This document shows, piece after piece, positions 1-64,000 of a DNA stretch of 64,000 bases (its first letter is position 1; each line of letters opens with the position of its first letter). The stretch lies in NCBI GenBank assembly GCA_029959295.1, contig JASCOH010000001.1, forward strand, positions 310,001-374,000. The letters run 5' to 3'. The translations under genes and the position numbers were made by a program. A model generated the notes under the pieces. That model was not told the origin of the DNA. It ran no database searches and was given only the letters and a program-made list of their open reading frames with translations. Origin of the DNA: Flavobacteriaceae bacterium PS02334 (GTDB taxonomy: Bacteria > Bacteroidota > Bacteroidia > Flavobacteriales > Flavobacteriaceae).

Positions 1-74
1 TTCTACTTTTTTGCGTTATTAATTTTGTTCTGATTTTTCCCTTGATTTATTCGGCAATGAGAGGAGGTGCTGAA

Positions 75-175
75 GTTTCGTTTCACTCTTTTGCCATTTC
101 CAATGCTGTATTTTTTCATTTCTGACATTTTTTTTATTCGTCTAAAGAGCCGGAGTATGCTTTGTTTCGTTTCAC
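75..175. repeat. 12-bp direct repeat pair
   Basis: GTTTCGTTTCAC occurs exactly at 75-86 and again at 164-175, in the same orientation and 89 bp apart. The copies lie near a tyrosine recombinase gene, so they might be protein-binding sites of the element, but nothing further supports that. Confidence 0.35.
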
Positions 176-198
176 GAGCATAAAAAGGTTAGTGTTTA

Positions 199-283
199 GC
201 AGGAACAAGGTTTTGTCAAGAAAATACGACCCGAATGGGTGGAGATTTTTTTGCAAACCAGGAAGGCACGACCTTGTTCCTGC
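199..283. repeat. Large imperfect stem-loop in the mobile element
   Basis: The outer arms GCAGGAACAAGGT (199-211) and ACCTTGTTCCTGC (271-283) pair perfectly over 13 bp. Inside, 212-215 pairs with 254-257 and 218-225 pairs with 245-252. The tip is ACCC-GAAT-GGGT (229-240). The 3' side carries an unpaired stretch at about 258-270. No T-run follows, so it is not a simple terminator. It could be a folded RNA or a recombination or transfer site of the element. Confidence 0.6.
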
Positions 284-614
284 GTTAAGAACACGGAAAT
301 ACCTTTGCTCTTGAAATGGAACAAAAAAGCATATCGGTTCTTGAATAAAAAATCATGTGGAAGCACTTGAAAAAGGCATTCAGGAAATGGCCTTATGATT
401 ACAAAACCTGCAATTACATTTAGCAGAATTTATTTTAGTATCTCAAAGTATTGTGGCTTTGGAAGCCACGTAAACGGTACTGAAAATATTTGTTGAGGGA
501 TAAGATTGGATAGTTTTTCAGTATGGTTTATTAAGTCATCCTACCAAAGCTCTTTTATTGCATGGGATGGGTGCTGGAGGAATAAATGTGCTTTGAAGAT
601 TAAGTATGGGCATA

Positions 615-640
615 AAAAAAGCAGGACATAATCCTGCTTC
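615..640 (-). terminator. Terminator of the tyrosine recombinase gene
   Basis: AGCAGGA-CATAA-TCCTGCT (620-638) is a perfect 7-bp hairpin. Read on the minus strand it is followed by a run of T (614-620), just downstream of the recombinase stop codon. Confidence 0.7.
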
Positions 641-660
641 GCTCTGTGTATATATAAATT

Positions 661-1926
661 CTAAATGATAACCTCTTTCTCCATTTCAGAAAATGCGGCT
701 TCCATTCCTGCAAATTTATGCGATACCAGATCCATATCCTTGCTGATTTTCTGACTGGTAATCTTGGCATAGATTTGAGTGGTAGAAATATTTTTATGTC
801 CCATCATTTTGCTGAGGCTTTCAAGTGGTACACCCTCTGTTAAAAACATTGTTCCAAATGTGTGCCTTGCTGTGTGAAAGGTTACTTTTTGTTCTGTAAC
901 AATCTCTAATTCTTGAATTAGTTTATCTATATGGCTGTTACAAATTTTGTTTGTAGGAACAGGAAAAATAAAATCATTTCGGGTTGTACCTTTATATTTT
1001 TCAATAATACGTTTGGGTATTTCCATAAGCCTAACATTAGAAGCAACATCAGATTTTTGTCTTCGGCTTATAATCCAGTCATGGCCGTCGAAAAAGGATT
1101 GTATGTTAGTACTTTTAAGTTGTTTAATATCTATGTAAGACAGCCCTGTAAAACAGCTGAATACAAAAAGATCCTTTACAAGTTCATAATTTTGTTTTGA
1201 AGGATTGTGTAATAAAAGTAATTCTACGTGTTCTTTAAGTAAATAGCTACGGTCATTTTCCTTCATCGATATTTCATAATCTTCAAAAGGATTTTTCCTG
1301 ATAAGACCGTTTTTGACAGCTATTTCCGCAACACGATAGAGTGGCATCGTATATACCCAAACAGTATTATGTGTGCACTTTTTGTCTATTCTAAGGAAGA
1401 AATCAAATTCTCTGATAAAATCACACGTCAATTCCCTGAACGCCATGTCATCACGATGATACCTGCTTTTGATAAATTCAGTAACGTGGTTATAGACAAT
1501 TTTGTATTTGTAGTAGGTACTTTCGGAGCGTTCTCCTTGTACTACCATTTTCCCAAAATCGTCATTGTTCTTCTTAAAGACTTTCAGCAAGGAATCTTCC
1601 ATAATACCAACACCGAGAAATGCAAGTTTCAGCTTTTGTGCCGTTACAAAACCCTCGTGTTTCAGCATATCTTCATAAAGGGTATCGATACGTGCCCTTA
1701 TATTATCCAATTTTTGGTTAATACCTAGTGCTTTTGCACTCTTACCTTCAACTCTTCCATACTTTAAATCCCAATTCTTTGGATTGATCTCTAACTTTGT
1801 TCCTAAAGTCTTAGGTGTTCCATCAATAGTAATACGTGCCATAATCGGGGCATTACCGTTCTTTTTCGGCTCGTTCTTTTTCAGGTAGAAAAGTAATTTG
1901 AACGTAGATTTTTTTGTCTGCTCCAT
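661..1926 (-). CDS. Tyrosine recombinase (IntDOT-like integrase)
   Basis: A 421-residue site-specific recombinase that would integrate and excise a mobile element. It has the usual Bacteroidota layout: an N-terminal arm-binding domain (about 1-100), a SAM-like core-binding domain (about 110-215) and a C-terminal catalytic domain. Visible catalytic residues are K291, H351-x-x-R354, H377 and nucleophile Y386. The first catalytic arginine is replaced: the motif reads TGLS with S263, the substitution known for the CTnDOT integrase IntDOT. The gene has its own terminator and no partner genes in the window. Its start lies about 330 bp from the stop of glyA, and a candidate att core lies between them. 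The family call is firm; the type of element it moves is inferred. Confidence 0.92.
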   Translation of the reverse strand: MEQTKKSTFKLLFYLKKNEPKKNGNAPIMARITIDGTPKTLGTKLEINPKNWDLKYGRVEGKSAKALGINQKLDNIRARIDTLYEDMLKHEGFVTAQKLKLAFLGVGIMEDSLLKVFKKNNDDFGKMVVQGERSESTYYKYKIVYNHVTEFIKSRYHRDDMAFRELTCDFIREFDFFLRIDKKCTHNTVWVYTMPLYRVAEIAVKNGLIRKNPFEDYEISMKENDRSYLLKEHVELLLLHNPSKQNYELVKDLFVFSCFTGLSYIDIKQLKSTNIQSFFDGHDWIISRRQKSDVASNVRLMEIPKRIIEKYKGTTRNDFIFPVPTNKICNSHIDKLIQELEIVTEQKVTFHTARHTFGTMFLTEGVPLESLSKMMGHKNISTTQIYAKITSQKISKDMDLVSHKFAGMEAAFSEMEKEVII

Positions 1927-2024
1927 AACTCAAATGTTTAATGTTTAAAATTAAATTGTATTGAGTTACAAGGGAATATGAAAAATAGGGCAAAACACTG
2001 AAATATAATCTGTTACATCTTTAA

Positions 2025-2034
2025 TTACCTTTGC
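2025..2034. other. Candidate attachment-site core (GTANNTTTGC-like)
   Basis: TTACCTTTGC matches 9 of 10 positions of GTANNTTTGC, the core shared by attB sites of CTnDOT. It lies about 100 bp upstream of an IntDOT-like gene and between that gene and host glyA, where an element junction is expected. The motif also resembles the Bacteroidota -7 promoter box, so a chance match is quite possible. The other element end is outside the window, so no duplicated copy can be checked. Confidence 0.3.
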
Positions 2035-2160
2035 TAATCGGTAACGAATTAGTAACCTATCTTTGTATTTTTAAGACCAAAACCTATCAGACACCGGGTT
2101 CCAAACCAAGACTACTGTTTTATAAAGCATTGTATATAAACGGTTTTAACCGTTTTGCTT
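2034..2160 (+). other. Possible short transcription unit without a protein
   Basis: A -7 box TATCTTTG (2058-2065) is followed about 75 bp later by a perfect inverted repeat AAACGGT-TTTA-ACCGTTT (2138-2155) and a T-rich stretch. An imperfect palindrome (2034-2052, CTAATCG/CGAATTAG) lies just upstream. No convincing ORF lies between them. This could be a small RNA, a relic of the integration target, or coincidence. The T-loop-like string GGTTCCAAACC (2098-2108) does not extend to a tRNA. Confidence 0.25.
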
Positions 2161-2202
2161 ATTTTTGCTTTCTACTAATCTTTTTATTTAAAAAAATCCA
2201 GA

Positions 2203-2232
2203 AAATAAAAAACCCCTGCATTTGCAAGGGTT
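2203..2232 (-). terminator. Terminator of glyA
   Basis: AACCCCTGC (2211-2219) and GCAAGGGTT (2224-2232) form a 9-bp stem with a 4-base loop. On the minus strand a T-rich tract follows (2203-2210). It lies 24 bp past the glyA stop codon. Confidence 0.85.
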
Positions 2233-2255
2233 TTCACTATATAAAAAATTGAGTT

Positions 2256-3530
2256 TTAGAAAACGAAAATCGCTCTTTCGCCCATCATATCATTAACTTC
2301 TTCGCCAATTTGCTCTAAAAGTTCTTCATTAGTATGATCCATAATCACTCTGTCGATAAAATCAACAATAGTTTCCATGTCTTCTTCAACCAAACCACGA
2401 GTTGTGATTGCAGCAGTTCCTACACGAATTCCTGAAGTCACAAAAGGAGATTTGTCATCAAACGGAACCATGTTTTTATTTACCGTAATCTCCGCTTTTA
2501 CCAATGCATTTTCAGCTTCTTTTCCAGAAATATTTTTATTTCTAAGGTCGATAAGCATCATGTGATTATCAGTTCCTCCAGAAATAATATCGTAGCCTCT
2601 TTTCACGAAAGCTTCTGCCATTGCGTTGGCATTTTTCTGCAATTGTCTAGCGTAAGTAAAGAATTCGTCAGATAAAGCTTCACCGAAAGCAACCGCTTTT
2701 GCAGCAATAATGTGCTCTAAAGGACCACCTTGATTTCCAGGGAAAACGGCTCCGTCAATTAAAGAAGACATCATTCTTGTTTCTCCTTTTGGCGTTTTGA
2801 TTCCGAATGGATTTTCAAAATCTTTTCCGATCAAAATCATTCCTCCGCGAGGTCCTCTCAACGTTTTGTGCGTAGTAGTCGTTACAATATGGCAATGCGG
2901 AATCGGGTCATTCATCAATCCTTTTGCAATCAATCCGGCCGGATGTGAAATATCAGCCATCAAAATAGCGCCAACGCTGTCAGCAATTACTCTGAAACGC
3001 TCAAAATCCATATCGCGCGAATAAGCCGAAGCACCTGCGATGATTAATTTTGGCTGTTCTTTTGTAGCAATCTCTTGGATTTTATCGTAGTTCAAGCGGC
3101 CAGTTTCCTGTTCCACTCCATAAAATACCGGGTTGTATAATCTTCCTGAAAAATTCACAGGAGAACCGTGCGTCAAGTGACCGCCGTGAGACAAGTCAAA
3201 ACCAAGAATTTTGTCTCCAGGTTTCAAGCAAGCGTGGTAAACCGCCGTGTTTGCTTGTGAACCAGAATGCGGCTGTACGTTTGCATATTCTGCACCAAAC
3301 AAAGCTTTTGCCCTGTCGATGGCAATCTGCTCGATTACGTCAACCACTTCACAGCCTCCATAATATCTCTTTCCAGGATATCCTTCAGCATATTTATTAG
3401 TTAAGATGGAACCAGCTGCTTCAAGCACCTGGTCACTCACAAAGTTCTCTGAAGCAATCAGTTCTAGACCATGAATTTGTCTGTCTTGTTCTTCTAGAAT
3501 TAAATCAAATATTTGTTCGTCGCGTTGCAT
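2256..3530 (-). CDS. glyA: Serine hydroxymethyltransferase
   Basis: PLP-dependent cytosolic enzyme that converts serine and tetrahydrofolate to glycine and 5,10-methylene-tetrahydrofolate, the main one-carbon source. The protein shows the family N-terminus with [11 protein letters not shown], the strand [10 protein letters not shown]-like block ([12 protein letters not shown]), and the PLP-lysine region [15 protein letters not shown] start it at the internal Met (MQRDEQ, 424 residues) and not at the longer reading frame, because the -7 box at 3557-3564 covers the upstream ATG. It has its own terminator and stands divergent to the fumarylacetoacetase gene. Identification is secure. Confidence 0.97.
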
Positions 3531-3556
3531 TTGATAATTTTTTGTTAATTTGACCA

Positions 3557-3564
3557 CAAAAATA
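3557..3564 (-). promoter_or_regulatory. -7 promoter box of glyA
   Basis: On the minus strand the sequence reads TATTTTTG, an exact TAnnTTTG match. It would give a 5' UTR of about 20-25 nt and decides the glyA start codon at 3530. No clear -33 TTG is seen. Confidence 0.6.
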
Positions 3565-3574
3565 CAAAAAGCGT

Positions 3575-3604
3575 TTGTTAAAATGCCGCATAACTATATA
3601 TTTG
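3575..3604 (+). promoter_or_regulatory. Promoter of the fumarylacetoacetase gene
   Basis: TTG at 3575-3577 and TATATTTG at 3597-3604 are separated by 19 bp, matching the Bacteroidota -33/-7 consensus. The start codon lies 35 bp downstream. Confidence 0.75.
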
Positions 3605-3639
3605 ATAATTGATTTATAAACAAATAAACTAACAATATA

Positions 3640-4923
3640 ATGCCAATAACAGCTAATGACCCTAGCAGGAAATCCTGGCTAGAGGTCAACAAAGACAGTG
3701 ATTTTCCTATACAAAATATTCCTTTTGGCGTTTTCTTGACTAAAGATGATGTAGTAACAATTGGTACAAGAATTGGCGATTTTGCCATCGATCTTGGTGC
3801 TTTGCAACAATTAAATTATTTCGAAGGCATCGAATTGACTGACGATATGTTTATGCAGGATACGCTGAACGATTTTATTTCTGACGGAAAAAAGACGTGG
3901 CGATTGGTAAGAAATAGAATTGCAGAGATTTTTGATGCTAACAATTCTGAGTTGAGAGACAACGAAAAGCATAGAGAAATTGTGATTTTCAATATTGAAG
4001 ATGTCGAAATGCAGCTTCCGGTTTTGATTGGAGATTACACTGATTTCTATTCTAGCAGAGAACACGCGACGAATGTCGGGAAAATGTTCCGTGATCCTGA
4101 AAATGCTTTGTTGCCGAACTGGCTTCACATTCCGGTGGGCTATCATGGAAGAAGTTCTACCATTATTCCGTCTGGAATTCCGGTTCACCGACCAATGGGA
4201 CAGACTTTGCCGAACGGCGAAACGACTCCTGTCTTTGGCCCTTCGAGATTGGTTGATTTCGAATTAGAAACTGCTTTTATCACGACAGATGCTAATATCA
4301 TGGGCGAAAATATTCCGGTTCACGAAGCTGAAGATTATATTTTCGGGATGGTTTTGCTGAACGACTGGAGCGCTCGCGATATTCAAAAGTGGGAATATGT
4401 GCCACTTGGCCCATTTTTGGCAAAAAACTTTGCGTCGTCAATTTCTCCTTGGATTGTGACTTTGGATGCTTTGGAACCTTTCAGAGCTAAAGGGCCAAAA
4501 CAAGACCCGATGCCGTTGCCTTATCTGCAAGAAAAAGGAAAAAAGACTTTTGATATCCATTTGGAAGTGTTGTTGCAACCTGAAAATGGAGAACAAAATC
4601 TTATTTCAAAATCCAATTTCAAATACATGTATTGGAGCATGTCGCAACAATTGGCGCACCACGCTTCAAACGGATGCCGCATTAATTCGGGCGACATGAT
4701 GGGTTCTGGAACGATTTCAGGATCAACTCCAGATAGTTTTGGTTCTATTTTAGAGCTTACTTGGGGTGGAAAAAATCCTTTGAAATTAAGCGACGGAACG
4801 GAGCGAAAATTTATTAATGACGGAGATACTGTTATTATGAGAGGGTATTGCGAAAAAGACGAAGTAAGAATTGGTTTTGGGGAAGTTTGCAATAAACTTT
4901 TGCCTCCTTTTACTAGAAAATAA
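3640..4923 (+). CDS. fahA: Fumarylacetoacetase
   Basis: Last enzyme of tyrosine/phenylalanine degradation: it hydrolyses 4-fumarylacetoacetate to fumarate and acetoacetate. The 427-residue length is normal for the family. The N-terminal SH3-like domain (about 1-120) and the C-terminal catalytic FAA fold are both present, with DYTDFYSSREHATNVG, the VGYHGRSSTI loop, LNDWSARDIQKWEYVPLGPF and a GSGTISG motif. It is a single-gene unit with its own promoter and a strong terminator. The other tyrosine catabolic genes are not in the window. Confidence 0.97.
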   Translation: MPITANDPSRKSWLEVNKDSDFPIQNIPFGVFLTKDDVVTIGTRIGDFAIDLGALQQLNYFEGIELTDDMFMQDTLNDFISDGKKTWRLVRNRIAEIFDANNSELRDNEKHREIVIFNIEDVEMQLPVLIGDYTDFYSSREHATNVGKMFRDPENALLPNWLHIPVGYHGRSSTIIPSGIPVHRPMGQTLPNGETTPVFGPSRLVDFELETAFITTDANIMGENIPVHEAEDYIFGMVLLNDWSARDIQKWEYVPLGPFLAKNFASSISPWIVTLDALEPFRAKGPKQDPMPLPYLQEKGKKTFDIHLEVLLQPENGEQNLISKSNFKYMYWSMSQQLAHHASNGCRINSGDMMGSGTISGSTPDSFGSILELTWGGKNPLKLSDGTERKFINDGDTVIMRGYCEKDEVRIGFGEVCNKLLPPFTRK

Positions 4924-4941
4924 TATTTTTAGATATTTTAA

Positions 4942-4970
4942 AAGCTTCGAGAAATCGGAGCTTTTTTTTT
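4942..4970 (+). terminator. Terminator of the fumarylacetoacetase gene
   Basis: AAGCTTCGA-GAAA-TCGGAGCTT forms a 9-bp stem (one G-T pair) with a GAAA loop, then a T-run. The same hairpin recurs at 43535-43562 in the opposite orientation. Confidence 0.9.
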
Positions 4971-4975
4971 GCAGC

Positions 4976-5092
4976 GAATCGGCAGTAAATTATCAGCAAT
5001 CTGTTTTCCTGCTGGAGCGACTCACTTTTCTTCTGCCTATTAGCAGAAGAAAGAGTTCAAACAATCGCACCATCAGGGCTAATTGAGAAACT
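4976..5092 (-). repeat. Degenerate copy of the AGCCC dispersed repeat
   Basis: On the minus strand it begins AGCCCTGATGG and contains the hairpin CTTTCTTCTGC/GCAGAAGAAAAG. Together with 30625-30744 it shares the flank TTTCTCAAWTAGCCCT. It is more diverged than the copies near 41.4, 43.4 and 57.8 kb. Confidence 0.45.
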
Positions 5093-5140
5093 TTTTGAAT
5101 TTTTGCAAACTTCGGGAATCGGCGTTGTCGAAAACTTTGC

Positions 5141-5274
5141 GTTCCCTCAACTGCGCTCGGGATGACAACAAGCTTTGCCTTGAAAATTATTAAAAACATC
5201 TTTTTACTGAAAATTTTTGATTAACCATTTTTTTTTGAGTTTCTATTTGTCATCCCGAGCGCAGTCGAGGGAAC
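5141..5274. repeat. Inverted pair of GTCATCCCGAGCGCAGT repeats
   Basis: 5141-5168 and 5246-5274 are reverse complements over about 27 bp with one mismatch and could fold into a long hairpin. A third copy lies at 43315-43342. The motif is a widely dispersed intergenic sequence in Bacteroidota, known to me only as a recurrent sequence of unclear function. Confidence 0.75.
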
Positions 5275-5289
5275 ACTGGAGAAAAAAAA

Positions 5290-5381
5290 CGACCAGCGGT
5301 TCCGAAACTTCAGAACTTTTTTCTTCTTGTAAAAAAAGCCAGCCGTGAAAAATATTGGAACGGAAAGCGGGATTTAGCTTC
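5290..5381 (+). repeat. Partial copy of the AGCCC dispersed repeat
   Basis: Contains the inner motif CGACCAGCGG and the right end GGAACGGAAAGCGGG plus TTTAGCTTC, as in the copies at 43.4 and 57.8 kb. The left end is missing and is replaced by the CCCGAGCGCAGT repeat. Confidence 0.55.
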
Positions 5382-5392
5382 AAAAAATAATA

Positions 5393-5400
5393 TATATTTG
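5393..5400 (+). promoter_or_regulatory. -7 promoter box upstream of a lipoprotein gene
   Basis: TATATTTG matches TAnnTTTG, 17 bp before the start codon at 5418. It directly follows the right end of the dispersed repeat. No clear TTG lies at -33. Confidence 0.5.
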
Positions 5401-5417
5401 CCTTAAATTTAACTTTT

Positions 5418-6599
5418 ATGAAGAAAATTACGACTTTGTTTTTATTGCTTATCTTAGCTTCTTGCGGCGTAAAGCAGACTACGAACATGCTGAACAGCGG
5501 GGATTATGACGGTGCGATTGACAATGCGGTCAGCGGTTTGCGCTCGAATAAAGACAAAAAAGGAAAACAGGTTTATATTTATCTTTTAGAAGAAGCTTTT
5601 GCGAAGGCGAAAGAACGTGATCTGCGCGACATCAAGCTTTTGTCAAAAGATGCAAATCCAAGGAATTTTGAAAAAATCTACACTACTTATATACAATTAA
5701 ATAATCGCCAAGAGAAAATTCGTCCGATTTTACCGTTGCATTTGATGAAGGAAAACAGGAATGCGATTTTTCCTTTTGAGGATTATTCTGATCAGATTGT
5801 AAGCAGCAAAAATACGCTTTCAAAATATCTGTATGACAATGCGAAGGCGCTTTTGATGACGAAAGACAAAATGACGATTCGCCGCGCATTTGATGATTTA
5901 GATTATTTGAATCAGATAAATCCGGGTTATAAGGACGTTCAAAAATTGATGGATCAGGCGCACGCTTTAGGTACGGATTATGTAAATGTTTCTTTGAAAA
6001 ATGAGACAAATATGGTGATTCCAACGCGATTGCAAAATGATTTGCTGGATTTCAGCACGAACGGCATGAACGACAAATGGACCGTTTTTCATACGAATAA
6101 GCAAAAAGGAGTTACTTATGATTATGGCATTGTGGTGAATTTCCGTCAAATTAATATTACACCAGAACAAATCAAGGAAAAAGAATTTATAAAGGAAAAA
6201 GAAATTAAGGACGGCGTGAAAACGCTTACCGATTCACGAGGAAATGTGGTAAAAGACAGCCTTGGAAACCCTATCAAAGTGGACAAATTCAAGACGATCA
6301 AGATTGAAATCTATGAATTTACGCAGTTTAAAGCGGCACAAGTTACTGCAAAAGTGGATTATTTAGATTACAGTACAAATCAGCTGATTGAAACTTTTCC
6401 TTTGGCAAGCGAATTTGTTTTTGAGAATATCTATTCGACTTATCGAGGTGACAAAAGAGCAGCCGATGAAACGTATTACACTTATTTTGGGAAAAAAGCG
6501 GTTCCGTTTCCATCCAACGAACAAATGGTTTTTGACACTGGCGAAGATTTAAAATTGAAACTCAAAGACATTGTTTCTCGAAATAGAATCAGAAGGTAA
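5418..6599 (+). CDS. Lipoprotein of unknown function
   Basis: A 393-residue protein with a lipoprotein signal ending ILASC (Cys16), so it should be anchored in a membrane facing the periplasm or the cell surface. Residues 20-200 look helical and contain TPR-like stretches (for example GDYDGAIDNAVSGL and AFAKAKERDL). The C-terminal half is richer in beta strands. I do not recognise a named family. It is a single gene between the repeat cluster and the propeller gene, about 120 bp upstream of the latter. Confidence 0.8.
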   Translation: MKKITTLFLLLILASCGVKQTTNMLNSGDYDGAIDNAVSGLRSNKDKKGKQVYIYLLEEAFAKAKERDLRDIKLLSKDANPRNFEKIYTTYIQLNNRQEKIRPILPLHLMKENRNAIFPFEDYSDQIVSSKNTLSKYLYDNAKALLMTKDKMTIRRAFDDLDYLNQINPGYKDVQKLMDQAHALGTDYVNVSLKNETNMVIPTRLQNDLLDFSTNGMNDKWTVFHTNKQKGVTYDYGIVVNFRQINITPEQIKEKEFIKEKEIKDGVKTLTDSRGNVVKDSLGNPIKVDKFKTIKIEIYEFTQFKAAQVTAKVDYLDYSTNQLIETFPLASEFVFENIYSTYRGDKRAADETYYTYFGKKAVPFPSNEQMVFDTGEDLKLKLKDIVSRNRIRR

Positions 6600-6717
6600 A
6601 TTTTTATTTTTTCTGTAAATTATTTCAAATACAAATTATATCATAATAAATTAACACAAGTAATATTTATTCATAATCAATTTTAGGTTAAATTTATCAC
6701 AACCTAAATCTTACATT

Positions 6718-7560
6718 ATGAATAAATTTACTATTTTATGCTCCTTCCTGCTGAGCATGTCAATTTATGCGCAGAAAATTGACAAATTTGAACGTATTGA
6801 AGTCGATGGCTTTTATACAAATCCCTTATTTTCCCCTACTGGAGAATTTGTTTTGCTGACTGGCGAACACATGAAAGGCGTTTATTTGCTGAATTTGAAG
6901 AACAAATCGGTCAAGGAAATTTCAGACAAACCAGGAAGCGGTTATGCTTATTCTTGGGACAAATCTGGAGAATCTTTTTACTTTAAAGAGAAAGCTAAAA
7001 ACGAATATTTCACCAATTCAAAAGTCATTAATTATTACGTTAAAGACAATCATTCGAAGAAAGCTTCTGAGATTGACCATAATTATTTGCCTTCTTATAA
7101 TGGCAAAAATCAAGTTGTAGTTTATACAAATTTATCCAATTTAAAAATTGAAGCGAAGGACTTAACTACTTCAAAAACTTGGACCGTAACTAATGCTGAA
7201 GGTCAATTTTATAATGCAATTCTTTCAAATGATGGTAAAAAAGTTGCAGTTCATGATGGTGCTGACATCTTTATTTATGACATTGACGGCAATTCTAAAG
7301 GAAGAAAAATCGGAACTGGAATTGCAACTGCTTGGACCGATGACGATAAAAATCTTATTGGATTTTTAGACGAAAGTGAAGACGGGCATTCCGTGAGCAA
7401 TTCTGAATTGTATCTTTTTGACGTGCAAAATGCGAAGACAAAAAAGATCACGAATACAGAAGTTATCGCAGAAATGTTCCCTACCATTTTTAAAGACCAA
7501 ATTATTTTTTCGGATGACAAAACCGGAAGACTCTTTTTAGCAACCCTAAAAATCAATTAA
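6718..7560 (+). CDS. Secreted TolB/WD40-like beta-propeller protein
   Basis: A 280-residue protein with a signal peptide ending at about IYAQ (residue 19). The body has repeated blades with the pattern of TolB or PD40 propellers, for example NPLFSPTGEFVLLTG, SWDKSGESFYF, AILSNDGKKVAVHDG and AWTDDDKNLIGF. Such proteins usually bind other proteins or cell-wall components. Its stop codon is one base before the amidase start, so the two are very likely co-transcribed and might act together at the cell wall. The function itself is not known. Confidence 0.8.
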   Translation: MNKFTILCSFLLSMSIYAQKIDKFERIEVDGFYTNPLFSPTGEFVLLTGEHMKGVYLLNLKNKSVKEISDKPGSGYAYSWDKSGESFYFKEKAKNEYFTNSKVINYYVKDNHSKKASEIDHNYLPSYNGKNQVVVYTNLSNLKIEAKDLTTSKTWTVTNAEGQFYNAILSNDGKKVAVHDGADIFIYDIDGNSKGRKIGTGIATAWTDDDKNLIGFLDESEDGHSVSNSELYLFDVQNAKTKKITNTEVIAEMFPTIFKDQIIFSDDKTGRLFLATLKIN

Positions 7561-7561
7561 G

Positions 7562-9031
7562 ATGAAAAAATTAACTTTTATACTTGGTTTGTTTCTAGTG
7601 ACTTTAGGGATAAACGCACAAATTATTGTTATTGATCCGGGTCATGGTTATGGCACCAGCACTAGCGATAATCCTGACGGAAGAACGGTTACCGAAATCG
7701 AAACCTCGCTTGCTGTCGGACAAAAGACGAAAGCTTTAATCGATGGAAGCTGTACTTGGACGACTTATTTAACGAGAACCACGAATGTTAACGGATGGAT
7801 TTCTGTCAACCAAAGAGCTTTGATGTCAAACAATTGGAACGCCGACCGACTTTTGAGCATTCATTGCAATGCTGGCGGCGGAACAGGAACAGAAACTTTT
7901 TATTGTACAGCTGACGACACAAACACGGCCCCAGATATTGCTTTTGCTCAAAAAATCCAAGCAGACATGGTCACTCACGGTGTTTGGAACAATAGAAGAT
8001 GTGTTGAAGACAACAGCTTTTTGGCTTATCACTTGGGTGTTTTGAGATATTCTTCAGCAACGGCATGTTTGAATGAAATCGGTTTTGTGGACACCACTTC
8101 TGATGCAAATAAATTGAACAGTGACAGCTGGCGCGATAACTTTGCCTTGGCTTATTTCAATGCTTTGAAATCGAATCTAAATTTGACTTGCAGTGCTGCT
8201 TCGGCTCCGGGAAGTTTCACTTTGACTTTGACTCCGGAATGTGTAGGAACTGCGACTAGAAACAGACTGAACTGGACAGCTTCAGCCAATGCAACTGGTT
8301 ATGATATTTACCGAAATGGCGCACTTTACGCAAGTAATATCGCCGGAACGCAATATCTGAATACAGCTGTAACTGTAGGAACTGCTTACACTTACTATGT
8401 AAAAGCAAAAAATGGAAGCTTAGGAACAAATAATTCAAACGGAACACTTTCTGCAACAACAATAAATTGCAGCGCAACTCCAGGAAGTTTCACGGTTACT
8501 TTGACTGCAACTTGCAGTGGAACCCAAAGCGCCATAAATGTCACTTGGACAACTTCCAGCAATGCCACTTCGTATGATATTTATAGGAATGGAAACTTAT
8601 ATGCGCAAGATTTGACCGGAAATTCCTTCTTGAATACTTATTTAATTGTAGCTGGAACGTCTTATACTTACTACGTAAAAGCGAAAAATGCCAACGGAAC
8701 TATTAATAATTCTAATGGAACACTTTCAAAAACGGCTACAAGTTGCGGTAGTGCAAAAATGATTAATTCAACTCCATCAGAAGCAGAAATTAAGCTCTAT
8801 CCAAATCCGAATAATGGTAAGTTTGTGCTTTCACTAAACAAGCAGATTGAAAACAAAGGTAGTTATGTGATTTATGATGCAACAGGAAAATTAATCCAGA
8901 ATAAATTCCTGAATAACAACAACATGAATTCAGAGATTGATATTGATATTTCAAATTTTCCAACAGGAATTTATATTGTAAATATTACAATTGATAACCA
9001 AGAATTTACTAAAAAAGTAATTAAAAACTAA
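7562..9031 (+). CDS. Secreted N-acetylmuramoyl-L-alanine amidase, T9SS substrate
   Basis: A zinc amidase (Amidase_3 type) that cuts the bond between N-acetylmuramic acid and L-alanine in peptidoglycan. After a signal peptide (1-19) the catalytic domain (about 20-205) shows the expected ligands and acid: H28 in DPGHG, E45 or E47 in TEIET, H101 in SIHCNA and E172 in LNEIGF. Two fibronectin type III domains follow (about 212-300 and 304-392). A type A T9SS sorting domain (about 405-489, with YPNPNNGKF and TGIYIV) ends the protein, so export beyond the outer membrane is expected. It could serve in attack on other bacteria or in wall turnover. Confidence 0.93.
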   Translation: MKKLTFILGLFLVTLGINAQIIVIDPGHGYGTSTSDNPDGRTVTEIETSLAVGQKTKALIDGSCTWTTYLTRTTNVNGWISVNQRALMSNNWNADRLLSIHCNAGGGTGTETFYCTADDTNTAPDIAFAQKIQADMVTHGVWNNRRCVEDNSFLAYHLGVLRYSSATACLNEIGFVDTTSDANKLNSDSWRDNFALAYFNALKSNLNLTCSAASAPGSFTLTLTPECVGTATRNRLNWTASANATGYDIYRNGALYASNIAGTQYLNTAVTVGTAYTYYVKAKNGSLGTNNSNGTLSATTINCSATPGSFTVTLTATCSGTQSAINVTWTTSSNATSYDIYRNGNLYAQDLTGNSFLNTYLIVAGTSYTYYVKAKNANGTINNSNGTLSKTATSCGSAKMINSTPSEAEIKLYPNPNNGKFVLSLNKQIENKGSYVIYDATGKLIQNKFLNNNNMNSEIDIDISNFPTGIYIVNITIDNQEFTKKVIKN

Positions 9032-9050
9032 ACCTTGATATTTAATTTTT

Positions 9051-9083
9051 AAAGCCTGAAACTGACACTTTCAGGCTTTTTTT
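9051..9083 (+). terminator. Terminator of the amidase gene
   Basis: AAAGCCTGAAA (9051-9061) and TTTCAGGCTTT (9069-9079) form an 11-bp stem with a 7-base loop and a T-run. Confidence 0.92.
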
Positions 9084-9123
9084 GTTTTATAATTTCCGAA
9101 ACAAATTGTTAAAAAATAACTTT

Positions 9124-9158
9124 TTGTAATATTCATCAATTTTTTTGATATACATTTG
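9124..9158 (+). promoter_or_regulatory. Promoter of the arginine operon
   Basis: TACATTTG (9151-9158) is an exact -7 box. A TTG lies at 9124-9126, 24 bp upstream, somewhat far for the -33 element. Transcription should start around 9162, giving a leader of about 330 nt before the first large gene. Confidence 0.6.
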
Positions 9159-9163
9159 CACCG

Positions 9164-9241
9164 ATGAATAATTACAAGTTACATACAACTTCAATCTCAC
9201 GGACAACGTCAGCCCAAACTTCACGGGTTGTGCGGTCATAA
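9164..9241 (+). CDS. Candidate arginine leader peptide (25 codons)
   Basis: A 25-codon ORF starts five bases after the -7 box, so it should be read from a nearly leaderless mRNA. It contains three arginine codons (codons 13, 21 and 24), all CGG, a codon seldom used by the neighbouring AT-rich genes. It ends in RVVRS before a TAA. It stands at the head of an arginine biosynthesis operon. A hairpin covers its last arginine codon and stop codon (9232-9256). This is the arrangement of a ribosome-mediated attenuation leader, but the regulatory role is inferred. Confidence 0.55.
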   Translation: MNNYKLHTTSISRTTSAQTSRVVRS

Positions 9242-9492
9242 TTTTATTTATACCGCCAAAGTAAGTCGAGTCCGAATTATTTATTCATTTTTCATTTTTC
9301 ACGTTTTGAAATTTTCAACTATTTTCTTAGGATTTTACTATCCTGAATACACATTATTATTTTTAAGATTTTCAGCTTTGGCTTTTTTCCGGCCTTAGGT
9401 CTGTAGCTATTTTTATGGAATAGGTCTGCCCTATTCTTACTTCCCGCACCTAAAAATTTCCTTTTATTTTTAATCAAATCATACATTTCAAG
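9232..9492 (+). promoter_or_regulatory. Structured untranslated leader of the arginine operon
   Basis: Hairpins visible here are GCGGT-(C)-ATAA/TTAT-ACCGC (9232-9256), AGGAT/ATCCT (9329-9344) and GAATAGG-TCTGC-CCTATTC (9418-9436). TAGGTCTG occurs twice (9396-9403 and 9421-9428). ACAAC (9204-9208) can pair with GTTGT (9227-9231), which would compete with other folds. I see no textbook terminator with a long T-run, so the mechanism cannot be read from sequence alone. Confidence 0.45.
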
Positions 9493-10101
9493 ATGAATGT
9501 ATCCATTAATATTGCTCAAGAGGAGCACTATAAATTTGCACAAGAAATCTGTGACACTATGGAAGTTTCTGCCCTTTTGAGAGGAACCGGAATCGCCAAA
9601 AGATCACCAGAATACATCCAGAAAAAGATGCAAAACCACGATGCCATCATCGCTTTGGAAAACGGAAAATTTGCCGGTTTCTGCTACATTGAAAGCTGGC
9701 AACACGGGCAATTTGTGGCCAATTCTGGACTCATCGTGCATCCTGATTACAGACATTTGGGCCTTGCCAAAAAAATCAAGAAAAAGGTTTTTGAATATTC
9801 CCAAGAGAAATATCCTGGCGCAAAAATATTCGGAATCACGACGGGCTTGGCGGTAATGAAAATCAATTCCGATTTGGGTTACAAACCGGTTCCGTTTTCT
9901 GAATTGACGGCTGATCCCACGTTTTGGGCAGGTTGCAAAGGCTGTCCGAATTATGATATTTTAGAACGAAAAGAATTCAAAATGTGCCTTTGCACGGGAA
10001 TGCTTTATGACCCAAATGATAAAAAACCAGAAGAAATAAAATTTAATAAAAAAGTGCTGACAAGATTAAAACAGATCAAGCAGACTTTCCTAAAAAAATA
10101 A
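9493..10101 (+). CDS. GNAT acyltransferase heading the arginine operon
   Basis: A 202-residue acyl-CoA transferase of the GNAT superfamily. The acyl-CoA binding region is visible as LIVHPDYRHLGLAKKIKKKVF (about 80-100). The C-terminal part carries four cysteines, C148-x2-C151 and C165-x-C167, that could bind zinc. It lies four bases before argG. The operon encodes every later step of acylated arginine synthesis but no classic ArgA or ArgJ, so this enzyme is the likely N-acylglutamate synthase. Whether it uses acetyl- or succinyl-CoA is open. The family call is firm; the pathway role is inferred from position. Confidence 0.85.
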   Translation: MNVSINIAQEEHYKFAQEICDTMEVSALLRGTGIAKRSPEYIQKKMQNHDAIIALENGKFAGFCYIESWQHGQFVANSGLIVHPDYRHLGLAKKIKKKVFEYSQEKYPGAKIFGITTGLAVMKINSDLGYKPVPFSELTADPTFWAGCKGCPNYDILERKEFKMCLCTGMLYDPNDKKPEEIKFNKKVLTRLKQIKQTFLKK

Positions 10102-10105
10102 AGAA

Positions 10106-11299
10106 ATGAAAAAAGTAGTTTTAGCATATAGTGGCGGTTTAGATACTTCCTTTTGTCTCAAATATTTGAAGAATGAAAAACAGTTAGAAGTTCACACAGT
10201 CCTAATAAATACTGGTGGTTTTGACGATGAAGAATTAAATGCGATTGAAAAAAGAGCTTATGAATTAGGAAGTGCAAACCATATCAATTTGGACATCATC
10301 GACAACTATTATGAAAAAGCAATCAAATATTTAGTCTTCGGAAATGTCCTAAAAAACAATACCTATCCACTTTCTGTCAGTGCCGAAAGAGTTTTCCAAG
10401 CCATTGAAGCGGTGAAATATGCCAAGAAAGTTGGCGCATCAGCCATCGCTCACGGAAGCACTGGCGCTGGAAACGACCAAATACGTTTTGATTTGATTTT
10501 CCAAACCATCGCTCCCGAAATGGAAATCATCACGCCAATCAGAGATTTAAAATTGTCAAGACAGGAAGAAGTCGATTATTTGCAAAAAAATGGCGTGGAA
10601 TATTCTTGGGAAAAAGCGCAATATTCAATAAACAAAGGAATTTGGGGAACCAGCGTTGGCGGTAAAGAAACGCTGACTTCCAATCTTCCTCTTCCAGACA
10701 GTGCTTATCCGTCACAACTTCAAAAAACCGAAGCTGAAAAAGTGATGCTGCATTTTGAAAAAGGAGAAATTGTCGGAATCAACAATGAATTTGATAAGCC
10801 TTCAGCAAACATTATAAAACTTGAAAAACTGGCAAATGCGTTCGCAATCGGCAGAGATATTCACGTTGGCGACACGATTATCGGAATTAAAGGAAGAGTT
10901 GGTTTTGAAGCCGGAGCTCCGTTGATTATTTTAAAAGCGCACCATCTTTTAGAAAAACATACGCTCGGAAAATGGCAACAATACTGGAAAGAACAGCTCG
11001 GAAATTGGTACGGAATGCTCTTTCACGAAGGCCAATATTTGGATCCGATAATGAGAAATATCGAAGTTTTTTTGGAAGACACGCAGAAAAATGTTTCCGG
11101 AAATGTGATTGTAACCTTAAAACCCTATCATTTTTCGCTAGACGGAATTGAATCTGATCACGATTTGATGAACACAAAATTCGGTCAATATGGCGAAATG
11201 AACAATGCTTGGACAGGCGATGACGCCAAAGGTTTCATCAAAGTTTTGGGAAATGCACAATCGATTTATTCACAAGTAAATGCCGTAGATTATGATTAA
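10106..11299 (+). CDS. argG: Argininosuccinate synthase
   Basis: Joins citrulline and aspartate with ATP to give argininosuccinate, the penultimate step of arginine synthesis, in the cytosol. The 397-residue protein opens with the PP-loop ATP site AYSGGLDTS (8-16) and contains AHGSTGAGNDQIRFDL, typical of the family. The last 8 bases overlap the start of argC, so translation is probably coupled. Argininosuccinate lyase (argH) closes the same operon. Confidence 0.97.
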   Translation: MKKVVLAYSGGLDTSFCLKYLKNEKQLEVHTVLINTGGFDDEELNAIEKRAYELGSANHINLDIIDNYYEKAIKYLVFGNVLKNNTYPLSVSAERVFQAIEAVKYAKKVGASAIAHGSTGAGNDQIRFDLIFQTIAPEMEIITPIRDLKLSRQEEVDYLQKNGVEYSWEKAQYSINKGIWGTSVGGKETLTSNLPLPDSAYPSQLQKTEAEKVMLHFEKGEIVGINNEFDKPSANIIKLEKLANAFAIGRDIHVGDTIIGIKGRVGFEAGAPLIILKAHHLLEKHTLGKWQQYWKEQLGNWYGMLFHEGQYLDPIMRNIEVFLEDTQKNVSGNVIVTLKPYHFSLDGIESDHDLMNTKFGQYGEMNNAWTGDDAKGFIKVLGNAQSIYSQVNAVDYD

Positions 11300-12269
11300 A
11301 GCAGGAATTATCGGAGGTGCCGGCTACACGTCAGGCGAACTTCTACGAATTTTAGCCAACCATCCAAATGTGGAAATTGACTTTGTGTTCAGCACTTCGC
11401 AAGCCGGAAAATCGTTGACAAATGCACATCCCGATTTGATTGGAGAACTGGATTTATTTTTTACAGACAAAATAAATCCAGAAGTAAATGTTGTCTTTTT
11501 ATGTCTTGGTCACGGAAAATCGAAAGCTTTTTTGGAGCAAAATAAATTTGCGTCACACACCAGAATTATTGACTTGAGCAACGATTTCAGATTAACTAAA
11601 GATGCAGAATTTCAATCTGAGAATTTCGTTTACGGCTTGCCAGAATTGAACAGAAATGAAATTGAAAAAGCGAAATATATCGCAAATCCGGGTTGTTTTG
11701 CCACGGCAATTCAATTGGCACTTTTGCCTTTGGCTTCTGCCAATTTATTGCAAAATGATGTCCACATAAATACCGTGACAGGAAGCACTGGTGCAGGAGT
11801 TCAACCAACTGAAACATCGCATCACAGCTGGAGAAATTCCAATATTTCGCATTACAAAGCTTTTGAGCATCAGCATTTGGCAGAAATAAATCAGAGTTTA
11901 CATCAATTGCAAAACGGTTTTGAAAGCGAGATTTTATTCATTCCAAATCGTGGGGAATTTACCAGAGGTATTTTTGCCACGCTTTATACCAAAACGGACA
12001 AAAACCTAGAAGAATTAACTGAAATCTATCAAAATTTCTATAAAAATCATCCATTTGTATTCATTTCGAAGAAAAACATTAGTCTGAAAATGGCGGTTCA
12101 GACAAACAAATGCATTATTAGTTTAGAGAAAAAGGGAAAATATCTTCTGGTGACTTCTGTAATTGATAACCTCCTGAAAGGTGCTTCTGGCCAAGCAATT
12201 CAGAATATGAATTTGATGTTTGGTCTTGAAGAAACCACAGGATTAAAATTAAAACCAAGCGGATTTTAA
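11292..12269 (+). CDS. argC: N-acyl-gamma-glutamyl-phosphate reductase
   Basis: NADPH-dependent reduction of N-acylglutamyl phosphate to the semialdehyde, the third step of arginine synthesis. The 325-residue protein has the Rossmann start GIIGGAGYTSGELLRIL and the catalytic cysteine in NPGCFATAIQL. It overlaps argG by 8 bp. It is followed by a 134-bp gap with a hairpin repeat, the only real gap in the operon. Confidence 0.96.
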   Translation: MIKAGIIGGAGYTSGELLRILANHPNVEIDFVFSTSQAGKSLTNAHPDLIGELDLFFTDKINPEVNVVFLCLGHGKSKAFLEQNKFASHTRIIDLSNDFRLTKDAEFQSENFVYGLPELNRNEIEKAKYIANPGCFATAIQLALLPLASANLLQNDVHINTVTGSTGAGVQPTETSHHSWRNSNISHYKAFEHQHLAEINQSLHQLQNGFESEILFIPNRGEFTRGIFATLYTKTDKNLEELTEIYQNFYKNHPFVFISKKNISLKMAVQTNKCIISLEKKGKYLLVTSVIDNLLKGASGQAIQNMNLMFGLEETTGLKLKPSGF

Positions 12270-12281
12270 TCCTTCCAAAAA

Positions 12282-12347
12282 CTTTGCGCCTTGGCGTCTT
12301 TGCGAGAAATAAAAATCAGTCGCTCGCAAAGTCGCAAAGACGCAAAG
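12282..12347. repeat. Hairpin repeat between argC and argD
   Basis: The arms 12282-12306 and 12323-12347 are reverse complements over 25 nt with about three mismatches. Their theme is CTTTGCG and its complement, a motif common between genes in many bacteria. The hairpin would fold in the operon mRNA and might protect or attenuate it. It has no T-run. Confidence 0.7.
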
Positions 12348-12403
12348 GAAAATTCTAGTAAAGAAGTAATGCTTTTCTACGATTAACATAATTAAATATA
12401 ACA

Positions 12404-13549
12404 ATGAGCTTATTCAACGTATATCCAATATATAATATCACACCCGTCAAAGCTTTAGGAGCAAAAGTATGGGATGAAAACAACCAAGAATACCTAGATT
12501 TTTACGGAGGTCACGGCGTGATTTCCGTCGGGCATTCACATCCAAAATATGTCGAAGCAATCAAAAATCAAATTGAAAAAATAGGGTTTTATTCCAATTC
12601 GATTCAAAATCCTTTGCAAGAAGATTTTGCAAAAAAACTTGCTGCGTTTTCAGGTTATCCAGATTATAGCGTTTTTCTCTGTAATTCTGGTGCCGAAGCC
12701 AATGAGAATGCATTGAAATTGGCTTCTTTCCACAATAAAAAATCAAAAGTGATCGCCTTTGAAAAAAGCTTCCACGGAAGAACTTCTGCTTCAGTTGCTG
12801 TAACCGACAATCCATCGATTGTAGCACCAATAAACGCCAATCACGAAGTCATTTTTCTACCGTTAAATGATATTGATTTAGTCAAAAAAGCGATTGCTGA
12901 AAATGAAATCACAGCCGTAATTATTGAAGGAATTCAAGGCGTTGGCGGTTTAGACGAAGGAACAACTTCATTTTTTCAAGAACTCGAAAAAATATGCAAT
13001 GAAAATAATGTCATCTTGATTTTAGACGAAATCCAAAGCGGTTACGGCCGTTCAGGAAAGTTTTTTGCGCACCAACATCACAGCATCAAACCCGATATTA
13101 TCACGATAGCAAAAGGAATGGGCAACGGTTTCCCAATCGGAGGATTGCTAATTAGCGCTAAATTCAAAGCTTCGTATGGCTTACTGGGAACCACTTTTGG
13201 AGGAAATCATTTGGCTTGCGCTTCCGCTTTATCGGTTTTAGAAATTATCGAAAATGAAAATTTAATCGAAAATGTGAACCAACAATCGGCCTATTTTTTA
13301 GATGCAATTTCAGAAATTCCGGAGATTAAAAAAGTCAAAGGGAAAGGTTTGATGCTTGGTTTGGAATTTGATTTTGACGTAACTGAATTGCGTAAAAACT
13401 TGATTTACGAACAATTTATTTTCACCGGAAACGCTTCCCAAAAAAATCTTTTGAGAATCCTTCCGCCCTTATCTATTACTTCAAGTCAAATTAACCAATT
13501 TACTGTAGGCATAAAAAATGCGTTGCAATCAATAAAAATTACACCATGA
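12404..13549 (+). CDS. argD: N-acylornithine aminotransferase
   Basis: PLP-dependent class III aminotransferase that turns the N-acylglutamate semialdehyde into N-acylornithine. The 381-residue protein shows GGHGVISVGHSHP, CNSGAEANENALK, the ILDEIQSGYGRSG block and the PLP lysine in ITIAKGMGNGFPIGG. It overlaps the carbamoyltransferase gene by four bases (ATGA-type junction), which supports co-translation. Confidence 0.95.
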   Translation: MSLFNVYPIYNITPVKALGAKVWDENNQEYLDFYGGHGVISVGHSHPKYVEAIKNQIEKIGFYSNSIQNPLQEDFAKKLAAFSGYPDYSVFLCNSGAEANENALKLASFHNKKSKVIAFEKSFHGRTSASVAVTDNPSIVAPINANHEVIFLPLNDIDLVKKAIAENEITAVIIEGIQGVGGLDEGTTSFFQELEKICNENNVILILDEIQSGYGRSGKFFAHQHHSIKPDIITIAKGMGNGFPIGGLLISAKFKASYGLLGTTFGGNHLACASALSVLEIIENENLIENVNQQSAYFLDAISEIPEIKKVKGKGLMLGLEFDFDVTELRKNLIYEQFIFTGNASQKNLLRILPPLSITSSQINQFTVGIKNALQSIKITP

Positions 13550-14496
13550 AAAAATTCACTTCCGTAGATGACATTTTAGATCTTGACGAACTGATTTTAG
13601 CTGCAAAAAAAATAAAGTCTGCTCCTTTCGAAAATAGCGAATTGGGCAAAAATAAAACGCTCGGATTATTGTTTTTCAATCCGAGTTTGAGAACGAGATT
13701 GAGCACGCAAAAAGCTTCCTTGAATTTGGGAATGCATTGCATCGTGATGAATTTAAACACCGAAGGCTGGTCGCTAGAATTTGAAGACGGAACAGTGATG
13801 GACAGCAACAAAGCCGAACACATCAAAGAAGCCGCGCAAGTGATTTCGCAATATTGCGACGTGATCGGGATCAGAAGTTTTCCAACGTTAACCGACAAAG
13901 AAAAAGATGAAGAAGAGCAAGTGATCAATGCGTTTGTGAAATATTCTACAATTCCCGTGATCAGTCTTGAAGGCGCGACAGAACATCCGTTGCAAGCCGT
14001 TGCCGACGCGTTGACCATTCAGGAATACAAGAAAAAAAGAAAGCCAAAAGTGGTTTTGACTTGGGCGCCACATCCAAAAGCGTTGCCTCACGCAGTTCCG
14101 AATTCGTTTGTAAAAATCATGAAACTTTCTGAATACGATTTGGTGATCACGCATCCGGAAGGTTATGAATTGAATACGGAAATCACTAAAGGCGAGGCAA
14201 TTACGAATAACCAAGACGAAGCTTTTAAAAACGCTGACTTTATTTATGCCAAAAACTGGAGTTCGTATAATGACTACGGAAAGATACTTTCGAACGACAC
14301 TAATTGGACCGTAACTTCTGAGAAAATGGCGCTGACGAACAACGCAAAATTTATGCATTGTCTTCCAGTTAGAAGAAATATGATTGTGACTGATGAAGTT
14401 TTGGACAGTGAAAATTCAATCGTAATTCCGCAAGCAAATAATAGAACTTTTGCCACGCAAGCCATCCTGAAAAAAATCTTGGAAAATGGAAAATAA
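13546..14496 (+). CDS. argF': N-acylornithine carbamoyltransferase
   Basis: Transfers the carbamoyl group to an N-acylated ornithine, giving N-acylcitrulline, and replaces the usual ornithine carbamoyltransferase. The 316-residue protein shows the carbamoyl phosphate loop NPSLRTRLST (45-54), WSLEFEDGTVMD, EHPLQAVADAL and HCLPVRRNM. At position 90 it has alanine (NKAEH). In published work this position separates the acetyl-specific enzyme (Glu) from the succinyl-specific Bacteroides enzyme (Pro90), so succinylornithine is the more likely substrate. It overlaps argB by 11 bp. Confidence 0.93.
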   Translation: MKKFTSVDDILDLDELILAAKKIKSAPFENSELGKNKTLGLLFFNPSLRTRLSTQKASLNLGMHCIVMNLNTEGWSLEFEDGTVMDSNKAEHIKEAAQVISQYCDVIGIRSFPTLTDKEKDEEEQVINAFVKYSTIPVISLEGATEHPLQAVADALTIQEYKKKRKPKVVLTWAPHPKALPHAVPNSFVKIMKLSEYDLVITHPEGYELNTEITKGEAITNNQDEAFKNADFIYAKNWSSYNDYGKILSNDTNWTVTSEKMALTNNAKFMHCLPVRRNMIVTDEVLDSENSIVIPQANNRTFATQAILKKILENGK

Positions 14497-15268
14497 GCCC
14501 AAAATAACCATCGTAAAAATCGGCGGAAATATCATTGACAATGAAGAAATCCTGAACGGTTTTTTAAAAGATTTCGCTGCATTGAAAGAAGCTAAAATCT
14601 TAATTCACGGCGGTGGAAAAACAGCTACAGAAATCGCAGAAAAATTAAACTTAAAAACTTTATTTTCAAGGGGTAGAAGAATTACAAATAAAGCGATGCT
14701 TGATGTTACAGTTATGACGTATTCTGGATTAATAAACAAACAAATCATAGCCAAATTACAAGCTTTAAAAACCAACAGCATCGGTTTTTCTGGAGCTGAT
14801 GGAAACACCATTTTATCAAAAAAAAGAATAATTTCAGAAGTTGATTTTGGTTTTGTCGGCGATGTTATTTCCGTAAATAGAACGCTAATTTCAACTTTGC
14901 TTTCGCAAAATATCACGCCTGTTTTCTCCGCGATTACGCACGATGGAAACGGGCAATTATTGAACACAAATGCCGACACAATTGCTTCCGAAATTGCGAT
15001 TGCGCTGTCTGAAACTTTTGATGTAAATCTGATTTATTGTTTTGAAAAGAAAGGTGTTTTGGCAAATCCTGAAGATGATGATTCCGTTATTGAAACTTTA
15101 GATTTTGAGAAATACCAAAGCTTGAAAGCTGAAAAAGCGATTCATTCTGGAATGCTTCCAAAGTTAGAGAACTGTTTCAAATCAATCGAAAATGGTGTTC
15201 AAAACATTAGCATTGGAAATCAAAACATATTGAAAGACAGCACTATTCACACCAAAATCAAACTATGA
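14486..15268 (+). CDS. argB: N-acylglutamate kinase
   Basis: Phosphorylates N-acylglutamate with ATP, the second step of arginine synthesis and in many bacteria the feedback-controlled one. The 260-residue protein opens with VKIGGNIID and contains LIHGGGKTATEIAEKL, both nucleotide or substrate loops of the amino acid kinase fold. It lacks the long N-terminal helix of arginine-inhibited forms, so control may rest more on transcription. It overlaps both neighbours. Confidence 0.95.
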   Translation: MENKPKITIVKIGGNIIDNEEILNGFLKDFAALKEAKILIHGGGKTATEIAEKLNLKTLFSRGRRITNKAMLDVTVMTYSGLINKQIIAKLQALKTNSIGFSGADGNTILSKKRIISEVDFGFVGDVISVNRTLISTLLSQNITPVFSAITHDGNGQLLNTNADTIASEIAIALSETFDVNLIYCFEKKGVLANPEDDDSVIETLDFEKYQSLKAEKAIHSGMLPKLENCFKSIENGVQNISIGNQNILKDSTIHTKIKL

Positions 15269-16338
15269 AAACCATCGACCAACTTACAAACGAAGCCATA
15301 GATTTGTTAAAAAACCTGATCGAAACGCCTTCTTTTTCATCCGAAGAAAACAATACTGCGATTCTGCTTGAAAACTGGTTTATTTCTAACGGAATTAATT
15401 TCAAAAGAGAGAACAATAATATTTGGGCTTACAATTTACATTTCGATAAATCAAAACCAAATTTACTGCTCAACTCCCACCACGACACGGTTAAGCCAAA
15501 CGAAGGTTATACTTTAAATCCGTTTTCAGCGATTGAAAAAGACGGAAAATTATTCGGCTTGGGAAGCAATGACGCTGGCGGTTGCTTGGTTTCATTGATT
15601 GCGACTTTCACATATTTTTATGCGTTTGAAAATCTTCCATACAACTTGATTATCGCAGCAACTGCCGAGGAAGAAAGCAGTGGTCCAAACGGTTTGAACA
15701 GTATTTTAAAGCATCTTCCGGAGATTGATGTGGCAATTGTTGGCGAACCAACAGAAATGCATTTGTCCATAGCTGAAAAAGGATTGTTGGTTTTAGACAT
15801 CATCATTTCAGGAACTGCAAGTCATGCGGCACATCAAAATTTAGACAATCCAATTTATAATATTTTACCAATAATTGAATGGTTTAAAACCTATGAATTT
15901 GAGAAAATATCTGAAGTTTTAGGTCCAGTAAAAATGACGGTGACACAGATAAATGCTGGAAAACAGCACAATGTTGTTCCATCAGAATGCAGTTTGGTTG
16001 TAGATATCCGTGTCAATGATTGTTATTCGAATTCAGAAATATTGGAAGTTGTGAAGCAAAATGTTAATGCAAAAGTAACTCCGAGATCGATGCACTTGAA
16101 TGCCTCTTCCATTGACAAAAATCACGCTTTAGTTCAAGCCGGAATTTCGTTAGGGAGAAACACATATGGGTCGCCAACGCTTTCCGATCAATCAGTTTTG
16201 AGTTGCCAATCGATGAAACTCGGACCCGGAAATTCTTTGCGTTCACACACGGCAAATGAATTTATATTTATTAATGAAGTAAAAGAAGGTATTAATTTGT
16301 ATATCAAAATTATATCGAATTTTTTAAACCTAAATTAG
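15265..16338 (+). CDS. argE: M20 deacylase acting on N-acylcitrulline/ornithine
   Basis: Metal-dependent M20 peptidase-family enzyme that removes the acyl group; in this operon the substrate should be N-acylcitrulline. The 357-residue protein shows the di-metal ligands in NSHHDTVKP (H72/H73, D74), SNDAGG (D103), TAEEESSG (E135/E136) and VGEPTEM (E161). The smaller dimerisation domain with GTASHAAH lies in the middle. It overlaps argB by four bases and is followed by argH after five. Confidence 0.9.
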   Translation: MKTIDQLTNEAIDLLKNLIETPSFSSEENNTAILLENWFISNGINFKRENNNIWAYNLHFDKSKPNLLLNSHHDTVKPNEGYTLNPFSAIEKDGKLFGLGSNDAGGCLVSLIATFTYFYAFENLPYNLIIAATAEEESSGPNGLNSILKHLPEIDVAIVGEPTEMHLSIAEKGLLVLDIIISGTASHAAHQNLDNPIYNILPIIEWFKTYEFEKISEVLGPVKMTVTQINAGKQHNVVPSECSLVVDIRVNDCYSNSEILEVVKQNVNAKVTPRSMHLNASSIDKNHALVQAGISLGRNTYGSPTLSDQSVLSCQSMKLGPGNSLRSHTANEFIFINEVKEGINLYIKIISNFLNLN

Positions 16339-16343
16339 AACTT

Positions 16344-17624
16344 ATGAAACTTTGGGAAAAAGGAATACCGACCGATCAAAAAATAGATCTATTCACTGTT
16401 GGAAATGATCGAGAGTTGGATTTGGTTTTAGCAAAATATGACGTTTTAGGTTCGATGGCTCACGCCAAAATGTTGCAGAAAATCAATATACTTTCGGAAA
16501 AAGAAACGACCGATTTGGTCAGAACTTTAGAAGAAATTTTGGTTGAAATTGAAAAAGGAAACTTTACAATCGAAGACACTTTTGAAGATGTGCATTCTAA
16601 AATCGAATATCTTTTAACCGAAAAACTCGGCGATACCGGAAAAAAAATCCACACGGCGCGTTCCAGAAATGATCAAGTTTTGGTAGATATTCATTTGTAT
16701 TTGAAAGCCGAAATTTCCGAAATAAAAAAGCTCACAAAAGAACTGTTTGATTTATTGATTTCCTTGAGCAAAAAGTATGAAAACGTCTTGCTTCCTGGTT
16801 ATACGCATCTGCAAATTGCAATGCCTTCTTCCTTTGGGATGTGGCTTTCCGCCTATGCTGAAACGCTGGTTGATGATGTTGTTTTGCTAAATGCGGCGCA
16901 GAAAATCGTGGATCAAAATCCGCTTGGTTCTGCGGCGGGTTATGGAAGTTCTTTTCCGATTGACAGAACTTTTACGACACAAGAATTACACTTTGCTACT
17001 TTGAAATACAATTCTGTCGCCGCACAAATGAGTCGTGGAAAATCGGAGAAAACGGTTGCTTTTGCCATGTCAGGATTGGCTTCCACTGTTTCAAAATTGG
17101 CGATGGATATTTGTCTTTATATGGGCCAAAACTTCAATTTCATCAGTCTTCCGAGTCATTTGACGACGGGCTCAAGCATTATGCCACACAAGAAAAACCC
17201 CGATGTTTTTGAATTGATCAGAGCCAAATGCAATAAAATTCAGGCGTTGCCATATGAAATTACGTTGCTGACCAATAATCTGCCAAGCGGTTACCACAGG
17301 GATTTTCAATTGCTGAAAGAAGGACTTTTTCCAGCGATTCAAAGCTTGAAATCGTGTTTGGAAATCGCCAGTTTTGCCATTAAAGATATTCAGGTGAATG
17401 AAACGATTTTAGACGATAAAAAATACGATTACCTTTTTACGGTGGATACTTTGAATGAATTGGTTACCGAAGGAAAACCGTTTAGAGATGCGTATAAAAT
17501 CGTGGCCGAACAAATTGAAAACAACACTTTTCAATCACCAAAAGCCACGAAACATACGCACGAAGGAAGTATTAATAATTTGTGTTTGGAGGAGATTGTT
17601 TTGAAGATGGAGGCTGAAATTTAA
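16344..17624 (+). CDS. argH: Argininosuccinate lyase
   Basis: Splits argininosuccinate into arginine and fumarate, the last step of the pathway. The 426-residue protein carries the superfamily signature GSSIMPHKKNPD, the HTARSRNDQ block and the LLPGYTHLQIAMP block. It ends the operon. I see no clear hairpin terminator after it. Confidence 0.96.
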   Translation: MKLWEKGIPTDQKIDLFTVGNDRELDLVLAKYDVLGSMAHAKMLQKINILSEKETTDLVRTLEEILVEIEKGNFTIEDTFEDVHSKIEYLLTEKLGDTGKKIHTARSRNDQVLVDIHLYLKAEISEIKKLTKELFDLLISLSKKYENVLLPGYTHLQIAMPSSFGMWLSAYAETLVDDVVLLNAAQKIVDQNPLGSAAGYGSSFPIDRTFTTQELHFATLKYNSVAAQMSRGKSEKTVAFAMSGLASTVSKLAMDICLYMGQNFNFISLPSHLTTGSSIMPHKKNPDVFELIRAKCNKIQALPYEITLLTNNLPSGYHRDFQLLKEGLFPAIQSLKSCLEIASFAIKDIQVNETILDDKKYDYLFTVDTLNELVTEGKPFRDAYKIVAEQIENNTFQSPKATKHTHEGSINNLCLEEIVLKMEAEI

Positions 17625-17673
17625 TTAATTTGTGATATTATGTAAAACCCTAATTTTATGTTAAGAAAAATAG

Positions 17674-17688
17674 TACTTTAGTAAAGTA
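17674..17688. promoter_or_regulatory. Perfect palindrome TACTTTA-G-TAAAGTA
   Basis: A 7-bp perfect inverted repeat with a single central base, 25 bp before the next start codon. It could be an operator or part of a promoter (TACTTTAG resembles TAnnTTTG). TTACTTTAG also occurs at 18629-18637, upstream of the gene at 18749. Confidence 0.3.
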
Positions 17689-17713
17689 TATATCATTTTT
17701 TAAGTAAATATCA

Positions 17714-18514
17714 ATGACAAATAGAAACTGTCTTAATTGCGAAAAAGAATTAATCGACCAATTTTGTTCTGGATGTGGACAGAAATCCGACACGCATCGC
17801 ATCACCCTCAAAAATTTTATTTTTCACGATGTGCTTCACGGCACATTTCATATTGAAAAAGGAATAGTTTTCACTGCCAAACAAGCATTAATACGTCCGG
17901 GAAAAGCGGCACTTGATTATATTTCAGGCAAAAGAAAGCCTTATTATAATGTCTTTTATCTGGTTTTGATTGTATTTGGTTTGATACTATTTCTTAGCCA
18001 CTTTTATGACGAAATTGATGTCTTCTTGGGCGGAGAAAAGGAACCTGAACGGACTTTTGTAAATGAAGCCAGTAGAAAACTCGCTAGAATTTTTGATCAC
18101 AGCAAAATCATCATTTTTCTGTTTGTGCCGTTTGCAGCACTAAACAGTTTTATTTTATTCCGACGAAAGAAATTAAATCTGAGTGAACATGCCATCCTTT
18201 CGGGAATGATATTGCTGGGTATGTTGCTGATTTCTTTAATTGGGAATATTGTTTATTACGCCAACTTTATAATTGAATTCAATGCCACTTTTAGCGCAAT
18301 ATTCAGTTGGACTGTCACTGCACTTATCATTTTATATGTTGGTTACGGCTACGTTAATGCATTTAGAAAAGAGTACTCTAAATTCGGAATTGCCTATAGA
18401 ATTTTGCTGTTTTTCACACTACTTGCCTTTGAAATATTCGTTTTGCTTTTTATCGCTGTCGGTTTTGTTACCGATTGGAAATTTGGACTTATTACTATAA
18501 ATCCTTTTGGTTAA
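17714..18514 (+). CDS. DUF3667 membrane protein with zinc ribbon
   Basis: A 266-residue protein with an N-terminal zinc-ribbon (CLNCEKEL, then CSGCGQK) and the HGTFHIEKGIVFTAKQALIRPGKA-like block of DUF3667, split here only for brevity. It has about five membrane segments (about 78-95, 133-150, 158-178, 190-213 and 222-248). The family is common in Bacteroidota and has no known function. It is a single gene after the arginine operon with its own upstream palindrome. Confidence 0.85.
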   Translation: MTNRNCLNCEKELIDQFCSGCGQKSDTHRITLKNFIFHDVLHGTFHIEKGIVFTAKQALIRPGKAALDYISGKRKPYYNVFYLVLIVFGLILFLSHFYDEIDVFLGGEKEPERTFVNEASRKLARIFDHSKIIIFLFVPFAALNSFILFRRKKLNLSEHAILSGMILLGMLLISLIGNIVYYANFIIEFNATFSAIFSWTVTALIILYVGYGYVNAFRKEYSKFGIAYRILLFFTLLAFEIFVLLFIAVGFVTDWKFGLITINPFG

Positions 18515-18748
18515 GATTTAAAACCAATTACTATATAATTTTAAGATTGAGAAAAGTTTGTGAGGTTCTGATTTTTGGATTTATTTTTTGAGAATATGGA
18601 AAACCGTAATTATTGTGTTAGGGATTATATTACTTTAGTGGAATAAGATAATTCAATTATCCTAGTATAATTTTTATTAAAAAAAAAGCAACAGACTTCA
18701 ATTCTCCTTCCTTAATAATAAATTAGTATAGTCTAAATAATAGAAATA

Positions 18749-19717
18749 ATGACAAAATATTTACTTTTCATTTTAGTTTTTACACAATCTTTCTCTCAAA
18801 ATATCGAAACTAAAACAGGCTTACAAAATGCGGCTAAGGCTTATGGCTATATCTTAGGTCAAGAATACACTTTAAATGATATAAAAAAGAACTATAGTGG
18901 CCTTAATGCTAAAACCATAGAAGCAGAATTGATGTTTAATATTTCATTCGGCAACGCCAAGAACAATATTGAATCTCTTTTAAATCAAAAATTTTCCTCT
19001 GAAAAGGTTGCAGAGTTTCGAAATGATGTCATACAAGATTTTTTAAAACTTAATATAAACCATATTGATCAGGAAGAAAAAGCAGTTACGTTTATCGATG
19101 AAGTTAAGAAAAGGTCAAAAGGAGACATAGAATCTCCTGTAAAAGAAATATTATTTTTTTACGCATTTTACAATAATCCCGAGGAAGAATTTTTAAACGG
19201 ATTTATTCAAAAATTTAACACCAAAAATCACGTCAAATCAAAGGGTACAAATTGGTCATTAAAAGTTCCAACCAGTTGGATAGCTAAAGACGCTGATAGA
19301 CCAAACATCATACAGAAATTTACTAGTGAAAATGGAATAGGAAACGAAAGCATAATGTTATTAGTAAAAAATCTTCCAGAAAATCAAAAAATGACAAATC
19401 AAGAAATTGCATCACTTTTTACAGTCGCTGAAGCCCAAGAAATGGTTCCTGAAAATGGAAAATTTTTAAGTTTTAAAAAAATGACATTTGACCGAATTGA
19501 TGGAGGGATGCTAGAATTTGAAATTAGTATAAAGAGATTAGATTATGAGATAACAACTCGAATGACACAGTTTTTTTTTATATATAACCAAAAACTTTTT
19601 AGTATACAGTGTAATGTAAGTTCCGAGGCGAAAAATTATAATCCAGACGCCTATAAAAAATATTCACAATTATTTAAACTTGTTGCAAATTCTATAGTTG
19701 TTGATCAACAATACTAA
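18749..19717 (+). CDS. Secreted protein of unknown function
   Basis: A 322-residue protein with a short signal peptide (about 1-17, ending SFSQ). Residues 20-150 look helical; the C-terminal half (about 165-320) has alternating strands and a KVPTSWIAKD motif. I do not recognise a family. It is directly followed by a lipoprotein gene, with which it may form an operon. The DNA here is more AT-rich than the arginine operon, which may point to a lineage-specific pair. Confidence 0.7.
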   Translation: MTKYLLFILVFTQSFSQNIETKTGLQNAAKAYGYILGQEYTLNDIKKNYSGLNAKTIEAELMFNISFGNAKNNIESLLNQKFSSEKVAEFRNDVIQDFLKLNINHIDQEEKAVTFIDEVKKRSKGDIESPVKEILFFYAFYNNPEEEFLNGFIQKFNTKNHVKSKGTNWSLKVPTSWIAKDADRPNIIQKFTSENGIGNESIMLLVKNLPENQKMTNQEIASLFTVAEAQEMVPENGKFLSFKKMTFDRIDGGMLEFEISIKRLDYEITTRMTQFFFIYNQKLFSIQCNVSSEAKNYNPDAYKKYSQLFKLVANSIVVDQQY

Positions 19718-19724
19718 AAACACA

Positions 19725-20384
19725 ATGAAAAATAAAATTTACATTTCTGAAAAAATTATTTGGTTTGCGTTCGTTATTATAAGCTTAATTTCTTGTAAAG
19801 ATAACGACCAAGCATTCGTTTTAAAAAAAACTGAAACCGAAATTACTTTAGACTCATTAAAAGCAGAATACAAAATTGCAATCTTAGACATTGACAAGGA
19901 ATATCATATTGTAAGTAATCGAGAAATTCTAAATAAATTATTTGCTGAAAATTTTTATATTATGACACGAGATAATCCCGCAATTTTAAAAGAATTGAAT
20001 ACTGCTGACAAATATTTCGAAATAATCTATAAAAAAAATGATTCAGTAATAAAAAAATCAGTAAAAAAATTAGAGAAACTTCAAATTTCTCGCAATGAGA
20101 ATCCGTTAAAAGTGCGCACAGAAATTGAAAAATCTTTATTCAAACTCACGATGCTAAAAGCCAAATTTTTTGATTCTTACCTTAATTCCTCCGCAATTAT
20201 TAATTCCGTGAGGGATATTATTTACTTAAAAATAAATAATAAAAATGACATCAAAGATGGAAAAATAGTATTCTATAATGAAAAAACTCTGCACGATTTT
20301 AATTTAAAATTGAACGAAATTGAAAATTTAAAAATTAAAAACAATGAAATTAGAGAAGATATAATGAACTTACATTTAGATTAA
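19725..20384 (+). CDS. Lipoprotein of unknown function
   Basis: About 219 residues starting at MKNKIYIS, which gives a lipoprotein signal ending SLISC (Cys24). A longer reading frame from 19698 would start inside the previous gene and place the signal badly. The rest is lysine-, glutamate- and asparagine-rich and probably helical or coiled-coil. No family is recognised. It lies 7 bp behind the secreted protein and may act with it. Confidence 0.65.
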   Translation: MKNKIYISEKIIWFAFVIISLISCKDNDQAFVLKKTETEITLDSLKAEYKIAILDIDKEYHIVSNREILNKLFAENFYIMTRDNPAILKELNTADKYFEIIYKKNDSVIKKSVKKLEKLQISRNENPLKVRTEIEKSLFKLTMLKAKFFDSYLNSSAIINSVRDIIYLKINNKNDIKDGKIVFYNEKTLHDFNLKLNEIENLKIKNNEIREDIMNLHLD

Positions 20385-20399
20385 GAGAAAAAATTGCTT

Positions 20400-20561
20400 C
20401 TAAAAACTAATATCATCCGCGCTACTTCCATAAGTCGCCGGCACCGCATATCCAATAATCTCAAATAAACGCCCAATTGCACATGGTGATGAACCGTCTG
20501 GTTCAGCGACAAATTTATTGATAGTCGTTTCATTATTTTTTGCACGTAATTTAGTTGCCAT
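20400..20561 (-). pseudogene. Short ORF, possibly a gene remnant
   Basis: A 53-codon reading frame ending YAVPATYGSSADDISF. It starts two bases from an inverted repeat (20564-20662), which leaves no room for a normal upstream region. The composition looks protein-like, so it may be the C-terminal end of a gene cut by repeat insertion. I do not recognise the family, and it could also be chance. Confidence 0.25.
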
Positions 20562-20563
20562 TT

Positions 20564-20662
20564 TTGTCATTCCGACGAAGGAGGACACGAGCGATAGCGA
20601 ACTGGCGAAGCAATCTCCATTCGCTTTATTTCGCTGGGATTCCTCCTTCGTCAGAATGACAA
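20564..20662. repeat. Long inverted repeat (TTGTCATTCCGACGAAGG type)
   Basis: The arms 20564-20585 and 20641-20662 pair over 22 bp with a single mismatch, around a 55-base loop. Sequences of this kind are scattered between genes in many Flavobacteriaceae. It lies between a short broken ORF and the end of ytxJ. Confidence 0.75.
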
Positions 20663-20685
20663 GTTTGAGCGATAGTTAAACCGTA

Positions 20686-21087
20686 CTAAATTTTCGATTT
20701 CAACGCTTCAGCATCTATTTCACTATGCGAAACATCATAAACCGATTTTCCGTTTTTGATCAAAATCAATTGTGGGGATTGATGGATTACCTGAAACTTT
20801 TGGGCGATTTCGTTTGAAATATCTCGGTGTTGCAATAAATCTAAAAAGTAAGGCGCGACTTCACTTTCATCTAAATTATATTCTCTTTCAAAATTCTTCA
20901 ACGCCATGCGGCTGATGCTGCAACGCGTGCTGTGCTTGAAGATTACGACAGGGGTTGAAGCTGATTCTTCAACAATTTCGTCCAATTGGGCTATTTGTGT
21001 CAAAGCATTCCAGTTCAAGCCATTTTGATTCGTATCTTTATTATCGGAATCACTCGAATTTCCGAATAAACTATTGAATAAACTCAT
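20686..21087 (-). CDS. ytxJ: YtxJ-type thioredoxin-fold protein
   Basis: A 133-residue thioredoxin-like protein of the monothiol bacilliredoxin type (YtxJ), thought to act in bacillithiol redox chemistry. The core reads VVIFKHSTRCSISRMALKNF, with the single cysteine of a TRCSIS motif, followed by HQSPQLILIKNG, the cis-proline strand. It stands divergent to clpB. The family is clear; the bacillithiol link is based on other species. Confidence 0.88.
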   Translation of the reverse strand: MSLFNSLFGNSSDSDNKDTNQNGLNWNALTQIAQLDEIVEESASTPVVIFKHSTRCSISRMALKNFEREYNLDESEVAPYFLDLLQHRDISNEIAQKFQVIHQSPQLILIKNGKSVYDVSHSEIDAEALKSKI

Positions 21088-21168
21088 AATCGTCAGGTTT
21101 TAAGACTTTTTGTCTTGTTTAGTTAGTAATAATTTCTTTTTTTAAGCCATTTTGTCAGATTTAACCTA

Positions 21169-21185
21169 TTGGAACATAAATTGAA
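21169..21185 (+). promoter_or_regulatory. Possible sigma-54-like promoter of clpB
   Basis: TTGGAAC-ATAAA-TTGAA keeps the GG and G elements of the -24/-12 class with the correct 10-bp spacing (consensus TTGGCAC-N5-TTGCA), but three positions differ. It lies 29 bp before the clpB start codon. No TAnnTTTG box was seen in this gap. Confidence 0.25.
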
Positions 21186-21214
21186 TCCTCTATATAAATT
21201 TAAAAAAATATTTT

Positions 21215-23818
21215 ATGAACTTTAATAATTTTACCATAAAATCTCAAGAAGCGATTCAAAGAGCACAACAAATCGCTCAAAGCTATGGCCATCAGCAGAT
21301 TGAAAACGAGCATATCGTGAAAGCAATTTTTGAAGTTGATGAAAATGTCACTCCGTTTTTGCTTAAAAAGCTGAACGTCAATATATCGTTGTTACAGCAA
21401 ATTTTAGACAGCACTTTGCAATCGTTCCCAAAAGTTTCTGGTGGCGAATTGATGCTGTCGCGAGATGCCAATAATGCATTGCTTGAGGCATCAAATATAG
21501 CCAAAAAGATGAACGACGAGTTTGTTTCTATCGAACATCTTTTACTTGCTGTTTTCCAATCTAAAAGTAAAATTGCCCAAATCTTAAAAGATCAAGGTGT
21601 TACCAAAAAAGGTTTGGAAGCTGCGATTGACGAACTTCGAAAAGGCGAAAGAGTGACTTCAGCCTCTGCGGAAGAAACGTATAATTCACTAAATAAATAT
21701 GCTAAGAATTTAAATGAATTGGCCAAAGCAGGAAAATTAGATCCTGTAATTGGTCGTGATGAAGAAATCCGCAGGGTTTTACAGATTTTGACCCGTAGAA
21801 CCAAAAACAATCCGATGCTTGTGGGAGAACCTGGAGTTGGTAAAACCGCAATTGCAGAAGGTTTGGCGCATAGAATTGTCGATGGCGATGTTCCTGAAAA
21901 CTTGAAAGACAAAATCGTTTTCTCTTTAGATATGGGCGCTTTGATTGCCGGAGCAAAATACAAAGGGGAATTTGAGGAAAGATTGAAATCGGTTGTGAAA
22001 GAAGTGACTTCTGCCGAAGGCGATATCGTTCTTTTCATTGATGAGATTCATACTTTGGTTGGCGCTGGCGGTGGCGAAGGCGCGATGGACGCTGCAAATA
22101 TTTTGAAACCGGCATTGGCTCGTGGTGAGTTGAGAGCAATTGGCGCAACAACTTTGGATGAATACCAAAAATATTTTGAAAAAGATAAAGCTTTGGAACG
22201 ACGTTTCCAAAAAGTTTTGGTCGATGAACCAGATACCGAAAGTGCGATTTCGATTTTACGCGGCATCAAGGAAAAATATGAAACGCACCACCAAGTCCGA
22301 ATTAAAGACGATGCTATTATTGCTGCGGTAGAACTTTCGCAAAGATATATTACGAATCGATTTCTTCCTGATAAGGCGATTGATTTGATGGACGAAGCGG
22401 CTTCAAAACTTAGAATGGAAATCAATTCGAAACCAGAAGAATTGGACGTTTTAGACAGAAAGATTATGCAACTTGAAATCGAAATGGAAGCGATCAAACG
22501 TGAAAAAGATGAAAACAAGCTGAAAGGTCTCGGAATGGAATTGGCGAATCTAAAAGAAGAACGCAACGAGATTTTTGCCAAATGGAAATCGGAAAAAGAC
22601 ATTGTGGACAATGTGCAATCGGCTAAATTAGAAATTGAAAATTTTAAAATTGAAGCTGAAAGAGCCGAACGCGAAGGCGATTATGGAAAAGTAGCCGAAT
22701 TGCGTTACGGAAAAATAAAAGAAGCTCAGGAAAAGCTAGATGTTTTTCAAAAGCAATTGCAAGAAAATGAAGGCCATTCTTTGATAAAAGAAGAAGTTAC
22801 CAGAGAAGATATTGCAGAAGTTGTGGCAAAATGGACGGGAATTCCGGTAATGAAAATGCTTCAGGGCGAACGCGAAAAATTGCTTCATTTGGAAGAAGAA
22901 TTACACAAAAGAGTTGTGGGTCAAGAAGAAGCAATTGAAGCTGTGAGTGATGCCGTTCGCAGAAGTCGCGCCGGTTTGCAAGACGTAAAAAAACCAATTG
23001 GTTCGTTTTTGTTCCTTGGTACGACTGGTGTTGGTAAGACAGAATTAGCAAAAGCTTTGGCAACTTATTTATTCGACGATGAAAATGCAATGACCCGAAT
23101 TGACATGAGCGAATATCAAGAAAGACACAGTGTGAGCCGTTTGGTTGGCGCGCCTCCGGGATATGTGGGTTATGATGAAGGCGGGCAATTGACTGAAGCT
23201 GTTCGTAGAAAACCATATTCTGTGGTGTTGTTAGACGAGATTGAAAAAGCGCATCCGGATACCTTTAATATCTTGTTGCAAGTTTTGGATGAAGGTCGTT
23301 TGACGGATAACAAAGGACGTTTGGCCGATTTTAAAAACACGATTATCATTATGACTTCGAATATGGGAAGCTCGATTATTCAAGAGAAGTTTGAAAATCT
23401 CAAGGGTGATGTTGAAAGTGCAATTGAAGCAGCAAAAGTGGAAGTTTTAGGTTTATTGAAACAAACAGTTCGTCCTGAGTTCATTAATAGAATTGATGAT
23501 ATTGTGATGTTTACACCTTTGAACGAAGGAAATATCAAGGAAATTGTGGGCTTGCAATTGAAATCAATTACGAAAATGCTGGCTTTGCAAAACATTACGC
23601 TTGACGCGACTCCGGAAGCGATTAATTATCTTTCAAAGAAAGGTTATGACCCGCAATTTGGAGCCAGACCTGTGAAAAGAGTGATTCAGAAGGAGGTTTC
23701 GAACCAGCTTTCTAAAGAAATTCTTTCTGGGAAAGTGACTACGGATAGTATTATTTTGCTGGATAGTTTTGACGGACAATTGGTTTTTAGAAACCAGACG
23801 GAGTTAGTGAAAGAATAA
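21215..23818 (+). CDS. clpB: ATP-dependent disaggregase ClpB
   Basis: Hexameric AAA+ chaperone that pulls proteins out of aggregates together with DnaK. The 867 residues hold the N-terminal Clp repeat domain (about 1-145), the first ATPase with Walker A GEPGVGKT (about 205), the coiled-coil middle domain (about 400-530) and the second ATPase with GTTGVGKT (about 602), where the second residue is Thr in place of the usual Pro. The C-terminus reads [10 protein letters not shown]. It has a single-gene layout with a strong terminator. Heat regulation is expected from the family. Confidence 0.97.
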
Positions 23819-23840
23819 TTTTTAGTTTGGAAATAATTTG

Positions 23841-23879
23841 AGGTCAGGAATAGTCTAGTGCTATTTCTGGCCTTTTTTT
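23841..23879 (+). terminator. Terminator of clpB
   Basis: AGGTCAGGAATAG (23841-23853) pairs with CTATTTCTGGCCT (23861-23873) over 13 positions with a few G-T pairs, then a T-run. The rest of the gap to 24096 holds low-complexity text, with GCCTCTTGCCTATTT (23980-23994) repeated at 24980-24994. Confidence 0.88.
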
Positions 23880-24096
23880 GAATGCTAATTTGACGGATGC
23901 CGCTGGTTTTCGCGGATTTTTCATTTTGAGAGCGCAAATGCTTTTCTTTTTACTTTTTACTTTTTAACCTTCAACTCTTGCCTCTTGCCTATTTTCTCTT
24001 GCCTAATTTGTTAATATTCTCCTATATATAAAAGACTTACGGAGAAATTGGAGTAAATTTAATACACAACCAATTTTTAACTTAAACAAAATTATC

Positions 24097-24288
24097 ATGA
24101 ATCTAAAAAGAGTTTTTGGAACGATTCTTACTACGCTGGGAATCATCGGCTTGCTTTATGCGGCTTACTTATTTACAAATGTGTCTGGAGGCCAAGGCTA
24201 TAAAATGCTGATAATCTATGGAATTTTAGGAATCGTATTCTTTGTTTCAGGGATTGGGCTGATTAAAACAACAAAAGACGAGTCATAG
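24097..24288 (+). CDS. Small two-helix membrane protein
   Basis: A 63-residue protein with two hydrophobic segments (about 5-28 and 36-56) and a charged tail. It resembles the small inner-membrane proteins common in Bacteroidota, but I cannot name a family. It has its own gap on both sides and ends 81 bp before the SRPBCC gene, so the two may be read together. Confidence 0.65.
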   Translation: MNLKRVFGTILTTLGIIGLLYAAYLFTNVSGGQGYKMLIIYGILGIVFFVSGIGLIKTTKDES

Positions 24289-24369
24289 TTTAAACAAAAG
24301 TTAAATGGGTTTTTGTTGGCTTTGGTATTTTGTAAATTTAAGTAGCTATAAATTTTAAAACCAACTATT

Positions 24370-24819
24370 ATGGACCACAATTTAATCGTAAAAAACTACA
24401 TCCAAATCGATGCGTCTCCTGAAAAAGTGTGGGACGTTTTGACTGACCCAAGATATATTCGCCAATGGGATAAGCTTCCTGAAGATTTTGGCGATGAAGC
24501 AGTAAATGCTGCGACGGAAATCGATTTTCCAGGATATTCAAGAATGAAAGTTTCGACTTTTGAGCCCGGAAAAGTGATTCGTTATTCGCTTCATATTTCA
24601 GATTCTACTTTGCAGGCTATTCCTGATGCGACTTATTCGTATGAGATTAATGTTGATGAAAACGGGATGACTTGGCTGAAGATTGAAATTGGCGATTTTG
24701 CCGTTTTGCTGGAAGATGGAAAGTTATATGAAGAGTCAACTATTTTTGGAAAGACGGCTTCGCAGAAAATTAAAGAATTAGCAGAGCAGGATACTTATTC
24801 TGGATCAGGGATTCATTAG
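24370..24819 (+). CDS. SRPBCC-domain (AHSA1-like) protein
   Basis: A 149-residue START-like beta-barrel protein with IDASPEKVWDVLTDPRYIRQW near the N-terminus, the family pattern for AHSA1/SRPBCC ligand-binding domains. The fold binds hydrophobic ligands or protein partners; the actual ligand is unknown. A strong terminator follows. Confidence 0.85.
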   Translation: MDHNLIVKNYIQIDASPEKVWDVLTDPRYIRQWDKLPEDFGDEAVNAATEIDFPGYSRMKVSTFEPGKVIRYSLHISDSTLQAIPDATYSYEINVDENGMTWLKIEIGDFAVLLEDGKLYEESTIFGKTASQKIKELAEQDTYSGSGIH

Positions 24820-24852
24820 TTTTCTTTACAGCACATTTGCAATTTTTTATTG

Positions 24853-24921
24853 CCACAGATTAAATGATTAGAAAGGATTTTAATAATCTTGAAAACATTT
24901 AATCTGTGGTATTTTTTTTAT
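24853..24921 (+). terminator. Terminator after the SRPBCC gene
   Basis: CCACAGATTAAATG (24853-24866) and CATTTAATCTGTGG (24896-24909) are perfect 14-bp arms around a 29-base loop, followed by a T-rich run. Confidence 0.75.
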
Positions 24922-25010
24922 ATTAAATTCAGATTTGAACGGATGACACAGATTTTTTATTTATAATCTACTAGCTTTTGCCTCTTGCCTATTTACTTTT
25001 AACTAAACAA

Positions 25011-25047
25011 AAAAGCCTAATCATGATTTTGATTAGGCTTTTTTTAT
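25011..25047. terminator. Bidirectional-looking terminator
   Basis: AAGCCTAATCA (25013-25023) and TGATTAGGCTT (25030-25040) form an 11-bp stem, with an A-run before it and a T-run after it. It can serve the small membrane protein gene that ends at 25067 on the minus strand. Confidence 0.85.
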
Positions 25048-25066
25048 GGCAAGGAAGATGTTCGCC

Positions 25067-25309
25067 TTAGCGAGTGCTTCTCTGCAAGTAATATTGTCTG
25101 ATGGTGCGGATTCCGTTGTATCTTTTTCTTTTCCAATGGCTTGCGATTACATAAATACATGCGCCAATTGAAATCAAAAGAAGACAGATGAAACCTGCTT
25201 TTATCGCATAATCTTTCCAATCGATTAATTTTTGGGAAGATTTGACAGCAATAGCATAGCTAGAGACGGCGATACCAACAAGTCCTAGTGCTAAAATTCT
25301 CAATTTCAT
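25067..25309 (-). CDS. Small membrane protein
   Basis: An 80-residue protein with a signal-like first hydrophobic segment (about 4-22) and a second one (about 35-53), then a strongly basic tail (HWKRKRYNGIRTIRQ). I do not recognise it. It lies 31 bp downstream of the next minus-strand gene and could share its transcript, with the terminator at 25011-25047. Confidence 0.5.
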   Translation of the reverse strand: MKLRILALGLVGIAVSSYAIAVKSSQKLIDWKDYAIKAGFICLLLISIGACIYVIASHWKRKRYNGIRTIRQYYLQRSTR

Positions 25310-25340
25310 ATAATTGCTGTTTAGTATTGTTAATAGAAAA

Positions 25341-25622
25341 TTAAACTGCAGTTCTTAAATAGTCGTAGTCATTTTCATGTTGATGGTCATAATCTACTTC
25401 AAGAACGTCGATTTCATTGTATGCTACTTCATCATCAGTATCTTCGATAATAGTTATTCCTAAAATCTCAAAAGGTCTTTCAATTTGCATGTTATTAGAC
25501 TCAATATATTCCATCGCAACTTCGTCGAAATTTTTTGAATTTAAAACTAGCATTACGCTGTCAGTCAATTCATTTTCAATGATAAATTCTTTGATGCTTA
25601 AAAGGGTGATTTGATTTTTCAT
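25341..25622 (-). CDS. Small acidic protein of unknown function
   Basis: About 93 residues from MKNQITLL, which I prefer over a longer frame because the latter begins with a poor N-terminus. It is very acidic, and the tail is rich in Asp, Glu, His and Tyr (for example DYDHQHENDYDYL). No membrane segment and no recognised family. Coding is supported by composition and by a following gene in the same direction. Confidence 0.55.
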   Translation of the reverse strand: MKNQITLLSIKEFIIENELTDSVMLVLNSKNFDEVAMEYIESNNMQIERPFEILGITIIEDTDDEVAYNEIDVLEVDYDHQHENDYDYLRTAV

Positions 25623-26019
25623 AACTATTGGTTGATTTAAGGTTGGCAATTTTTGTTTTGGTTACATTACAAATTTGGCTTTATAATTCGATTAAGAAGT
25701 TCTCAGAAGTATTAAATTTTATGTAAAAAAGTATTAAAAAATTGTTAAAAACGACCATTATTTCCTACTATTTACATATTAAAAATTATGTTTATACAAT
25801 TACCATTTTTAACAATTCTGAAAACTCAATTTTGCCAAAAAATAAATTCAAAAAAGAAAGAATTCAAATAAGTTAATTTTAATAAAAGAGGAGCGTTATT
25901 TTGGCTATTCACTTTATTATATTTGCATTCATAATAATAAAAGCAGTTTTTCAGAAATCATTTTTCAGGCAACCTTTCCCTTTTATTTCCATCTAACAAA
26001 AACAATTAAAATTTCAATT
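25623..26019. other. AT-rich gap with one promoter
   Basis: About 400 bases without a gene, between divergent units. The only clear element is the -7 box TATATTTG at 25918-25925, pointing at the tandem lipoprotein genes with a UTR of about 90 nt. TTG at 25901-25903 is only 14 bp away, too close for a standard -33. Confidence 0.5.
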
Positions 26020-26421
26020 ATGAAAAAGTTTGCATTAAAAACGTTGGCAGTCGTTTTATTTATATCTACCTCTTTAGCTTCTTGCAGCAATGATGATGGT
26101 GGCGAAACAATAATTCTGAAGAATTCATACCTGACTTCAGTCGAAGGGCCAACAACGGGAGCTGTAAATCAAAAGATCACTTTGACTACAAAATATATCG
26201 CTGAAAACGGCTGTGGTGCCTTTAACCAATTTAATGAGTTGCAAAACGGGAGTACAAAAACAATTGACGTGCAGGTAAAATATACTGGTGCAGATTGCGG
26301 TTCAACGCCTACAGAAATTACGACTCCTTATACATTTGAAGTAATCGAGCCAGGAACTTATACTTTTAAATTTAAGAAAAATGCTTCGCAGTTTATCACG
26401 CATGTGGTGACAATAGAATAA
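26020..26421 (+). CDS. Small lipoprotein, tandem copy 1
   Basis: A 133-residue lipoprotein (signal ending SLASC, Cys22). The mature part reads like one beta-sandwich domain and includes GAVNQKITLTTKYIAENGCG and, near the end, TYTFKFKKNASQFITHVV. The protein encoded 71 bp downstream has the same pattern, so the two genes are tandem paralogues. Probably exposed in the envelope. Function unknown. Confidence 0.75.
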   Translation: MKKFALKTLAVVLFISTSLASCSNDDGGETIILKNSYLTSVEGPTTGAVNQKITLTTKYIAENGCGAFNQFNELQNGSTKTIDVQVKYTGADCGSTPTEITTPYTFEVIEPGTYTFKFKKNASQFITHVVTIE

Positions 26422-26491
26422 TTTTTTATTTTTAAAAGCAACCTTTTAGGATTAAGTACATCTTTTGGAAGAACAAAAAAACCAAATTGCT

Positions 26492-26902
26492 ATGAAGCTT
26501 ATTTCTAAAACACTAATCATTTTATTGGCACTTGTATCGTTTGCAAGCTGTGATCTTGGCGGCGACAACGATACGCCGCAAAATTGCAATTACCAAGCAG
26601 GAATTGGAACAACTGCTGTAACCGGAGCAACAACTGCTGCTTTAAACGAAGAAATTACATTGACGGTTTCATTTACTTTGGCAAACAATTGCGGTTCGTT
26701 TCTTTTATATAATGAAGTAAACCAAAGCAATAATGACAAGATTATTACCGTAAATGCTAAGTTTGAAGGCTGTGGTTGTGATAACATTGAAGTTAGAAAA
26801 ACGGCTCCGTATAAATTTAAAGCCATCGCTGCAGGTGTTTACAACCTGAAATTCAGAAAAAATAATACTGAATATATCACGCACACAATAACTGTCAGCT
26901 AA
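26492..26902 (+). CDS. Small lipoprotein, tandem copy 2
   Basis: A 136-residue lipoprotein from MKLISKTL (signal ending SFASC, Cys20). The mature domain repeats the layout of the previous protein: ALNEEITLTVSFTLANNCG, then a Cys-rich turn (EGCGCDN) and a closing YNLKFRKNNTEYITHTI. Both keep a pair of cysteines at similar places. It is followed by a strong terminator, so the pair forms one unit. Confidence 0.75.
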   Translation: MKLISKTLIILLALVSFASCDLGGDNDTPQNCNYQAGIGTTAVTGATTAALNEEITLTVSFTLANNCGSFLLYNEVNQSNNDKIITVNAKFEGCGCDNIEVRKTAPYKFKAIAAGVYNLKFRKNNTEYITHTITVS

Positions 26903-26918
26903 TTCAGAAAAAATACAG

Positions 26919-26949
26919 AAAAAGCACCAGCGAAAACTGGTGCTTTTTT
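26919..26949 (+). terminator. Terminator of the lipoprotein pair
   Basis: AAAGCACCAG (26921-26930) and CTGGTGCTTT (26937-26946) form a 10-bp stem with loop CGAAAA and a T-run. Confidence 0.92.
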
Positions 26950-27015
26950 ATTTTAAGAAAATTCAGACTTGCCAAAAACAAAAATTAGGCATAAATTTAC
27001 TTTTATACTTTTCAA

Positions 27016-27864
27016 ATGAATATTACGATTTCAAACAATATGCTTACGGCTACAATCAATTCCAAAGGAGCCGAATTAAATTCCTTAAAAACACGAAACA
27101 GAGAATATATCTGGGAAGGAAATCCAGAATTTTGGGGCAAGCACTCGCCTGTTCTTTTCCCGATTGTGGGAACTTTAAAAGACAATTCTTATACTCATGA
27201 CAAACAAAAATTTGAACTTTCTCGTCATGGTTTTGCTCGTGATCATGAATTTAAGGTAATAGAATTTTCAGAAGATAAAGTTATCTTTTCACTTTCTTCT
27301 TCGTCGGAAACGCTAAAAATCTATCCTTTTGAATTTGAATTGCAGGTAATTTATACTTTGGAAAAAAATCAATTGAATATTCAATATAAGGTAATAAATA
27401 ACGGTTCTTCAAAATTGCCTTTTTCCATCGGAGGACATCCTGCTTTTGCCTTGCCAGGAAATTTTGAAAACTACTCTTTACTTTTTGAAAAGCAAGAAAC
27501 ATTAGAAAGCCATGAATTAGAAAATGATTTGGTTTCTGACAAAAAAAGAACTTTTGAATTGGAGGATAAGCAATTTCCTTTAAACTATACTGCTTTTGAA
27601 AATGACGCCTTGATTTTTAAAACCATGGAATCAAAATCTATTGCAATTCTTGAAAATCAAAAACCATTGTTTCGTTTTTCTTTTCAAGATTTTCCAAACT
27701 TCGGAATCTGGACAAAAATCGATGCCCCTTTTATTTGCCTTGAGCCTTGGCTGGGCTATTCTGATACTTCTGAATCAAACGGAAATTTATTTGAAAAGGA
27801 AGGAGTTGTCGTTTTAGAGGAAAATAAAATTTTTGAAGCTGGTTTTACTATTGAAATTTTATAA
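27016..27864 (+). CDS. Aldose 1-epimerase family protein
   Basis: A 282-residue galactose-mutarotase-like protein that would interconvert anomers of a sugar or sugar phosphate. It shows the family start LTATINSKGAELNSLK, the strand HSPVLFPIVGTLKD, LSRHGFARDHEF with the likely catalytic His, and FSIGGHPAF with the second His. The C-terminal ICLEPWLGYSD carries the expected Glu. Single gene. The exact sugar is unknown. Confidence 0.88.
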   Translation: MNITISNNMLTATINSKGAELNSLKTRNREYIWEGNPEFWGKHSPVLFPIVGTLKDNSYTHDKQKFELSRHGFARDHEFKVIEFSEDKVIFSLSSSSETLKIYPFEFELQVIYTLEKNQLNIQYKVINNGSSKLPFSIGGHPAFALPGNFENYSLLFEKQETLESHELENDLVSDKKRTFELEDKQFPLNYTAFENDALIFKTMESKSIAILENQKPLFRFSFQDFPNFGIWTKIDAPFICLEPWLGYSDTSESNGNLFEKEGVVVLEENKIFEAGFTIEIL

Positions 27865-27904
27865 AAAACATTTCATTACTGTCACAAATAACACAATATT
27901 CTGT

Positions 27905-27912
27905 TATATTTG
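27905..27912 (+). promoter_or_regulatory. -7 promoter box of the ABC ATPase gene
   Basis: TATATTTG, an exact TAnnTTTG match, 19 bp before the start codon at 27932. No clear -33 TTG. Confidence 0.5.
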
Positions 27913-27931
27913 AATACTTATAGCACGAAAT

Positions 27932-29101
27932 ATGACAGAATTTGAAAAACAATTCCAAGAAATAAAAGGTTTTTTGGAATTTGAAGATTATTCGATACTC
28001 ACAAAAAGAATAATTGACTTGACGCTCGATACAGAATCTATTGCTTTTTATCAAAAAACCAATGATTTTTTAGATTGGCTTGATAAAAATGAAAACAATA
28101 CTTCTGATAAAAAACAGCAGTTTGAATTATTGCTAAATGAGTTGCATTTTGAGTTAAGTTTAAAAGAAGTTCCAGAAAAGCAATTGATTGTTTCGGCAAA
28201 AGAGTTGCGCAAAACCTATAATGGTGCCGGTTTTTCACTCGGCCCAATTGATTTAGAATTGCATCAAGGCGAAATCTTGGGTTTGGTAGGTGAAAACGGC
28301 AACGGAAAAACTACGCTGCTCAGGTTGCTTTGCGGCGAACTTTTTGCCACTCATGGAAAACTGAGCTATAATTTTGATTCAAGCGATCTCTTTGACTTGA
28401 GAACCCAGCTTGTCTACATTCCACAAAGAACAGCCACTTGGTATGGCTCTATGTTTGAAAATCTGCAATTCACAGCGTCAAGTTATGGCTATAAACCCGA
28501 AGAAAACAAGTTAATCGTTGAATTAATTATCGCGCGATTAAACTTAAGAAAATATAGAAACCACCGCTGGAAAGATTTATCTTCAGGCTATAAAATGCGT
28601 TTTGAATTGGCCCGAATGTTGCTCAGAAAACCAAAAATTTTGCTGATTGACGAACCTTTGGCCAACTTAGATATTTTGGCACAGCAAACGGTTTTAGAAG
28701 ATTTTAGAGCTATTGCCAAATCGCCTTTCCGACCAATCGGAATCGTCTTGAGTTCCCAACAATTATACGAAGTAGAAAAAACATCTGACCAAGTTATTTT
28801 CTTAAAACAAGGTGTTCAGAAAAACCTTCACGAACGAAATATCGTTTCAGAAACAAACGAAGAAATTATTCCAGAAATTAATCTGGTCATTGAATTTGAA
28901 AGCGAATGGAACCAAAACCAGCTGAACGATGCCTTTTCAGGCAGATTAGTTTCGATAAAATTCAACGGTGGCACTTTTATCGCCACGTTTTCTTCCGGAT
29001 TTTCTGCTTTTGATTTTCTTCAAGTTATCATTGAGAAGCGAATTCCACTGCAATATTACAGAGACATTTCAAAATCAACCAGAAGATTCTTCGTTTCTTA
29101 A
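27932..29101 (+). CDS. ABC transporter ATP-binding protein with extra N-terminal domain
   Basis: A 389-residue ATPase. Walker A is GENGNGKT (120-127), the signature is LSSGYKMRFELA, and Walker B is ILLIDEPLANLD. Before the ATPase comes a helical domain of about 85 residues that is not part of the standard fold. After it lies a C-terminal domain of about 85 residues. The gene for a multi-pass membrane protein follows after 11 bp, so the two probably form one transporter or membrane-bound machine. The substrate is unknown. Confidence 0.88.
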   Translation: MTEFEKQFQEIKGFLEFEDYSILTKRIIDLTLDTESIAFYQKTNDFLDWLDKNENNTSDKKQQFELLLNELHFELSLKEVPEKQLIVSAKELRKTYNGAGFSLGPIDLELHQGEILGLVGENGNGKTTLLRLLCGELFATHGKLSYNFDSSDLFDLRTQLVYIPQRTATWYGSMFENLQFTASSYGYKPEENKLIVELIIARLNLRKYRNHRWKDLSSGYKMRFELARMLLRKPKILLIDEPLANLDILAQQTVLEDFRAIAKSPFRPIGIVLSSQQLYEVEKTSDQVIFLKQGVQKNLHERNIVSETNEEIIPEINLVIEFESEWNQNQLNDAFSGRLVSIKFNGGTFIATFSSGFSAFDFLQVIIEKRIPLQYYRDISKSTRRFFVS

Positions 29102-29112
29102 AACTTATTCTT

Positions 29113-30615
29113 ATGTTTAAAAATATTCAAGATAAATTATTGATTAGCAATCCGTTGCTTTGGAATTTAAAAATAGTTCCGTTTGCTGCCATTGCCTTAT
29201 TTTTCCACATGATATTCTTTTTATTAGGTTATTCCAATGGTGAAGTCATCTTTAAAAATGACCCTTACGATTATTATGATTCAGGTTTTGACACGGCCGT
29301 AGTTATTTTTTTCAGCGTTGTGATATCGATATTGATAACCATCGTTTGGCTGGTTTTATATTCTAGAAATAACGCTTTCAAGTCCTTTTACCCAAAATCA
29401 AACTTTTCATTATTCAAAGAATTCCTTTACATATTGCTATTTTGCACGCTTACCAGTTCTTTTACGCTGACTTATTTATCTGCAAGTGATTTCCGCACCA
29501 GAAATTATTTTACAGAAAATGAAGTCACAAAAAAACTTGAAATTTTAAGCCTTTCTTCCGTATTTCTCGACGGTGCTTTTATTGAAAGCAATTATGAAAG
29601 CGTGCTGGTCGATGGCCAATATAAAAATCAGCCCCGCGAGAATTTTAAATATCGCGACAGAACTTACAGCTTGAGTTCTTTGATGAATAAAAGAGTTGAA
29701 AATGATGCCTATTACATGACATCTTCTGATTCTGTATTGAATGCCAAGGTAAAAAATTGGCTATATGAAAACAAAAAAGATTCTGTAAGATGGGTTCTTA
29801 CAGAATTTATGAAAATTGCAAAAAAACAAAATCTTCAGTCCAATATCACTGCTGAAAAATGGCTGTCTTTAGTTTATGACTATCCAAAATTTGAAAATTA
29901 CACCATTATAAATAAGTCAAAAGACCGAGATGATTATCCTTATGAAACAGCCTATGCTGTAGATTCAACTTCAGCTGTTGGCGTTGTTGTGGAAAATGTA
30001 AGACAGCCGTCATCCACTTATTATGTTCCTTATCAGTCCTTAAAAAATGGCTATCAAGAAATTGCAAAAGCACACCAAAATCCGACAATAAATCTAGATT
30101 CGCTTTATTTTTATCTTTATTTTGCTATCGGTTTAGCTATCGCAATCTTTTCATTTAAGGTAACTTCAGGCAGAAATTGGCTCATTGCCTTGGTTTCGCT
30201 TGGCGTAGTTTCATTAATCACCGGAATTTTCTCAGCCATGAGCGGTGGCACAGCTTTCTTTATATTTTATTTATTGATATTTTTTGGACTTCTCATCCAT
30301 TTTTTCTCAACGCTCGCATCGCGCTCTGGCAAAGGAATTTCGGGCATTACACTAAATCAAATTCTGTGGCTTTTCCCGTCATTTTTCCCTACACTTTATT
30401 TTTGTATTTTAGACATAGCAAAATCATCATCCAATTATTACAACAGTTCAGGAAAATATGTAAACGGAATGTTTGTTAACGAAAGCTTCCCAAAAATCGA
30501 CTGGATGGAAAACCATTTTGCTGAAATGATGATTGCAAATATTGCCGTGATTATTCTTTTCATCTTCTTTTTCTCAGTGCAGATCAAGAAATGGAAAGGA
30601 ATTGCAGAAGATTAA
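29113..30615 (+). CDS. Multi-pass membrane partner of the ABC ATPase
   Basis: A 500-residue protein with about eight membrane segments: three near the N-terminus (about 23-42, 58-78 and 98-116), a soluble stretch of about 200 residues, then five more in the second half (from about 335 to 495). I do not recognise a permease family. The layout of a large soluble insert between two membrane groups is like ABC-2-type permeases with an extracytoplasmic domain. The ATPase gene directly upstream supports this reading. Confidence 0.75.
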   Translation: MFKNIQDKLLISNPLLWNLKIVPFAAIALFFHMIFFLLGYSNGEVIFKNDPYDYYDSGFDTAVVIFFSVVISILITIVWLVLYSRNNAFKSFYPKSNFSLFKEFLYILLFCTLTSSFTLTYLSASDFRTRNYFTENEVTKKLEILSLSSVFLDGAFIESNYESVLVDGQYKNQPRENFKYRDRTYSLSSLMNKRVENDAYYMTSSDSVLNAKVKNWLYENKKDSVRWVLTEFMKIAKKQNLQSNITAEKWLSLVYDYPKFENYTIINKSKDRDDYPYETAYAVDSTSAVGVVVENVRQPSSTYYVPYQSLKNGYQEIAKAHQNPTINLDSLYFYLYFAIGLAIAIFSFKVTSGRNWLIALVSLGVVSLITGIFSAMSGGTAFFIFYLLIFFGLLIHFFSTLASRSGKGISGITLNQILWLFPSFFPTLYFCILDIAKSSSNYYNSSGKYVNGMFVNESFPKIDWMENHFAEMMIANIAVIILFIFFFSVQIKKWKGIAED

Positions 30616-30624
30616 TTTTTTTTT

Positions 30625-30744
30625 GGAGCGAATGGTTCGGGCATTTTCAGCCCCGAAGCGTCGGGACAATTCGTGCTTTCTGCAATAGCTTTTCTCCGTA
30701 AACGGAAGAAAAGGCTACTGCAGTTCCCAAAGTTTCGAGAGGGC
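30625..30744 (-). repeat. Degenerate copy of the AGCCC dispersed repeat
   Basis: On the minus strand it starts TTTCTCAAATAGCCCTC, as in the copy at 4976-5092, and contains the hairpin CTTTTCTTCCG/CGGAGAAAAG. It lies between the ABC membrane protein and the VF530 gene. Confidence 0.45.
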
Positions 30745-30762
30745 TATTTGAGAAACGCTCCG

Positions 30763-30993
30763 CTATTTTGGAAACTTCGGAAGCGTGCGTACATACAAAT
30801 TTTCAACTTTAGCCCTCGCCCACTCCGTTTTTCTCAAAAAAGTCAGGCTTGATTTGATGCTCGGATTTTCAGTAAAACATTTGATTTTTATCATTTCTCC
30901 CAAAGTATCAAAACCATAGAAATCGACAAGCTGTTCTAAAATCTTTTGAAGCGTGATTCCGTGAAGCGGATTATTTTGCTGATTGTTTTCCAT
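30763..30993 (-). CDS. VF530-family DNA-binding protein
   Basis: A 76-residue protein that matches the VF530/DUF2132 family: [17 protein letters not shown] at the start and [22 protein letters not shown] in the middle. The family is described as small DNA-binding proteins. I start at MENNQQ because the -7 box at 30998-31005 lies just upstream and covers the region before it, giving a nearly leaderless mRNA. It stands divergent to the phosphatase gene. Confidence 0.88.
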
Positions 30994-30997
30994 TTTG

Positions 30998-31005
30998 CAA
31001 AAGTA
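30998..31005 (-). promoter_or_regulatory. -7 promoter box of the VF530 gene
   Basis: TACTTTTG on the minus strand, only four bases before the start codon, so the transcript should have almost no 5' UTR. Confidence 0.55.
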
Positions 31006-31080
31006 CAAAATTCATAAATTACTCTAAATTTATACTTTCCTAAAATGAAAAATTACTAATTTAAGGTATATTTTAAATTT

Positions 31081-31548
31081 ATGGAAAATAATAAAGACCA
31101 AAATCAGACCACAATTTATCTGATTCGCCATGCTGAAAAACAAGACGACACAAAAAACACAGACCTTTCAGCAGAAGGTTTCGAGCGTGCCGAAAATTGG
31201 AAAAAATATTTTGAAGATATAAAAATAGATGCTTTTTATTCCTCAGGCTTTCAGCGCGCAAGGCATACCTGCCAGCCAATGGCTTTTTCTAGAGATAAAA
31301 GTATTTCGATTTATAAAAATCATTTGATGGATCTGAAGAAAATACTTCAAAAACACAAGGGCGGAACTGTTTTGATTGTGGGACACAGCAATAGAATTCC
31401 AACATTTATCAACAACCTCTTGGGCGAAGAAAAATATCCTGAAATTTTGGAGCCAGAATTTGGAAATCTCTACATTATTAAGGAAATTGGCAATGAAATT
31501 TCAACCGAATTTATGGTTCCAATAATCAAACAAAATGCTTCAACTTAA
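31081..31548 (+). CDS. Histidine phosphatase family protein
   Basis: A 155-residue phosphoglycerate-mutase-like phosphatase. The catalytic RH motif is IRHAEK (about 16-21), and the second His lies in VGHSNRIPTF. The arginine of SSGFQRARHT completes the site. The substrate is unknown. The next gene overlaps its end by 14 bp, so both are made together. Confidence 0.88.
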   Translation: MENNKDQNQTTIYLIRHAEKQDDTKNTDLSAEGFERAENWKKYFEDIKIDAFYSSGFQRARHTCQPMAFSRDKSISIYKNHLMDLKKILQKHKGGTVLIVGHSNRIPTFINNLLGEEKYPEILEPEFGNLYIIKEIGNEISTEFMVPIIKQNAST

Positions 31549-32092
31549 CTTCACTCCTTTTCCTGTTTTAGAAACTGAAAATCTTATTTTAAGACAAATT
31601 TCCCCTGATGATGATCATGAAGTCTTTGAGATCAGATCGAACCCTGAAACGATGAAATTTATTCCAAGACCTTTGGCTGAAACCATTGAAGATGCGCAAA
31701 AATTCATTTTGGAATGCAATACTTCTATTGAAAAAAATGACCTTATCAACTGGGCAATTGCAAAAAAAGAAGACAATAAATTAATCGGAATGATTGGCTT
31801 TTTCAGAATGCAACCTGAAAATTTCAGAGGTGAAGTCGGTTATATTTTAAATCCAAATTTTCACGGAAAAGGAATCATGAAGGAAGCGCTCGAAAAAGCC
31901 TTACATTATGGCTTTGAAGTTTTAAATTTTCATTCAGTTGAAGCTGTAATTGATCCTAGAAATAGTGCTTCTGAAAGAATTCTACAGAAAACTGGGTTTG
32001 CAAAAGAAGCACATTTTAAAGAAAACTTTTTTTACAAAGAGGAATTTTTAGACACTGTAATTTACTCGCTCTTAAAAAGCAATCATAAATAG
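31535..32092 (+). CDS. GNAT N-acetyltransferase (RimJ/RimL type)
   Basis: A 185-residue acetyltransferase with the RimJ-like start ETENLILRQISPDDDHEVFE and the acetyl-CoA region GEVGYILNPNFHGKGIMKEA. The family acetylates protein N-termini, antibiotics or small molecules; this target is unknown. It overlaps the phosphatase gene and ends at a terminator. Confidence 0.88.
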   Translation: MLQLNFTPFPVLETENLILRQISPDDDHEVFEIRSNPETMKFIPRPLAETIEDAQKFILECNTSIEKNDLINWAIAKKEDNKLIGMIGFFRMQPENFRGEVGYILNPNFHGKGIMKEALEKALHYGFEVLNFHSVEAVIDPRNSASERILQKTGFAKEAHFKENFFYKEEFLDTVIYSLLKSNHK

Positions 32093-32120
32093 AAAAACCG
32101 CCTCATGACAAGCGGTTTTT
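32093..32120. terminator. Bidirectional terminator
   Basis: AAAAACCGC (32093-32101) and GCGGTTTTT (32112-32120) form a 9-bp stem between two converging genes. Confidence 0.85.
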
Positions 32121-32146
32121 CAAAAACTAAAAACTAAAGCAACTAC

Positions 32147-32824
32147 CTAAAATTTCATCCCAACGCCTAATCCGATAAGCCAAGGATTTATATCTACATC
32201 TGCCGGAATGCTCAAACCTGGCGCCAAATTTGAAGCATCAACAGTAACATCCGTTTTCAAGAAAAGCTTTTTTACATCAGCATTTACGAAGAAGGTATCA
32301 TCGATCATCAGATCAAATCCTACTTGAAAAGCATATCCGAAAGAATTGTCATATTTGATATCTTTCACTACGTTTCCTTGTTTTTCATTGTAGAAAATGG
32401 TGTAATTCACGCCTGCTCCAACATAAGGCCTGAAAACTTCTTCTGTCAAAAAGTGATATTGAAGCGTCAAAGTCGGAGGCAAAAGATAAACGCTTCCTAA
32501 ATCAATATCTGCAGAAGTTGGTCCGCCGATTGCAGAAATATCAGAACCAACAGTATTCACTTCGTGTTTTGTCGTTCCTAAAATCAATTCAGCCGCAATA
32601 TTTTTTGTAAAAAAATAAGTAAAATCTAATTCAGGAATTAATGTATTCGAGATATTTACATCACCTCCGATCACACCAATATTAGCACTCTCATCAGGAA
32701 CAACGCCAACCCCGCGAACACGAACTTGCCATCTTTTAAAATCTTCGGTTTTATTTTCTTGTGCGTTTGTAAAATTTACGCTCAATAATGACACGGCCAT
32801 CATTGCAAAAACTATTTTTTTCAT
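32147..32824 (-). CDS. OmpW-family outer membrane barrel
   Basis: A 225-residue protein with a signal peptide (1-21) and a small eight-stranded outer membrane barrel pattern of the OmpW family: WQVRVRGVGVVPDES at the start, LPPTLTLQYHF, FRPYVGAGVNYTIFYNE and a closing NPWLIGLGVGMKF with terminal Phe. The family is linked to uptake or efflux of small hydrophobic molecules. Single gene with its own -7 box. Confidence 0.9.
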   Translation of the reverse strand: MKKIVFAMMAVSLLSVNFTNAQENKTEDFKRWQVRVRGVGVVPDESANIGVIGGDVNISNTLIPELDFTYFFTKNIAAELILGTTKHEVNTVGSDISAIGGPTSADIDLGSVYLLPPTLTLQYHFLTEEVFRPYVGAGVNYTIFYNEKQGNVVKDIKYDNSFGYAFQVGFDLMIDDTFFVNADVKKLFLKTDVTVDASNLAPGLSIPADVDINPWLIGLGVGMKF

Positions 32825-32848
32825 CTTGTTTTGGTTTTAATTATGAGT

Positions 32849-32856
32849 CAAATTTA
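32849..32856 (-). promoter_or_regulatory. -7 promoter box of the OmpW-family gene
   Basis: TAAATTTG on the minus strand, 24 bp before the start codon. Confidence 0.5.
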
Positions 32857-32932
32857 AGGAGCAACTCCAACGTAAAAACTGACAAAAATCATAGTTTTAA
32901 GATTTTTTTATGGTAGAATTTTTTAACGTACA

Positions 32933-32963
32933 TTGCCGTTTCATTATATTGTTGTTACATTTG
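32933..32963 (+). promoter_or_regulatory. Promoter of smpB
   Basis: TTG (32933-32935) and TACATTTG (32956-32963) are 20 bp apart. The start codon follows after seven bases, so the 5' UTR is nearly absent. Confidence 0.7.
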
Positions 32964-32970
32964 CAATCCT

Positions 32971-33426
32971 ATGCTGAAAACCATAAACATATTAAATAAA
33001 AGAGCCCGTTTCGATTTTGAAATAATCGAAAAATATACGGCAGGAATAGTCTTAACCGGAACTGAAATAAAATCTATCCGCTTAGGAAAAGCGAACATTA
33101 CAGAAAGTTTTTGCGAATTCAGCGACGGCAATGAGCTTTTTGCCATCAATATGTATATTGAAGAATATGCGTTTGGAAATCAATTCAACCATAAAGCCAG
33201 GAACGAACGAAAGCTTTTATTAAACAAGAGAGAGTTGAAAACACTCGCCAAAAACGTTCAAGCAAAAGGATTGACAATTGTACCGCTGAAACTTTTTACG
33301 AATGAAAAAGGAATGGCAAAATTAGATATTGGCTTGGCAAGAGGTAAAAAAACCTACGATAAAAGAGAATCTCTGAAAGAACAAGATACCAAAAGAGATC
33401 TTGACAGAATCAAAAAATCATTTTAG
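32971..33426 (+). CDS. smpB: SsrA-binding protein
   Basis: Small RNA-binding protein that brings tmRNA to stalled ribosomes in trans-translation. The 151-residue protein has the family blocks [41 protein letters not shown] and the basic tail [15 protein letters not shown]. Single gene with a promoter directly before the start. The tmRNA gene itself is not in the window. Confidence 0.97.
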
Positions 33427-33433
33427 TTGAAAT

Positions 33434-33463
33434 AAAAAGTCCTGCAAATTGCAGGACTTTTTA
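33434..33463. terminator. Bidirectional terminator between smpB and pcm
   Basis: GTCCTGC-AAATT-GCAGGAC flanked by an A-run on one side and a T-run on the other. It can end both converging genes. Confidence 0.92.
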
Positions 33464-33464
33464 T

Positions 33465-34106
33465 TTAATTTTTATTTTCTAATAAAGGTACGAATCGAAA
33501 TTCTCCAAATTCGTGCTTTTCAAATTGCGTTTCATTTTTGCGAATCAGCATCGTCATAATCTGGTGTTCTTCACCAAGCGGAATAACCAGCCTTCCACCT
33601 ATTTTTAACTGCGCCATCAAAGGTTTTGGAATTATTGGCGCACCGGCTGTAACGATTATACTATCAAATGGCCCATAATTTGGAAGTCCTTTATATCCGT
33701 CGCCAAAAGACAAATGCTTTGGCCTAATTCCTAATTTTGGCAATAATAATGAAGTCGTCTTGAACAATTCATTTTGTCTTTCAACGCTGTAAACCTTTGC
33801 TCCCATCGTATACAAAACGGCCGTTTGGTAACCAGAACCTGTTCCAATTTCTAAAACTTTGTCGTCTTTTTTAACTTCTAGCAATTGAGATTGGAAAGCA
33901 ACTGTGTAAGGTTGTGAAATCGTTTGCCCTGCACCAATTGGAAAAGCTTTGTCTTGATAAGCATAATCTTCAAAGCTAGAGTTTAAAAACAAGTGTCGAG
34001 GAATTTTTTTAATGGCTTCCAAGACGTTTTTATCAGTAATCCCTTTCTGTTCTAAAACGGTTACTAATTGATTGCGAAGTCCTTGATGTTTGGCTGTATC
34101 TTTCAA
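33465..34106 (-). CDS. pcm: Protein-L-isoaspartate O-methyltransferase
   Basis: Repairs damaged aspartyl/asparaginyl residues by methylating L-isoaspartate with S-adenosylmethionine. The 213-residue protein shows GQTISQPYTVAFQSQLL, the SAM site LEIGTGSGYQTAVL and GPFDSIIVTAGAP. The start codon is TTG (34106-34104); an in-frame TAA lies five codons upstream and no ATG fits. It converges with smpB and shares a terminator. Confidence 0.95.
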   Translation of the reverse strand: MKDTAKHQGLRNQLVTVLEQKGITDKNVLEAIKKIPRHLFLNSSFEDYAYQDKAFPIGAGQTISQPYTVAFQSQLLEVKKDDKVLEIGTGSGYQTAVLYTMGAKVYSVERQNELFKTTSLLLPKLGIRPKHLSFGDGYKGLPNYGPFDSIIVTAGAPIIPKPLMAQLKIGGRLVIPLGEEHQIMTMLIRKNETQFEKHEFGEFRFVPLLENKN

Positions 34107-34137
34107 AATTTGGAGGAATTAATTTCGGTAAAAATAG

Positions 34138-34145
34138 CAAAAGTA
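34138..34145 (-). promoter_or_regulatory. -7 promoter box of pcm
   Basis: TACTTTTG on the minus strand, 31 bp before the TTG start codon. Confidence 0.5.
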
Positions 34146-34258
34146 AAGTCGAAAGTCAAAAGTCGAAAGTCGAAAGTTTGAACAATCGTTCTAAATACTT
34201 GAATCATTCACTTTTGAGCCTAAACTTTATGACTTTAAGGCTTTAAGACTTTCGACTT
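34143..34258. repeat. AAAGTCGAAAGTC simple repeat with inverted partner
   Basis: Units of AAGTCGA/AAGTCAA run from about 34143 to 34180. A complementary stretch (GACTTTAAGGCTTTAAGACT) lies at 34231-34250. A related inverted pair occurs at 36494-36565. Such low-complexity text sits between genes in this lineage and has no known role. Confidence 0.55.
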
Positions 34259-34272
34259 TGAACAATTAATCT

Positions 34273-34280
34273 TATTTTTG
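34273..34280 (+). promoter_or_regulatory. -7 promoter box of the oxidoreductase gene
   Basis: TATTTTTG, 16 bp before the start codon at 34297. No clear -33 element. Confidence 0.45.
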
Positions 34281-34296
34281 TGGAAAATACATTTAT

Positions 34297-35262
34297 ATGC
34301 TAAAAGTTGGAGTATTAGGTGCCGGCCACCTAGGAAAAATTCATTTGCGTTTATTACAACAATCTGAAAAATATGAATTAGTAGGCTTTTATGACCCAAA
34401 TCAGGAAAATGCTGAAAAAGTTGCCAAAGAATTCGGTTATAAAAAATTCGATACAATCGCCAAATTAATTCACGCAGTTGATGTGGTTGATATTGTAACT
34501 CCAACACTTTCGCACTATAAATGTGCTAAAGTCGCAATCAAATCTGGAAAGCACGTTTTCCTTGAAAAGCCAATTTCAAATACGGTCGAAGAAGCTGAAG
34601 AAATCATTGCCTTGGCAAAAGAATTCAATGTGAAAGGCCAAGTTGGCCATGTTGAAAGATTCAATCCTGCATTTAAATCGGTTAAAGATTCGATCCAAAA
34701 TCCGATGTTTATTGAAACGCATCGTTTGGCAGAATTCAACCCCCGCGGTACAGATGTGCCGGTAGTTTTAGACTTGATGATTCATGATATAGATGCCATT
34801 TTGAGCGTTGTAAAATCACCAGTTAAAAATATCAATGCAAGCGGTGTTTCTGTAATTTCTGACACTCCAGATATTGCAAATGCTCGAATTGAGTTTGAAA
34901 ATGGCTGTGTTGCAAACCTTACTTCCAGTCGAATTTCTTTAAAAAATATGCGTAAATCACGCTTCTTCCAAAAAGATGCTTATATCTCTGTAGATTTTCT
35001 TGAAAAGAAATGCGAAGTCGTGAAAATGAAAGACGCTCCAGAAGTTCCTGGCGATTTTGATATGATTTTACAAAATGCGGAAGGCGTAAAAAAGCAAATC
35101 TACTTCGATAATCCAGACGTTGAAAACAATAATGCCATTTTGGATGAATTAGAAACTTTCGCAGATGCCATTAACAATGATACGACTCCAATTGTGACTT
35201 TAGAAGATGGAACCGACGCTTTGAGAGTGGCTTATCAAATTATTGATTGTTTTAAAAAGTAA
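34297..35262 (+). CDS. Gfo/Idh/MocA-family oxidoreductase
   Basis: A 321-residue NAD(P)-dependent dehydrogenase. The dinucleotide fold starts GVLGAGHLGKIHLRLL, the substrate-side motif is HVFLEKPIS with the typical EKP lysine, and VGHVERFNPAF follows. The family acts on sugars and related compounds; the substrate here is unknown. It begins a run of four genes in the same direction separated by very short gaps (2-86 bp). Confidence 0.9.
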   Translation: MLKVGVLGAGHLGKIHLRLLQQSEKYELVGFYDPNQENAEKVAKEFGYKKFDTIAKLIHAVDVVDIVTPTLSHYKCAKVAIKSGKHVFLEKPISNTVEEAEEIIALAKEFNVKGQVGHVERFNPAFKSVKDSIQNPMFIETHRLAEFNPRGTDVPVVLDLMIHDIDAILSVVKSPVKNINASGVSVISDTPDIANARIEFENGCVANLTSSRISLKNMRKSRFFQKDAYISVDFLEKKCEVVKMKDAPEVPGDFDMILQNAEGVKKQIYFDNPDVENNNAILDELETFADAINNDTTPIVTLEDGTDALRVAYQIIDCFKK

Positions 35263-35264
35263 TT

Positions 35265-35597
35265 ATGAATATACAAAAAGCAATACTTTTTCTTTCAATG
35301 TTAGTTTTTTTTTCTTGTTCAGAAAAACGTAAAAAAGATATTGATGAAATTGTTCTTGCAGAATATATTGTAGAAAAAGACGGAATATATTTTTCAGGAG
35401 ATTGTGAAATTCATATAGGAGATAAATTTACAGGTTCCAGTAAGTATTTCTACGAAAATGGAAAAGTCAAAGGAACTTACATCTTAAAAAATGGTTTGCC
35501 TGATGGACATTGGGAACAATTTAATGATGATGGAACCAAAAAATTAGATTTATATTTTGAAAATGGAAATCTTTTAAAGAAAACAAAAACAAACTAA
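35265..35597 (+). CDS. Small lipoprotein with MORN-like repeats
   Basis: A 110-residue lipoprotein (signal ending VFFSC, Cys18). The mature part has MORN-like units: KYFYENGKVKGTYILKNGLP and GHWEQFNDDGTKKLDLYFENG, as in YwqK-type proteins. These repeats form a beta ladder of unclear function. It lies 2 bp after the oxidoreductase gene and 6 bp before the dehydrogenase gene. Confidence 0.75.
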   Translation: MNIQKAILFLSMLVFFSCSEKRKKDIDEIVLAEYIVEKDGIYFSGDCEIHIGDKFTGSSKYFYENGKVKGTYILKNGLPDGHWEQFNDDGTKKLDLYFENGNLLKKTKTN

Positions 35598-35603
35598 ATA
35601 AAA

Positions 35604-36491
35604 ATGAAAAACATAGCCGTAATCGGAGCCGGAACTATGGGCAACGGAATCGCCCACACTTTTGCACAAAATGGGTTTACCGTAAAATTAATAGACAAAT
35701 CTGAAGCCACTTTAGACAAAGGAATGGCCACAATCGCTGGAAACTTGGACAGGATGGTTTCAAAAGGAACCATTTCTGAAGATGACAAAATGAAAATCAT
35801 CAGCAATATTATCACTTACACAGAGATAAAAGATGGTGTTGTCGGCGCAGATTTGGTCGTGGAAGCCGCAACCGAAAACGTAGAATTGAAGCTGAATATT
35901 TTCAAGCAATTAAACGATGCTTGTTCACACAACACGATTTTAGCCACAAATACGTCTTCGATTTCCATCACACAAATCGGAGCCGTTGTCACTCATCCTG
36001 AACGCGTTATCGGAATGCACTTTATGAATCCGGTGCCGATTATGAAGTTGGTCGAGATCATCCGCGGTTACAATACCTCTGATGAAGTAACCAAAACCAT
36101 TATGGATCTGTCTGAAAAACTAGGAAAAACTCCAGTTGAAGTGAACGATTATCCAGGTTTTGTGGCCAACAGAATTTTAATGCCGATGATCAACGAATCT
36201 ATCGAAACTTTATACAACGGAGTTGCAGGCGTTTACGAAATCGACACAGTGATGAAATTGGGAATGGCACATCCAATGGGACCATTGCAATTGGCTGATT
36301 TTATTGGCCTTGACGTTTGCCTTGCGATTTTGAACGTAATGTACGAAGGTTTCAAAAACCCAAAATATGCTCCTTGCCCACTTTTAGTGAATATGGTTCG
36401 CGCCGGAAAATTAGGCGTAAAATCAGGCGAAGGATTCTATGATTATTCTGAAAGCAAAAAGGCTGAGAAAGTAGCAAAACAATTTATATAA
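35604..36491 (+). CDS. 3-hydroxyacyl-CoA (3-hydroxybutyryl-CoA) dehydrogenase
   Basis: NAD(P)-dependent oxidation or reduction of 3-hydroxyacyl-CoA, in short-chain fatty acid metabolism. The 295-residue protein opens with AVIGAGTMGNGIAHTFAQNG, then shows TNTSSISIT, HFMNPVPIMKLVEII with the catalytic His, and DYPGFVANRILMP. The length fits the single-function enzyme and not the large multifunctional form. Confidence 0.93.
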   Translation: MKNIAVIGAGTMGNGIAHTFAQNGFTVKLIDKSEATLDKGMATIAGNLDRMVSKGTISEDDKMKIISNIITYTEIKDGVVGADLVVEAATENVELKLNIFKQLNDACSHNTILATNTSSISITQIGAVVTHPERVIGMHFMNPVPIMKLVEIIRGYNTSDEVTKTIMDLSEKLGKTPVEVNDYPGFVANRILMPMINESIETLYNGVAGVYEIDTVMKLGMAHPMGPLQLADFIGLDVCLAILNVMYEGFKNPKYAPCPLLVNMVRAGKLGVKSGEGFYDYSESKKAEKVAKQFI

Positions 36492-36493
36492 TG

Positions 36494-36565
36494 TCTTAAG
36501 GTTTGAAAGTCTTAAAGTCCGAAAGTATGATTATTTTTGGCTTTAAGACTTTTGACTTTTAAACT
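36494..36565. repeat. Inverted AAAGTCTTAAAG-type repeat
   Basis: GTTTGAAAGTCTTAAAG (about 36499-36515) faces CTTTAAGACTTTTGACTT (about 36541-36558). The same theme appears at 34143-34258. It lies between the dehydrogenase gene and the DUF1015 gene. Confidence 0.5.
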
Positions 36566-36577
36566 TTTGATTTAAAA

Positions 36578-37795
36578 ATGGCAAAAATAATTCCTTTCAA
36601 AGCTGTCCGCCCAACCCGCGATAAAGTCAGCTTGGTAACTTCGCGTTCTTACGACGAATATTCTCCGGCTGAATTGGCTTCGCAGTTGGATTTTAATCCG
36701 TTTTCATTTCTTCACGTCTTGAATCCGGCTTATGTCAACCAGCAAAAAATCGGACTTGAAAAAAGGTTTAAGCTCGTTGCCCAGAAATACAATGACTTTA
36801 AGGAAGAAGTTATTTTGATAAAAGAAGAAAATCCAGTCTTTTTCATCTACGAAATCCAAACCAAAAATCAGACTTTCACCGGAATTATTGCTGGAACTTC
36901 CATTGAAGATTATCAAAATAATGTCATCAAAAGACACGAAGACACGTTGCAATATCGTGTAGAATTGTTCAAAGATTATCTACACAGAACTGGTTTTAAC
37001 ACAGAACCCGTTTTGATAACTTATCCTGATAATCAAGAATTAACTGCTTGGATTTCAGATAAAAAACGAACCGATTCGCTTTATGAATTTTCCACAACCA
37101 AAAGAGAAAAACACATCCTTTGGAAAATTGAAGACTACAACGAAATCACTTGGCTTCAAGAAAAATTCAACGAAATTGGCGATTTATATATTGCCGACGG
37201 ACACCACCGATCAGCTTCGGCAGAATTATTATACGAAGAAGACAAAGCTTCCGGAAATGAAAACCTGAATTATTTTATGAGTTTTCTGATTGCAGAAAGC
37301 AACGTAAAAATATACGAATACAACCGAATAATTAGAGATTTAAACGGACATTCAAAAGAAGATTTTCTGAATAAATTATCCGAAAGTTTCTGGCTTAAAA
37401 ATAAAGAACAAGAATTGTGGAAACCCACAAAAAAGTTCGAATTCGGAATGTATCTTGATGGGGAATTTTATTCCCTGACATTGAAAGACGAACACAGTTT
37501 TACTTCGGTTTTGGAAAGTTTGGATGCTCAGATTTTATACGAAAAAGTGCTACATCCCATATTAGGAATCGAAGATTTGAGAAACGACGAGCGCATCGAT
37601 TATATTCCTGGAAAACAATCTATTGTCACGATAAAAGAAGTCGTAGACGAAGGCGAATTTGAATTGGGATTTATGCTTTTTCCAACGGATATTTCTGAAA
37701 TCAAAGAATTGGCAGATAACAATTTAATTATGCCTCCGAAAAGTACTTACATCGACCCGAAGTTTAGAAGCGGTCTTATTGTGTATGAAATTTAG
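36578..37795 (+). CDS. DUF1015 family protein
   Basis: A 405-residue protein of the DUF1015 family, found widely in bacteria without a proven function. Visible blocks are IIPFKAVRPTRDKVSLV at the start, YIADGHHRSASAELLYEE in the middle and YIPGKQSIVTIKEVVDEGE near the end. In related species it lies next to dehydrogenases of hydroxy acids, which hints at a metabolic role. A 15-bp gap leads to the next gene. Confidence 0.9.
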   Translation: MAKIIPFKAVRPTRDKVSLVTSRSYDEYSPAELASQLDFNPFSFLHVLNPAYVNQQKIGLEKRFKLVAQKYNDFKEEVILIKEENPVFFIYEIQTKNQTFTGIIAGTSIEDYQNNVIKRHEDTLQYRVELFKDYLHRTGFNTEPVLITYPDNQELTAWISDKKRTDSLYEFSTTKREKHILWKIEDYNEITWLQEKFNEIGDLYIADGHHRSASAELLYEEDKASGNENLNYFMSFLIAESNVKIYEYNRIIRDLNGHSKEDFLNKLSESFWLKNKEQELWKPTKKFEFGMYLDGEFYSLTLKDEHSFTSVLESLDAQILYEKVLHPILGIEDLRNDERIDYIPGKQSIVTIKEVVDEGEFELGFMLFPTDISEIKELADNNLIMPPKSTYIDPKFRSGLIVYEI

Positions 37796-37810
37796 GTTTA
37801 AAAAAATTCA

Positions 37811-38398
37811 ATGATGAAAAACTTAAATGTATATAGCTTCTCAAAATCTGATGTAACACGACATATTGTAATTGACCATTCTGTTATTATTGAGGAACTA
37901 GTAACAGAAACTATTGGCAGACTTTTGGAAATAGATTGTAATACTTCAAAAGCTCTTGGTCCAGTTTCAGGAGGATTAAGCTTTCACCAAAAAACATTAC
38001 TAATTACAGATAAATTTGGAGAAATAGGCAATAAGTCTAAAAAAATTATTGCCTTTTATCAGATCAGAAATAAATTTGCTCATCTTACAATATCTACATG
38101 GACTGATTTTTTTTCTATTTCAGATACCTACAAAAAAATCGAAAAGGACTTAAATATATGGTATGATAAAGAAGAAAACAACGAGACTAGTTATGAAAAT
38201 AAAGTTAGGCTTCTATATTTTTACTTAACTAGAGAAATTTTTTATTTCTTAATTGAAATAAATAAGGATTGGGCAGTTAACAAAGGACGAAAAATTGCAG
38301 AGAATGATATAAAGCAAAAGCTTTTTGAATTAACAATAGAAAATCCTTCTGAAGACATTAGAAAAGTCTGGAACCAAATCAAAGAAGAGTTATCATAA
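37811..38398 (+). CDS. HEPN/MltR-like protein of unknown function
   Basis: A 195-residue, mainly helical protein. It contains YQIRNKFAHL (R86-N-x3-H91), the R-x4-H signature of HEPN domains and also typical for MltR-like proteins. HEPN proteins are often RNases in toxin-antitoxin or defence systems, but some are inactive. No partner toxin or antitoxin gene is seen. It lies between DUF1015 and a YggS gene with gaps of 15 and 10 bp and is more AT-rich than both, which suggests insertion into an existing gene row. Confidence 0.6.
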   Translation: MMKNLNVYSFSKSDVTRHIVIDHSVIIEELVTETIGRLLEIDCNTSKALGPVSGGLSFHQKTLLITDKFGEIGNKSKKIIAFYQIRNKFAHLTISTWTDFFSISDTYKKIEKDLNIWYDKEENNETSYENKVRLLYFYLTREIFYFLIEINKDWAVNKGRKIAENDIKQKLFELTIENPSEDIRKVWNQIKEELS

Positions 38399-38408
38399 AA
38401 CAAATTCT

Positions 38409-39059
38409 ATGTCAATAAAATCAAACTTACTCGAAATAAAACAAACGCTTCCTGAAAATGTAACACTTGTTGCCGTTTCGAAAACGAAACCAGTTTCTGA
38501 TTTACTGGAAGCTTATGAAGCCGGTCAGCGCATTTTTGGAGAAAATAAAATTCAAGAAATGGCGGAAAAATTTGAAGAAATGCCAGAAGACATCGAATGG
38601 CACATGATTGGCCACGTTCAAACGAACAAAGTCAAATTTATGGCATCATTTGTGAGCTTAGTTCATGGCGTTGATTCATTGAAACTATTGGAAGAAATCA
38701 ATAAACAAGCTTTAAAAAATAATAGAATTATTGATTGCCTTTTACAGATTCATATTGCGGAAGAAGACACAAAATTTGGATTAGACGAAGCAGAATTGAA
38801 TGATTTATTAAATTCTGAAACTTTCAAAAATCTAAATAACATAAAAATTAAAGGCTTGATGGGAATGGCAACTTTTACAGAAAACCAAGACCAAATCAAA
38901 AAAGAATTTTTACATTTAAAATCTATTTTCGACAAAATTTCTGTAGTCAATTCTGATTTCACTACGCTTTCAATGGGAATGTCGGGCGATTATCAGCTAG
39001 CAATTGACTGTGGAAGCACGATGGTTCGGATTGGAAGTAGTATCTTTGGAACTAGATAA
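38409..39059 (+). CDS. YggS-family PLP-binding protein
   Basis: A 216-residue PLP-homeostasis protein (PLPBP/YggS). The PLP lysine is in LVAVSKTKPVSDLLEAY, and FGENKIQEM, WHMIGHVQTNKVKF and LSMGMSGDYQLAIDCGSTMVRIG are the usual blocks. It balances vitamin B6 forms and affects amino acid metabolism in other species. It is the last gene of the short co-directional row. Confidence 0.95.
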   Translation: MSIKSNLLEIKQTLPENVTLVAVSKTKPVSDLLEAYEAGQRIFGENKIQEMAEKFEEMPEDIEWHMIGHVQTNKVKFMASFVSLVHGVDSLKLLEEINKQALKNNRIIDCLLQIHIAEEDTKFGLDEAELNDLLNSETFKNLNNIKIKGLMGMATFTENQDQIKKEFLHLKSIFDKISVVNSDFTTLSMGMSGDYQLAIDCGSTMVRIGSSIFGTR

Positions 39060-39125
39060 TTTGAGAATATATTGATTTGAAAGCCTAAAAAGCCTTCAAT
39101 CTCAACTAAAAACCATAAACTATAT

Positions 39126-40487
39126 TTGTACGCAATATTAGACATAGAAACGACTGGAGGCCAATTTAACGAAGAAGGAATTACCGAAATTGCCATCTAT
39201 AAATTCGACGGACACGAAATTGTCGATCAATTTATCAGCCTAGTAAATCCAGAAAAGCCAATTCAGCCTTTTGTTGTAAAACTTACAGGAATCAATAATG
39301 CGATGCTTCAAAGCGCTCCAAAGTTTTATGAAGTGGCAAAGCGTATTATTGAAATTACTGAAAATTGCGTTGTCGTCGCCCATAATGCCCAATTCGATTA
39401 CAGAATTATGCGTACCGAATTTAATCGCCTAGGGTATGATTTCCAGCGCCAAAATCTCTGTACGGTTGAATTGGCAAAAAAATTAATTCCTGAACAGCCT
39501 TCTTATAGCTTAGGGAAATTGGTCCGAGCTTTAGGAATTCCAATGGCTGACAGGCACCGCGCTTCGGGCGATGCTTTGGCAACCGTGAAGTTATTCAAAA
39601 TGCTTTTAGACAAAGACTTGGAAAAAGAAATTGTCAAAACTTTCATCAAGACTGAAATTGAAAAAGGTTTAGCTCCAAAACTATTGGATATTGTTTCGGG
39701 ACTTCCTTCCACGACTGGAATTTATTATGCCCACAAAGAAAACGGCGATCTGATTTATATAGGAAAAAGCAAAAACATAAAGAGGCGTGTCAATCAGCAT
39801 TTTACCGGAAGTTCTAGAAAAGACAAAAAAATTCAGAATGAAGTTTTTGCAGTAACTTATGAAGAAACAGGAAGCGAATTGATTGCTCTGCTGAAAGAAT
39901 CAGAGGAAATTAAAATAAACAAGCCTGCTTATAATCGGGCTTTAAGCAAAACTGTTTTTCCGTGGTCGCTTTATTTGGACAAAAATAATGATGGCTATTT
40001 AAGCCTGAAACTTAAAAAAACTGACGCTCGAAAAAAAGAAATTGCTTCGTTTGCAAGCCATGTTGAAGCACAAAGCGCTTTATTCAAAATCACTGACAAA
40101 TATATTTTGTGCCAGAAAATAAATGCCCTGGAAATTGTAAAAACAAACTGTTTTCCTTTTGAATTGAACCAATGTAACGGAGCTTGTATCAATCAAGAGC
40201 TTCCTGAAGATTACAATATTAGAGTTGAAGATTTTCTTGAGAATAACGAATACAAAAACCAAAATATCATTGCGATCGATCGTGGCAGAAATCTTCAAGA
40301 ACGAAGTGCTGTGCTGATTGAAAATGGCATTTTCAAAGGTTATGCTTTCTTTGATTTGAACTATCAAGTCAATAATATCGAGATTTTAAAGAACATAATC
40401 ATTCCGATGAAGGAAAACCGCGACAACAAAAACATAATTCTAAGCTATCTGAAAAAAAAGAAGGTCTATAAAATCATATCATTCTAA
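39126..40487 (+). CDS. Exonuclease (DnaQ-like) fused to a GIY-YIG domain
   Basis: A 453-residue protein. The N-terminal DEDDh exonuclease (about 1-165) begins with ILDIETTGG and has VVAHNAQFDYR and HRASGDALATVKLF. A GIY-YIG nuclease domain follows (about 195-275): TGIYYAHKENGDLIYIGKSK. A C-terminal UvrC-like stretch carries cysteines (CNGACINQE). This fusion is common in Bacteroidota and probably acts in DNA repair. The start codon is TTG; no ATG fits upstream before an in-frame stop. A TATATTTG motif (39121-39128) overlaps the start, so the true start is not certain. Confidence 0.88.
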   Translation: MYAILDIETTGGQFNEEGITEIAIYKFDGHEIVDQFISLVNPEKPIQPFVVKLTGINNAMLQSAPKFYEVAKRIIEITENCVVVAHNAQFDYRIMRTEFNRLGYDFQRQNLCTVELAKKLIPEQPSYSLGKLVRALGIPMADRHRASGDALATVKLFKMLLDKDLEKEIVKTFIKTEIEKGLAPKLLDIVSGLPSTTGIYYAHKENGDLIYIGKSKNIKRRVNQHFTGSSRKDKKIQNEVFAVTYEETGSELIALLKESEEIKINKPAYNRALSKTVFPWSLYLDKNNDGYLSLKLKKTDARKKEIASFASHVEAQSALFKITDKYILCQKINALEIVKTNCFPFELNQCNGACINQELPEDYNIRVEDFLENNEYKNQNIIAIDRGRNLQERSAVLIENGIFKGYAFFDLNYQVNNIEILKNIIIPMKENRDNKNIILSYLKKKKVYKIISF

Positions 40488-40497
40488 GAGTTTTTAG

Positions 40498-40505
40498 TAA
40501 ATTTG
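40498..40505 (+). promoter_or_regulatory. -7 promoter box of the ion channel gene
   Basis: TAAATTTG, an exact TAnnTTTG match, 23 bp before the TTG start codon at 40529. Confidence 0.45.
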
Positions 40506-40528
40506 ATAGAACCTGAAAAAAAATTGGC

Positions 40529-41350
40529 TTGAAAATTAGCATCCCAGAAAACCTGCGCAAAAAACTTCATGAAATTATTTACGAAGCCGACACGCCTGTA
40601 GGAAAACTTTTCGACATCATCCTTTTGATACTTATCGTTTTGAGTATTGCTGCAGTTATGCTTGAAAGCATGGCGTCGGTAAAATTTTTATATGGCCATG
40701 AACTTGCTGTAATTGAGTGGATTATCACGATATTTTTCACCTTAGAATATATCGGAAGAATTATTGCTTTGAAACGGCCCTTAAAATATATTTTCAGCTT
40801 TTACGGAATTATTGATTTATTGGCGACGATTCCTGGTTATATCGACCTGATTTTCCCCGGATTGCACTTTTTGGTCTTGATTCGCGCTGTTCGTCTATTG
40901 CGTGTTTTCAGAATTTTAAAACTCGTGCATTTTGTAGGGGCTTCCAATCAATTGCTTGTCGCATTGAAAAAAAGCAGGCTGAAAATCGCCGTTTTTCTTT
41001 TTAACGTAATCGTTTTGTGCATCATTTTAGGGACTTTAATGTACATGATTGAAGGTCCGAAAAGTGGGTTTACAAGCATTCCGATCAGCATTTATTGGAC
41101 AATTGTAACTTTAACAACAGTTGGCTTTGGCGATATTACTCCAGAAACGCCTTTTGGACAATTTGTTTCAATGATCATCATGATTTTGGGTTATGGTATC
41201 ATTGCCGTTCCAACCGGCTTGGTCACCGCAGAATTTATGGCTAGGGAAAAAGTTCAAGAAAACACCCAGTCTTGCCCAAATTGCGGTACTGAAAAACACA
41301 GAGATGACGCTATTTATTGCTATCATTGCGGCCATTCATTAAAAGAATAA
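40529..41350 (+). CDS. Voltage-gated potassium channel with C-terminal zinc ribbon
   Basis: A 273-residue six-helix channel subunit. The voltage-sensor helix carries the repeated arginines RAVRLLRVFRILKLV, the selectivity filter is TLTTVGFGD, and the pore helices surround it. A zinc ribbon ends the protein (CPNCGTEK, then CYHCGHSL). The start codon is TTG; an upstream in-frame stop leaves no ATG. Single gene with its own -7 box. Confidence 0.92.
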   Translation: MKISIPENLRKKLHEIIYEADTPVGKLFDIILLILIVLSIAAVMLESMASVKFLYGHELAVIEWIITIFFTLEYIGRIIALKRPLKYIFSFYGIIDLLATIPGYIDLIFPGLHFLVLIRAVRLLRVFRILKLVHFVGASNQLLVALKKSRLKIAVFLFNVIVLCIILGTLMYMIEGPKSGFTSIPISIYWTIVTLTTVGFGDITPETPFGQFVSMIIMILGYGIIAVPTGLVTAEFMAREKVQENTQSCPNCGTEKHRDDAIYCYHCGHSLKE

Positions 41351-41359
41351 TTTCTTTCT

Positions 41360-41500
41360 GAAGCTATTCCAGCTTTACGCTCCAAGTCCTCATTTCAAAC
41401 TCTTTTTTGCAAGTCGAAAAACGAGCTTCCTCCGGTCGCTGTTTTACGCCAGCAAAAAATAGAGTTTGAAATTGCGGGCTTTCCGTTGCAATCTGGGCTA
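41360..41500 (-). repeat. AGCCC dispersed repeat, copy on the minus strand
   Basis: On the minus strand it reads AGCCCAGATTGCAACGGAAA, then GCGACCGGAGGAAGCTC and GGACTTGGAGCGTAAAGCTG, ending at TAGCTTC. All three blocks recur in the same order at 43383-43524 and 57743-57885. Confidence 0.8.
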
Positions 41501-41552
41501 TAAATAACTATTCTGCTAAAAATCAACAGTAGGATTTTTAAAACAGTAGCAG

Positions 41553-41560
41553 TAACTTTG
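41553..41560 (+). promoter_or_regulatory. -7 promoter box of miaA
   Basis: TAACTTTG, six bases before the ATG at 41567. It overlaps a possible upstream TTG start and argues for the ATG. Confidence 0.55.
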
Positions 41561-41566
41561 CTTCAA

Positions 41567-42490
41567 ATGAAACATTTAATTACAATCATCGGCCCAACGG
41601 CAATCGGAAAAACGGCTTTGAGCATCAAATTGGCCAGTCATTTCAACTGCGAAATAATTTCCTGCGATTCCCGCCAATTTTTTCAAGAAATGGAAATCGG
41701 CACGGCTGTTCCTTCCACAGAAGAATTGGCTTCTGCCCCGCATCATTTCATCCAAAACAAATCCATTTTTGAAAATTATACGGTTGGAGATTTTGAAAGA
41801 GAAGCAATTTCAAAACTGGATGAATTATTTCAAACCAATGATTATGCAATTTTGGTCGGCGGTTCTGGATTGTATGTTGATGCCATTTTAAAAGGATTTG
41901 ATACTTTTCCTGAGATAGATTCTTCTGTCAGAACAGGAATTATTTCAAACTATGAAAAATTCGGAATTGAATATTTGCAGCAAAAATTAGAGGAATTAGA
42001 CAAAGATTATTTTGATACAATTTCAAAAGAAAATCCTCAGACTTTACAAAATCCACAGCGTTTGATGCGTTTTGTAGAAGTCTGCATCGGAAGCGGCAAA
42101 CCTTATTCTTCTTTTTTAAATCAAAAGAAAATTGCTCGAAATTTTACGCCAATAATCATAGGATTGGAGGCTGAACGACAAGAAATGTATGACAGAATCA
42201 ATCTTCGTGTTGACTTGATGATGCAAGCTGGATTGTTGGAAGAAGCGGAAAAATTATATCCAAATAAAAATCTGAATGCCTTGCAGACCGTTGGTTACCG
42301 AGAATTGTTTTCTTATTTCGATGGTAATTTCACACTAGATTTTGCCATTGAAGAAATCAAAAAAAATACACGAAGATTTGCAAAAAGACAGCTGACATGG
42401 TTCAAGCGAACAGAAAATGCAAAATGGTTTGATTATAAAACAGATGCAGAAAAAATTATAAAGTCTATATCTAATGTCAAAAATTCATAA
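41567..42490 (+). CDS. miaA: tRNA dimethylallyltransferase
   Basis: Adds the isopentenyl group to adenosine 37 of tRNAs that read UNN codons. The 307-residue protein has the P-loop GPTAIGKT near the N-terminus, DSRQFFQEM, LVGGSGLYVDAIL and TVGYRELFSYFDG. I start at the ATG (MKHLIT) and not at an upstream TTG, which lies in the -7 box. Its stop codon falls inside the heptamer repeat that leads into the next gene. Confidence 0.96.
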   Translation: MKHLITIIGPTAIGKTALSIKLASHFNCEIISCDSRQFFQEMEIGTAVPSTEELASAPHHFIQNKSIFENYTVGDFEREAISKLDELFQTNDYAILVGGSGLYVDAILKGFDTFPEIDSSVRTGIISNYEKFGIEYLQQKLEELDKDYFDTISKENPQTLQNPQRLMRFVEVCIGSGKPYSSFLNQKKIARNFTPIIIGLEAERQEMYDRINLRVDLMMQAGLLEEAEKLYPNKNLNALQTVGYRELFSYFDGNFTLDFAIEEIKKNTRRFAKRQLTWFKRTENAKWFDYKTDAEKIIKSISNVKNS

Positions 42491-42525
42491 TTCATAATTC
42501 ATAATTCATAATTCATAATTCATAA
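42484..42525. repeat. Heptamer tandem repeat TTCATAA x6
   Basis: Six exact units of TTCATAA. The first unit contains the miaA stop codon and the last base is the A of the thioesterase ATG. A change in unit number would alter the distance between the two genes and the ribosome binding region of the second, but not a reading frame. Confidence 0.95.
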
Positions 42526-43265
42526 TGCCAATAGCTCCAAATTTCACATCCATATTTAGCAAAGACTGGGAAATCAATTTCACGCAATGCACTCCGAATG
42601 GGTATTTGAAATATACCGATTTGTGTAATTTATTGCAGTTAACAGCTGGCGATCATGCTGAAGCTGGAGGAATCAGTTTTACAGATATGCAAGAATTTCA
42701 CCAAGCGTGGGTAATGAGCAGAATGCGGATTGAAATTGAATCATTGCCAAAATGGAAAGATATCGTAACGGTAAAAACTTGGATTATTTCTCTGGAAAAT
42801 TCACGTTCAGTAAGAGCTTTGGAAATGTATGCCAACGGCAAGAAAATAATCGGATGCGAGACTTTTTGGGCAGTTTTCAACACAAAATTGCGCCGTCCGG
42901 AAGCTTTGGCCTTGCCACACGAACATTTTGAAAAATATGCTGCACATTTTTCTACTGAAGAAAGAGTTAAGAAAATTGATTTGCAAAAAGAAATGAAAAC
43001 TGTGAATGAAAGAAAAGTGGTTCTTTCAGATTTGGATATTGTCAATCATGTGAATAATGTAAAATATCTTGAATGGTGTCTAGATTTAGTTGATGCTAAA
43101 GCGATTATGAAACAAAAGTTGAAAAGTTTCGACATGAATTTCATGAAAGAATTGACACTTGGCGATGCTGTTTCAATTGATGAATTTTCTATTGAAAACA
43201 AATCAAATTATTCTATTTTGAAGGATGGAAAAGCTTGTTTTGGATTGGAATTAGATTGGAAATAA
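42525..43265 (+). CDS. Acyl-ACP thioesterase-like protein
   Basis: A 246-residue protein with a tandem hot-dog layout as in acyl-ACP thioesterases (Acyl-ACP_TE). Visible blocks are YTDLCNLLQLTAGDHAEA and, in the second half, VLSDLDIVNHVNNVKYLEWC with the catalytic Asn/His region. It should release fatty acids from acyl-ACP or hydrolyse acyl-CoA. The start codon follows directly on a heptamer repeat with no clear Shine-Dalgarno site. Confidence 0.88.
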   Translation: MPIAPNFTSIFSKDWEINFTQCTPNGYLKYTDLCNLLQLTAGDHAEAGGISFTDMQEFHQAWVMSRMRIEIESLPKWKDIVTVKTWIISLENSRSVRALEMYANGKKIIGCETFWAVFNTKLRRPEALALPHEHFEKYAAHFSTEERVKKIDLQKEMKTVNERKVVLSDLDIVNHVNNVKYLEWCLDLVDAKAIMKQKLKSFDMNFMKELTLGDAVSIDEFSIENKSNYSILKDGKACFGLELDWK

Positions 43266-43314
43266 GCACAACGGTTTTGCAGATTTTTTCCACGAATTTT
43301 TTATTTTGAAAACG

Positions 43315-43342
43315 TTCCCTCGACTGCGCTCGGGATGACAAT
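43315..43342 (+). repeat. CTGCGCTCGGGATGACA repeat, third copy
   Basis: Matches the copies at 5141-5168 and 5246-5274 over about 27 bp. Confidence 0.75.
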
Positions 43343-43382
43343 ATTGATGAATCTGAAATCTAAATTCTTAAATCTGCTTTAC

Positions 43383-43524
43383 TAGCCCAGATTGCAGCGG
43401 AAAGCTTTTTTGAAAAACCGACATTTTTTGCCTGATAAAAAAAGCGACCGGAGGAAGCTCTTTTTTAGTAGAGCAAAAAAGGAGGCTTGAAAAAAACTTG
43501 GAGCGGAAAGCTGGAAATAGCTTC
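43383..43524 (+). repeat. AGCCC dispersed repeat, full copy
   Basis: Blocks in order are AGCCCAGATTGCAGCGGAAA, GCGACCGGAGGAAGCTC and CTTGGAGCGGAAAGCTGG, ending at ATAGCTTC. Compare 41360-41500 (opposite strand) and 57743-57885. Confidence 0.8.
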
Positions 43525-43534
43525 AAATTATTCC

Positions 43535-43562
43535 AAAAAAAAGCTCCGATTTCTCGAAGCTT
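43535..43562 (-). terminator. Terminator of the two-component system genes
   Basis: On the minus strand it is AAGCTTCGA-GAAA-TCGGAGCTT followed by a T-run, the same hairpin as at 4942-4970. Confidence 0.9.
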
Positions 43563-43575
43563 GATTTATGTAGTT

Positions 43576-44292
43576 TTATTCAGAAACTTTATTTTTTACG
43601 ACAAGTCTGAATCCTTCACCGTGAATGTTTAAGATTTCAACATCCTCGTCTAGTTTTAGATATTTTCTCAATTTGGCGATGTAAACGTCCATACTTCTTG
43701 ATGTGAAGTAGTTGTCGTCTCTCCAGATTTTCGTCAATGCTAATTCTCTTGGCATTAGGTCATTTTCATGAACAGCAAGCATTTTTAGCAATTCGTTTTC
43801 TTTTGGAGACAATTTTATAGGCTCATCGTTTTTGAAAGTCAAAAAGCGCAATTTTGAATTTAAGTGGAAACCTCCAATTTGGAATTCAAATTTAGTGTTG
43901 TCAGATTTGCTGTCAGAGGCTTTTCTTTGGATAATTGCCTTGATTTTCATCAAAAGCACTTCTGAATCGAATGGCTTATTCAAATAATCGTCTGCTCCTA
44001 CTTTATATCCTTTCAGCACATCTTCTTTCATAGATTTAGCTGTCAAGAATATCAACGGAATATCTTTATTTTTTTCTCTAATTTCTTTGGCCAAAGTATA
44101 TCCGTCTTTATATGGCATCATTACGTCAAGAATGCACAAATCGAAAGTGTCTTTCTTGAATTTTTCGAAACCTTCCATTCCATTCTTAGCCAAAGTGACG
44201 TCAAAATCATTCAGATTCAAATAATCTTTTAAAATTGAACCGAAGTTGGGATCATCTTCAACTAAAAGGATTTTCTTGTTTACATTTTCCAT
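43576..44292 (-). CDS. OmpR-type response regulator
   Basis: A 238-residue transcription regulator. The receiver domain (about 1-125) has the acidic pair EDD (12-14), phospho-acceptor D56 in CILDVMMP and the conserved Lys in LNKPFD. A winged-helix DNA-binding domain follows (about 140-232). The kinase gene lies 3 bp upstream. The pair resembles RprXY of Bacteroides. The regulated genes are not known from the sequence. Confidence 0.93.
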   Translation of the reverse strand: MENVNKKILLVEDDPNFGSILKDYLNLNDFDVTLAKNGMEGFEKFKKDTFDLCILDVMMPYKDGYTLAKEIREKNKDIPLIFLTAKSMKEDVLKGYKVGADDYLNKPFDSEVLLMKIKAIIQRKASDSKSDNTKFEFQIGGFHLNSKLRFLTFKNDEPIKLSPKENELLKMLAVHENDLMPRELALTKIWRDDNYFTSRSMDVYIAKLRKYLKLDEDVEILNIHGEGFRLVVKNKVSE

Positions 44293-44295
44293 AGC

Positions 44296-45882
44296 TTAAT
44301 TTATTAGTGGTAATTTTATGATGAAGGTACTACCTTTCCCTTTCTCACTTTCTACAAATATTTGACCATTATGGTCGTCTATAATTCTTTTTACGTAGGC
44401 CAAGCCTAAACCGTGGCCTTTGACATTGTGCAGGTCGCCCGTGTGCTCTCGATAGAATTTTTCAAAAATTCTTTTCTGAGCCACTTTGCTCATTCCCTGA
44501 CCTTGGTCTTTTATTTTTATAAGGATAAAATCTTTTACATTTTCGGTGTAAATATCAATTATCGGTGCTTCTGGCGAATATTTTATGGCGTTGTCAAGAA
44601 CGTTTACTATTACATTTGTAAAGTGAACATCGTTGACTAATGTTGTTGTTCGAGTTGCATCGAAATGCGTGTTTATTCTCCCTTCTCTGTCTTCAATAAT
44701 CAAGTTTACGTGCTCAATTGCATCTTCAACAATGGTCAAAATATCCATTGGCTCTTTGTTTATTTCCAGCTCTTTTTTCTCCAACTTAGAAATACGCAGC
44801 ACATTTTCAACTTGGGCGTGCATTCTTTTATTTTCATCCCGAATCATTTGCAGATATCGGTGTACTTTTTCTGTATCTTCAATAACTTTTGGATTTTTAA
44901 TAGCATCCAGAGCTAAGTTTATTGTTGCGATTGGCGTTTTAAATTCGTGCGTCATATTATTAATGAAATCTGTTTTTATCTCAGAAATCTGACGTTGTTT
45001 TATCAATTGATTCAGGGCGCTAGCATAAGCAATAATGATAATCAGCGTAAATGTGATTGACAAAACCGTAATGCTGATCAGCTCAGAGAACAAGAATTTT
45101 TTCTTTTCAGGAAAGCTTACCAATAACTGGAATTTGCTTTTTCCTTCATTGTCTGTAAAAATCGGAGTCTGAAAAGTAGAATTTTTGTCAAACTTGAAAT
45201 TGTCAGATCTAATTTTTGTCGCCAGTCCGTCGCTGTAAATTCCGAATTCAAAAGGCGTTTTTACTTCATATTGCTTTAATTCGTCCTCTAATAATTTCAA
45301 TAATCTTTCTTTTGAAATTCTATCTTTTAAAGGTTTTGTTTCTGCAATATCTTTTAAAAACATGTCATATTGCACTTTGTCAAGCATTTCCATGGTTCCA
45401 GATTTTTCAATTGTAATATCTGGAGTCGTATTTTTTTGAATTGCCGAATTATCAATTCGATTTCCAGAATAAATTTCTGTACGTCTTTTTGCGCTGAAGC
45501 TTTGGGCTTTTCTTACTGAATCTTTTTTCTTATCAAAGAACGAGAGGTTTACATTATAATCTTCTGCAATAATATTGTTAGAATAAATTACTGTTTCGTT
45601 GGTTACCTTATTTTTTTGGACTAAAACAAAATCAAGAATTTCATTTCTGTCTGGCGCTTTTCCAATACTATCTTGCAAAATATTGTATTGGTTTAAAAGC
45701 GTGTAAGTTTCTTGCTGTTTTAATTTCTCAGCAACATTTCCGATAACCTGCTGTACATGATATTTGAACTGTTCTTCATTATTTTTGAAAGAAGTATTAA
45801 TTAAATATAATTGTACCATTATAATCCCTATCAATGACAGGCTCATTAACACAACCAGTAAGCGAAACAATGTTTTATTCAT
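44296..45882 (-). CDS. Sensor histidine kinase
   Basis: A 528-residue membrane kinase with helices at about 7-30 and 266-290 and a periplasmic sensor region of about 235 residues between them. The H-box is MTHEFKTPIATINLALD with H312, and the ATPase shows VLDNAIKYSP, IKDQGQGMS and GHGLGLAYVKRI. It phosphorylates the regulator encoded next to it. The -7 box lies five bases before the start codon. Confidence 0.94.
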   Translation of the reverse strand: MNKTLFRLLVVLMSLSLIGIIMVQLYLINTSFKNNEEQFKYHVQQVIGNVAEKLKQQETYTLLNQYNILQDSIGKAPDRNEILDFVLVQKNKVTNETVIYSNNIIAEDYNVNLSFFDKKKDSVRKAQSFSAKRRTEIYSGNRIDNSAIQKNTTPDITIEKSGTMEMLDKVQYDMFLKDIAETKPLKDRISKERLLKLLEDELKQYEVKTPFEFGIYSDGLATKIRSDNFKFDKNSTFQTPIFTDNEGKSKFQLLVSFPEKKKFLFSELISITVLSITFTLIIIIAYASALNQLIKQRQISEIKTDFINNMTHEFKTPIATINLALDAIKNPKVIEDTEKVHRYLQMIRDENKRMHAQVENVLRISKLEKKELEINKEPMDILTIVEDAIEHVNLIIEDREGRINTHFDATRTTTLVNDVHFTNVIVNVLDNAIKYSPEAPIIDIYTENVKDFILIKIKDQGQGMSKVAQKRIFEKFYREHTGDLHNVKGHGLGLAYVKRIIDDHNGQIFVESEKGKGSTFIIKLPLIN

Positions 45883-45887
45883 CGAAA

Positions 45888-45895
45888 CAAAATTA
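45888..45895 (-). promoter_or_regulatory. -7 promoter box of the sensor kinase gene
   Basis: TAATTTTG on the minus strand, five bases before the start codon, which implies a nearly leaderless transcript. Confidence 0.5.
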
Positions 45896-45953
45896 ACATT
45901 TTAACATATAAACGATAAATACATTAACCAAACATTAACATCTAATTGCAAAA

Positions 45954-46538
45954 TTATTGATTCTTTAAAGCAGAAATTATTTTATCCGCAGTATTCGTTG
46001 CTTCTTGTAGATGAATATTTTGAATGACAAAATCGCTTAATTGCATTTTTTTATCATCTTCCCATTGATTTGACATCCTTGCCTTGACGGCGTCTTTAGT
46101 GATATTGTCTCTTTCCATAACTCTTTGAATTCTTACTTCTTTTGGTGCGGTCACCAAGATGATTTTATCGCAATCTTTATAAGTTCCGCTTTCAAAGAGA
46201 ATTGCAGTTTCTTTAATTACGATTGGAAAATTCTTATGTTTTTCCACCCAATCCATAAAATGAATCTTGACTTCAGGATGGATAATCGCATTTAATCTGG
46301 CAAGCTTTTCTGGATTATTGAAAACTACAGCGGAAAGTTTGGCTCTATTGATTTTATCATTTTCAAGTAGGTCCATTCCAAAAGCATCAACAACTTTGCC
46401 AATTACCAAATTTGAATCCATTATTTTTTTTGCTTCAATATCAGCGATATAAACAGGAATCCCTTTAGATTCAAAATACTTGGCAATCGTAGTTTTTCCG
46501 CTTCCAATTCCTCCTGTCAAACCTATAATTTTTGTCAT
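45954..46538 (-). CDS. coaE: Dephospho-CoA kinase
   Basis: Last step of coenzyme A synthesis: it phosphorylates dephospho-CoA. The 194-residue protein opens with the P-loop GLTGGIGSGKTTIAKYF and has DNITKDAVKARMSNQ, the lid arginine region. It lies 7 bp after the glycosyltransferase gene in the same direction. coaBC, which makes an earlier intermediate, is 12 kb away on the same strand. Confidence 0.95.
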   Translation of the reverse strand: MTKIIGLTGGIGSGKTTIAKYFESKGIPVYIADIEAKKIMDSNLVIGKVVDAFGMDLLENDKINRAKLSAVVFNNPEKLARLNAIIHPEVKIHFMDWVEKHKNFPIVIKETAILFESGTYKDCDKIILVTAPKEVRIQRVMERDNITKDAVKARMSNQWEDDKKMQLSDFVIQNIHLQEATNTADKIISALKNQ

Positions 46539-46545
46539 AATTATT

Positions 46546-47541
46546 TTATTTGAAGAATAATTCAGGGAATGCTTCCTGCGGTTTTTGCTTTAAAATAATT
46601 ACTTTCCAATAGGATTTCAAGAAACCAATTCCATATCCGTAAAACTGCATTGCGACTGCTAAAACTGAGAGAATCCCTATTGAAAAACTCTTGTTTTGTA
46701 TAGTCGAAAGCAGAAATGCAAATAGAAAATAAAATATATAAAGTGCCAAAAAAAGCTTTACTCCTAGTATCAAAAATAAAACAGAAAATACAAATCCGAT
46801 AAAAAATAAGGAAGGAAAAAAGTAAGTCAATTTATTGTATTCCGGATACCAGCTGTTTAAAATCGGCCTGGCTTTTCCAAATTTATTGACTTGTTTATAA
46901 AACTTTGACCAATCAATTCTTCTCTTATGGTAAACATACGCATTTGGAAACAGTTTAGTTTCAAAACCCATTTTCCATAATCTTATTGACAAATCTGGAT
47001 CTTCTCCTGGATGAATGTTTCCAAAGCCTCTGCTTGCTTCAAAAGCTTCTTTAGACAATCCCATATTGAAACTTCGAGGCTGAAACTTGTCAATTTTTTC
47101 AGAACCTCCGCGAATTCCTCCAGTAGTCAGAAAGGAAGTCATAGAGAAATTGATCGCTTTCTGCACGTTAGAAAAGCTATCCAAAGCTTTATCAGGACCG
47201 CCAAAACAATCGACATAATTTTCAGAAAGTGCTTTTTCTACTTCCGAAAGATAATTGGGAGGCAGAATACAATCTGAATCTAAAATAAAGAAATAATTGC
47301 CTTGGGCGTTTTTCATCCCAAAATTTCTAGAATCACCGGGACCAGAATTTTTCTTAAAAAAGTAAGAAATATTTAATTTGTCTCGATAGCTTTCAATAAC
47401 ACTATCGCAAGGGATAGTCGAGCCATCTTCAACAATAACAACTTCAAAACTATCAGGATAATTTTGCAAAACCAAACTCTGCAAAAGTTCTTCAATCTCA
47501 TCAGGACGATTGTAAACAGGAATTATAAAAGAAAATTTCAT
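46546..47541 (-). CDS. Family 2 glycosyltransferase, membrane-bound
   Basis: A 331-residue GT-A glycosyltransferase. The N-terminus is FSFIIPVYNRPDEIEELL, the metal-binding motif is DSD (88-90) in FFILDSDCILPP, and the acceptor block is GEDPDLSIRLW. Two to three hydrophobic helices at the C-terminus (about 243-310) anchor it in the membrane. The transferred sugar is unknown; it may act on surface polysaccharide. It probably shares a transcript with coaE. Confidence 0.92.
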   Translation of the reverse strand: MKFSFIIPVYNRPDEIEELLQSLVLQNYPDSFEVVIVEDGSTIPCDSVIESYRDKLNISYFFKKNSGPGDSRNFGMKNAQGNYFFILDSDCILPPNYLSEVEKALSENYVDCFGGPDKALDSFSNVQKAINFSMTSFLTTGGIRGGSEKIDKFQPRSFNMGLSKEAFEASRGFGNIHPGEDPDLSIRLWKMGFETKLFPNAYVYHKRRIDWSKFYKQVNKFGKARPILNSWYPEYNKLTYFFPSLFFIGFVFSVLFLILGVKLFLALYIFYFLFAFLLSTIQNKSFSIGILSVLAVAMQFYGYGIGFLKSYWKVIILKQKPQEAFPELFFK

Positions 47542-47560
47542 ATCATTTTTTATACTTTAA

Positions 47561-47568
47561 CAAAGATA
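47561..47568 (-). promoter_or_regulatory. -7 promoter box of the glycosyltransferase gene
   Basis: TATCTTTG on the minus strand, 19 bp before the start codon. Confidence 0.5.
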
Positions 47569-47620
47569 ATCTTTAAAAGTAAAAAAACATCTGATTGGAA
47601 ATTTGAGGCTATTATTTTTC

Positions 47621-47652
47621 AAAAAAAAGCCCCGCTAAAATAGCAGGGCTTT
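47621..47652 (-). terminator. Terminator of the large T9SS gene
   Basis: AAAGCCC-C-GCTA and TAGC-A-GGGCTTT form a stem of 11 pairs with one mismatch and loop AAA. On the minus strand a T-run of eight follows. Confidence 0.85.
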
Positions 47653-47673
47653 AAAATTATTGAGTAAGTAAGC

Positions 47674-50600
47674 TTATTGCTTAACCACTTTTATAGTTTT
47701 AACTTGATTGTCAACAACTACTTTCACTAAATAAGTTCCAGCAGCCAAGTTAGACATATCAACTTGAGCTTCAGAAGCATTCAACGATTTGTTGATTACT
47801 TGCTGACCTAATAAATTGAATACTGAAACGCTAGTCATATCTTGAGAATAAGACAATTTCAATACATCTTTTACTGGGTTTGGATAAGCTTTAAATGAAG
47901 CGCTGTCAAAAGTTGGAGCGCTTAATGAAGCATCGTAAGCAGAAATTTTAAAGCTTCCAGATGGTGTAGTTCCATAACTCCATACCCTAACTAAAAGTGG
48001 CTCGCCAGCAGTTAATGCCGTAAGAGCTAATTTAGAAAATATATTAGTTCCTGATGTGATATCATCATTACAACCTACCGATACTAACGCAGCACAAGTC
48101 CCTCTGTAAACCTGAATAGCAGTATCCACTAAAGCACTACCTGCATCTGTTCCAGTTTCAACAGTTAATGTTCCTGATGCTGGAGCATTTACGCTAAACC
48201 AAACATCTTTTCCTGTAGTTGCAAAAGAAGAAGTTCCACATGTTGGATCAGCAATACCAGATTGAATAGTAGCACTTAGATTTGTACCAACTATTACGTT
48301 AGTTGCAAATGTAGCTCCTGCAGTTAAAGCAGTTGGAGTTGCACAGCTATCGTTTGATGGTGCTGGTGGCGCTAAGAAAGTACAAAGATTAAAACTTAAT
48401 GTAGCTGTCGAAGTTGATGCTACTGACACATAATAAGTTGTCCCTGCAGTCAATGCCTGAGTAAATGAAGTAGAAGTACAATTTGCATTTAATCTTACTA
48501 AAGCAGCTGGAGTTCCTGAATAGATAGAAACATAACCGTTACCAGTTCCTGAAACTACTGCTCTGCTAAAAATATAATTTCCTGTAGAAGCTGGCGTAAA
48601 AGTATACCAAACATCAACATCTGTAGTACTACAAGCATATTCTGTTGAATGTGTTGCAGAAAGAGTCGTACCAGCTACAGCATTAGCGCAAGTAGCAGCT
48701 GGAGATTCAGTTAATACTGCAGCATTAGCAATTAAATCATTGGCTGGCGCTGGTGGCGCTAACAAAGCACAAAGATTAAAGCTTAATGGTGAAGTTGAAG
48801 TTGATGAAACAGAAACATAATAAGTTGTCCCTGCAGTCAAAGCTTGTATAAATGTAGTAGATGAACAGCTTGTGTTTAATCTTACCAAAGCTGCTGGAGT
48901 TCCTGAATATACAGAAACATAACCGTTACCAGTTCCTGAAACTACTGCTCTGCTAAAAATATAATTTCCTGTAGAAGCAGGTGTAAAAGTATACCAAACA
49001 TCAACGTCTGTAGTGCTACAAGCGTATTCTGTTGAATGTGTTGCAGAAATTGTTGTACCAGCTAAAGCATTATTACAAGCAGTCGTTGTAGACTCAGTTA
49101 ATACCACAGCATTAGCAATTAAATCATTTGCTGGTGGTGGTGGCGGTGTTCCAATACAGATATTAAAAGTAGCTTGTGCAACACTATAACCATATACTCT
49201 AACTAAATAAACAGTATTTGGCACAAGACCCGTTAAGTCTAATGTATTAGGGTCGCTAGTTGCTTTAAAAGTTAAAGCACCACAACCACCAGTAGCATCA
49301 TATACTCCCATGGCCATGTCAACAGAAGTTCCCACAACAGCAACTAAATTTGTCAATGAAACTCTATGAGCAGCAGCTGTTGCTGTAAAGCTATACCAAA
49401 CATCAGCGTTAGGAGTTCCTGACAATGAGGTTGTAGCTTGTGAAGAGGCACTAGCATAAGCATTTGTACCCGCCGTTACTACTGCACAATCATAATTATT
49501 GTTTACAGTTAATGCTATTGCATTGGCGCATTCGTCATTTGCTGGAGCTGGAGGAAGTGTTCCTACACAAATATTAAAATTTGTTTGTGCAACACTATAA
49601 CCATAAACTCTCACAAAATAAACATTGTTAACAACAAGCCCTGACACATCAAATGTATCTGGATCACTAGTGGCTTTAAAAGCCAAATCACCACATCCAC
49701 CTACACCATCATAAACTCCCATAGCCATATCAACAGAAGTTCCTTCAACTGCAACAACATTGGCTAAAGAAATTCTATGTCTAGCATTGGTTGCTACAAA
49801 TTTGAACCACACATCATTATTTGGAGTACCAGATAAAGAAGTCGTCGCCACTGCTGATGCAGAAGCATAAGCATTTGTTCCTGCTGTTACTGTTCCACAT
49901 GCTAAATTAGCATTTACGGTTAAAGTTATAGCGTTTGCGCATTCATCATTAACTGGCGCTGGTGGAGGTGTTCCAATACAAATTTTAAAAGTTGTTAATG
50001 GATCTACAGCTGCTAGCTTACTAAAAACTCTAATATAATAAGTTTCACCAATCGTTAAATCTGTTATTAAAGAAGTATCTGGATCAGAAATAGACAAGTT
50101 ATAAAGACCTCCTCCACAACTACCACCTAGCAGTTCGTGAACTAAATCTAAAGGTGCGCCTACTACTTCAGAAATAATAATTCTATGACGCGTTGAAGTG
50201 GCAACAAATTTAAACCAAACATCATTATCAGGATTTCCAATAGAAGTCGGCAAGCTTTCTCCTGAAGGAGTTGCTCCTACTAAAGTCGAAGCAGTAATAC
50301 TTGTACATGTTAAGTTAGCGTTAGGAGTTAAAGTAACGGCTCCTGAACAATTATCATTTACTGGCGGAATAGGAAGTGTTTTAAATACTTTACTTTCCCA
50401 AGTACTGCTATCAGTTCCGCTACATACAGCTCTTACATAAAAAGTATAAGATGTATTTGGAGTCAATGTATTCAATGGATAAGAAACTGCAGTTCCTGTT
50501 CCAGATGTCACTAATCCTGTAGCACCTGAACCAGCTGCACCAGAAGTTCTCAATTCATACTGATATCCATTTGCAGGATTACTTGTCGAAGCTGTAAAAG

Positions 50601-51180
50601 CAACTGTTGCAGAATTAGTTGTGACTGTAGAAGTCACACCAGATACTGGTAAACATGTAGGCGCAGCACTATTCACTACATCATCAACATAAAATTCAAA
50701 CTGATTTGTTCCTGTAGCCCTAATTGCTACATAAACAGACTGCCCGATGTATGGAGATAAATCAAATGTTTTCTTTGCCCAAGTTGCCGGAGCAGTTTGA
50801 GATGCTTGTAAGACAACAGTAAATGCTGCTTCAGCATTTGTTGTCGTAGACAATCTTACCTCATAAGGTTCTAAAAAAGTAGTTCCTCTAGATTTAACCC
50901 AAAATTCAATCTGATCATTAACATTTGCAGCAACATTAATCTGTGGTGTTATCAAATAATCGTTATGAGCTGTAGCATTGTATACTAATCTCGCTGCATT
51001 AGTACCACTATGAGCTCCACCATCAATTGATGCACTCACCGTCCAACCATTTGCCCCACCTAAATTAATTATTGACCAACCCGTGGGAAGGGTTGTCCCT
51101 GTGTCAAAGTTCTCATTGAACTGTGCACTTACATGCCAGCTTGCAATGAGACAAAAAAGTAAAAAAGTAAATTTTTTCAT
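47674..51180 (-). CDS. Giant T9SS-secreted multi-domain protein, paralogue A
   Basis: A 1168-residue secreted protein. A signal peptide (1-19) is followed by a jelly-roll or cleaved-adhesin-like domain (about 20-172), one fibronectin type III domain (about 175-270) and six beta-sandwich modules of about 130 residues. Each module starts near a Pro-rich linker and an ND-x3-A motif (for example NDECANAITLTVN and NDLIANAAVLTES). A type A T9SS sorting domain closes it (about 1090-1168, YPNPVKDVLKLSYS). Likely surface-attached or released; adhesion is a reasonable guess. Some modules are nearly identical at the DNA level. Confidence 0.9.
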   Translation of the reverse strand: MKKFTFLLFCLIASWHVSAQFNENFDTGTTLPTGWSIINLGGANGWTVSASIDGGAHSGTNAARLVYNATAHNDYLITPQINVAANVNDQIEFWVKSRGTTFLEPYEVRLSTTTNAEAAFTVVLQASQTAPATWAKKTFDLSPYIGQSVYVAIRATGTNQFEFYVDDVVNSAAPTCLPVSGVTSTVTTNSATVAFTASTSNPANGYQYELRTSGAAGSGATGLVTSGTGTAVSYPLNTLTPNTSYTFYVRAVCSGTDSSTWESKVFKTLPIPPVNDNCSGAVTLTPNANLTCTSITASTLVGATPSGESLPTSIGNPDNDVWFKFVATSTRHRIIISEVVGAPLDLVHELLGGSCGGGLYNLSISDPDTSLITDLTIGETYYIRVFSKLAAVDPLTTFKICIGTPPPAPVNDECANAITLTVNANLACGTVTAGTNAYASASAVATTSLSGTPNNDVWFKFVATNARHRISLANVVAVEGTSVDMAMGVYDGVGGCGDLAFKATSDPDTFDVSGLVVNNVYFVRVYGYSVAQTNFNICVGTLPPAPANDECANAIALTVNNNYDCAVVTAGTNAYASASSQATTSLSGTPNADVWYSFTATAAAHRVSLTNLVAVVGTSVDMAMGVYDATGGCGALTFKATSDPNTLDLTGLVPNTVYLVRVYGYSVAQATFNICIGTPPPPPANDLIANAVVLTESTTTACNNALAGTTISATHSTEYACSTTDVDVWYTFTPASTGNYIFSRAVVSGTGNGYVSVYSGTPAALVRLNTSCSSTTFIQALTAGTTYYVSVSSTSTSPLSFNLCALLAPPAPANDLIANAAVLTESPAATCANAVAGTTLSATHSTEYACSTTDVDVWYTFTPASTGNYIFSRAVVSGTGNGYVSIYSGTPAALVRLNANCTSTSFTQALTAGTTYYVSVASTSTATLSFNLCTFLAPPAPSNDSCATPTALTAGATFATNVIVGTNLSATIQSGIADPTCGTSSFATTGKDVWFSVNAPASGTLTVETGTDAGSALVDTAIQVYRGTCAALVSVGCNDDITSGTNIFSKLALTALTAGEPLLVRVWSYGTTPSGSFKISAYDASLSAPTFDSASFKAYPNPVKDVLKLSYSQDMTSVSVFNLLGQQVINKSLNASEAQVDMSNLAAGTYLVKVVVDNQVKTIKVVKQ
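48528..49052 (-). repeat. Near-identical module repeats inside the T9SS gene
   Basis: 48528-48665 and 48915-49052 match at nearly every base and lie 387 bp (129 codons) apart, inside modules five and four. The length is a multiple of three, so recombination between them would add or remove a whole module in frame. Confidence 0.8.
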
Positions 51181-51425
51181 AAAATTATAGTTTAATTAAC
51201 ATTTTGCTAATTTATGAAATTTTAAATACTAAAAAACTTTAATCGAAAACTTTATCAAATTACTTAAATCATTACATAATTTAACCATTTTTAACTAATT
51301 TGAAAATTTTAGGAAAATTATTTTTTATTATATTATGAATTTTACAATCAAAAAGTTAAAAAAGCAAATTAACTTCTTAATAACACACTAAAATTTAATA
51401 CATATTGGATTATATTTATAAAAAA
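51181..51425. other. AT-rich upstream region of paralogue A
   Basis: No gene is seen. The first 60 bases before the start codon resemble those before paralogue B (about 54609-54665), including TTAATTAACAT/TTAGTTAACAT and TTATGAAATTTTA, so the duplication included the 5' region. No exact TAnnTTTG box was found. Confidence 0.5.
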
Positions 51426-51457
51426 AAATCGCCTAAAAATTTCTTTTTAGGCGATTT
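51421..51457 (-). terminator. Terminator of T9SS paralogue B
   Basis: AAATCGCCTAAAAA (51426-51439) and TTTTTAGGCGATTT (51444-51457) are perfect 14-bp arms with loop TTTC. A T-run follows on the minus strand. Confidence 0.93.
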
Positions 51458-51476
51458 ATATTCAATTTGAGCTTAT

Positions 51477-54400
51477 TTACTCTTTTACAATCTTGATTGT
51501 TTTAATTTGATTATCAACCATTACCTTAACAAGGTATGTTCCTTGTGGCAAAACTGACATATCGACTTGGGCATTTGAATTGTTTAAAGATTTAGACAGT
51601 ACTTGTTGCCCTAATAAATTAAAGACTGCAACGCTTGTCATCTCTTGAGAATAAGACAAATTCAGTACATTTTTCACAGGATTAGGATATGCTTTGAATG
51701 AAGCATCTGAAAAAGCTTGAGTTCCTAATGAAGCATCAAAAGCAGCAATCTTAAATGATCCTTGTGTACCGCTATAACCCCACACTCTGGCTACAATAGT
51801 CTCTCCAGGAGTTAAATTACTCAATGCTACTCTTGAAAAATTATTTCCGCCGCCAATATCTGCTGAACAGTTAACATAAGTTAATGTTGCACATGAAGAA
51901 CCTTTATAAATATACAAAGCTGTATCTGTCATAGCCGGATCATTATTCGAAGCTGTTTCAACAGTAAGCGTACCTGAAGCAGGCGCGATTACTTTAAACC
52001 AAACATCTCTTCCTTCTGTTGAATAATTATATGTATCACAGGTCGATGGTACGTCTGTCGGGTCTGGGCTAGCTGGGTTTCTTGTGCCACTTACATTAGT
52101 CGCAACAATTGCATTCTGAACAAAAGTTCCGCCTGCTGTCAAAGTTGTTGCATTCTGGCACTCATCATTTGCAGGAGCCGGTGGCGCTGCATAAGCACAA
52201 AGTGAAAAGCTCAAATAAGAAGATGTAGAGGCAGAAACTGAAACATAATAAGTTGTACCAGCTGTTAATACCTGTCCAAAATTAGTGACGTAACAGTTTA
52301 GATTCAATCGGGTTAAATTTCCAGGAGTACCCGAATATATTGAAATATATCCATTTCCTGATCCTGAAACCACACTTCTCTTGAAGTAATATTCTCCAGA
52401 TGTTGGTGGCGTAAACGTATACCAAACATCTGTAGCAGTAGAATCACAAACATAATCTGACGAATTCGTCGCTGCAAGTGTTGTTCCTGAAACAGCATTC
52501 GTGCAAGTTAACGAATCTGGCGAAACAGTTAAAACAGCTGCATTTGCAATCAAATCGTTAGCTGGTGCAGGAGGCGCAAGAAACGCACACAAAGCAAAAT
52601 TAACACGGCTGTAGTCTGAAGAAACTACTGAAACATAATATGTAGTCCCAGCTACTAGCGCTTGGCTAAAAGTAGTAGAATAACAGCTGTCATTTAGTCT
52701 TGTGAAATTGCCTGGCGTTCCTGAATACAAAGAAATATAGCCGTCTCCAGATGTTCCTCCAGTTAAATTTCTGCTGAAATAATAAGTTCCGGTTGAAGCA
52801 GGCGTAAATGTATACCAAACGTCAATAGCACTGCTGTCGCAAGAATATTGTGAAGAATGAAAAGCAGAAACTGTTGTTCCCGCAACACTATTTGCACAAC
52901 TGCTATTTGGAGATTCAGTCAAAACTGCTGCATTTTCCGGAGAATCATTTGCTGGTGCTGGCGGTGGTGTAACCACGCAAACCGTAAAAGAAGTTGTGGA
53001 ATCTGTATAATAAGTATAAATTCTAAAATAGTAAGTATTTCCTACAGTCAGTTCATTTAAGGTCATGATATCATCCGGAGAATCTTGACATTTCAAAGAA
53101 GTTCCTCCACAAGCATCAAAAGCTTCTATCATAATATCTGTTGCACCGGCTACATTTGCAATCAAAACAGAATGTACTGTTGAAGTTGCTACAAATTTAT
53201 ACCAAACATCGTCATCCGCAGAACCTGAACATCCTTCCAAACTCTGAGTTGCAGAGATTGTAGAACCACTTACCGGAGTACAAGTCATAGTTGCTGATGT
53301 CGTCAATAATACAGCACCAGTGCAATTATCATTTGCAGGCGGCGGCGGCGGCGTTCCGATACAGATTTTGAAAGTAGTCGTTGGATTTGATGCTGCTTCA
53401 ACGCTGAATATTCTAACATAATAAAGCTCTCCAATTGTTAAATCAGTAACCAAAAAAGAATTTGAATCAGAAATTGCAAGATTATACAGCGAACCTCCAC
53501 AGCTTCCACCTAAAACTTCAATCACTAGGTCATCAGGATTTCCATTGATATCTGACAAAGCAATTCTGTGGAAAGTTGATGTTGCCGTAAATTTATACCA
53601 AACGTCATCATCCGGAACGCCTATAGAAGTTGGCGTACTTTCACCAGAAGCTGTTGCTCCTAATAAAGTTCCTGAAACAACATTTGCTGTACAATCCAAA
53701 TTGTTGTTTGTAAGCACGGTAACTGCTCCTGAACAAGCATCATTTGCTGGAGGAATTGGCAAAGTTTTAAAACTTTTACTTTCCCAAGAACTGTTGTCAG
53801 TTGCGGTGCACAAAGCTCTTGCATAAAAAACATAAGAGGTATTTGGCGTTAGCGAATTTAAAGGATAAGAAACTCCTGTTTGCGTTCCAGAAGTTACCAA
53901 TCCTGTTGCGCCAGAACCAGCAGCACCAGAAGTTCTCAATTCATATTGATAGCCACCATTTGGAGAACTCGTAGACGCGGTAAAAGATACGTTTGCCGAG
54001 TTTGTTGTTACCGTAGATGCAAAATCTGTCGGAGGCAAACACGTTGGCTGCACTTCAACAGAAACATTGTCGATATACATATTGTTTCCATAAGCTGTTG
54101 TCGCTAAAAAAGAAATATAGCCTGGTGCATTGGGATTTCCAGGGATATTAAAATTATAGGTGTACCAGCCTGCAGAAGCAACTGTCGGCGCGCCTCCGAT
54201 TGCACGACTTACGGTTCCTAGCAAAACGCCGCCAACAGAAGTTGGAGTTGTGTTGTAGAAAACTTCAATTTTTTCAGGATTTTCAGCATAGCCTTCATCT
54301 CTGTACATTTTGAAAGAAACTCTGTACAAACCTCCCGCAAAAGCAATACTTGGCGAAGTAAGATCATAGGCATTTTCAACATTGATGCTGTAAGAATTGA

Positions 54401-54608
54401 ATCTTGCCATTCCGGCACCTTCAAAAGTAGAAATTGTAGGATTTTGACCTTCCGTTTCTCTGGTCCAGCCAGAATTGTCAGATGAGCCTACTGGGTGACC
54501 GACCGTCCACGTCAACGCAGCATTGAAATCTTGCGTCAACAGTTGCGCTTTTCCTTCTTTTACCATAAAGACAAGGAAAAACACAACAAAACATGTAATT
54601 TTTTTCAT
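51477..54608 (-). CDS. Giant T9SS-secreted multi-domain protein, paralogue B
   Basis: A 1043-residue paralogue of the gene downstream. It has a signal peptide (1-21, ending KAQ), an adhesin-like first domain (about 22-185), a fibronectin type III domain almost identical to that of paralogue A (YQYELRTSGAAGSGATGLV) and five beta-sandwich modules instead of six. A type A sorting domain ends it (YPNPVKNVLNLSYS). The N-terminal domain differs most between the two, so they may bind different targets. Each gene has its own terminator. Confidence 0.9.
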   Translation of the reverse strand: MKKITCFVVFFLVFMVKEGKAQLLTQDFNAALTWTVGHPVGSSDNSGWTRETEGQNPTISTFEGAGMARFNSYSINVENAYDLTSPSIAFAGGLYRVSFKMYRDEGYAENPEKIEVFYNTTPTSVGGVLLGTVSRAIGGAPTVASAGWYTYNFNIPGNPNAPGYISFLATTAYGNNMYIDNVSVEVQPTCLPPTDFASTVTTNSANVSFTASTSSPNGGYQYELRTSGAAGSGATGLVTSGTQTGVSYPLNSLTPNTSYVFYARALCTATDNSSWESKSFKTLPIPPANDACSGAVTVLTNNNLDCTANVVSGTLLGATASGESTPTSIGVPDDDVWYKFTATSTFHRIALSDINGNPDDLVIEVLGGSCGGSLYNLAISDSNSFLVTDLTIGELYYVRIFSVEAASNPTTTFKICIGTPPPPPANDNCTGAVLLTTSATMTCTPVSGSTISATQSLEGCSGSADDDVWYKFVATSTVHSVLIANVAGATDIMIEAFDACGGTSLKCQDSPDDIMTLNELTVGNTYYFRIYTYYTDSTTSFTVCVVTPPPAPANDSPENAAVLTESPNSSCANSVAGTTVSAFHSSQYSCDSSAIDVWYTFTPASTGTYYFSRNLTGGTSGDGYISLYSGTPGNFTRLNDSCYSTTFSQALVAGTTYYVSVVSSDYSRVNFALCAFLAPPAPANDLIANAAVLTVSPDSLTCTNAVSGTTLAATNSSDYVCDSTATDVWYTFTPPTSGEYYFKRSVVSGSGNGYISIYSGTPGNLTRLNLNCYVTNFGQVLTAGTTYYVSVSASTSSYLSFSLCAYAAPPAPANDECQNATTLTAGGTFVQNAIVATNVSGTRNPASPDPTDVPSTCDTYNYSTEGRDVWFKVIAPASGTLTVETASNNDPAMTDTALYIYKGSSCATLTYVNCSADIGGGNNFSRVALSNLTPGETIVARVWGYSGTQGSFKIAAFDASLGTQAFSDASFKAYPNPVKNVLNLSYSQEMTSVAVFNLLGQQVLSKSLNNSNAQVDMSVLPQGTYLVKVMVDNQIKTIKIVKE

Positions 54609-54687
54609 AAATTATTGGGGTTTAGTTAACATAAAGCTAAATTATGAAATTTTATAACTCCAAAAACATTTATTTCTAAAAATTAAT

Positions 54688-54716
54688 AAAATAAAAAGGC
54701 TCACCTTTCGGCAAGC
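54688..54716 (-). terminator. Terminator of fabV
   Basis: On the minus strand GGCTTGCC-GAAA-GGTGAGCC forms an 8-bp stem with two G-T pairs, followed by a T-rich tract. Confidence 0.7.
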
Positions 54717-54772
54717 CCCTAAATTACTAAGAATTATCTAATAAAAAATAATTATTTTTATTAATTTACCAT

Positions 54773-55969
54773 TTAATTTTGCTTTAAGCTGTCGATATCA
54801 ACTAGCTCGTTTGAATCAGCTTTATAATCTACTCCAGCAAAATCAAATCCGAATAGATTGTAAAAATCTTTTCTGTAGCCTTCTAGATCTCCCAATTCTG
54901 CTAGATTTTCTGTTGTAGCCTGCGGCCATAATGCAGCCACTTTTGCTTGAATATCTTCGCGCATTTCCCAATCATCAATTCTGATTCTTCCTTTCTCATC
55001 CAACTCAATTGGTTTTCCGGTGTACAATCTTTCTTGATACAATCTTTGGATCTGTTCAATCGTACCTTCATGAACTCCAGCTTCTTTCATGATTTTATAC
55101 AGCAAAGAAATATACAATGGAATTACAGGAATAGCTGAACTCGCCTGTGTAACTAAAGCTTTATTCACAGAGACATAAGCTTTTCCATCAATATCTTTCA
55201 AGGTGTCTGTAATTGAAAAAGCAGTCGCTTCTAAATGGTCTTTCGCTCTTCCGATAGTTCCTTTTCTATAAACAGCTTCTGTCAAAGAAGGCCCGATGTA
55301 AGAATAAGCAACAGTCACAGCACCTGGAGCCAGAAGATTTTCAGCTTTCAAAGCATCAATCCACATTGCCCAGTCTTCACCGCCCATAACGGCAACAGTA
55401 TTTTCAATATCGTCTTCTTTGCTAGGCTCAATTGAAATTTCTGAAACTTTTCCTGTATGAAAATCAACTGTTTTATTGGTAAAAGTACTTCCGATTGGCT
55501 TTAAAACAGAACGGTGCGTAATTCCTGTATTAGGATTTGTGCGAACCGGAGAAGCCAGACTATATATAATTAAGTCAACTTGCCCTAAATCAGCTTTGAT
55601 CAAGTCTAAAGTTTCTCTTTTAATTTCATTCGAAAACGCGTCGCCGTTGATGCTTTTTGCATACAGTCCTGCTTTGTGCGCTTCAGTTTCAAAAGCAGCA
55701 GAATTATACCAACCCGGAGAAGCCGTTTTTCCTTCAACTGGCGGTTTTTCAAAGAAAACTCCAATAGTTGCAGCATCAGATCCAAAAGCGCTTGTGATTC
55801 TTGAAGACAATCCGAAACCAGTTGAAGCACCGATTACCAAGACTTTTTTTGCGCCTTCAATTTTTCCTTTAGACTTTACATATTCGATCTGATTTTTAAC
55901 ATTCTGCGCTGCTCCTTCCGGATGTGCAGTCAAGCAGATAAATCCTCTCATTCTAGGTTCTATAATCAT
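54773..55969 (-). CDS. fabV: Trans-2-enoyl-CoA/enoyl-ACP reductase FabV
   Basis: NADH-dependent reduction of the enoyl thioester, the last step of a fatty acid elongation round. The 398-residue protein starts with IIEPRMRGFICLTAHPEG, has the dinucleotide loop VIGASTGFGLSSRI and the active-site Y-x8-K motif in AVYRKGTIGRAK. FabV enzymes resist triclosan in other bacteria. A consensus promoter stands at 56026-56055, inside the end of recN. Confidence 0.96.
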   Translation of the reverse strand: MIIEPRMRGFICLTAHPEGAAQNVKNQIEYVKSKGKIEGAKKVLVIGASTGFGLSSRITSAFGSDAATIGVFFEKPPVEGKTASPGWYNSAAFETEAHKAGLYAKSINGDAFSNEIKRETLDLIKADLGQVDLIIYSLASPVRTNPNTGITHRSVLKPIGSTFTNKTVDFHTGKVSEISIEPSKEDDIENTVAVMGGEDWAMWIDALKAENLLAPGAVTVAYSYIGPSLTEAVYRKGTIGRAKDHLEATAFSITDTLKDIDGKAYVSVNKALVTQASSAIPVIPLYISLLYKIMKEAGVHEGTIEQIQRLYQERLYTGKPIELDEKGRIRIDDWEMREDIQAKVAALWPQATTENLAELGDLEGYRKDFYNLFGFDFAGVDYKADSNELVDIDSLKQN

Positions 55970-56025
55970 AAACTTTGTTTAATCGTTTGTTTGTTTAATC
56001 GCTTATTCGTTCCAGTTATTGCTAA

Positions 56026-56055
56026 CAAATATAATTCAAAAAATCAGTTCAGCAA
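56026..56055 (-). promoter_or_regulatory. Promoter of fabV
   Basis: On the minus strand TTG (56055-56053) and TATATTTG (56033-56026) are 19 bp apart, a full consensus. The -33 element overlaps the last codons of recN. The UTR is about 50 nt and holds the repeated phrase TTTGTTTAATCG. Confidence 0.75.
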
Positions 56056-57696
56056 GGCTTTTGCATGATTTATGGCGGAATCAGAAATGTCTTTTCCAGA
56101 AAGCATCTGGGCAATTTCAATGATTCGTTCGTCGACAGAAAGCAGTTTTAATTCTGAATTTGTAAATTCTCCAACAGTAGACTTGAAAACTTTGAAATGC
56201 GCTTTTCCTTTGGCTGCAATTTGCGGCAGATGCGTAATTGCAAAAACCTGCATCGTTTGGCTCATTTCTTTCATAATCTCGCCCATTTTATCGGCAATTT
56301 CTCCAGAAACTCCAGTATCAATTTCATCAAAAATAATCGTCGGAAGTTTTTGATATTGAGATAATATCGATTTTACGGCAAGCATAATTCTAGACATTTC
56401 TCCTCCAGAAGCCGTTTTTTTCAAAAGTCCAAAATCAGAACCCTTGTTGGCGGCAAAAAGAAAATCTAAATCGTCTTTCCCGTTGTTGTGATAGTTTTCA
56501 GATGGTTTTATTTCTATTTTAAAACGAACATTCGGCATTCCCAAAAGATCTAAAATAGAAACTAATTTTTGCACCAAAATTGGAATGGCTTCACTCCTAT
56601 TTTCACGGATTGACAAAGCAAATTTGTCTAATTCTGTTTCGCTAGAAATAATTTCTGCTTCAATATTTTCAATTTCATTTTGCAAGCTGTCTACAGAAAT
56701 CACCTTATTATCCAAATCTTCCTGAATCGCAAGAAGTTCGTCAATAGTAGAAACTTGGTGCTTTTTCTGCAAATTATAAATCAACTGAAGCTTTTGATTT
56801 GCCAATTCCAGTTGTTCTGGATCATTCGTCAAACCTTCGCCAATTTGATTCATTTCAGAAACAATATCGTCAAATTCAATCGAAACACTATTTATTCTTT
56901 CCAGCAAAGCATTGTATTCTGGAGAAAAACCAGCAATTTTTTGCAACGAAGCTTTTATTTCTTTCAAATTGTTCAAAACTCCAAATTGTTCTTCTTCAGA
57001 AACTGAAAGCGATTTATTCAGGTTTTCTTTGATGAATTCGACGTTGTTTAATTGTTCATAAATCGCTTCTAATTCTTCTTGCTCGCCTGATCTCAATTTA
57101 GCCGAAAGCAGTTCTTCAAGCAAAAATGAATTGTAATCTTGTTCTTTTGAAGCTTCAGCTAATTTTGACTTTAAGCCAGATAAAGTAGTTTTTAAGCTTT
57201 TATATTTTTTCAATACCAAAGCATATTCTGAAAGCAACTTTTGGTTGTTTCCAATAGAATCGATGATGTCAAATTGAAAATTTTCTTCGGATAATTCTTG
57301 GGTTTGGTGCTGCGAATGAATGTCAATAAAAAACTGTCCTAATTCTTGAAGTTCTTGAAGATTCATCGGACTGTCGTTCACAAAAGCGCGCGATTTCCCG
57401 GAAGGAAGAATTTCTCTCCTAATTATAGTCTCGTTTTCATAATCTAAATCATTGGAGTCAAAAAAAGATTGGAGTCCGTATCGCGAAATTTCAAATTGCG
57501 CTTCGATGACGCATTTTTCTTCTTTATTTTTGAGAGAACTCAAGTCGGCTCTTTTGCCCAGAACCAAACCTAGAGCACCGAGAAGGATTGATTTTCCTGC
57601 ACCGGTTTCTCCAGTTATGATTGAGAAATTTTCTGAGAAATCAATCTGCAGTTTCTCAATAAGTGCGAAATTTTTTATGGATAGTGATGTTAGCAA
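56044..57696 (-). CDS. recN: DNA repair protein RecN
   Basis: SMC-like ATPase that helps repair double-strand breaks by gathering DNA ends. The 550-residue protein has the N-terminal Walker A GETGAGKSILLGALGL, long coiled coils (about 150-220 and 290-370) and the C-terminal SGGEMSRIMLAVK and IIFDEIDTGVSGEIADKMG blocks. It follows DUF4835 with a 198-bp gap filled by a dispersed repeat. Confidence 0.96.
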   Translation of the reverse strand: MLTSLSIKNFALIEKLQIDFSENFSIITGETGAGKSILLGALGLVLGKRADLSSLKNKEEKCVIEAQFEISRYGLQSFFDSNDLDYENETIIRREILPSGKSRAFVNDSPMNLQELQELGQFFIDIHSQHQTQELSEENFQFDIIDSIGNNQKLLSEYALVLKKYKSLKTTLSGLKSKLAEASKEQDYNSFLLEELLSAKLRSGEQEELEAIYEQLNNVEFIKENLNKSLSVSEEEQFGVLNNLKEIKASLQKIAGFSPEYNALLERINSVSIEFDDIVSEMNQIGEGLTNDPEQLELANQKLQLIYNLQKKHQVSTIDELLAIQEDLDNKVISVDSLQNEIENIEAEIISSETELDKFALSIRENRSEAIPILVQKLVSILDLLGMPNVRFKIEIKPSENYHNNGKDDLDFLFAANKGSDFGLLKKTASGGEMSRIMLAVKSILSQYQKLPTIIFDEIDTGVSGEIADKMGEIMKEMSQTMQVFAITHLPQIAAKGKAHFKVFKSTVGEFTNSELKLLSVDERIIEIAQMLSGKDISDSAINHAKALLN

Positions 57697-57742
57697 TGTC
57701 TTAAATTTTAGAAATGAACTGTAATTCTATCACCGAAGCCCC

Positions 57743-57885
57743 AGCCCAGATTATAGCGGAAAGCCCGGAATTAAAAAATTTTTATGTTTCTTTTTTTAGA
57801 AAAGCGACCAGCGGAAGCTCTTTCAAAAATTTAGAAACATTAATTTTTTAATGAGGACTTGAAGCGGAAAGCTGGATAAAGCTTC
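57743..57885 (+). repeat. AGCCC dispersed repeat, full copy
   Basis: AGCCCAGATTATAGCGGAAA, GCGACCAGCGGAAGCTC and GGACTTGAAGCGGAAAGCTG occur in the order of the copies near 41.4 and 43.4 kb, ending at AAGCTTC. It lies between DUF4835 and recN, both on the other strand. Confidence 0.8.
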
Positions 57886-57893
57886 AAAAAAAA

Positions 57894-58781
57894 TTAAAAT
57901 CGTATGTTAGACCATTTTGAAGAATTCAAAGGCGAAATTCTATTCAGGTTTTCAACCAAATCAGCAATCGTAATCGACGGACCTCCAGTAAACACTGAAA
58001 CTAGCTCGTCAGATTTCGCATCAAAGAAAACTCTTGCCAGCAAAGCATTCGGACGGATATTATAAATTTCTGCCAATGTTTTTACCGAATTTTTAATGTT
58101 TTCTTTAGCCTCTTTTGGATTATCGCTCATCAAATCCATGCCTTTTGTGTGGTATTCGTAAAGTGCAGTTCGGTAAGGCTCAAACGTATTTGACCTGATA
58201 TCGCTAATCAAGAAATATCTCGATTGATTTCCATCGGCTTGATTCCAACCTTTTTGACCGCTCTGTTGTGCCAAAACAGCAACATTTTGAGCCAATTCAT
58301 AGTAAGGATCTCCGCCTTTAGGAGAAAAAGTATCAGCATCCATTCCCATAATCATATAGCTGTAAAAAGCGATCACAGAAATCAGGTTTGAATCATAACT
58401 ATTTGGATTATAGATTAGATTTTCGAATTCTACATATCTGAATCCGAAGTCTTTATCGTTAAAATTTAAAACTGGCGAAGAATAAGACGAGTTAAAAATT
58501 GGTCTTGAAGATTGCACTTGAATTGAAGCCGCAAACTGATCTGAACCATATCCAGAAACGTTGATAAACATCGTGCACTCGATTCTTTCGTTTTCTTTAA
58601 AAGTCTGGTTTGTCCATTTTGTTTTGTTTACAAAATCAGTCAGAGAACGCTCTAAAGTCTTGAAAATCTGAGTATTTGTATTGGTGATTCTGTCGAAATT
58701 TATTTTCACTGTACAGTTCAGTTCTTGCGCCTGAAGCGATCCAGCAATCATAACAAGGAATAGAAATAATATCTTACGCAT
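57894..58781 (-). CDS. DUF4835 family protein
   Basis: A 295-residue periplasmic or surface protein with a signal peptide (1-18, ending LQAQ). It matches the DUF4835 family of Bacteroidota: ELNCTVKINFDRI at the start, FRYVEFENLIYNPNSYDSNL and FYSYMIMGMDADTFSPKGG in the middle. The function is unknown. It overlaps coaBC by 8 bp, so the two are translated together, after bamD and rpoZ. Confidence 0.9.
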   Translation of the reverse strand: MRKILFLFLVMIAGSLQAQELNCTVKINFDRITNTNTQIFKTLERSLTDFVNKTKWTNQTFKENERIECTMFINVSGYGSDQFAASIQVQSSRPIFNSSYSSPVLNFNDKDFGFRYVEFENLIYNPNSYDSNLISVIAFYSYMIMGMDADTFSPKGGDPYYELAQNVAVLAQQSGQKGWNQADGNQSRYFLISDIRSNTFEPYRTALYEYHTKGMDLMSDNPKEAKENIKNSVKTLAEIYNIRPNALLARVFFDAKSDELVSVFTGGPSITIADLVENLNRISPLNSSKWSNIRF

Positions 58782-59985
58782 AAAAATATTGTATTACTTT
58801 ATTTAAAATATCTTCAGCAACTGCTTCTTTAGATTTCAATTCCATCGGTTCGATTTTAAAATCTTTGTCGATAAAAGTGATTTTGTTCGTCGGTTTTCCA
58901 AAACCAGCGCCTTCATCTTGAAGCGAATTGAGAACTATCAAATCTAGGTTTTTTTTCTGGATTTTCAACTTTGCATTTTCAATTTCATTTTCAGTTTCTA
59001 AAGCGAATCCGATTAAAAACTGATTTTTCTTGATTTTTCCGAGAGAAGCCAAAATATCTTGCGTTTTTTCAAGCTCAATATTCAAGTCGTTCTCTGTTTT
59101 CTTAATCTTTTGCGCTGCTGGAAATTTAGGTCGATAATCTGCCACCGCTGCTGCTGCAATTGCAACATCAACTCCGTCAAAAAACTGATGGCAAGCATTA
59201 TACATTTCTTGCGCAGAAATTACAGAAACCAATTTTATATTAGAATTTTCAAGTTTCAGATGTGTCGGGCCAGAAATCAAAATGACTTCGGCACCCAAAT
59301 TTGAAGCTTGTTTTGCAATGTCAAAACCCATTTTTCCAGAAGAATGATTTCCTATAAAACGCACAGGATCTATTGCTTCGTATGTCGGGCCGGCTGTAAT
59401 TAAGATTTTTTTTCCTTTTAAGGGAAGCTGGCTTTCTAAATCAGCTTCAATAAAAGCGATAATATTTTCGGGTTCTGCCATTCGGCCTTCGCCGGAAAGT
59501 CCGCTTGCGAGTTCGCCAGATTCAGCAGGAATCATAATATTCCCGAATTCTTTTAAAAGCTTGAAACTGTTGATTGTTGAAGGATGCTTGTACATATCCA
59601 AATCCATCGCAGGCGCAAAATAAACCGGACATTTAGCCGATAAATAAGTAGCAATCAAAAGATTATCTACAGCGCCATTTGACATTTTAGACAATGTGCT
59701 GGCCGTCGCTGGAGCGATTAGCATCAAATCTGCCCAAAGACCGATTTCGACGTGATTGTTCCAAACAGCGTTTTCGTCATCATCATTGTAAAAAGTAGAA
59801 TGTACAGGATTTTTAGAAAGCGTAGAAAGCGTGAGCGGTGTCACAAAATCCTTAGAAGCAGGCGTCATGACCACTTGGACATCGGCGCCTGCTTTTATGA
59901 AAAGTCTTACTAATGAGGCTGTTTTATATGCGGCAATCCCACCGGAAACTCCCAGCACTATTTTTTTACCACTTAAAACAGACAT
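58774..59985 (-). CDS. coaBC: Bifunctional phosphopantothenoylcysteine synthase/decarboxylase
   Basis: Two steps of coenzyme A synthesis. The N-terminal flavoprotein decarboxylase (about 1-180) shows GVSGGIAAYKTASLVRLF, HVEIGLWADLMLIAPATA and PAMDLDMY (Asp where many bacteria have Asn). The C-terminal synthase (about 188-403) shows ITAGPTYEAIDPVRFIGNHS and SGKMGFDIAKQA. The 403 residues match the fused form. It lies 5 bp after rpoZ. Confidence 0.96.
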   Translation of the reverse strand: MSVLSGKKIVLGVSGGIAAYKTASLVRLFIKAGADVQVVMTPASKDFVTPLTLSTLSKNPVHSTFYNDDDENAVWNNHVEIGLWADLMLIAPATASTLSKMSNGAVDNLLIATYLSAKCPVYFAPAMDLDMYKHPSTINSFKLLKEFGNIMIPAESGELASGLSGEGRMAEPENIIAFIEADLESQLPLKGKKILITAGPTYEAIDPVRFIGNHSSGKMGFDIAKQASNLGAEVILISGPTHLKLENSNIKLVSVISAQEMYNACHQFFDGVDVAIAAAAVADYRPKFPAAQKIKKTENDLNIELEKTQDILASLGKIKKNQFLIGFALETENEIENAKLKIQKKNLDLIVLNSLQDEGAGFGKPTNKITFIDKDFKIEPMELKSKEAVAEDILNKVIQYFYA

Positions 59986-59990
59986 AGCAA

Positions 59991-60308
59991 TTATTTAGTT
60001 GTATCTCTGTGGTAGATTTTGTCTTCTAACCATTCTTGAACTGCTAAAGCGTGTGGCTTTGGCAATTTTTCGTAGAATTTTGAAACTTCGATTTGTTCTT
60101 TGTTTTCAAAAATTTCTTCTAAGCTGTCGTTATATGTAGCAAATTCTTCTAATTTCTCTGTCAATTCTTTTTTGATTTCAGAGTTAATTTGATTTGCTCT
60201 TTTAGCCATAATAGTTATCGCTTCATACACATTACCTGTCGGTTCCTCAATCACACTTTTATTGTAAGTAATTGTGTTTACTGGAGCAGTCGTCTTTTTT
60301 AAATCCAT
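59991..60308 (-). CDS. rpoZ: RNA polymerase omega-like subunit
   Basis: A 105-residue protein with the Bacteroidota omega pattern: NVYEAITIMAKRANQINSEIKKEL, matching the helix of omega/Rpb6 that wraps the beta' subunit. The location between bamD and coaBC fits the usual order in this group. The gap to coaBC is 5 bp and to bamD 9 bp. Confidence 0.9.
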   Translation of the reverse strand: MDLKKTTAPVNTITYNKSVIEEPTGNVYEAITIMAKRANQINSEIKKELTEKLEEFATYNDSLEEIFENKEQIEVSKFYEKLPKPHALAVQEWLEDKIYHRDTTK

Positions 60309-60317
60309 GACTTATAA

Positions 60318-61124
60318 TTAATTAGAAAATTGTTGTAATTCTTTATCGATTGTTGCCAACTTTTCGTCAGCATCTTCTTTGTATTCTGAAGAATCATTAA
60401 ATTTCACTAAAGAAGTATAAGCTGTTTTAGCAAAATTCAAACGTTCTTGTTTTTTAGCCTGTACACTGTTGATTGCCAATAAATAAGCAGAATCAAATCG
60501 GTAATACAATGCTTTTTCTTTAAATGGAGTTCCTGGATAATCTGCTATAAAATTATCGAAAGCTTTGATTGCAGCGCCATAATCACGGCTCCATTCTCCA
60601 ATAGTATGGTATTGTTTTGCGATTTCAAATGCTTTTTTCTCCAATTTTTCTCTCAGGTCTTTTACGATTATATTTGCTTGTGCCAAATATTGAGAATCTG
60701 GATAATTATTGATAAAAGCTTGCAATTTATCAATTGCTTTATTGGTATCTACTTGATCTAAAGAATATCTAGGCGATAATTTTGAATAGCTTTCTGCCGC
60801 CAAATATGCCGCCTCTTCTGCTTTTTCACTTCTTGGATAACTTGATGTAAAACTATCAAATTGGTATCCTGCCAAATAATGCTGTTTAGTCTTATAATAG
60901 GACTGTGCAAACATATAAAACATCTTTTCTGCCTGAGGTTTTCCTCTGTAAGAAGGTGCTATCTGTTCAAAAAGACGAATCGCTTTTGTATATTTTCCAG
61001 CGTCATACATCTTTGTGGCAACATCATACTTTACGGCAACATCTTCAGATTTTAGAGCTTTTTGGTAAGAACTGCAAGACCCAAGCGTGACTGCAATTAA
61101 AAGTATGTAAAATATTTTATTCAT
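60318..61124 (-). CDS. bamD: Outer membrane assembly lipoprotein BamD
   Basis: Lipoprotein of the BAM complex that inserts beta barrels into the outer membrane. The 268-residue protein has a lipobox (TLGSC, Cys17) and TPR repeats, for example MYDAGKYTKAIRLFEQIAPSY, YQFDSFTSSYPRSEKAEEAAY and LQAFINNYPDSQYL. It is the first gene of the bamD-rpoZ-coaBC-DUF4835 operon. Confidence 0.95.
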   Translation of the reverse strand: MNKIFYILLIAVTLGSCSSYQKALKSEDVAVKYDVATKMYDAGKYTKAIRLFEQIAPSYRGKPQAEKMFYMFAQSYYKTKQHYLAGYQFDSFTSSYPRSEKAEEAAYLAAESYSKLSPRYSLDQVDTNKAIDKLQAFINNYPDSQYLAQANIIVKDLREKLEKKAFEIAKQYHTIGEWSRDYGAAIKAFDNFIADYPGTPFKEKALYYRFDSAYLLAINSVQAKKQERLNFAKTAYTSLVKFNDSSEYKEDADEKLATIDKELQQFSN

Positions 61125-61178
61125 TTTTCAAGATAGTATTACTGATTCTAAAGCATTAAGGCCTTTTAAAATCAACCG

Positions 61179-61186
61179 CAAATTTA
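61179..61186 (-). promoter_or_regulatory. -7 promoter box of the bamD operon
   Basis: TAAATTTG on the minus strand, 54 bp before the bamD start. No clear -33 TTG. Confidence 0.45.
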
Positions 61187-61241
61187 GTTATTAATTATAG
61201 ATTAAAAAAACATTTTTTTACAAGCCTGAAAAGCCTTGAAA

Positions 61242-61275
61242 ATAAAAAAAAGATGCCACTGAAATGACACCTTTT
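61242..61275 (-). terminator. Terminator of the ferritin gene
   Basis: On the minus strand AAAAGGTGTCA and TGGCATCTTTT pair over 11 positions with two G-T pairs, then a T-run. Confidence 0.82.
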
Positions 61276-61295
61276 CAAACGGATAAATTCTGTAT

Positions 61296-61805
61296 TTATT
61301 TTGGAGCCGTAACCGGGCTCGAGAAATTTTTCATTTCATTATCGAACAAGTACAAACCGCCTTTATCGTCACCGATAAGATTGATTTTATCTAAGATATA
61401 CCTGGCGTTTGCTTCTTCTTCAATCTGCTCAGCGACATACCATTGCAAGAAATTATGCGTTGCATAATCTCTTTCATCTAAAGCAATTCCAACTAAGTCG
61501 TTGATACTTTCCGATACTTTTATTTCATGTTCTAAAAGCTGCTTGAACAAAACTTTATAGCTTGACAAATCAAGAGTCGGTTCAATCGTTCCTGAAATTC
61601 TTGCCTGCCCGCCTCTTTGGTTGATGTATTTTACCAATTTCAGCATGTGCAATCTTTCTTCTTCTGACTGCGCAAACATAAAAGTTGAAATACCTTCAAA
61701 ACCTTGAACTTCTGCCCAAGATGCCATCGCAAGATAAATTTGAGACGAATCTCCTTCTACTTTTATTTGCCTGTTTAGCGCGTCTTGTATAGTTTGTGAT
61801 AACAT
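61296..61805 (-). CDS. Ferritin
   Basis: Iron-storage protein of 169 residues that oxidises and stores iron in a 24-subunit shell. The ferroxidase ligands are visible as E17 in IKVEGDSSQIY, E50 and H53 in SEEERLHMLKLV, and later glutamates in the third and fourth helices. It is a non-haem ferritin of the Ftn type by length. It lies 16 bp downstream of dapA and probably shares its transcript. Confidence 0.94.
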   Translation of the reverse strand: MLSQTIQDALNRQIKVEGDSSQIYLAMASWAEVQGFEGISTFMFAQSEEERLHMLKLVKYINQRGGQARISGTIEPTLDLSSYKVLFKQLLEHEIKVSESINDLVGIALDERDYATHNFLQWYVAEQIEEEANARYILDKINLIGDDKGGLYLFDNEMKNFSSPVTAPK

Positions 61806-61821
61806 AATCTTACTTTTAAAA

Positions 61822-62703
61822 CTAATTTACTGTTTTCTTAACGAATTCATTTAATCTATTCGCTAAATCTTCGTTAACATTTACTAATGGCAAACGTACT
61901 GTATTTTCCGACAATCCCAAAGATTTAAAGATTTCTTTAACACCAGCCGGGTTACCTTGTTCAAAAATCATGTCGATTGAATCTGCAATTTCATAATGAA
62001 TCTTGTAAGCTTCATCCACTTTTCTTTCCAAACCAAGGCGAACCATTTCAGAAAATTGCTTTGGAAAACCTTCTGCAATTACCGAAATCACTCCTGCTCC
62101 TCCAGCCAAAACCATTGGAAGCGTTACCATATCGTCGCCAGAAATCACCAAGAAATCTTTTGGTTTCAATTGGATTAATTTCATCGCCTGAACAATATCG
62201 CCCGCAGCTTCCTTAATTGCTACAACATTTTTAAAATCATTTGCCAAACGAATTACCGTTGAAGGCAAAACATTGCTTCCTGTTCTTCCAGGCACATTAT
62301 ATAAAATCACAGGAAGCGGTGAAGCTTCAGCAATCGCTTTAAAATGCTGGTAAATTCCTTCTTGCGTCGGTTTGTTATAATAAGGAGAAACAGAAAGCAC
62401 TGCAGAAAATCCTGTAAAATCTCTAGCTTTCAATTCTTCCACGACTTCTGCCGTATTATTTCCGCCAACGCCTAAAACCAATGGCAGTCTTCCATTATTA
62501 GTTTCAATAACCGTTTTGATCACCAATTCTTTCTCTTCCTTTTTCAATGTTGCCGGTTCTCCGGTCGTTCCTAAAACAACCAGATAATTGATTCCGTTGT
62601 CGATTTGATAATTGACAATTTTTTTCAAGGCCTCAACATCCACAGAAAAATCTTTTTTAAACGGTGTAACAAGTGCAACGCCTGTTCCTATAAGTGACTG
62701 CAT
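61822..62703 (-). CDS. dapA: 4-hydroxy-tetrahydrodipicolinate synthase
   Basis: First committed step of lysine and diaminopimelate synthesis: condensation of pyruvate with aspartate semialdehyde. The 293-residue protein shows [27 protein letters not shown], the tyrosine region [11 protein letters not shown] and the Schiff-base lysine in [11 protein letters not shown]. It follows DUF6913 with one base between them. Confidence 0.96.
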
Positions 62704-62704
62704 A

Positions 62705-63223
62705 TTATATTTTGTTTAGTATTTTTAGATATTTGAATAATTCAGAAACAAAAACTTTATAATTTTCCGCATTCGTGTTGATCATAAAGTGGTTTAATCT
62801 TTTATCGATAGTTGAAAATCCGACTTTAAAATTGGCTTTAGATTTGAACGTCGTAATCATCAATGGCGCTTTTTCAGTATCATAATAACTGATCAGCATG
62901 TCAAATTCTTGATTGGTAAAATTGGCTACGTTTTCGTTTTCCAAAGTTCCCTTAAAACTTAAATCTTTATGGCTGAAACTTGGATAATTTATTACTTCTT
63001 TTTTCTTAAATCTATCTTTATAAAGCAATATTTGGATATTCTCACGTTTAATTCCATGAGCCAAAAGTTCTTCAATCAAGTTCACTTTATCTTCGAAATA
63101 AGTCTTGTCAATTAACATGCCGACCGTTTCTATCGGATGTGGTGACGGATTTCCCTTAACGTGCAGGGAGCTTTTTTTTAATATTCTTTTCGCAGAAAAA
63201 TTCTTGAAAAAATTTAGAAACAT
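62705..63223 (-). CDS. DUF6913 family protein
   Basis: A 172-residue protein matching the DUF6913 family of Bacteroidota: [20 protein letters not shown] near the start and [20 protein letters not shown] in the middle. No membrane segment. Function unknown. It begins the row DUF6913-dapA-ferritin and stands divergent to the 5'-nucleotidase-like gene. Confidence 0.85.
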
Positions 63224-63233
63224 AGTACTTTTG
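63204..63233 (+). promoter_or_regulatory. Promoter of the 5'-nucleotidase-like gene
   Basis: TTG (63204-63206) and TACTTTTG (63226-63233) are 19 bp apart, a full consensus. The start codon lies 39 bp downstream. Confidence 0.7.
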
Positions 63234-63242
63234 CTTGGTCTA

Positions 63243-63250
63243 CAAATTTA
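63243..63250 (-). promoter_or_regulatory. -7 promoter box of the DUF6913-dapA-ferritin row
   Basis: TAAATTTG on the minus strand, 19 bp before the DUF6913 start codon. It faces the promoter at 63204-63233. Confidence 0.5.
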
Positions 63251-63272
63251 ATCAAATTAAGCCGTAATTCAG

Positions 63273-64000
63273 ATGGTAAATCTAAAAAACTACAACGTTA
63301 TCTTAAAACATTTTGTTCTAATTATAACACTTATTTTCACGTTCGCATGTTCTCCTAAAAAGGAATATGTCACAAAAATCGAAGGAAAACAAATCGGAGT
63401 TACAAATGCAAATGGCGAAGACGCTAAAATTGAAGCTTTTGTAAAGCCATATCGCGAAAATATCGACAAAGACATGAACGAAGTTTTGGCTTTTGCACCA
63501 GAAACTTTAGATAAAAGCAAAGGCGAATGGCAAACTAACCTTGGAAGCCTTCAGGCAGATGTCACTTTGGCTGCTGCGGATAAAATTTTCAAGCTAAGAG
63601 AAAAAAAGTCAATCGACATCTGCCTTTTGAATCACGGAGGAATTCGTTCAATTATCCCGCAAGGAAACGTTACGACAAGAACTGCTTTTGAATTGATGCC
63701 TTTTGAAAACAATCTGGTAGTTGTAGCTTTAAAAGGCGAACAAATCGCAGAAATGGTCAATTATATTATTGCAGAAAAGAAACCGCATCCGCTTTCTGGA
63801 ATGCAGATTATCTTGAATAAAGACGCAAAATCATACAAAAGTATTTCTGTTCAAGGAAAACCTTTGGATCTGAATAAAACGTATTACGTAGCGACAAATG
63901 ATTATTTATACAACGGAGGCGACAGCATGAATTTCTTCAAAAAAGGAAGCGCCGTTTATGATTTGGATTATAAATTGAGAAATGTCTGGATTGATTATTT
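63273..64000 (+). CDS. 5'-nucleotidase C-terminal-domain lipoprotein (partial)
   Basis: At least 242 residues, cut off by the window end. It starts with a lipoprotein signal ending TFAC (Cys26). The rest matches the C-terminal domain of 5'-nucleotidases: LGSLQADVTLAAADKIF, LLNHGGIRSIIPQGNVT, FELMPFENNLVVVALKG and VATNDYLYNGGDSM. The metallophosphatase domain does not precede it, so it is a stand-alone domain protein. In related genomes the metal-binding partner gene usually follows, here beyond the window. Confidence 0.9.
   Translation, partial: MVNLKNYNVILKHFVLIITLIFTFACSPKKEYVTKIEGKQIGVTNANGEDAKIEAFVKPYRENIDKDMNEVLAFAPETLDKSKGEWQTNLGSLQADVTLAAADKIFKLREKKSIDICLLNHGGIRSIIPQGNVTTRTAFELMPFENNLVVVALKGEQIAEMVNYIIAEKKPHPLSGMQIILNKDAKSYKSISVQGKPLDLNKTYYVATNDYLYNGGDSMNFFKKGSAVYDLDYKLRNVWIDY

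Follow-up and report, generated by a model that had tools for sequence, protein, structure and literature searches.

How is arginine biosynthesis matched to the supply of arginine in a genome in which the N-terminal domain of the arginine repressor cannot be detected? The window, by which we mean the whole stretch of 64,000 nucleotides analysed here, raises this question with an arginine operon that is preceded by a long leader, for which the initial annotation had proposed ribosome-mediated attenuation by arginyl-tRNA. The sensing side of that proposal is supported, by a conserved ORF with Arg codons, a hairpin at its stop codon and the lack of any ArgR N-domain match; the classical output of an attenuator appears doubtful, no terminator-like site having been found in the window leader. 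What the comparisons point to, with moderate confidence, is an arginine-sensing, ribosome-mediated leader with two upstream ORFs (uORF1 and uORF2), of which the sensor half, a conserved Arg-codon leader ORF upstream of the arg operon, appears well supported.

The operon (Table 1) opens with a gene for a GNAT acetyltransferase, which probably provides the N-acylglutamate synthase step. Among the genes that follow, argC, argB, argH and the carbamoyltransferase score above the curated NCBIfam cut-offs, and argG, argD and the ArgE-like hydrolase are best matches below them. In model bacteria, the control of arginine operons is mostly ascribed to a repressor. The Pfam model of the ArgR N-domain (PF01316), the one model on which the repressor search relied, has no match in this genome and exceeds its cut-off in none of 21 genomes, a single match (in G008) falling below it; as a control, it matches 9 of 14 named genomes, including E. 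coli, B. subtilis and Bacteroides ihuae. Relatives of the leader were collected with the GNAT protein as bait, which gave 194 loci; a loose leader rule finds a candidate in 173 of them and none in 21, some of the picks being wrong (L003, L008, L036, L055, L075 and L189 among them), and L024 is omitted from the GNAT alignment for the two stops in its stretch. The GNAT protein itself is unmatched at E 0.001 in 118 of 299 Flavobacterium genomes, and a number of others hold two matches.

Table 1. Leader and operon features in the window, with the basis of each assignment.
Feature	Position	Strand	Basis or remark
-7 box TACATTTG of a Bacteroidetes sigma-A promoter	9151..9158	+	motif; spacing kept in relatives
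uORF1, predicted leader ORF, 25 codons	9164..9241	+	translates to MNNYKLHTTSISRTTSAQTSRVVRS-stop
S0 5' strand ATGAATAA, possible long-range stem with 9281-9288	9164..9171	+	MFE folds
Arg codons of uORF1, CGG x3	9200, 9224, 9233	+	
CGGAC (first Arg codon + 2 nt), complementary to GTCCG 9270-9274	9200..9204	+	duplex test; not in MFE
Hairpin GCGGT (9232-9236) / ACCGC (9252-9256) over third Arg codon and uORF1 stop	9232..9256	+	MFE folds
uORF2, putative TTG start, LKFSTIFLGFYYPEYTLLFLRFSALAFFRP-stop, ends CGG CCT TAG	9306..9398	+	frame kept open in type B relatives
P1 hairpin GGCC-TTA-GGTC spanning the end of uORF2 (last Arg, Pro and stop codons)	9391..9401	+	position, RP-stop, 49-leader alignment
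P2 hairpin GAATAGG-TCTGC-CCTATTC	9418..9436	+	MFE of 9164-9510, 9340-9510 and 9380-9450; alignment
GNAT acetyltransferase, first operon gene	9493..10101	+	Pfam PF00583, 1.6e-08
argG, argC, argD, N-acetylornithine carbamoyltransferase, argB, ArgE-like M20 hydrolase, argH	10106..17624	+	NCBIfam matches

The short ORF that was first annotated, of 25 codons with three Arg codons that are all CGG, is present as described, and the claim that this codon is rare in the adjoining genes is borne out by a count of one CGG in 94 Arg codons over 12 neighbouring ORFs. By contrast, the 115 uORF1 picks from Flavobacterium, a tally in which relatives are counted more than once, use CGG for 237 of their 266 Arg codons. 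The 41 tRNA genes found in this draft genome include tRNA-Arg genes with the anticodons TCT, TCG, ACG and CCT; since none with the anticodon CCG was found among them, it is presumably tRNA-Arg UCG that decodes CGG.

The promoter motif would place uORF1 at or near the very start of the transcript. In F. psychrophilum the sigma-A -7 box is reported at positions -12 to -5 (PMC9723704), and if it lies so here, the predicted +1 would be 9163 and the 5'UTR would measure about 1 nt. Across 111 distinct Flavobacterium leaders the uORF1 ATG stands behind TAnnTTTG at a gap of 5 nt in 98, 6 nt in 7 and 4 nt in 6 (one row per distinct leader, conditioned on a filter of 4-6 nt, with loci L083-L134 left out), and it is because of this constant gap that uORF1 is probably leaderless. 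Since most transcripts are described as leadered both in F. psychrophilum, where 5.5% are leaderless (PMC9723704), and in F. johnsoniae (PMC6847099), the leaderless start is one that we infer. A general leaderless-leader layout in this genome was considered and rejected: the pattern TANNTTTGCNNNNATGAA occurs four times, as compared to three for its backward control, which is chance level, and its other three sites start ORFs of 59, 115 and 152 codons, none of them a short leader ORF. The arg leader probably starts a separate transcript, because a terminator-like hairpin followed by a T-run lies at 9051-9079 (+), behind the upstream ORF 7562-9031.

The check that had been proposed for this leader, namely whether relatives conserve the ORF and its Arg codons, finds both of them kept, along with the box-to-ATG spacing. 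Codon 13 of uORF1 is Arg in 108 of the 111 distinct Flavobacterium leaders, and all 111 have an Arg within the last 8 codons. The 52 loci from outside the genus (L083-L134) belong mostly to other Flavobacteriaceae genera, some being unplaced metagenome records; 51 of them have an upstream ORF in which two or more of the final ten codons are Arg, against 10 on the antisense strand and 10.7 in shuffles; in other families of the class an Arg-tailed upstream ORF is found in 35 of 40 loci, hand-chosen from the listed matches outside the order at one to a few per family, against 12 and 11.3, respectively. Examples of the ends of these ORFs are RPFAPRRRP, RRRPGC and FRRRPSGRV; in Maribacter, Zobellia and similar genera a single ORF is seen, near the promoter and ending in RRRP-stop. 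With uORF1, its Arg codons and the box spacing all conserved, the arrangement is more than chance. The uORF1 peptide shows no amino-acid constraint (synonymous fraction.279 vs.292 for neutral change, 49 near pairs), with a slight third-position excess in the substitutions by codon position (78/78/103).

The hairpin that spans the third Arg codon of uORF1 and its stop, also part of the initial annotation, belongs to the MFE structure of each of the segments 9164-9305, 9164-9330 and 9164-9510. A hairpin occupies the same place in 26 Flavobacterium leaders without an RP end, where 89.7% of its cells are paired and 3 of 9 pairs show two-sided changes; out of 500 shuffles, one reaches its covariation score, 10 its share of paired cells, and 490 its number of pair types.

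The second ORF, uORF2, was missing from the initial annotation. Its TTG start follows the uORF1 stop by 44-66 nt in the Flavobacterium set (36 nt in L064, 39 nt in L040), and its stop falls within -8 to +11 of the GNAT ATG in 90 of 111 distinct leaders, the type B relatives, in which the frame is open and stops at the next start: the stop precedes the ATG by 1 nt in 63 of the 111 (mostly as TGA-A-ATG) and overlaps it as ATGA (+4) in 19. In the remaining leaders uORF2 ends in RP-stop (10), ends elsewhere (10), or was not found (one). The window leader itself, with the uORF2 stop 94 nt upstream of the GNAT ATG, does not have the stop-start arrangement of the type B relatives. Among 54 non-redundant type B leaders the uORF2 frame holds 31 stops, as compared to 240 and 248 in the other two frames, and is fully open in 42, as compared to 0 and 6 (0.55 expected from shuffles); the starts of at least five of these leaders (L037, L043, L046, L143 and L190) are mis-picked and were kept as closed. 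Within Flavobacterium the uORF2 peptide is also free of amino-acid constraint (synonymous fraction.212 vs.245 neutral, 27 near pairs), and its substitutions by codon position, 141/139/138, show no third-position excess. Because the substitutions show no such constraint, it seems to be the translation of the two uORFs that is under selection, the sequence of the peptides being free. A fusion of uORF1 and uORF2 by frameshifting was rejected, the frame relation of the two being 55/30/30 in 115 leaders and hence not conserved; uORF2 is for this reason taken as separate from uORF1. Counting against a translated uORF2, its putative start is a non-AUG codon (TTG), and the phylum has no Shine-Dalgarno sequences. 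Several type B species (for example L006 and L008) carry a local palindrome such as TTGGATTTTCAAATCCAA in codons 8-14 of uORF2.

If uORF1 is the sensor, its reading must be turned into an output, and the most serious alternative to the leader proposed here concerns this step: in classical transcription attenuation, the stalled ribosome would make the RNA form an antiterminator instead of an intrinsic terminator ahead of GNAT. We regard this as doubtful for the locus. The remark of the initial annotation that no clear T-run terminator is visible agrees with a scan of the window leader, which finds no terminator-like site on the + strand; P1 and P2 carry no T-run in the window. Of 11 type A leaders scanned in Flavobacterium, 9 are likewise free of terminator-like sites, and in the other two (L003 and L036) a single weak site precedes P1. 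What speaks for it comes mostly from further afield. Under a loose rule, 35 of 173 leaders contain terminator-like sites, as compared to 8.2 in shuffles; many of these sites are P1 in other genera, where this hairpin has a high GC content and a loosely T-rich stretch behind it, and some lie in Flavobacterium, so that a weak intrinsic terminator may exist in some leaders of that genus; a strict rule finds such sites in 4 of 40 class-level loci. Two loci of one other family, L261 and L267, have at the same gene an RR/RRR leader ORF, then a hairpin of 11-12 bp with a T-run, then another ORF. These clear terminators lie upstream of GNAT at -204 to -178 (L261) and -231 to -203 (L267), where the numbering runs back from the end of the retrieved sequence. 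Even there, however, folds with the first 48 nt masked still give the terminator and so do not reveal an antiterminator.

For the leader with two uORFs, the second uORF and the two-hairpin element suggest, for most Flavobacterium at the least, that the output is obtained via translation, by coupling or by protection against Rho. Rho sites tend to hold more C than G. Downstream of uORF1, C exceeds G in all 119 Flavobacterium-set picks (median ratio 1.6) and in 30 of 41 others; of 5100 background windows, however, 194 attain the ratio seen in the window leader, which makes it a weak signal.

In some of the loci an ORF ends in RP-stop at about this place. This ending is found in 56 of the 194 loci, comprising 42 of the 52 outside the genus and 14 of the Flavobacterium set (L001, which is the window, L002, L003, L007, L020, L031-L034, L036, L040, L055, L064 and L145), and the stop codon lies in or beside the P1 loop in the alignment of such leaders. 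TnaC, SpeFL and the fungal arginine attenuator peptide are models of nascent-peptide arrest, and free arginine might in the same manner arrest a peptide at the RP-stop of uORF2, which has about 30 codons in type A leaders. This we consider very improbable, since the expected constancy of peptide and stop is not seen: as read by eye, L214 and L222 have their stop beyond the P1 loop, and L216, L223 and L224 have an ending other than RP-stop, although all five retain Arg codons and hairpin; the endings of L093 and L114 are RRLVRV and RRLVRI; most Flavobacterium leaders have no RP end; and in this genus the uORF2 sequence is as unconstrained as described above. A stop-codon arrest peptide was rejected as unlikely on the first five of these loci.

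The initial annotation had the 250 nt upstream of the first enzyme gene filled with further hairpins; this is borne out in part, the hairpins supported by comparison being two near 9391-9436. A covariance model of P1/P2 (R1), built from 29 sequences outside Flavobacterium, matches 33 of 395 genomes of the order, with one match each, and all 30 matches that were fetched lie upstream of GNAT. On 51 aligned model matches (alignment A4, fitted to the model, mostly from other genera and not including the window), 92.0% of the cells pair and 10 of 13 pairs show two-sided changes, values reached by none of 500 shuffles; four of the rows have E >0.05, and L118 3581-3631, on the other strand, is presumably a chance match. 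The model gives no match at E 1 on the window and none at E 0.001 on its genome, P1 of the window is missing from the MFE folds of the leader, and RNAalifold recovers only 4 pairs from a MAFFT alignment of 49 P1/P2 sequences, in which two P1 registers are misaligned. The conserved loop, the covarying stems and the single copy per genome, always at GNAT among those fetched, are what one would expect of a direct arginine sensor, be it an aptamer or a protein-binding element, with the uORFs in a secondary role; against this stands that most Flavobacterium leaders have no RP-stop carrying P1 but do have uORF1 with its Arg codons, and that P1 overlaps Arg codons itself, which leaves such a sensor a shade less credible still than peptide arrest. 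A resemblance of the P2 loop to a complement of Shine-Dalgarno sequences was considered and rejected, as it is not kept in the Flavobacterium versions.

Outside Flavobacterium, the search for covarying stems that the initial annotation had also foreseen supports P1/P2 and a long-range stem; within the genus the long-range stem is not supported. In the window, S0 appears in the MFE folds of 9164-9305 and 9164-9330 and is absent from that of the full-length 9164-9510. Among leaders from other genera that have two uORFs, the opening 36 nt of uORF1 pair with the 75 nt directly downstream of that ORF: the pairing energy of 23 leaders is -13.4 kcal/mol with their own spacers vs -9.9 with swapped ones, and that of 12 non-redundant leaders -14.0 vs -9.65 kcal/mol, reached in both cases by 0 of 2000 permutations, with reversed controls at z -1.4 and -1.0 for the 23 leaders and about 0 for the 12. 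Within Flavobacterium, long-range pairing is without covariation support (249 and 717 of 2000 permutations). The codon-13 region scores z -8.4 against its own spacer in this genus, but the reversed controls are shifted too (z -4.0 and -4.8), so that part of this signal is relatedness; one of the five Flavobacterium tests, of uORF1 nt 61 to the end, was discarded for artefact energies. A single conserved structure of the uORF1-spacer domain was rejected, RNAalifold finding none in 32 Flavobacterium leaders. The least probable reading of all, that this is an ordinary long 5' region conserved by common descent only, could appeal to the many close kin among the leaders, to the neutral amino-acid changes in both uORFs and to these shifted controls, but is contradicted by the avoidance of stops in one frame only, by Arg-tailed ORFs far above antisense and shuffles throughout the class, and by the compensatory changes in other genera.

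In the arginine-sensing leader that we favor, uORF1 would start within about one nucleotide of the 5' end of the transcript, and a shortage of Arg-tRNA would stall the ribosome at its CGG codons. The stalled or queued ribosome would then block the pairing of uORF1 with the spacer upstream of the uORF2 start, allowing uORF2 to be translated. In most Flavobacterium, translation of uORF2 would reach the GNAT start and hand over ribosomes by termination-reinitiation; it would also shield the C-over-G stretch that could otherwise load Rho. In the lineage of the window and in other genera, uORF2 would instead end at its own Arg codon or codons against P1, followed by P2, as a second checkpoint. With ample arginine, uORF1 would be finished and the ribosome released; the long-range stem and the hairpins would form, uORF2 would not be entered, and the operon would stay low. 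Comparative evidence supports both uORFs, the Arg codons and the uORF1-end hairpin, and in other genera P1/P2 and the long-range pairing; the direction of the response and the roles of Rho or coupling and of P2 are, like the leaderless start, what we infer from them. One point against this model is that a ribosome halted at codon 13 would, on its own, leave nt 1-8 of uORF1 uncovered.

A more specific version, which we advance tentatively and hold to be possible rather than probable, is a two-stage relay without an arginine repressor. Here the start region of the leaderless Arg uORF would form one strand of a long-range stem and guard the non-AUG start of uORF2, the translation of which would constitute the output; uORF2 would be free in its sequence and stay open solely to bring ribosomes to the first gene. 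If this holds, ribosomes would exert the arginine control of this operon, leaderless initiation would compete directly with mRNA folding, and the ends of the leader (classical terminator, P1-P2 hairpins and start-stop coupling) would be interchangeable across Bacteroidia.

Leader-peptide attenuators of the trp, his and leu type are long established, and Bacteroidetes have the Bacteroid-trp motif of Rfam. Like these, the window leader has a conserved short ORF with codons for the end product of its operon near the 5' end, this nearness being read from the promoter motif; unlike them, it lacks the intrinsic T-run terminator (which L261 and L267 do possess) and has a second uORF. The leader ORF of Sinorhizobium trpL, which responds to tryptophan and acts through a classical terminator, is said to be leaderless. 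For F. psychrophilum, strong indications of attenuation by leader peptides have been reported ahead of amino-acid operons, with no arginine operon, second uORF or P1-P2-like element named in the parts consulted (PMC9723704). The nearest worked case, by analogy, would be orf34 in the leader of Salmonella speF, a uORF whose Arg codons sense arginine by ribosome pausing and whose signal is carried by Rho termination and by structures near the downstream start, its authors having detected no intrinsic terminator (PMC6386406). It differs in that the gene encodes an ornithine decarboxylase, the one uORF lies at +32 and encodes a conserved peptide domain (DUF2618), and ornithine is an inducer; as far as that description goes, there is also neither a leaderless start nor a second coupled uORF (PMC6386406). 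In S. aureus rbfL, a leader peptide with rare Arg codons adjoins the downstream start, low arginine stalls ribosomes, and the output is reported as translational; however, it has one uORF of 8 codons, and low arginine lowers a biofilm regulator, the opposite sign to the model here (PMC13009471). No arginine leader in Bacteroidetes, and no arg biosynthetic attenuator with this layout, was seen in the portion of the open-access literature, supplements aside, that was covered. Leader attenuators for amino acids being known already, the arginine layout with two uORFs would thus represent a new variant.

If true, the model would place under an RNA switch a pathway that is often repressor-run in other bacteria, with an Arg-codon leader conserved across families of the class, in a genome without a detectable ArgR N-domain and a phylum without Shine-Dalgarno sequences. 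It would also provide, with a single sensor in front, a natural series of output devices that can replace one another, and, in testable form, a leaderless uORF and a non-AUG uORF that relay amino-acid starvation.

The window leader has no match above gathering in Rfam release 15, and the six matches obtained at E up to 5 for seven loci all lie below gathering; the sole Rfam match above gathering in the window is a Flavo-1 RNA (RF01705) at 43380-43521 (+).
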